From a bacterium (lineage in GTDB: Bacteria; JAJRZV01): a stretch of DNA of 23,333 nt. Positions 1 through 23,333 of this stretch are shown one piece after another. The stretch covers positions 1-23,333 of the forward strand of contig JAJRZV010000032.1 in assembly GCA_024275095.1 (NCBI GenBank), read 5' to 3'. Under the pieces are notes generated by a model. The model was given only the letters and a program-made list of their open reading frames with translations, was not told the DNA's origin and ran no database searches. The translations under genes and the position numbers were made by a program. Within the stretch, counting starts at the first letter, position 1, and each line of letters begins with the position of its first letter.

Positions 1-55
1 AATCAGGGATAGGGTGGGTGGGAAATATAAAGTATGATTAAATATTTATCCGTTC

Positions 56-61
56 TATAAT
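56..61 (+). promoter_or_regulatory. candidate -10 box upstream of the symporter gene
   Basis: A perfect TATAAT lies 29 bases before the first ATG of the symporter gene. No good -35 hexamer sits 16-18 bases upstream, so this is only a partial promoter match. The first 90 bases hold no other gene. Confidence 0.3.
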
Positions 62-90
62 GATAAATTCATAAACCGTGAGTTTGCGAT

Positions 91-1413
91 ATGGATATAA
101 GTGAGCTTTTTGAAAAAATAGCTTCTTTTGTATGGGGGGCTCCTCTTCAGATTGCCCTTGTAGGTACGGGAATATACCTCACTTTTGTGCTTTGTTTTAT
201 TCAGATCAGAGGATTCGGGCATTCGTGGAAACTTCTGCTGAAGGGTAAGTGGGATGATGAAGCTGAAGGCGAGATTACCCCTTTCCAGGCTCTTACCACT
301 GCTCTTTCAGCGACCATAGGTACCGGAAATATTGCGGGAGTGGCGACAGCTATTGCCGCTGGAGGACCTGGAGCCCTTTTATGGATGTGGGTCACGGCTC
401 TTGTGGGTATGGCCACCAAATATACTGAAGCCATACTTGCAGTGGCTTTTCGCAAAAAAGACGGAGGAGTCTTCAGGGGCGGCCCCATGTATTATCTGGA
501 GAGGGGACTTGGATGGAAACGTGCAGCGTGGGCATTCGCATTGTTCGGTACGATAGCTGCTTTTGGTATCGGCAATATGGTTCAGTCAAATTCCATTGCT
601 GTGGTGGTGCACAAATATACAAGTACCCCACCGTGGATAACAGGCCTTGTCCTCGCGATAATGGCGGGTTTGGTGATCGTTGGTGGTTTGAAGCGTATTG
701 CAGCTGTGGCTGAACGTCTGGTTCCCTTTATGTGTATCGGATACGTTGGTGGAGGTCTCATTATTATATTCAAGCACTTTCACTTGTTGCCGGTTGTACT
801 TGGTGAAGTGGTACGTGAAGCCCTTACCCCTGAGGCAGGGAAGGGGTTTATTGCAGGTTTGATTGTAAAAGAGGCCGTCAGGTTCGGCATTGCCAGAGGG
901 CTTTTTTCCAATGAATCAGGCCTTGGTTCAGCTCCTATTGCTCATGCAGCTTCCCAGGTAAAGCATCCGAAAGAGATGGCTCTTATTGCAATGATGGGAC
1001 CTTTTATTGATACACTGGTCGTGTGCTCAGTCACAGGATTGGTAATTCTCATGACGCAGCCAGATATTATCAATCTCAAAAGTGCAGCGATAACAGCGGA
1101 AGCATTTAGACTCGGAATGGGTGGTGCAGGAGAAGCTGTGGTTGCAATGGGTCTTACCCTTTTTGCATATTCAACTATACTGGGATGGTTTTATTATGGC
1201 CAGCAGTGTTTTACTTACATTTTTGGTACCCGCGGGGATTTCCTCTACAGGTTATTATTTGTTATTCTTGTATGGATAGGGGCTTTTGTGAGAGTAGAAC
1301 TGGTATGGAATTTGAGTGACGTAATGAATGGCCTGATGGCTGTCCCCAATCTTGCAGGACTTATTGGGCTATCACTTTTAGCCAGGAGGCTTTCGCGTGA
1401 AACATCTTATTGA
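91..1413 (+). CDS. sodium:alanine symporter family (AGCS) amino-acid carrier
   Basis: A 440-residue inner-membrane carrier predicted to take up alanine, glycine or a similar small amino acid with Na+. The AGCS signature is clear: TTALSATIGTGNIAGVATAI near residue 75, followed by GGPGALLWMW, then FRGGPMYYLERGLGW and, further on, ARGLFSNESGLGSAPIAHAA, which is the family's most conserved loop. About ten hydrophobic spans are visible and the length is normal. The ATG start is preceded by only a weak ribosome site. The last 17 bases overlap the start of a TolQ/ExbB-type gene, so the two are probably translated from one message. The family is certain; the substrate is not readable from sequence. 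Confidence 0.93.
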   Translation: MDISELFEKIASFVWGAPLQIALVGTGIYLTFVLCFIQIRGFGHSWKLLLKGKWDDEAEGEITPFQALTTALSATIGTGNIAGVATAIAAGGPGALLWMWVTALVGMATKYTEAILAVAFRKKDGGVFRGGPMYYLERGLGWKRAAWAFALFGTIAAFGIGNMVQSNSIAVVVHKYTSTPPWITGLVLAIMAGLVIVGGLKRIAAVAERLVPFMCIGYVGGGLIIIFKHFHLLPVVLGEVVREALTPEAGKGFIAGLIVKEAVRFGIARGLFSNESGLGSAPIAHAASQVKHPKEMALIAMMGPFIDTLVVCSVTGLVILMTQPDIINLKSAAITAEAFRLGMGGAGEAVVAMGLTLFAYSTILGWFYYGQQCFTYIFGTRGDFLYRLLFVILVWIGAFVRVELVWNLSDVMNGLMAVPNLAGLIGLSLLARRLSRETSY

Positions 1414-2041
1414 GTTTATTATGCGAGGCGGTCCATTTATGTACCCCATCATTGCGTGCTCTGTATTCGCGCTGGCTATTTTCATGGAGAGATTGTGGGC
1501 TACTCGTCGAGCTGCAACAATTCCTATGGAATCTATCAAGGAAATAGAAGAAATGGTAAAAAAGGGAAGTATTTCTGAAGCCCACGCTGTTGCAAAAAGA
1601 GAAAATTCAGTGGCCGGGAGACTTATCGCTCATCTTCTGGCCCGTACTGGTGAAAATCTGGATATGGATAATCTGAGAAGAAGTGTTGAAACCATAGGTA
1701 AGACTGAAACAGCTTTTCTTTACCGAAGAGTTGAAACACTGGGAACACTTGCCAGTGTAGCCACTCTCCTCGGATTGCTGGGAACCATCTCAGGTATGAT
1801 CAAAATGTTTGCCACAATTTCACAGAAACAATTTGTTAACCCAGCGGATCTTGCAGGTGGTATATCGGAAGCTCTTTATACGACTGCTGCAGGGTTATCA
1901 GTGGCCATTCCAACGCTTTTAGCTTACAGATACATCTCCTCAAGAATTGAAAATATTGTCGTAACTCTTGAGGAAATGGCGCAGTCCTTTGTTGAGAATA
2001 TTCAAAATACGCAGCATTTAGAAAAAATTCAAAAAGAGTAG
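1397..2041 (+). CDS. MotA/TolQ/ExbB proton-channel family protein
   Basis: A 214-residue protein of the TolQ/ExbB type. These proteins form the pentameric proton channel that energises outer-membrane transport or envelope constriction, with an ExbD/TolR partner. Visible features are an N-terminal membrane helix (FMYPIIACSVFALAIFMERLW), a central cytoplasmic region, and the family core with two further helices (LGTLASVATLLGLLGTISGM and AAGLSVAIPTLLAYRYISS). The start is GTG at 1397, chosen because AGGAGG ends about 8 bases upstream and the N-terminus then matches the family. It overlaps the symporter gene by 17 bases. No ExbD/TolR gene follows; the next gene is a sugar epimerase. The family call is firm. 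Whether it is ExbB, TolQ or a specialised paralogue is not decidable here. Confidence 0.9.
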   Translation: MKHLIEFIMRGGPFMYPIIACSVFALAIFMERLWATRRAATIPMESIKEIEEMVKKGSISEAHAVAKRENSVAGRLIAHLLARTGENLDMDNLRRSVETIGKTETAFLYRRVETLGTLASVATLLGLLGTISGMIKMFATISQKQFVNPADLAGGISEALYTTAAGLSVAIPTLLAYRYISSRIENIVVTLEEMAQSFVENIQNTQHLEKIQKE

Positions 2042-2061
2042 AATGGAATATACTGTCTATC

Positions 2062-3072
2062 ATGGAATATGAGGTCGAAAATCTTGTAACAGGTGGTACA
2101 GGTTTTATCGGATCACATCTGGTACGTCTTCTTCTTTCGAAGGGTGAAGAAGTTGCTGTAGTATCTCGCCGTGGTGATAAAGGTCTGAATCTTGCCGATG
2201 TTAATGATGCGAATCTTAAACTGGTTAAAGCAGATCTCCTGAACTCAGAGTCCTTGGAGCACAACCTCCCCAAAGCACGGTATGTGTATCACCTGGCAGG
2301 TCTTGTCCGAACAGGTCAGGCATATCGAAAAAAAGTGTTCGATATTAACTACCATGCAACGTGCAACCTGTTCAGGATTTTGAAGGATAAGAAACCCGAA
2401 AGAATTGTTTACCTCGCTTCTATTTTTGCCCTTGGGAAGGGTACGGAGACTCGTCCTGCCACTGAGGACACGCCCTATAATCTGGAAAATTATGCGAAGG
2501 TGATTCCCTATTTCGCCGCCAAACGGGAGGCTCAAATTTTCGTGGAAGAACATGTAAAGAAAGGTATGCCCGTGGTATTTGTGTATCCGTGTTTTTGCTT
2601 GGGGCCAGGAGATATTTATTTATCATCTTCAGCGCTGGTGTACTTTTTTATAAAGGGCCTCGTTAAGGTGTGGTGGGAAGGCGGTATTAATGTAATGGAT
2701 GCACGTGATGCTGCTGTAGGACTTTACCTGGGGATGAAGAATGGTGAGGTGGGAGAGAAATATATTATTGGCGGAAAGAATGTGACTTTTCGGGACCTTT
2801 TCAGAGAACTTTCGCAGCTTACTGGAAAGCGTGAGCCGCGTTTAAAAATTCCAAAGTCACTTATACGAGGAGGTGGCACTGTCCTTGAGAATATCCTGGG
2901 CATAAGAACACCTCTGGACAGGGGTACTGCCCTTGTGATGACCGACTACTGGTATTATTCCTGGGAGAAAGCCAGAAAAAATTTGGGTTATCAACCGCGA
3001 CCGATCGAGGAGACTCTGAGGGACAGCGTTCAATGGTTCAGGGAACATGAAAAAGACGTCGTAAGGAGGTGA
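2062..3072 (+). CDS. NAD-dependent epimerase/dehydratase (extended SDR)
   Basis: A 336-residue extended short-chain dehydrogenase/reductase. The Rossmann motif TGGTGFIGSHL stands at the N-terminus (about residues 11-21). The acidic and hydrophobic strands that follow (VKADLLNSESL, YVYHLAG) are typical of nucleotide-sugar epimerases, dihydroflavonol-reductase-like proteins and hopanoid-associated HpnA-like enzymes. A serine (YLASIFALG) and a Tyr-x3-Lys-like segment (PYFAAKREAQ) occupy the catalytic positions; in the latter the Tyr and Lys are four apart, as in the YxxxK motif. It begins 20 bases after the channel gene and ends 4 bases before the malic enzyme, so it is part of the same run. The ribosome site is weak. 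The substrate is unknown; a sugar or lipid-linked ketone would fit the glycan genes downstream. Confidence 0.85.
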   Translation: MEYEVENLVTGGTGFIGSHLVRLLLSKGEEVAVVSRRGDKGLNLADVNDANLKLVKADLLNSESLEHNLPKARYVYHLAGLVRTGQAYRKKVFDINYHATCNLFRILKDKKPERIVYLASIFALGKGTETRPATEDTPYNLENYAKVIPYFAAKREAQIFVEEHVKKGMPVVFVYPCFCLGPGDIYLSSSALVYFFIKGLVKVWWEGGINVMDARDAAVGLYLGMKNGEVGEKYIIGGKNVTFRDLFRELSQLTGKREPRLKIPKSLIRGGGTVLENILGIRTPLDRGTALVMTDYWYYSWEKARKNLGYQPRPIEETLRDSVQWFREHEKDVVRR

Positions 3073-3076
3073 ACTG

Positions 3077-4447
3077 ATGCTTTTTGCCCGGCAGATTTCT
3101 CGTACCTTTCGTATTCGAAATATCAATCAACCAGGTGTTCTTGCAAGAGCTCTGCGGGTTGTTGCAGATAAAGGCGCTATTGTTGGAGACATAAGAGTTG
3201 TTCATTTCGGTTCACATTATGTTATCCGAGACATAGATGTTTTCAGTGATACTGAGAATATATTTGATGAGATTTCTACAGCACTTGAGGAAATGGAGGG
3301 CGTGGAACTTTTAGAAATTCGCGACGAAATTCTTGCTGCACATCTTGATGGCAAACTGGAAGTGCGTTCCCGAATGAGTGTGCGGTCTCAATCGGATTTG
3401 AGAAAGGTGTATACCCCCGGCGTGGCTAACGTCTGCAGGGTGCTGCTAAAAAATCCTGAACTGGCAGATGTTTATACCTGGAGAAGGAAGGTGGTGGCAA
3501 TTATTACCAATGGCACAAGAGTTCTCGGCCTTGGAAATATTGGAATCGTGGCGTCACTGCCTGTGATGGAAGGCAAGGCGGCCTTATTAAATCAACTTGT
3601 CGGGCTTTACGGAATACCCATTCTTGTCAATACGCGTGATGTAGACGAGTTCGTTGAGCTCGTTGTAAAGATTTCCGAAAGTTTTGGAGCCATTCATCTG
3701 GAAGATATTGAGACTCCCGCATGTTTCGAAATTGAAGCTAAACTGGTGGAGCGCCTGGAAAAACCGGTAATGCATGATGACCAGCATGGAACGGCTGTGG
3801 CTGCTCTTGCTGCAGCCATTAACGCATGCGGTAAGGCCAAGGTGAATATCAATCGAATTTCATTCGGTATTGTGGGCCTTGGAGCAGCGGGCTTTGCTAT
3901 TGCCAGGCTTCTGATGGAATACACGGGCCGAAGTGTCCTGGGATATGACATTAAAGAAGATGCTGCAAGAAGGCTTGAAGCAGCAGGTGGTAAAGCTGCT
4001 GAAGGAATACGGGAGATATTTGCTGAAGCTGACTTTGTTGTTCTTACCACAGGTGTGTCCAACCTGGTAAACGAAGAGTGGATAAAAGAGGGTCAGATCG
4101 TATTTTCTTTGACCAATCCTGAACCGGAAATTTCCCCGGAAAAAGCAGTTGCTGCTGGAGCCGCCTTTGCTGCTGATGGGAAGATGATAAACAACATTCT
4201 TGCATATCCAGGTGTGTTCAAAGGGGCTATTAAGGCACGTGCTACCCGGATTACGTCAGATATGCTTATTGCTGCGGCGGAGACCATTGCACGATGTACT
4301 CCCGCCGATGACCTTTTACCTGATCCGCTTAATATCGAAGTCCACCGGCGTGTTTCTCAGGCCGTGGCAATGAGCGCTCAAAGGTGCGGTGTTGCCCGCG
4401 TGGATCTCGACGAAGAGATCCCCGGTGGAGGGCGCGCGCACACATGA
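3077..4447 (+). CDS. NAD(P)-dependent malic enzyme with N-terminal ACT domain
   Basis: A 456-residue short-form bacterial malic enzyme, which converts malate to pyruvate and CO2 with reduction of NAD(P)+. Residues 1 to about 80 look like an ACT regulatory domain (NINQPGVLARALRVVADKGA, then a second strand pair), common in Firmicute and anaerobe malic enzymes and usually a ligand-sensing module. The catalytic core has KVYTPGVANV (catalytic Tyr about 112), NGTRVLGLGNIG, PVMEGKA (catalytic Lys about 167), the metal-binding LEDIETPACFEIE and MHDDQHGTA (about 233-240), and a dinucleotide fold at GIVGLGAAGFAIARLL. AAGGAGGTG upstream of ATG is a very strong ribosome site. It overlaps the radical SAM gene by 4 bases (ATGA). 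Cofactor preference cannot be read with confidence. Confidence 0.94.
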   Translation: MLFARQISRTFRIRNINQPGVLARALRVVADKGAIVGDIRVVHFGSHYVIRDIDVFSDTENIFDEISTALEEMEGVELLEIRDEILAAHLDGKLEVRSRMSVRSQSDLRKVYTPGVANVCRVLLKNPELADVYTWRRKVVAIITNGTRVLGLGNIGIVASLPVMEGKAALLNQLVGLYGIPILVNTRDVDEFVELVVKISESFGAIHLEDIETPACFEIEAKLVERLEKPVMHDDQHGTAVAALAAAINACGKAKVNINRISFGIVGLGAAGFAIARLLMEYTGRSVLGYDIKEDAARRLEAAGGKAAEGIREIFAEADFVVLTTGVSNLVNEEWIKEGQIVFSLTNPEPEISPEKAVAAGAAFAADGKMINNILAYPGVFKGAIKARATRITSDMLIAAAETIARCTPADDLLPDPLNIEVHRRVSQAVAMSAQRCGVARVDLDEEIPGGGRAHT

Positions 4448-5745
4448 AAAGAGCTCTATTGGTGAATCCTCCTGTATATGACTTCGCCGCGTATGATTTC
4501 TGGATGAAACCTTACGGGTTGTTAAAGTTAGCCAGAAGATTTTTATCGTCGGGATGGAAGGTATATTTTTTTGACTTTACTGATCGGTTCAACCCGAGAT
4601 TTACGGATACTGGAACAGCACGCTCGGACAGGTGGGGCAGAGGACATTACGAAAAGAAAATTGTAACCAAACCTGCACCTGTTGGATACGTGCCGCGTTT
4701 TTTTAAAAGGTACGGAATTGATGAGAGAATGTTCTTGAAATACCTCCAGCATGTAGACACACCCGATGTCATTCTTATTTCTGTAACCATGACTTACTGG
4801 TATCCCGGAGCAGATGAGGTGACAGGTTGTTTAAAATACCACTTTCCCGGGTCAGATATCATAATCGGTGGGAGTTATGTAAAGCTTTTTGGTGAACATG
4901 CACACAGCAGATACAATGATGAAAGAGTGTATCTTGACGAAAACTTTGAAGTGCTCGAGGCGATTACGGGTATAGATTTTACAGACGTGGATCTGGAAGT
5001 GGCGGCCTGGGAACTCTATGATACACTCCGGTACGGAGTTGTCAGAACAACAGTGGGTTGTCCATTTAGTTGTACTTATTGTGCATCCGCTAAACTTCAC
5101 GGGGCATTCAGGAAGATTCCTGTGGATGTGGTTGCAGAAGAGCTCAGGCTGATTTATTCAAAAGGCGGAAGAGATCTGGCTTTTTATGACGATGCTTTGA
5201 TGTTTAATATGGAAGGGCTAAAAGAGATCATGGAAATATTGAAAAAGCACCGCATAGGTTTTAATTTTCACACACCTAATGCTATTCATGCGAGCACTGT
5301 AACCGACGATGTGGCAGTTTTTCTGAGAAAGAACGGATTCAGGACTATTTTTGTCGGTTTCGAATTCGGGAGAGAAGAGGTGCTTCAGAAGACAGGAGGG
5401 AAGGTCAGGCTTCAGGATACGACTCGATGCGTCGAAAACCTGCTTCGGGCGGGATTTAACCCTAATGATATTGTGTTTTATGTAATGTTTGGTCACCCGG
5501 ATCAGGAGTTTTGCGAAGCAGAGGAAGATGTAAACGCAGCCTCGAAGTCAGGTGTTAGGATCATGTTGAGCGAGTTTTCTCCCGTTAAAGGAACGCCAGA
5601 CGGGGATAGAGCAATAGAGGAATATCGAATTGAGGACCCTATTGAGACCAATAAAACAGCATTTTCGATCAAAAAATTCGGGTTTGAAAAGGTGAATGCG
5701 CTTAAAAATAAAGTTAAAGAGCTGAACAAAAGGCTCGCAGCATAA
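4444..5745 (+). CDS. radical SAM protein with B12-binding-like N-terminal domain
   Basis: A 433-residue protein. The start is the ATG at 4444 that overlaps the malic enzyme stop (ATGA); an upstream in-frame ATG at 4384 adds an Arg-rich stretch buried in the neighbouring gene and is rejected. Residues 1 to about 190 resemble a B12-binding Rossmann domain (RALLVNPP, PYGLLKLARRF, PDVILISVTMTYWYPG, IIIGGSYVKLFGEHA). I do not see the DxHxxG motif of base-off cobalamin binders, so cobalamin binding is doubtful. The radical SAM core starts at VGCPFSCTYC: Cys206, Cys210 and Cys213 form the CxxxCxxC cluster site. The DDALMF, GFEFG and MFGHPD segments fit the BchE/class-B-like architecture. The substrate is unknown. 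Position beside envelope-glycan genes hints at lipid or cofactor modification. Confidence 0.87.
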   Translation: MKRALLVNPPVYDFAAYDFWMKPYGLLKLARRFLSSGWKVYFFDFTDRFNPRFTDTGTARSDRWGRGHYEKKIVTKPAPVGYVPRFFKRYGIDERMFLKYLQHVDTPDVILISVTMTYWYPGADEVTGCLKYHFPGSDIIIGGSYVKLFGEHAHSRYNDERVYLDENFEVLEAITGIDFTDVDLEVAAWELYDTLRYGVVRTTVGCPFSCTYCASAKLHGAFRKIPVDVVAEELRLIYSKGGRDLAFYDDALMFNMEGLKEIMEILKKHRIGFNFHTPNAIHASTVTDDVAVFLRKNGFRTIFVGFEFGREEVLQKTGGKVRLQDTTRCVENLLRAGFNPNDIVFYVMFGHPDQEFCEAEEDVNAASKSGVRIMLSEFSPVKGTPDGDRAIEEYRIEDPIETNKTAFSIKKFGFEKVNALKNKVKELNKRLAA

Positions 5746-5763
5746 TTCAGTCAGGAGGCTTAC

Positions 5764-6903
5764 ATGTTAAAAACCTTCCCCTTTCACGCGCTCATTGTCA
5801 CGGTTGTTACAATATCTTTTGTTTCCTGCTCTGAAAGCACGGACAATGGAATGAGCATTGAACCTTTTGTAGGATTCAGTGCAGGGTCCGGTGTATCATT
5901 CCCACATCAGATCAGCGGGAACTCTTTGTATGAAAAGGCGACCTTGTATGCAAGGCTTATAAAAGAACTTGGAGGTAATACACTCAGAATAGCAATTCCA
6001 TGGGTTGATATTGAACCCCAGTACATTGCAGATTTTCCAGAGGATACAACCACGGATGTCAATGACCTTGTATCCGCTTACACAGTTCACCCCGGAGTTC
6101 AGTGGGACGCTTTCGACGAGGTCATCGAGGCTTATAAAGAGGCTGGTATCAGGATTATTGCGACTGTTGGTGTTGGATACTCGGGCGAACTTCCGTATTA
6201 CAAAAATAATCATCTTTCACCCGATGATGTAGATGAAGAGGAGTATTTAAACAGAATAGAAATATACACAAGAGCTGTTGTCCGCAGGTACGGCAATTAC
6301 ATAAAAATCTGGCAGCTTGAAAACGAACTCAATGTGGCATGTGAAACGGTTTTGTGGGGCTGGAGAAGGGGGGCGAGATGGTGTGATTTTGATTTTTTGA
6401 CGGAGTTGATAAAAAGGCTTTACAGAGCGGTTAAAACAGAAGACAGTGATGCGCTTACCACCCATAATTTTCATACAGATTTGCACTGGTTGAAAGATGT
6501 ATATGAATGGTACGATTATGTGGACATAATCGGCCTCGATGCGTACCCCAATTATTTAAGCGGGCGTGTTCCCAGAGGACACTGGGTGGGAGAGAGGGTA
6601 AAAAAGACACGGACTCTCTTTCCTGAGAAACCGGTTGCTGTAATTGAATCCGGATATCCCACACAACCGGAAAAAAAGGGGTTTTCAGAGTCGGGTCAGG
6701 CGGAGTTCATCAAAGAAGCGATTGAATCCACATTTGAAAATGGAGGAGTGGGGTTTTTGTATTTTACTCTTGTGACTTCTGAACAGGGCGGTGCCGGGCT
6801 TCAGGATGTAGAACCTTACTGGGGATTGTTCCGCAAAGATGGTACCAGAAAGAAGGGATGGTATGCATATGCAGAAACAGTATCCCTGCTGAATTTCAGG
6901 TAA
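5764..6903 (+). CDS. putative lipoprotein, clan GH-A glycoside hydrolase
   Basis: A 379-residue exported protein. The first 22 residues form a signal sequence ending in FVSC, a lipobox with Cys22 as the lipidation site, so it is probably membrane-anchored. The rest reads as a TIM-barrel hydrolase: GIRIIATVGVGYSGELP, then KIWQLENELNV with Glu188 as the candidate acid/base in the clan GH-A Asn-Glu pair, and AVIESGYP with Glu295 as the candidate nucleophile. WYDYVDIIGLDAYPNY is the usual strand between the two. Such proteins hydrolyse or transfer beta-linked glycans. AGGAGG lies 7 bases before ATG. The gene opens a set with two glycosyltransferases four or fewer bases apart, so it probably trims or matures the same glycan. 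The exact GH family is not assigned. Confidence 0.8.
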   Translation: MLKTFPFHALIVTVVTISFVSCSESTDNGMSIEPFVGFSAGSGVSFPHQISGNSLYEKATLYARLIKELGGNTLRIAIPWVDIEPQYIADFPEDTTTDVNDLVSAYTVHPGVQWDAFDEVIEAYKEAGIRIIATVGVGYSGELPYYKNNHLSPDDVDEEEYLNRIEIYTRAVVRRYGNYIKIWQLENELNVACETVLWGWRRGARWCDFDFLTELIKRLYRAVKTEDSDALTTHNFHTDLHWLKDVYEWYDYVDIIGLDAYPNYLSGRVPRGHWVGERVKKTRTLFPEKPVAVIESGYPTQPEKKGFSESGQAEFIKEAIESTFENGGVGFLYFTLVTSEQGGAGLQDVEPYWGLFRKDGTRKKGWYAYAETVSLLNFR

Positions 6904-6907
6904 AGTT

Positions 6908-8077
6908 ATGTCAGTAATAAATAAATTAAAATCTTCAATTCCGTATTCAGCAAGATGGTGGTTGATAAAAAAATTTTTTGCTTCTCTTAATGATGCAACG
7001 AGACATGAAGTGCAACTTTTGACCAATAAGATTGAGAAAGACCGTGTTTTCGTGTTTACACCGTATGACGACTGGAATTCCATAAAGCAAAGACATCACC
7101 ATATGGCCGTGGAAATTTCCCGAAAAGGCGAGCTGGTGCTGTTTGGATCACGAAAAAAGAAAGATAGGTTTAAAGGTTGTATTAATAAGGTGAGCGACAA
7201 CCTTTATCTTTATTGTTGCGATCCTGTTGAATTGGTTTTGTTTCTGTCCACGAAAAAGCGGGTTTATGTGATCAGTTACTACCCATACTGGGGAAAGGTG
7301 TTTGCAGAGCTGGCTGATGGTGAAAAAATAATAAGCGTTTTTGACGCAATAGATCATCCTCTTATCTATAAAATTGATGCAGGATGGAAAAGAGCGGTTG
7401 AAGATTTCGATTATGCATTAGAAAAAAGCACTCACGTTTTTTGTGCATCTCAGGCTCTTTCCGATTATGTCAGTTCCAGAAGGGAAGAGAGATGGGTTGT
7501 GATAGAAAACGGTGTTACCGAAAATTTTTTCATAAATCCGGAAAAAGCATTTGATATAAAGTCCCTGGTTAAAAATAACAGGAAGAATGTAATGTTCCAC
7601 GGTGTGTTCAGCAGGTGGATTGACTTCAGGCTATTGGAAAGTGTCGTAACAGGCATAAAGAATGTTAATTTTGTTTTCATGGGATACGACATGTACGGTC
7701 AGTTTAAAAATTACATTCTCAGTAAAAATTTAAAAAATGTTTTTTTTCTCGGTTTTATAAATTATGAAGATTTGCCTTCATATATCAGAAGTGCCGATGC
7801 TGGGCTTTTACCATTTAAAATGGACGAGGTCGGTAGATGCGCTTCTCCTGTCAAACTTCTCGAGTATTACGCAGCAGGCGTGCCCGTAATATCCACACCG
7901 CTTCCCTATAGCATATCGAAGCAGGCTTTTATAGCTTCAAATCCAGAAGATTTCATAAAAAAAATAAAAGAAGCGCTGAACGAAAAGGCTCGACTGAGCG
8001 AGGTGCTTAGAAGTATTGCTTTGGATCATCTGTGGAGCAAAAAGGCTGAAGAAATGATTGCATATTTGTTAAATTAA
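6908..8077 (+). CDS. glycosyltransferase, GT4-like (group 1)
   Basis: A 389-residue cytoplasmic glycosyltransferase with the GT-B plan. The N-terminal half includes FVFTPYDDWNSIKQRHHHMA, which matches the start of TuaH-like and related enzymes (a short conserved 'W..I.QR..Q.A' region). The C-terminal half has NVMFHGVFSRWIDFRLL, LGFINYEDLPSYIRSADAGL and the donor-binding VKLLEYYAAGVPVISTP, in which the Glu of EYYAAG is the usual nucleotide-sugar contact. It starts 4 bases after the hydrolase gene and its stop shares one base with the next ATG (TAATG), so translation is likely coupled. The sugar donor is unknown. Confidence 0.87.
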   Translation: MSVINKLKSSIPYSARWWLIKKFFASLNDATRHEVQLLTNKIEKDRVFVFTPYDDWNSIKQRHHHMAVEISRKGELVLFGSRKKKDRFKGCINKVSDNLYLYCCDPVELVLFLSTKKRVYVISYYPYWGKVFAELADGEKIISVFDAIDHPLIYKIDAGWKRAVEDFDYALEKSTHVFCASQALSDYVSSRREERWVVIENGVTENFFINPEKAFDIKSLVKNNRKNVMFHGVFSRWIDFRLLESVVTGIKNVNFVFMGYDMYGQFKNYILSKNLKNVFFLGFINYEDLPSYIRSADAGLLPFKMDEVGRCASPVKLLEYYAAGVPVISTPLPYSISKQAFIASNPEDFIKKIKEALNEKARLSEVLRSIALDHLWSKKAEEMIAYLLN

Positions 8078-9477
8078 TGAGAGATGTTGAAAACATGGAA
8101 AAGAATGTAGTAAAAGCGCTTGAAAGCGAGGTGGTAGAGGCTAAGAATGAACTTAATACTCTTTATACATCAAAAGCTTTTTTAATCTCTAAAATTGGAG
8201 AAAACATTTTATCTGTATTAACCAGTAGTAAAAAAAAGATAGAATGGGAGCACATCAATTGCAAACCATCTAATGCTGTTTTCTTTATTGGAGCAGAGAA
8301 TTATCCTGCTTTTATAGACAGAGTAAGATCAGTAGCAAAGAAATTTTCCACTATTTTGTTCTTTATAGTAGAGTATAAAACTTCTTTGAATTGTGAATGT
8401 AAAATAACAAAAAACGATAACATTATATACTTGTTCTGGCACAGGAATTCTATAAAGAATAATGATCTCGTGAAGCAAATTTTTTCTCATGTAGAAAATA
8501 ATTTTATATGTAACGCAGTGGTAGTAGATTTATCTCGCAATGGTGAAAATGATATTTCTCAGCTCGTTGCTTCTTGCTTTTCTGCTTCAATTCTTCGGCT
8601 TAATGAAAAGACTATAAAAGACTTGTTGCGTGCAGAGAATGAAATGGATTTTTTGAAATATTTTTTCCCCAGTGCAAGTATTATCGTTGTTAATCACAAT
8701 AAAATAGCTTTTACAAAGATGTGTATAGACAGCATTATAAACAATACAGTGTATCCATTTTATGAAATACTTCTTGTAGATAATGCTTCTAACGATGGCT
8801 CCAAAGAGTATTTTTCTATGCTTGAAGCCGATATTCCTGCATTAAAGTTTATATCAAGAAATGTTAATGACGGCTTTTCGGGAGGTGTTAATGAGGGTCT
8901 ACGGAGTGCCAAGGGAGACTTCATTGTTATATTGAACAATGACGTGATTGTGAGCCGGGGATGGCTTTCAGGGCTTATAAAGCATGCGATAAAAGAAAAT
9001 GCAGGCATCGTGGGACCGGTTACAAATCTTTGCGGAACAGAAGCAATGATTAAAGTGAGATATAGAACCGTGGAGGAAATGGCCGCTTTTATGAACTGGT
9101 ATAATTTCAACCATAAAGATGTTAAAGCATTTAAAGTTAAAACGTTAAACCTGTTTTGTGCTGTTATGCGCAGAGACGTTTTCGAAAAGGTGGGATTTCT
9201 GGACGAAAGATTTTCTGTGGGAATGTTTGAAGATGATGATTATTGCATGAGGATTAAGGAGGAAGGATTTGAAGTGATATGTGCTCCGAACGTTTTTGTG
9301 CATCATTTTGGCAGGGTTTCCCTTCTATCATTGTTAGACAGGAAGAATTACAGAAAGATTTTTAAAGAAAACAGAAAAAAGTTTGAAGAGAAATGGCGGT
9401 TGAACTGGTGGGTTACTCGAGGATTATCGTTACGGTTAAAAAGGATAAAGCTTTTACTTTTCGATAGATATTACTGA
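8077..9477 (+). CDS. glycosyltransferase family 2 with unassigned N-terminal domain
   Basis: A 466-residue protein in two parts. Residues 1 to about 200 begin with an Asn/Lys/Glu-rich, possibly coiled-coil stretch and continue into a region I cannot assign. Residues about 200-440 are a GT-A family 2 domain: SIIVVNHNKIAFTKMCIDSI, LLVDNASNDGS (nucleotide-binding Asp), VNDGFSGGVNEGL, VILNNDVIV (the DxD-like metal site as Asn-Asn-Asp), and EDDDYCMRIKEEGFEV with the candidate catalytic Asp, followed by VHHFG. It resembles rhamnosyltransferase-type polysaccharide enzymes. The DNA for the first half is strikingly AT-rich compared with the rest of the window. The start could also be the ATG at 8095. 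Its end is only 9 bases from that of the convergent export permease. Confidence 0.86.
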   Translation: MRDVENMEKNVVKALESEVVEAKNELNTLYTSKAFLISKIGENILSVLTSSKKKIEWEHINCKPSNAVFFIGAENYPAFIDRVRSVAKKFSTILFFIVEYKTSLNCECKITKNDNIIYLFWHRNSIKNNDLVKQIFSHVENNFICNAVVVDLSRNGENDISQLVASCFSASILRLNEKTIKDLLRAENEMDFLKYFFPSASIIVVNHNKIAFTKMCIDSIINNTVYPFYEILLVDNASNDGSKEYFSMLEADIPALKFISRNVNDGFSGGVNEGLRSAKGDFIVILNNDVIVSRGWLSGLIKHAIKENAGIVGPVTNLCGTEAMIKVRYRTVEEMAAFMNWYNFNHKDVKAFKVKTLNLFCAVMRRDVFEKVGFLDERFSVGMFEDDDYCMRIKEEGFEVICAPNVFVHHFGRVSLLSLLDRKNYRKIFKENRKKFEEKWRLNWWVTRGLSLRLKRIKLLLFDRYY

Positions 9478-9486
9478 AACAGATTA

Positions 9487-10284
9487 TCAGAGATAAGGAA
9501 GCATGTGGTTTTCCAATTTGATGAATATCCAGAAGCCGAAAAGGAATATTATTATGGATGCAATGCCTCCGATTAAGTAGTATTCAAGCGGCGCAAGGGT
9601 GTTAAGTAATAACGGCCTTCTAAATCCTTCGAGCAGATAGTAGAGTGGATTACCGAGAACAACAAATCGATACTTTGCGGGTATTATGTTTTCTGGGTAA
9701 AATACAGGCGTTGCATAAAAAAGGGCAAGTAGCAGCAGGTTGTAAATATAAATTACGTCTCTGAAAAATACGGCAAGGGCAGAGAGGGTAAAAGCCACAC
9801 CTATTGAAAATATAGTGAGGGATACTATGGCGATAATTGAATATAGTGCTTTTACTCCAGGATATGTTCCTGTAAAGAGATAAATGGCCAGTAAAGGTAT
9901 CAGGTCAAGAGCAAAGTTGACAAGAGCTGATATCACGGATGTTATTGGAAGGATTATTTTGGGAATATAGATTTTTTTTAGCAGCTCGCCGTGACCTACC
10001 ACTGATTGCGTGCCGTCATTAGTGGCTTCAGAAAACAGGTTAAAAAATAAAATTCCTGTAAGAGCGAATGCACTGTACGAGACATTGGGAAGGTTCGGCC
10101 TGAAAAGCACTGAGAACACCGCCGTGAGGATAAGCATCATCAATAGAGGGTTTAACATGGTCCATAGAAAACCCAGGACAGACCGTCTGTACCGGACTTT
10201 TATGTTGCGTTCTACCTTGTTTTTTATAAATTCTCTGTATCGGTACAGTTGCTTGAACTGATTTAACATGTCTTCAATAAACAT
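9487..10284 (-). CDS. ABC-2 type polysaccharide/lipid export permease (Wzm/TagG-like)
   Basis: A 265-residue inner-membrane protein with six hydrophobic spans. The N-terminal cytoplasmic segment IKVRYRRSVLGFLWTMLNPL is the hallmark of Wzm/TagG/RfbD permeases, which flip or export O-antigen, teichoic acid or capsule chains. Later AVFFRDVIYIYNLLLLALFYATPVFYP is the conserved TM4-TM5 region, and the C-terminus has GNPLYYLLEGFRRPLL. Such permeases need a cytoplasmic ATPase (Wzt/TagH), normally encoded next door. None is in the window, and the neighbour upstream on this strand is an unrelated NitT/TauT permease 32 bases away. Convergence with the glycosyltransferases at 6908-9477 suggests that their glycan is the cargo, an inference. 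No clear ribosome site is seen. Confidence 0.9.
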   Translation of the reverse strand: MFIEDMLNQFKQLYRYREFIKNKVERNIKVRYRRSVLGFLWTMLNPLLMMLILTAVFSVLFRPNLPNVSYSAFALTGILFFNLFSEATNDGTQSVVGHGELLKKIYIPKIILPITSVISALVNFALDLIPLLAIYLFTGTYPGVKALYSIIAIVSLTIFSIGVAFTLSALAVFFRDVIYIYNLLLLALFYATPVFYPENIIPAKYRFVVLGNPLYYLLEGFRRPLLLNTLAPLEYYLIGGIASIIIFLFGFWIFIKLENHMLPYL

Positions 10285-10316
10285 GGCGGCTATTATGAAT
10301 GATTTTTACGTTACTG

Positions 10317-10631
10317 TCATTCCCATTTAAACCTTGTTTCTGCTAACCGATACATTTGCCTCCAAACAAGCCGGTTGAACAATACCACAACCGCGGCCAT
10401 TGTAAATGTAGAAAGAAGTACCCCTGCTACATCCCCCTTGAGAGTGGCTTCAGTAATCATTGCCCCCAGTCCCTGAACCTTCAGCGTTGTGTTTCTGAAT
10501 ACAAAATATTCAGCCACAATGGTGGCATTCCAGGCTCCTCCCGCGGCCGTAATAAGTCCTGTGGTAAGATCCTTAAAGACAAAGGGAATGGTTATTTTTC
10601 CCCATCGATGGAGGCCTGATATTTTGTACAT
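10317..10631 (-). pseudogene. C-terminal fragment of NitT/TauT-type ABC permease, after in-frame stop
   Basis: This 104-residue reading frame is the end of the permease that starts at 12008. It is in the same frame and is separated from the upstream part only by the TAA at 10650-10652 and five sense codons. It supplies the rest of the second EAA loop (KMYKISGLHRWGKITIPFV), a membrane span with AAGGAWNATIVAEYF, and the last helix. Alone it would have no complete transport domain. The ATG at 10631 has only a weak A-rich upstream stretch and no proper ribosome site, so independent translation seems unlikely. It may be a dead fragment, a readthrough product or the result of a base-call error. Confidence 0.75.
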
Positions 10632-10649
10632 TTTTACAAATTCTTTTAA

Positions 10650-12008
10650 TTATGTGGGGATTGTAGAAGCCCCTGCAAGCACATTGAATAAAATATACCA
10701 CTGGCTGGAAAGAACAAGAAGTACGAGAGCATTGAACTCATGGGGCAGGTGCAGACGATGAGAGAACATAATAATGATAGGGAAAAAGGCTGTTGCGGGG
10801 ATGGATGCGAGGATTTGTATAACCGGTTGTATTCGGCGTGAGAGGCGCTTGCGCATTCCAGCGTATATTCCAAGTGGCAGGGCCAGAGCCAGGGAGATGA
10901 ACAGTGCTCCCAGCACTCTTGCCAGGCTTGAGAGTGCTGCTCCAGGCAACTGTAAAACGAGAGAAATATTGACCCCTCTCAGCAGTTCAAAGGAATAGTA
11001 GAGCACTGCAAACAACATCCCCGCCAGAGAGATGATGAATATCCAGGGGATGGAACCGCTCTCTCGAGGCATGCTTTTAAAACGTGTACTTTGTTCTATA
11101 ATCCACTGGCTCAGCCACCCAGCTGCATCGCGTGCAAGTGAAAAGAGTCTCGAGTGTTGAACAGCGTCCAGAATGAACGATTCACTTTTTTCTTCTTCGC
11201 CGTGCGTGAGGTCAGGTTTGAATTTAGAAACCCATGCAAAAACGGGTCGCCACACGATCGCGTCCGTTAATACAATAACGATAAGAATGAAGAGCACACC
11301 ACATGCAACTTCTACCATTTTACCCTGTTGGGATGCAGTATAAATGTAGGCTCCTATGCCCGGCATGATGTAACTTCGATCGCCGATGACAAGCATCTCG
11401 CAGGCCATGAGGAAGAACCAGCCTCCTGCAACAGATAGCATGGCGTTCCAGGCGAGTGAGGGGACGGCAAAAGGAAGTTCTATTTTGAGAAATTTCATGA
11501 AAGCATTGAGTTTAAATGCGTCGGATGCCTCGCAAAGATATTCTGGTACGCTTTTAATGGAAGAATAAAAAGCGAAGATAAGGTTCCATACTTGGCCTGT
11601 AACAATCAACACTATGGACGAAAGTTCAAGGGCCAGGCGTGAACCTCCAAAAAAGGATGTGAAGGATACCACAACCGCCGGCATGAAGCTGAGTACAGGA
11701 ATGGATTGGAGCACGTCCAGTAAGGGTACAAGAACCCGTTCCATGATCCTGGAGTGGGCTGCTGCATACCCGTATGTAAGCGCTATCCCCAGACTGATGA
11801 AAAGGGCGATAAATATTCGTGATATAGAATAAAGCCCGTATAGAGGAATGTATTTGAAGTCCAGTGAAATAAAAGGTTCGTGCCGGGCTTCTCCCCATCC
11901 TCCTGAAGCACTGAACAGTAGGGCCACGAGAGAAACAATCAGAAATATAACAGCGGCATCTACAGTGATACCGGTTAAAATTTTTGCTGATTGGCGTTTG
12001 CCAGGCAT
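10650..12008 (-). pseudogene. two-domain NitT/TauT-type ABC transporter permease, interrupted by TAA
   Basis: A 452-residue frame carrying one complete and one truncated BPD-type permease domain. Domain 1 (about residues 45-260) has an EAA loop, EASDAFKLNAFMKFLKIELP. Domain 2 starts near residue 350 (LARVLGALFISLALALPLGI) and runs to ASTIPT, where the frame meets TAA at 10650-10652. The downstream frame continues in phase with LKEF and then the rest of the loop, so relatives would have Glu, Gln or Lys at the stop. The intact gene (10317-12008) would encode about 563 residues, normal for fused nitrate/sulfonate/taurine-type permeases. No cognate ATPase or binding protein is adjacent. The ATG at 12008 lacks a clear ribosome site. 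One base change would restore the gene. Confidence 0.82.
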
Positions 12009-12082
12009 GGAGTAAATATGCCACTTATGGAGCAGGATTTCAAAGATGCTTGTTTATTATATTACTATCTGCCGATGAAAAC

Positions 12083-12763
12083 TCAGGAAATTACGTCACT
12101 ACTTCTGGACTTTGCTAATGCTTCCTTCCACTCGTAAAAGTCAATTAACTGCTGCAGCTTTTTGGGCCGCAATATGAAGATCATCCTCTCTTTCACCTGA
12201 ATGTACCCGAGAGTATGGAGTCTGTACAGTATAGATTTGATAAGTGGTGCATCTGCTGCCACACGTGACTCCAGTTCATCCAGGTCAAGATGAACCTTGA
12301 CACCAGGAGCCTCTCCGCCTGCTTCCCGTGCAAGCTGTAAAATTACATTGATGATCTGGCTTTCACGGTCTCCCAGCAAAAGATTTTCCAGTATTTGGTC
12401 GGTACGCCATAACCGATGAGCCATTTTTCGAAGAATTTCTATCGCCACGTGGGGGTAACTGCGAATCACGTTTTCAAATTGATCCTGGCTGATTTCAATT
12501 AAAATAGATTCCGACCTTGTTACAGCTGTTGCACTCCTGGGTTTCCCGGTAAGCATGGCCATTTCGCCAAAAAATTCTCCCTTTGTGAGAATGGCGATAT
12601 TCTTTTCTTTTCGTCCGGAGCGTTTTTTTATTTCTATCTCACCTTCATGAATGATGAACATGGTGTTACCTTTTTCTCCTTCTTTGAACACGAGAGTTTG
12701 TGGAGGGTAAATTTTACCGTGCCGTTCAATAAGCTCTTCGATATTCCTTTTACGAACACTCAT
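12083..12763 (-). CDS. CRP/FNR-like cyclic-nucleotide-binding regulator
   Basis: A 226-residue protein. Residues about 15-130 form a cyclic-nucleotide-binding beta-barrel with a near-canonical phosphate-binding cassette, GEFFGEMAMLTGKPRSATA, so it may bind cAMP or a related nucleotide. A long helix follows (VIRSYPHVAIEILRKMAHRL). The C-terminal part (VHLDLDELESRVAADAPLIK, then LYRLHTLGYIQVKERMIFIL) has the size and wing pattern of a winged helix. It lacks the usual SRETVSR recognition helix, so DNA binding is likely but not certain. It lies 42 bases after mosB, behind its own promoter, and may be transcribed both alone and by readthrough from the Mo/W operon. Whether it controls those genes is inference. 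Confidence 0.86.
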   Translation of the reverse strand: MSVRKRNIEELIERHGKIYPPQTLVFKEGEKGNTMFIIHEGEIEIKKRSGRKEKNIAILTKGEFFGEMAMLTGKPRSATAVTRSESILIEISQDQFENVIRSYPHVAIEILRKMAHRLWRTDQILENLLLGDRESQIINVILQLAREAGGEAPGVKVHLDLDELESRVAADAPLIKSILYRLHTLGYIQVKERMIFILRPKKLQQLIDFYEWKEALAKSRSSDVIS

Positions 12764-12770
12764 TTAATCT

Positions 12771-12799
12771 ATTATATGTAGTATATCGTTCGAGTTCAA
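12771..12799 (-). promoter_or_regulatory. sigma-70-type promoter for the CRP-like gene
   Basis: On the - strand, TTGAAC (12799-12794) and a perfect TATAAT (12776-12771) are separated by 17 bases. The -10 box ends only 7 bases before the ATG at 12763. Transcription would therefore begin at or next to the start codon, which predicts a leaderless message. This agrees with the absence of a ribosome site. Confidence 0.55.
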
Positions 12800-12805
12800 T
12801 GTTCT

Positions 12806-13606
12806 TTATGTATATATCAGTGTGCCTACATTTTTGTTTTCAAGGGCCAGCGTAAGATTCCCCCTCACCAATCCGTTTACGATTCGAATGCTTTTAATAT
12901 GAATTGCATTTTTCATTAACTCCAGGACCTTTCTTTCCACCACAAGGTCTGGCAGGTTCATTTTTACAAGTTCATCCACACTGATTCGAGGTATAAATGT
13001 AGCTGCAGGATTTTTTTTGGGGTCATCGGTATAAAGTCCATCTTCGTCTTTTACAAATATGACATTTTTTGCCCCCAGCACTTCACCTATAAGGAATGTG
13101 CCCACATCAGTGCGACACTCTGGAATTTGCCCTTTTGTAGGAGGTTCCTCCCAGTATTCATACGGTGGCATTCCGGAGATTATGGGGGTGCAGCCGGTGT
13201 TAAGATACAGGCCTATAATGTCAAATGTCTCTTTGGGAATGTAAACGCCGCCGTGGGGTGCTAAAAGTAACTGCAACATGCGGGCGTTTTGCCGTGAAAC
13301 CGAAGTTCCCAACTTTGCGAGTACACCGGGTGGCATTCCGAGTTCTACTGCCAGGGCATAGGCATGTCTTGAACGAGTGCCTCCGCCTACTGTAATGATA
13401 AGCCTCCTTTTTTTCATAAGCCGGGCCAGCTCTTCCACCAGTGGATAAACCGCGGCACGTCCCCTGTCCATAATGGACTGTCCACCGATTTTCACCACTG
13501 TTACATCCGGGAATATCTTTACAGTATTTTTACGATGCAGAAACTGAAGCAGTGCATCGCTTTTTCGCGCGTTGGTGTGAATGCTTTTTTTTCTATTTTC
13601 AGCCAT
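12806..13606 (-). CDS. mosB: molybdenum/tungsten storage protein beta-type subunit (amino-acid kinase fold)
   Basis: A 266-residue amino-acid-kinase-fold protein. It follows the Azotobacter molybdenum storage protein beta subunit closely (from memory of that sequence): VVKIGGQSIMDRGRAAVYPL at the nucleotide-binding start, GGGTRSRHAYALAVELGMP, ISGMPPYEYW, CRTDVGTFLIGEVLG, and IFVKDEDGLYTDDPKKNPAA followed by FIPRISVDEL. MoSto is an alpha3-beta3 cage that packs polyoxomolybdate or polyoxotungstate clusters in an ATP-dependent way. It is related to UMP kinase, but the DRGRAAVYPL and MPPY-x-W signatures are storage-protein features and a second, alpha-like subunit precedes it. The ATG overlaps the mosA stop by 8 bases, consistent with balanced subunit production. 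Length matches the family (about 270). Confidence 0.88.
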   Translation of the reverse strand: MAENRKKSIHTNARKSDALLQFLHRKNTVKIFPDVTVVKIGGQSIMDRGRAAVYPLVEELARLMKKRRLIITVGGGTRSRHAYALAVELGMPPGVLAKLGTSVSRQNARMLQLLLAPHGGVYIPKETFDIIGLYLNTGCTPIISGMPPYEYWEEPPTKGQIPECRTDVGTFLIGEVLGAKNVIFVKDEDGLYTDDPKKNPAATFIPRISVDELVKMNLPDLVVERKVLELMKNAIHIKSIRIVNGLVRGNLTLALENKNVGTLIYT

Positions 13607-14453
13607 GGGCGGTGATCACTGTTCCCGCATTTTTCCCCTGAAGCACACGCTCAAGCATTTGAGGCTTAAGTCCGTTGATAATGTACACTTTTTTACAGTT
13701 TCTTGCTTTGAGCAGAACCTGAAGCATCTGGCGTTCAACAGGAAGTTCATCGTCGCTCCAGGAAAGCATTTCTTTTGCTGTGATTTTTTTGACAGGTTTT
13801 TGGGGCGCCCCCGAAACGTGATCTGGCCTGTATACGCCGTCAATGTCTTTGATCAGAATGCAACGCTTCATTCCGAACGTTTCAGCAATAGTAAGTGCAC
13901 CGGTATCAGACCCATGCAAAGGTTCCTTTTGTGAGGGATATTCCCAGTAATGATAAGGCGGCATTGCTACTATTACGGGTATCGCCTTGGATGCCAGAAA
14001 GAAGGGGAGTTTTTCAAATTCGTCTTTGGTTACTCTTATACCGCCGTACGGAGCGAGTAAGCATTGGATGAGCAGGGCATTTTGTTCATGGGCGGCTTCT
14101 GCAATGGCTGCAAGTGCACCTGTAGGGAGACCCAGATCCATTCCAACTGCGTAAGTATGACGCTCACGGATGCCCCCGCCTGTTGCCACAATTATGCGGT
14201 GCCTTGTTGCAAGCCGTCCGATGGTTTTGATCAGCGGCAATATTGCATTTTTCCCCCGGTCTATAACGCTGCCCCCCCCAATTTTCAGCAAGTTTGCATC
14301 AGGTAAAATGCGTCTTTCACGGGGTTGGTGAGTCTTTTGCTGAACGGTTTTACTCACCAGAGATTCCTTCATGAGTGTACTGGCAATATGGAACCGGGAC
14401 GGTGTTTTTTCTATTTCGATGGTGCCTGGTGATTGTTTTTTCAAAGAGCACAC
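13599..14453 (-). CDS. mosA: molybdenum/tungsten storage protein alpha-type subunit (amino-acid kinase fold)
   Basis: A 284-residue paralogue of the next protein, matching the alpha subunit of the Azotobacter Mo/W storage protein: LLKIGGGSVIDRGKNAILPL, GGGIRERHTYAVGMDLGLPT followed by GALAAIAEAAHEQNALL, AMPPYHYWEYP, SDTGALTIAETFG and IKDIDGVYRPD. A His follows MPPY here, where the beta-like protein has Glu; subunit-specific residues near this loop line the metal-oxide sites in MoSto, so the difference supports a true alpha/beta pair. The GTG start at 14453, 9 bases after the wtpC stop, keeps an N-terminal extension that aligns with MosA. The ATG at 14372 is the alternative. No ribosome site is obvious, so it is probably coupled to wtpC. 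Confidence 0.87.
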   Translation of the reverse strand: MCSLKKQSPGTIEIEKTPSRFHIASTLMKESLVSKTVQQKTHQPRERRILPDANLLKIGGGSVIDRGKNAILPLIKTIGRLATRHRIIVATGGGIRERHTYAVGMDLGLPTGALAAIAEAAHEQNALLIQCLLAPYGGIRVTKDEFEKLPFFLASKAIPVIVAMPPYHYWEYPSQKEPLHGSDTGALTIAETFGMKRCILIKDIDGVYRPDHVSGAPQKPVKKITAKEMLSWSDDELPVERQMLQVLLKARNCKKVYIINGLKPQMLERVLQGKNAGTVITAHG

Positions 14454-14462
14454 GGGGAGATT

Positions 14463-15578
14463 TTACGAAATCGTCGAATAAGGAGCTACTTTTATATCAG
14501 TTTTAACGTTATCACCAATGTACTCGAAAACACCCAGAGTATTTCCGTCTTTTTGAGGCACCACATGTACAAATCGAGGGTCTATGCTGATTTCGACACG
14601 TTGTCCAGTGTTTACCGTTTTATTCCCCATCCACGACTCCTTTGATACAAGTGCCGTGTGAGCAAGCCGATACACAATTCTTGTATATCCGGGACATTCT
14701 GCTACCTCTTCAACCACAGCTTCTGTGCCTTTTCCGGTGATGCGGTATATACCTTCGGGGCGGATGAATACGATAGCCGGACCTTCGGGTATATCTGTAT
14801 TGACGGGGATGTTAATATCTCCTGAACAGAACACACCTGTTTCACCAGAGCGCTTTACATAACCAGAGATGATGTTTGAGTATCCTACCAGTCGTGCCAC
14901 TTCCCACGTGGCTGGTTTTTGGAGAATATCTCCGGGAGAGCCCTCCTGGACGATCTGGCCGTTTATCAATACACCAATCCTGTCGGAGAGAACCGCTGCT
15001 TCCTCGAAGTCATGTGTTACAAATATAGTGGTAACATCAAGCTGTTTCTGGATGCGTCTGAGTTCTCCTCTCAGCTCCTCTCTGGCGGTACGATCCAAAG
15101 CATTGAACGGCTCGTCCAGCAGAAGAAGCACCGGGTCCGTCACCAGGGCTCGAGCGAGGGCAATGCGCTGGCTCTCTCCACCGCTGAGGCCGTGGACGCT
15201 TCTGTAGAGCAGGTGTGAAATCCCGGTGAGTTCAGCGATTTTTTTTATTTTCTGGCGCACAAGTGACTCGGGGAGCTTTTTTACCCTCAACCCAAAGGCA
15301 ATGTTGTCGAATACGGTGAGGTGAGGGAACAGCAGATTTTTTTGAAACACCATTCCAACCCGCCGGCGTTCAGGTGGGAGATTTGACGAGTCCGCACCAG
15401 CGATAATGACAGTTCCCTGTTTTTCCCTGCGCAGACCGCTGATGAGTTCGAGGAGTACGCTTTTACCTGCACCCGAGGGTCCCATTATGGTGTAAAATTC
15501 GCCTTTTTTCAGCTCGAGACTTAACGGTCCAAGTTGAAAAGAATCTACCCGGTATACGAGTTTTTCAATGCGGAACAT
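14463..15578 (-). CDS. wtpC: tungstate/molybdate ABC transporter ATPase
   Basis: A 371-residue ATPase of the molybdate/tungstate/sulfate group. It has a Walker A motif MGPSGAGKSVLLE, Q-loop VFQKNLLFPHLTVFDNIAFG, signature LSGGESQRIALARAL, Walker B LLLLDEPFNALD and switch His in FVTHDFEEA. Residues from about 240 form a C-terminal TOBE-like regulatory domain, in which Mo/W importers may bind the oxyanion and trans-inhibit transport. GGAGGG lies upstream of ATG, inside the end of wtpB (14-base overlap). It is the third gene of the importer operon and is directly followed by mosA. Being between a WtpA-type binding protein and MoSto subunits supports molybdate/tungstate rather than sulfate or iron. 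Confidence 0.88.
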   Translation of the reverse strand: MFRIEKLVYRVDSFQLGPLSLELKKGEFYTIMGPSGAGKSVLLELISGLRREKQGTVIIAGADSSNLPPERRRVGMVFQKNLLFPHLTVFDNIAFGLRVKKLPESLVRQKIKKIAELTGISHLLYRSVHGLSGGESQRIALARALVTDPVLLLLDEPFNALDRTAREELRGELRRIQKQLDVTTIFVTHDFEEAAVLSDRIGVLINGQIVQEGSPGDILQKPATWEVARLVGYSNIISGYVKRSGETGVFCSGDINIPVNTDIPEGPAIVFIRPEGIYRITGKGTEAVVEEVAECPGYTRIVYRLAHTALVSKESWMGNKTVNTGQRVEISIDPRFVHVVPQKDGNTLGVFEYIGDNVKTDIKVAPYSTIS

Positions 15579-16398
15579 TCTTTTTTTCCCTCCATACTAT
15601 TATTCTCATTCCGATAAACACCACCAGCGTAAGCAGTATCAGCACCGTGGCCACTGGTCGAGCATATGCAAGGCCATACGATTCAAATCTCTCGTACACA
15701 AGCACAGGTGCTGTCATGGGATGATATGCGAGCACCACCACTGCACCAAACTCGCTGATGCCTCTTGCCCACATCATGAGCATGCCTGATGCAATATGCC
15801 TTTTGACCAGCGGTAGCGAGACTTTCCAGAAGACCTGCCATGGTGATGCTCCCAATATTCGGGCTGCCTTTTCCAGATTTGGATCGAGCAAAGAAAAGCC
15901 TTCTCTTACCTGGTTTATGAGAAAAGGAGCACTGACGAACAGCATGGCAATTACGATACCTGGAACGTCTCCTACAAAGTGAATGCCCAGGCTGCTGAAG
16001 AAACGCCCGGCGAAAAAGCGCTTGCCAAACACAAAAAGCAGAGCGACTCCAGCAGCAGTGTGGGGGATGATCATGGGTAGGTCTACAAATGCACTGATAA
16101 CGCTTTTGCCTGGAAAGTGACGCCGTGCGAGCAGATATGCCAGTGGCACGCCGGTTAATGTTGCTATAAGGGTCGCGTAAAGAGCCGCGCGGAATGTGAG
16201 CCCGATAGACTGCATCACTTCTTTTTCGCGTGCGGTTTCCAACAGTACCTGTGGAGTGTTTGCTGCTACAAGCTTGGCCAGTGGAATTACCAGAAATATG
16301 ACAATAAGTGCACCAACTCCGGCAAAAATGCCCGTAAGTAATTTTTCTCGTGATAATAAAGAGACGCCGACAACCCCGTTTTTGCTGGTCAGGCTCAC
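15565..16398 (-). CDS. wtpB: tungstate/molybdate ABC transporter permease
   Basis: A 277-residue inner-membrane permease of the ModB/WtpB type. It shows about six hydrophobic spans, the family segment VDLPMIIPHTAAGVALLFVF, and the EAA loop EKAARILGASPWQVFWKVSL, which docks on the ATPase. ARGISEFGAVVVLAYHPMTA is a further oxyanion-permease signature. It starts at GTG, whose last bases form the wtpA stop (GTGA, 4-base overlap). There is no separate ribosome site, so translation is presumably coupled to wtpA. Length is normal. Tungstate and molybdate are not distinguishable from the permease alone. Confidence 0.9.
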   Translation of the reverse strand: MSLTSKNGVVGVSLLSREKLLTGIFAGVGALIVIFLVIPLAKLVAANTPQVLLETAREKEVMQSIGLTFRAALYATLIATLTGVPLAYLLARRHFPGKSVISAFVDLPMIIPHTAAGVALLFVFGKRFFAGRFFSSLGIHFVGDVPGIVIAMLFVSAPFLINQVREGFSLLDPNLEKAARILGASPWQVFWKVSLPLVKRHIASGMLMMWARGISEFGAVVVLAYHPMTAPVLVYERFESYGLAYARPVATVLILLTLVVFIGMRIIVWREKKNVPH

Positions 16399-17354
16399 TG
16401 GGATATCACATGAATTCGTAGTGCTTCTGGCATGAAGTCACGGTCTGGAGATACCGGAGGCACGAGAGGTTCTTGAAAACTGTCTTTTAAAATTTCCTGC
16501 CCCTTACTACCGATAAGGAGTTTGATGAACTCCACAGCGGTCTGATAATGGGGGGCACCTTTTACGATGGTAATTCCGTAAACAATAGGTTTGCCTCGGA
16601 CTTTCAGGGTTTGTTTGCCGTCTGTAAGTTCCAGTACAGCTTCACTGTAAATGTTTTTTAGCGAAGGGTTGCCCAGGTCTATTTCTTCCGGGAGGGTTAC
16701 ATACTGGAAACCGTGTTGTCTGGCCAGTGAAAGGTAGGTAAAGTGGTAATCCAGGTCACCTGATTGTGCGAGCGGGAGCAGATCTGTTTCTTTTGGCCTC
16801 AAGTTGCGCAGTGACATTCCGTCCAGAAGTTTCCGGTAGAGCCCTTTGAGGCCGTAGTACCTTTCTGCCAGCTTCCATACGAGCAACGTTCTGTATCCAC
16901 AGGGATCGAGAAAAGGGTCTGACCGCCCGTATTCAACACTTTTTTTCAGTAGAATTTTGTACCAGTTGTTCCCGTTGATTTCGCTCGCATATCGGGCTCC
17001 TTTGCTAATGGCGATAACCATGCGGTTTCGTGCAAAGTAAAGATTCCACACTGCGTATTCGGGCTTTAATATTTCGTCTATGACGGTATAGTCAGACACG
17101 GCTACGATATCAGCCTGTTTCGCCAGTTCTGCTACTTTTCTGGCGGCCAGACGGCTGCCTGATGCCTCCCGTAGAACTTCGCAGCCCGGGTGCTTCTCCT
17201 CGAAAACCTTTTCCAGCCGTGAGAATGGTACTGTCAGACTACCGGCATGAAATATAATAAGTTTGCATTTGTCTCCTGCGTAAGCGAAAAAATTTGCGAG
17301 CAGGAAAATCAGAAAGACAGATAGATTGTGCTTCATGAGGCAGAACTCTATCAT
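16395..17354 (-). CDS. wtpA: tungstate/molybdate-binding periplasmic protein
   Basis: A substrate-binding protein of the WtpA/ModA family, first gene of the importer operon. A signal peptide (FLIFLLANFFAYAG) precedes IIFHAGSLTVPFSRLEKVFE, the WtpA N-terminal signature. REASGSRLAARKVAEL, DIVAVSDYTVID and GRSDPFLDPCGYRTLLVWKL follow; the last is characteristic of WtpA, where Asp and Glu residues give octahedral oxyanion binding. I use the ATG at 17354, preceded by GAGAAG; the ATG at 17336 would give a cleaner signal peptide, and a TTG at 17387 is unlikely because it overlaps the divergent promoter. WtpA proteins favour tungstate with molybdate also bound; this specificity is family knowledge, not seen here. 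Confidence 0.9.
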   Translation of the reverse strand: MIEFCLMKHNLSVFLIFLLANFFAYAGDKCKLIIFHAGSLTVPFSRLEKVFEEKHPGCEVLREASGSRLAARKVAELAKQADIVAVSDYTVIDEILKPEYAVWNLYFARNRMVIAISKGARYASEINGNNWYKILLKKSVEYGRSDPFLDPCGYRTLLVWKLAERYYGLKGLYRKLLDGMSLRNLRPKETDLLPLAQSGDLDYHFTYLSLARQHGFQYVTLPEEIDLGNPSLKNIYSEAVLELTDGKQTLKVRGKPIVYGITIVKGAPHYQTAVEFIKLLIGSKGQEILKDSFQEPLVPPVSPDRDFMPEALRIHVISQ

Positions 17355-17380
17355 AGGGTTCTTCTCAGGGGAAGGTAAAA

Positions 17381-17409
17381 TTGACAAATAATGAGCATAT
17401 GCTTATAAT
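17381..17409 (+). promoter_or_regulatory. consensus sigma-70 promoter with embedded palindromic operator candidate
   Basis: TTGACA (17381-17386) and TATAAT (17404-17409) are both perfect and are spaced by 17 bases, pointing toward the DUF134 gene. A 22-base imperfect palindrome, 17388-17409, fills the spacer and -10 box. Nine of eleven base pairs match, centred on the perfect 10-mer AGCATATGCT at 17394-17403. A protein bound there would block this promoter and sits about 35 bases upstream of the wtpA start on the other strand. The divergent regulator is the obvious candidate binder, an inference. Confidence 0.7.
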
Positions 17410-17430
17410 GAGTACCAGGGAGGAGAAAAA

Positions 17431-17961
17431 ATGCCCAGACCGAGAGTCCCACGCTGTGTTGAGGAGGAGCCTCCGGCCAAGGCTTTCAAACCGGCTGGTA
17501 TTCCTGCTATTGCCCTTGAGCGCGTAATTCTTGAGCTGGACGAATTTGAGGCATTGAGGCTTGCTGATTTGGAGGGCCTTTATCAGGAAGACGCGGCTCA
17601 ACTGATGGGAGTATCCCGCCAGACGTTTGGTCGTATCCTGGAATCGGCACGACATAAGGTGGCCGAGGCTCTTGTTGAAGGCAAAATGTTAATTATGAAA
17701 GGAGGGTCAGCCATGGGTGAGGTCAAAAGAGTATTTCAGTGCAGTGATTGCGGTCATGAGTGGGAAGTTCCGTTTGGTACGCCACGGCCGGGTCGATGTC
17801 CTGAATGTGGCGGTGTAAACCTTCATCGTGCAGGTGCACCGGGCTGGTGTCGTGGTCACGGCGGCAGGTTCCGTCGGCGCTGGCGCTGGCGGGGTGGCGG
17901 ACACGGATGGCATCACGGTGGAGGAGGGTGGCGCCACGGACACGGTCATGGCGGTGCGTAG
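17431..17961 (+). CDS. UPF0251/DUF134 DNA-binding protein with zinc ribbon and Gly/His-rich tail
   Basis: A 176-residue protein in three parts. Residues 1-90 are the DUF134 (UPF0251) family: MPRPRVPRCVEEEPPAKAFK, then LELDEFEALRLADLEGLYQE and a sigma-region-4-like helix-turn-helix, DAAQLMGVSRQTFGRILESA. Residues about 95-135 form a zinc ribbon with CSDC and CPEC pairs. Residues about 140-176 are a tail of Gly, His, Arg and Trp with HHGGGGW and HGHGHGG, likely to bind metal. The ribosome site GGGAGGAG precedes ATG. It is transcribed away from wtpA, from a promoter holding a palindrome. DUF134 genes often accompany Mo/Fe-cofactor-related NifX/NifB-type proteins in anaerobes (family knowledge); a metal-responsive regulator of the Mo/W operon is my inference. 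Confidence 0.85.
   Translation: MPRPRVPRCVEEEPPAKAFKPAGIPAIALERVILELDEFEALRLADLEGLYQEDAAQLMGVSRQTFGRILESARHKVAEALVEGKMLIMKGGSAMGEVKRVFQCSDCGHEWEVPFGTPRPGRCPECGGVNLHRAGAPGWCRGHGGRFRRRWRWRGGGHGWHHGGGGWRHGHGHGGA
17698..17715 (+). promoter_or_regulatory. internal ribosome site and ATG inside the DUF134 gene
   Basis: AAAGGAGGG (17698-17706) is followed after 6 bases by an in-frame ATG at 17713. This is as strong as any start signal in the window. It falls exactly at the junction between the helix-turn-helix domain and the zinc-ribbon/His-rich part, so initiation here would yield an 82-residue metal-binding protein without the DNA-binding domain. Confidence 0.5.
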
Positions 17962-17973
17962 GGTATAACTAAA

Positions 17974-18771
17974 CTAATATAATGTGAGTCCTGCGATTAG
18001 GCTCTGTACCAGTTTGCCTGTAAGAGGCCACAGGAGTATATAAGAGACCGCTCCTGCTGCGAGAAAGGGTCCAAACGGCACTTCGCCTCTTATGTTGCCC
18101 TTGCGCCACAGGAGGAAAGGCACGCTTGCGGCGGCTCCCAGTAGAGAACCCAGAAAGAGGGTGAAACATGTCCCCTGAATGCCGAGAAATGCCCCTATTC
18201 CTGCAATGAGTTTCACGTCTCCCATTCCCAGCGCCTCCCGGCGCAGCAGAAGCGTCATCAGGAGTCCAAGGATAAAAAGTCCACCCGCACATACCACAGC
18301 CGCAATGAAGTTGTGAAAGAGTACGTGAGACCCTTTCAGCGCTGCAAAAAAGAGTCCGATTAAAATAAGAGGAAGTGAAATAACATCTGGAATGATGTAG
18401 TGGAACATGTCAATGAAAAATACAGGCACAAGCGCCCATGCCAGTATCATGTATTGTACGGTTGCCCAGGAGAACCCGTATACCAGGTATACCCCAACAG
18501 TGAGAGCGCAGGTGGTAACTTCCACAAAGGGGTATAGAGGAGAGATCCGGGTTCCGCAATTTCTGCACCTGCCTCTCAGGATCAAATAGCTGAGGAGGGG
18601 TATGTTGTCGTACCATCGAATACGCACGCCACAATCGGGACATCGCGAAGCAGGCCGTACAATCGACTCTTTCCGGGGCAGACGGTATATAAGTACATTG
18701 TTGAAACTTCCCATGGCAAGCCCGAATATGATGGAAGCAGCGAGTCCCAGGTAAAAAAGTCCTCCATCCAT
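17974..18771 (-). CDS. pilD: type IV prepilin peptidase (leader peptidase/N-methyltransferase)
   Basis: A 265-residue inner-membrane aspartic protease that cleaves and N-methylates type IV pilins and type II secretion pseudopilins. The N-terminal domain has the zinc-binding CPDCGVRIRWYDNIPLLSY and a second CxxC pair in GRCRNCGTRISPLYPFVE. The catalytic Asp pair lies in FFIDMFHYIIPD and in the GxGD-type motif ALGMGDVKLIAGIGAFLG. About eight membrane spans are visible, and length is normal for PilD/GspO. It is convergent with the DUF134 gene (12 bases apart) and divergent from the pseudouridine synthase. No pilus genes are adjacent, which is common for this peptidase. No strong ribosome site precedes the ATG. 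Confidence 0.93.
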   Translation of the reverse strand: MDGGLFYLGLAASIIFGLAMGSFNNVLIYRLPRKESIVRPASRCPDCGVRIRWYDNIPLLSYLILRGRCRNCGTRISPLYPFVEVTTCALTVGVYLVYGFSWATVQYMILAWALVPVFFIDMFHYIIPDVISLPLILIGLFFAALKGSHVLFHNFIAAVVCAGGLFILGLLMTLLLRREALGMGDVKLIAGIGAFLGIQGTCFTLFLGSLLGAAASVPFLLWRKGNIRGEVPFGPFLAAGAVSYILLWPLTGKLVQSLIAGLTLY

Positions 18772-18866
18772 GATGGGCCATTTTAATGGATATTTTCATT
18801 AAGCGCATCTTATGCACCAGGGCTGATGGTAATGTAAAGATTCTAAAATGTAGAATAAACAATATT

Positions 18867-19790
18867 ATGAAGAAAATTTCTACTTCGATGAAAGTTTCCT
18901 CTTCAGGTGTACGACTGGATGTATTTGTCAGAGATTCAGTACCCGGCCTTTCCCGGAGCATCATTAAGAAAGCAATAGAGAAAGGCCTTATTACCGTGAA
19001 CGGAAAGAAAGTGCCAAAGGGATTTATTCTGAATAGAGGCGATGTTGTTGAGATAAATGATCTCCCACTTCCTGAGACTATTACGCCAGAACCCGACGAG
19101 ACACTGAATCTCAAAGTGTATTTCCAGGATCACTATTTTGTTGCTGTAGAGAAACCCTGTGGTGTGCCCACCCTTCCGCTCCGCTGGGATGAAAAGGGAA
19201 CGGTGGCCAATTACCTGGCCAGACATTACCCGGAAGTGATGGAAGTGGGACGCAAGGGCCTGGAGGGGGGCATACTGCATCGTCTTGATGTTGATACGTC
19301 AGGTTTTATTCTTGTTGCCCGCAGGGAGGAAGCGTTTCAGAAATTTCATAAATGGCAGAGAGAAGGAAAGGTAAGGAAGAAATTTCTGGCCCTTGTAAAA
19401 GGCGACCTGAATGATGAAGTAACAATTCGTGTGCCTGTTATGTTTTTACACGGAAGAGAGAAAAAAGTTTACACATCTGTACCGTCGAGTTTTTCAGCGA
19501 AACCTCGCAAGGTATATCCAGCGGTCACACATGTAATCCCGCTGGAAAGAAAGGGAGAAAACACGCTTGTTATTGCAGAGGTTTGCAGGGCCGTACGTCA
19601 TCAAATTAGAACGCATCTTGCTAATATCGGACATCCGGTTGTTGGTGATTCGATTTACGGTGTGAGCCAGAAAAGCCGAGAAGAAAGAATGTTTCACCTT
19701 CATCTTCTGGAGATGCAGGTGCCCTCGGCAGGTGATCCCGCTGAGACCATTATCATAAGAAGCGATGTTCCTGGATGGGCTGGGACATGA
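18867..19790 (+). CDS. RluA-family pseudouridine synthase with S4 domain
   Basis: A 307-residue RNA-modifying enzyme. Residues about 10-75 are an S4 RNA-binding domain (RLDVFVRDSVPGLSRSIIKK, then GLITVNGKKV and NRGDVVEI). The catalytic domain has VAVEKPCGVPTLP and the hallmark GGILHRLDVDTSGFILVARR, whose Asp is the catalytic nucleophile, followed by VRHQIRTHLANIGHPVVGDS. The family isomerises uridines in 23S rRNA or tRNA. I chose the ATG at 18867; an in-frame ATG at 18786 would add 27 residues not typical of the family. Neither start has a good ribosome site. It is divergent from pilD and ends 4 bases from the convergent phospholipase-like gene. RluC/RluD/RluA type cannot be told apart here. 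Confidence 0.88.
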   Translation: MKKISTSMKVSSSGVRLDVFVRDSVPGLSRSIIKKAIEKGLITVNGKKVPKGFILNRGDVVEINDLPLPETITPEPDETLNLKVYFQDHYFVAVEKPCGVPTLPLRWDEKGTVANYLARHYPEVMEVGRKGLEGGILHRLDVDTSGFILVARREEAFQKFHKWQREGKVRKKFLALVKGDLNDEVTIRVPVMFLHGREKKVYTSVPSSFSAKPRKVYPAVTHVIPLERKGENTLVIAEVCRAVRHQIRTHLANIGHPVVGDSIYGVSQKSREERMFHLHLLEMQVPSAGDPAETIIIRSDVPGWAGT

Positions 19791-19794
19791 GAAA

Positions 19795-20886
19795 TTATTT
19801 GCATTTCTCAAGTGCTTCCAGGATGCCGGAGGTCTCGATCATAAAGCTCAAATCAATGTTTTGCAGGGCTTTACCTGTCACCTCGAAAACCCTATTGATT
19901 TCAGGAGATCGCAGAATCTTCAGAACGTCTGAGTAGGTGAGTTTTACCTTTTGTGCTTTTCTCAGCTTCTCCGGGAACACTTTCCATACGAGGGCATACA
20001 GCGAATGTGCGAGTTTGTGTGAGGTCCTGGCTTTGATCCGTACCATTGAAGCGATGTTGCGGTAGATCTGTTTCGGTGCATATTCAAAAGCAGATGAAAG
20101 CATACTTTCGTCAATACCGGACATTTCACGGAACATGCGATACATCACTGTAACCTCGTATGCAGAGTGAAAATTTTTTGTAACCCGCTCTGTTCCTTTG
20201 ACAGGTGATGCAAGTTTGATAAACCTCCACCACGTCTGTTCGGTGTGCATGGGTTGGGCAATATCTTCAACATAATGAATTGCACGCGCCAGCATTCTGG
20301 CACCTTCGTAAATGCGGCATTCTCTAAAACTTCGTTGTGCGATATTGAAGAACATTTGGGCTCTGTCTGGAGCCTCCCCCTGCGGAAAGACAATAAAGGG
20401 GACCATAAGAAATGGAAACGGGTAATACAGGTGTTTTACTCCCTGTGCCCCGCCCATCAACGTTTTCAATATTCCCCCCTTTCCGTCTCTATCCATTCCC
20501 CAGTCAGGCTCATCCGAGAACGTGCTCAGTATCTCTGATAATGTGGCGGATTCTCCGGGTGTCAGTAATTTCTGTATCCGCGGGCATAAGTCAGGATTGA
20601 GCCCTTTTTGCTCCATGGATTCAGGTGGGTTGGAGCAGGGCGCATCCGCCTTGATTCCGTTTTTTAGTGGATCGTAGTGTGGTGTGAGCTCAATCACTTC
20701 CCTGCTTAATTGCTGTACGGGTACCACTATGGTGCTAAATTGCGGATAGTGACTTTCAAGATACTTACGCGTAATGAGGTAATGGTGAGACCAGCCGAGG
20801 GCCTTTTCCTGAGAAACAATTGCAGCAAAAGCTGCAAACAGCAGGTGCGAGAAACGGACTTTCAGAAATGCCTGGCGTTTTTCCAC
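19795..20886 (-). CDS. secreted zinc-dependent phospholipase C / S1-P1 nuclease-like protein
   Basis: A predicted 363-residue exported protein. From the GTG at 20886 the N-terminus is a textbook signal peptide (basic start, then LLFAAFAAIV) ending at EKALG, which leaves Trp as the first mature residue. Zinc-dependent phospholipase C and P1 nuclease use an N-terminal Trp as a zinc ligand. Further ligand-like motifs are the His pair in WSHHYLITRKYL, HYVEDIAQPMH (His-x3-Asp-x5-His, as in the family) and NFHSAYE (His-x3-Glu). A TTG at 20913 would lengthen the signal peptide and is less likely. It overlaps the end of queH by 25 bases. Whether it hydrolyses phospholipids or nucleic acids is not decided by sequence; the C-terminal third is unassigned. 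Confidence 0.78.
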   Translation of the reverse strand: MEKRQAFLKVRFSHLLFAAFAAIVSQEKALGWSHHYLITRKYLESHYPQFSTIVVPVQQLSREVIELTPHYDPLKNGIKADAPCSNPPESMEQKGLNPDLCPRIQKLLTPGESATLSEILSTFSDEPDWGMDRDGKGGILKTLMGGAQGVKHLYYPFPFLMVPFIVFPQGEAPDRAQMFFNIAQRSFRECRIYEGARMLARAIHYVEDIAQPMHTEQTWWRFIKLASPVKGTERVTKNFHSAYEVTVMYRMFREMSGIDESMLSSAFEYAPKQIYRNIASMVRIKARTSHKLAHSLYALVWKVFPEKLRKAQKVKLTYSDVLKILRSPEINRVFEVTGKALQNIDLSFMIETSGILEALEKCK

Positions 20887-21428
20887 TGATGATCTCGCAA
20901 GCTGAATGTGCAACCGCAGTAGTTCTGGCGGTAAATTCCCAGCTCTCGTGATATGTAGAGGCTTTTTTCATACCATCCGTGTTTCTTGAAATTTACAGGT
21001 AGAAATCTGATCCCAGTGCGTTTTGCAATTTCGGAACCGATTTGAAAAATCATTTCCGCATTCTTACGGGGGCTGTTGGTAAGTACGGTTGTAAAAGTCC
21101 CCGCGTTGATTTTCCGTGCAAAATGAGCCGTCTCCTCCAGCCTCATGTAAATGCACATCTTGCAGCGTTTTCCCCCCTCTGGTTCCTCCTCAAGTCCTTT
21201 AACACATGCAAGCCATTTCTTTGGGTTGTATGGTCCTTCTTCCCATTGCACGTGAAAGCGTTTGTCGATTTTTTCCATCTGGTACAGGCGCTTCAGGTAT
21301 TCCTGGTGCGGTTGTATACAGGGATTGTAAAAATATCCTACTACATCGTACGCGTAAGCGAGAAATGGCAGTGCAAACGCACTGTCAGGAGCACAGCATA
21401 TATGGACAGCCAGTTTTAGTGACCTCAT
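20862..21428 (-). CDS. queH: epoxyqueuosine reductase QueH (DUF208)
   Basis: A 188-residue enzyme for the last step of queuosine synthesis, reducing epoxyqueuosine in tRNA to queuosine. It is the iron-sulfur alternative to cobalamin-dependent QueG. The conserved pattern is complete: VHICCAPDSA with adjacent cysteines, FYNPCIQPHQEYLKR, EEPEGGKRCKMCIYMRLEET, TTVLTNSPRKNAEMI and LYRQNYCGC near the end. The four cysteines that bind the Fe-S cluster and second iron in QueH are therefore present. Length is normal. No other queuosine genes are near. The ATG has no clear ribosome site; its stop lies inside the signal-peptide region of the next gene. Confidence 0.93.
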   Translation of the reverse strand: MRSLKLAVHICCAPDSAFALPFLAYAYDVVGYFYNPCIQPHQEYLKRLYQMEKIDKRFHVQWEEGPYNPKKWLACVKGLEEEPEGGKRCKMCIYMRLEETAHFARKINAGTFTTVLTNSPRKNAEMIFQIGSEIAKRTGIRFLPVNFKKHGWYEKSLYISRELGIYRQNYCGCTFSLRDHQWKNARHF

Positions 21429-21446
21429 GAATATTAGAATAAAAGC

Positions 21447-21531
21447 GGTTCCTTAGTGTAATCAATAGGAAAGGAGTCCCTTCAGAATCCGACCGGCTGT
21501 AAAGCGGGTTTGAAGCTCCCGCTGGATTTCA
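21447..21531 (+). ncRNA. possible structured RNA, weakly cobalamin-riboswitch-like
   Basis: The queH/moeB-like intergenic region (21429-21691) has no good reading frame. Part of it looks structured: AGCGGG (21502-21507) and CCCGCT (21517-21522) can form a 6-bp hairpin. An overlapping CCGGCT (21493-21498) could pair with AGCGGG instead, with one mismatch, giving two mutually exclusive stems. The order AATAGGAAAGG, GAATCC and GGCTGTAAAGCGGG loosely recalls the cobalamin riboswitch core. The B12-box and closing helix are not convincing, so this may be degenerate or chance. Confidence 0.2.
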
Positions 21532-21620
21532 AAAATCTATGATGCGCATTGTCTACACGTGAATATAATTTTTCGCAGAATTCACGGGTTCTTTACTTTG
21601 ATAAAATTTGCAAAATATTT

Positions 21621-21639
21621 GGGTATTTGATATATACCC
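21621..21639 (+). promoter_or_regulatory. inverted repeat upstream of the MoeB-like gene
   Basis: GGGTAT and ATACCC form perfect 6-base arms around a 7-base AT-rich spacer, 53 bases before the ATG at 21692. The spacing and AT-rich centre suit a dimeric repressor site. No partner regulator can be named. The -35/-10 elements around it are ambiguous. Confidence 0.3.
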
Positions 21640-21691
21640 CCTGTTATTTTTATGAGAAAGGGATGGAAAACCTTAAATTCAGGAGGAATCA

Positions 21692-22426
21692 ATGACATTA
21701 TCAGCAGATGATCTCAAACGTTACAACCGGCAGATGATGATGGCAGGGTGGGGCGAGCAAATTCAAGAAAAACTTAAAAATTCAAAAGTATTTATCGCAG
21801 GAGCAGGTGGACTTGGTAGCCCTGTGTCCATCTATCTGGCTGTGGCAGGTATTGGTTCCATCACAATTGTGGATGCAGATAAAATTGAGCTCTCGAACCT
21901 CAACAGGCAGATTCTTCATCCCAATGAGCGTATAGGAGTTGAAAAAGCACGCTCTGCGGAACAGACCCTGAAAGCGATCAATCCTGATGTGGAGATAAAG
22001 GGAATTGTCGCGTACATTGACGAAAATAGTGTTGCTGACCTTATCGGTGATGCTGACCTCATAATGGATTGTCTGGACAATATGGATACGCGGCACATTA
22101 TAAATAAATACGCAGTTAAAGCTGGGATACCTCTGGTACACGGAGCCATCTGGGGTTTGACAGGGCAGGTGACTTTTATCAAGCCGGGAGAGACCCCGTG
22201 CCTCAAATGTCTTTTCCCGGAATCTCCACCGAGAGAAACATTTCCGGTTGTGGGAGCAACACCTGGTGTGATTGGCTGTATTCAGGCCATGGAAGCCATT
22301 AAGTATCTCACGGGTATAGGGGAAAACCTCTGCGGCACATTGCTCGTTATGGATGGAGAAACCATGCGTTTCGATCATCTGAAGATAAGACGAGTGCCTG
22401 ACTGCCCACACTGTGGAAATTCATAG
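21692..22426 (+). CDS. MoeB/ThiF/HesA-family adenylyltransferase
   Basis: A 244-residue E1-like enzyme that adenylates the C-terminus of a small sulfur-carrier protein (MoaD in molybdopterin or ThiS in thiamine synthesis). The signatures are complete: RYNRQMMMAGWGEQIQEKL, the nucleotide-binding AGAGGLGSPVSIYLAVAGIG, VDADKIELSNLNRQILHP with the conserved Arg, DCLDNMDTR and GAIWGLTGQVTFIKPGETPC. The zinc is held by CLKC and CPHC at the end. It lacks the C-terminal rhodanese domain of longer MoeBR proteins. AGGAGG stands 5 bases before ATG. No carrier-protein gene is adjacent, so MoeB and ThiF cannot be separated. The Mo/W genes 4 kb away make a molybdopterin role attractive, but this is inference. 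Confidence 0.88.
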   Translation: MTLSADDLKRYNRQMMMAGWGEQIQEKLKNSKVFIAGAGGLGSPVSIYLAVAGIGSITIVDADKIELSNLNRQILHPNERIGVEKARSAEQTLKAINPDVEIKGIVAYIDENSVADLIGDADLIMDCLDNMDTRHIINKYAVKAGIPLVHGAIWGLTGQVTFIKPGETPCLKCLFPESPPRETFPVVGATPGVIGCIQAMEAIKYLTGIGENLCGTLLVMDGETMRFDHLKIRRVPDCPHCGNS

Positions 22427-22582
22427 CGAGTTCGAAAAGTCACTGACAGAGTTTAATTTCCGTCTGTATTTATCGTACACACGCGCCACATGCTTAATAC
22501 CACGGGCAAGCTCCATTGATGAGAGATTATTTTGGGTTGATGGTTGAATTATTAAGCTTGTCCACCCCCAGTTTTTAAGCAC
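22421..22582 (-). pseudogene. short coding-like remnant of unknown function
   Basis: A 53-codon frame from GTG, ending inside the last codons of the MoeB-like gene on the other strand. The middle (MELARGIKHVARVYDKYRRK) has protein-like composition and could be an amphipathic, basic C-terminal helix. There is no ribosome site and I recognise no family. It may be the end of a decayed gene or of the neighbouring insertion sequence. The surrounding stretch 22583-22841 holds no other gene I can support. Confidence 0.25.
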
Positions 22583-22841
22583 GGTTAGAAATAAATGGAT
22601 TTAAGAAGGGTGCTTTTATCAAATCAGGGGGATTAAGAAACCAGGAGGGTTTGTAGGGTCGCCTTCCCGGGTGAAGATTATAAAAATGATTTACTTTCAT
22701 AAGAAGTGTTAAGCGGTGCGTGATGAAGTAAAAGGAGGAGGTTTGTTTTGGGTAATTTTTCTGTAATAGACAGGAGTACAAGGTATGCTTTATATCTCCA
22801 GCGGGGATGTGCCAACATATTCATAGCGAGGGTAAGCACAC

Positions 22842-22992
22842 TTAAAGTTCTTGTGGTGCCATGTCTGGGTTTTCTGCGAGGGATTTCAAAATAATCTCTC
22901 GCTTTTCGGCTTCCTGAGAGGCACCCAATATGAGAGCCAGTGTATAGGCTAAGGAAGTTCTCTCATCTTTATTCGCTCGCCATTCACCTCTA
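22842..22992 (-). pseudogene. frame-disrupted tail of the insertion sequence or a fragment of another gene
   Basis: Behind the transposase stop, coding-like sequence continues in other frames. One frame from about 23065 to 22949 reads IKALLREKRLYIIRGRSNTI and then VEVNGERIKM, which resembles the strand after the second Asp in IS4-like transposases. Another frame ending at 22842 reads AYTLALILGASQEAEKREII followed by LKSLAENPDM. Neither has its own start. The picture is of a decayed C-terminal region. Confidence 0.4.
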
Positions 22993-23333
22993 CTATGGTG
23001 TTAGACCGCCCACGAATAATGTACAGCCTTTTCTCACGCAAGAGCGCCTTAATAAACTTGCCCTCGCATAGCCCCTATCTCCTATAAAAACAGGAATAAC
23101 CCCCTCAGGTAAAGAAATCTCTATATCCAGAAGAAATATGTGCTCAAGCTGATTCTGACTGTCCAGTCTGCTCTCCACCCACGGGTATTCAAAGGTATAT
23201 ACGGAGATAGGTAAAATTCGCCCCCTGTAGGGAACACCAGCAAATAAAACCAGAACTGTTCCAATTTTGGTCTGGTCAAATATTACAGGCCAGAACCTTC
23301 CGCCTTTCAATCTCACAACTAAATCCACAAGCC
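22993..23333 (-). mobile_element. partial, frameshifted DDE (IS4-like) transposase
   Basis: The N-terminal part lies beyond the window edge. The visible stretch has FWPVIFDQTKIG, in which the Asp fits the first DDE residue, then LFAGVPYRGRILPISVYTF, and FIGDRGYARASLL, whose Asp fits the second DDE residue. This D...D-R-G-[FY]-x-R layout is typical of IS4-group transposases. Immediately after GYAR the protein-like sequence switches frame, near 23060-23066, so the visible frame ends at 22993 with an unrelated tail. The third catalytic residue (Glu) is not seen. The copy is probably inactive. Confidence 0.7.

Follow-up and report, generated by a model that had tools for sequence, protein, structure and literature searches.

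The molybdenum storage protein (MoSto) of Azotobacter vinelandii, composed of the subunits MosA and MosB, has hitherto been treated as a peculiarity of Azotobacter: its cage has been studied only in a nitrogen fixer, and according to a 2019 paper no homologue of the protein is known from protein databases (PMC6448029). In this cage octamolybdate is bound via His156 and Glu129, a W3 cluster is held by three symmetry-related histidines, and polyoxotungstates are also made (PMC4504029; titles of PDB entries 2ogx and 7zse). Storage of tungstate for tungstoenzymes, which is the role that we propose below for a MoSto-family pair, has been described for Tub of Eubacterium limosum; this protein is unlike the pair in being a small TOBE-domain hexamer of unrelated fold that holds eight single oxyanions (PMC11980592). 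WtpABC importers have a binding protein, WtpA, that is reported to be strongly tungstate-selective (PMC5517513), and Wtp is said by other authors to carry both tungstate and molybdate (PMC11980592).

MoSto and the Wtp component families are thus both already known. What is new in the literature covered is a wtpABC-mosAB unit, the occurrence of MoSto where the sole detected Mo/W enzymes are homologues of aldehyde:ferredoxin oxidoreductase (AOR), and a wide distribution of the family, for the most part in genomes without nitrogenase. Our search, which had most subscription papers outside its coverage, found no report tying MoSto outside Azotobacter to tungsten enzymes. The locus lies in a 23,333-nucleotide stretch of bacterial DNA (the window), where an ORF check placed all five genes of the preliminary description on the minus strand between 17354 and 12806, with the overlaps and single gap that it had reported. 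The first gene, wtpA (16395..17354), encodes a periplasmic tungstate/molybdate-binding protein of 319 aa and overlaps the ABC permease gene wtpB (15565..16398) by 4 bases (16395-16398). The latter overlaps the ABC ATPase gene wtpC (14463..15578) by 14 bases (15565-15578), and a 9-base gap (14454-14462) leads to the mosA-like gene (13599..14453; 284 aa, GTG start), which shares 8 bases (13599-13606) with the mosB-like gene (12806..13606; 266 aa). This arrangement suggests that the five genes may be co-transcribed.

WtpA scored 303 bits against TIGR03730 (curated cut-off 242.75), as expected from the earlier assignment of a WtpA-type binding protein, and its best PDB matches were archaeal WtpA/ModA proteins (2onk_E, 1.6e-79). 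The permease (BPD_transp_1) and ATPase (ABC_tran) were likewise recognised as such, and the tungstate models NF040839 (WtpB, 294 bits) and NF040840 (WtpC, 302 bits) were their best matches; the curated cut-offs of 340 and 440 were not reached, so these proteins are better called Wtp-like B and C components beside a true WtpA. The importer therefore resembles described WtpABC systems in its binding protein, its closest models and its standard A-B-C order, and differs from them in its sub-threshold B and C components and in the two storage-protein genes that come next in the operon. An inner ATG of wtpA at 17336 fits the signal peptide better.

Both proteins encoded downstream belong to the MoSto family by closest homology and predicted fold. 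The MosB-like protein found MoSto beta as its best PDB match (E 1e-75, ~53% identity), and the MosA-like protein found MoSto alpha (E 4.9e-50, 35% identity), with MoSto beta nearly as close (E 2e-46). AlphaFold2 models built from alignments of locus-derived relatives reached pLDDT values of 82.5 (MosA-like) and 85.4 (MosB-like), and the top Foldseek entries for these predicted structures were MoSto, with E-values of ~1e-23 and ~1e-27, respectively. On re-alignment against MoSto and a set of UMP kinases, aspartate kinases and MfnE, the MosA-like model gave Z ~30-31 to MoSto and at most ~24 to other amino-acid kinases, while the MosB-like model gave 33-34 to MoSto and ~25 to UMP kinase. UMP kinase models scored just 63 and 49 bits for the two window proteins against a cut-off of 158, and a PyrH identity was rejected. 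The window thus encodes two paralogous MoSto-family subunits side by side, matching Azotobacter MoSto in sequence, predicted fold, tandem arrangement of two subunits and nucleotide-binding motifs. Single-gene members of the family also exist, and paired subunits therefore define only part of it.

Trees of 142 and 74 sequences divided the family into three groups, with a further two amino-acid kinases of the host genome placed outside. One group is deep and single-gene, and comprises Bacillota, syntrophic and other 'delta' MAGs, and Eggerthellaceae. The second is paired, with alpha-prime before beta-prime in all nine pairs examined and overlaps that are often 4-11 bases long (L026, L034, L043, L062 and L070; 8 in the window); it contains the window alpha (99/96) and, more weakly, the window beta (81/89). 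The third holds both Azotobacter subunits in one clade (99/97) that leaves the window proteins outside, and here beta precedes alpha in 43 of 43 pairs examined. Consequently, the alpha-like and beta-like labels of the preliminary description hold by best match and fail as one-to-one counterparts of the Azotobacter subunits. A constraint joining all alphas, as a single ancestral alpha/beta duplication would require, was rejected only marginally (AU p 0.045), which suggests that the two paired lineages may have arisen by independent duplication.

The host genome (2.45 Mb, a 136-contig draft, 97% complete) represents an isolated lineage in the collection used, since all 59 comparison genomes share only its domain. 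Searches of this genome, with control genomes positive in each case, gave no match to nitrogenase (PF00148), Mo-bisPGD oxidoreductases (PF00384), the xanthine-oxidase type (PF02738) or the sulfite-oxidase type (PF00174). In these searches the lack of nitrogenase genes first noted in the window extends to the genome, a point of difference from A. vinelandii, as is the joining of Wtp genes to the MoSto pair in one operon. Two AFOR_N proteins, homologues of the tungsten enzyme AOR, were found; one is encoded directly 3' of moeA and best matches the Pyrococcus tungsten AOR (1e-63), and the other is short and divergent. Another contig carries moaA and a moaC/moaB fusion together with a MobA-like gene (79 bits, cut-off 152). 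AOR does not use a guanylated cofactor; the MobA-like gene may be a sign that a guanylated Mo/W cofactor is made and, with it, that an oxidoreductase went undetected. WtpA is the only SBP_bac_11 protein above cut-off in the genome, so no ModA was seen. With all four families undetected and moaA, moaC/B, moeA and two AOR homologues present, the gene content is best read as pointing to tungstate storage for AOR, and these data support the earlier proposal of an importer and store that supply W/Mo oxidoreductases rather than nitrogenase.

The moeA-linked AOR gene reads ...HKP-TAG-YENLG..., with an in-frame TAG at what, by our reading, would be a Glu position in the family. Single in-frame stops at expected acidic residues also occur in proB (L004) and in a double ABC permease gene of the window. 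Recoding of a stop codon for Glu or Asp in these three conserved genes was considered and is unlikely, because TAA, TAG and TGA all serve as normal gene ends in the window; the stops may instead be base errors or genuine nonsense mutations. Unless the TAG is a sequence error, the metal user could be broken, given that the second AOR is short and divergent.

To place the locus among its relatives, ~85,000 species genomes were scanned with two peptide patterns. The scan yielded 311 relatives of MoSto; the best 80 were examined, and these span numerous bacterial phyla as well as one MAG that bears an archaeal label. Of these 80 other loci, 31 have a gene for a substrate-binding protein of the mod, wtp or tup type within the fetched flanks. 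Nine representative binding proteins were typed by best model as TupA (four), WtpA (three) or ModA (two), with the curated cut-off passed by none, one and two of them, respectively. In the nearest relative, L025 from a Nitrospirae MAG, wtpA, wtpB and wtpC are found 5' of the mos pair in the same orientation, separated from it by a gene for a CbiQ-like membrane protein; among the best 80 of 311 loci the uninterrupted wtpABC-mosAB order is seen in the window only.

Mo-bisPGD enzymes are present in 49 of 50 other MoSto genomes and AOR in 15, while a nifD-like match occurs in 4, above cut-off in 2. MoSto without nitrogenase is thus the rule and not an oddity: the lack of nitrogenase noted in the preliminary description does not set this genome apart. 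AOR is found in 12/13 genomes of the single-gene clade and 3/37 of the others (Fisher p 5e-8, a figure confounded by shared ancestry and anaerobic life). The Sporomusa ovata locus (L030, scaffold SOV_5c) resembles the window in having its MoSto-family gene immediately ahead of genes for a permease and an ATPase of the tungstate/molybdate type, and an AOR gene lies ~3.7 kb away on the same scaffold; it differs in its single MoSto gene, its deeper branch and the nifD of the organism. In S. ovata, tungstate raises several AOR transcripts, including that of aor4 on SOV_5c (PMC4973070), and the AOR of L030 is, judging by its position, presumably aor4.

These data allow us to propose that the operon probably imports and stores tungstate, and possibly molybdate too, for use by AOR. 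WtpA would bind the oxyanion on the outer side of the membrane, and its transport inward by WtpBC would consume ATP. The two MoSto-family proteins would then form an ATP-dependent hetero-oligomeric cage in which the metal is held as oxide clusters. From there the metal could be released to the pterin-cofactor pathway (MoaA, MoaC/B and MoeA) and so reach the AOR-family enzyme encoded beside moeA. Gene identity, predicted fold, tight junctions, genome content, the moeA-AOR pair and the lack of a detected ModA argue for this model, as do the recurrent transporter linkage, the gene order of L025 and the frequency of AOR in the single-gene clade. The polyoxotungstates of Azotobacter MoSto and the reported selectivity of WtpA favour tungsten as the metal. 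The model is weakened by the absence of alpha-Glu129 and alpha-His140, the TAG in the AOR gene, the MobA-like gene and the draft state of the genome.

Conservation of the cluster ligands bears on whether the pair stores metal in bulk. The histidines of the W3 site we take to be alpha-His140. At Azotobacter positions 129, 140 and 156 the window alpha carries T, F and H. As regards the cluster-binding residues to which the preliminary description pointed, one of the three covalent ligands published for Azotobacter, His156, is thus present, and Glu129 and His140 are absent. The same residues vary across the family: among alpha-prime proteins 10 of 12 have His156, and the other two residues are rarely found; the cluster chemistry may accordingly differ, or other residues may serve. 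Gap placement near alpha 129 is unsure in this alignment, and most relatives lack the published ligand residues. The nucleotide-fold motifs and MosB K39, the equivalent of beta-Lys42, are invariant in the family alignment; a Kb42S variant of MoSto is present in the PDB. This pattern of poorly conserved ligands and invariant nucleotide motifs would suit an ATP-dependent buffer or delivery factor that passes tungstate or molybdate to MoeA one ion at a time, or a metal sensor for regulation, with no bulk store. We consider such a role unlikely, as the comparison covered the Azotobacter ligands only and other cavity residues may build clusters, and as the two-subunit arrangement and nearness to a proven storage cage favour storage.

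The stored metal might instead be molybdate, kept for a Mo enzyme that is absent from the draft or of an unrecognised family. The MobA-like gene, the description of Wtp as a carrier of both metals (PMC11980592) and the prevalence of Mo-bisPGD oxidoreductases in other MoSto genomes are consistent with this, but the 97%-complete genome lacks all four families searched, each detected in controls, which makes such an enzyme quite improbable. It is very improbable that the pair are simply UMP kinases or amino-acid kinases of another kind that adjoin a transporter by chance. They share the fold superfamily, and public annotation often names relatives uridine kinase, as on Azospirillum plasmids (where others are annotated MoSto alpha); against this, MoSto is the best match by a wide margin in sequence and fold, which already largely refutes the idea, two of the genome's other amino-acid kinases branch elsewhere, and MoSto loci are repeatedly linked to Mo/W transporters.

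Beyond the import-and-store model for this operon, we tentatively raise a wider scenario, one that is possible rather than likely. MoSto would be a family of wide distribution, its deeper branches, some of them single-gene, would serve the tungsten enzymes of anaerobes (AOR, formate dehydrogenase), the Azotobacter nitrogenase store would be a later specialised branch, and the window cage would be a dedicated tungsten store. A MoSto pair beside a WtpA-type importer, in a genome with AOR homologues as its sole detected Mo/W enzymes, offers a clean test case for a tungsten-store role. For the several hundred relatives, some of them annotated as uridine kinase, the type of linked transporter (mod, wtp or tup) is a clue to the metal that each one handles.

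Scans of the window with Rfam and with defence models returned no Moco/Tuco riboswitch or other RNA and no defence system. Upstream of wtpA, an intergenic region (17355..17430) separates it from a divergent plus-strand gene (17431..17961) for a DUF134 helix-turn-helix protein with a zinc ribbon and a His/Gly-rich tail (PF02001, 1.3e-27), possibly a regulator. This region contains a sigma-70 consensus promoter on the plus strand (17381-17409, 12/12 match) and a weak one on the minus strand (17379-17350), promoter-like sites overall being at chance level. Downstream of mosB, a minus-strand gene (12083..12763) encodes a CRP/FNR-type regulator (cNMP_binding, 7e-24); it is preceded by a promoter-like site (12799-12771) and probably has its own transcript, separate from mosB. 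Outside the operon, a plus-strand gene (21692..22426) encodes a MoeB/ThiF-family adenylyltransferase (ThiF, 4e-77; MoeB models best, below cut-off) that could possibly perform a pterin-cofactor step.

A regulatory gene and a possible second one flank the wtpABC-mosAB operon. Immediately downstream of mosB lies a gene for a CRP/FNR-type regulator (12083-12763, minus strand), which has a promoter-like site of its own. Divergent from wtpA, a gene on the plus strand (17431-17961) encodes a DUF134 helix-turn-helix protein with a zinc ribbon and a His/Gly-rich tail, and is preceded by a perfect TTGACA-17-TATAAT.

Among MoSto relatives, the mos genes of the alpha-prime lineage, to which the mosA-like protein belongs, are preceded in several lineages by a CbiQ/ECF-T-like membrane protein family. 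This family lies upstream of the mos pair at loci L025, L026, L029 and L086, with a Pfam match for just two of the four proteins. In anaerobes, a lone MoSto homologue gene adjoins tungstate-type (Tup-like) transporter genes (loci L030, L033, L083, L089 and L058), and these single-gene homologues may form a homomeric MoSto. Relatives on Azospirillum plasmids are annotated as uridine or UMP kinase, likely a misannotation.

The NtrB/TauC-type double ABC permease gene (10317-12008, minus strand) is interrupted by a single in-frame TAA at a codon (10650-10652) that would be expected to encode an acidic residue. Comparable single stops occur in the same genome in proB (L004) and the main AOR homologue (L008). 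The second AOR homologue (L009) is a divergent, short AOR-like protein whose gene adjoins heterodisulfide-reductase-like and ferredoxin-like genes. At the window's end, a fragment (22993-23328, minus strand) has a transposase-like reading.
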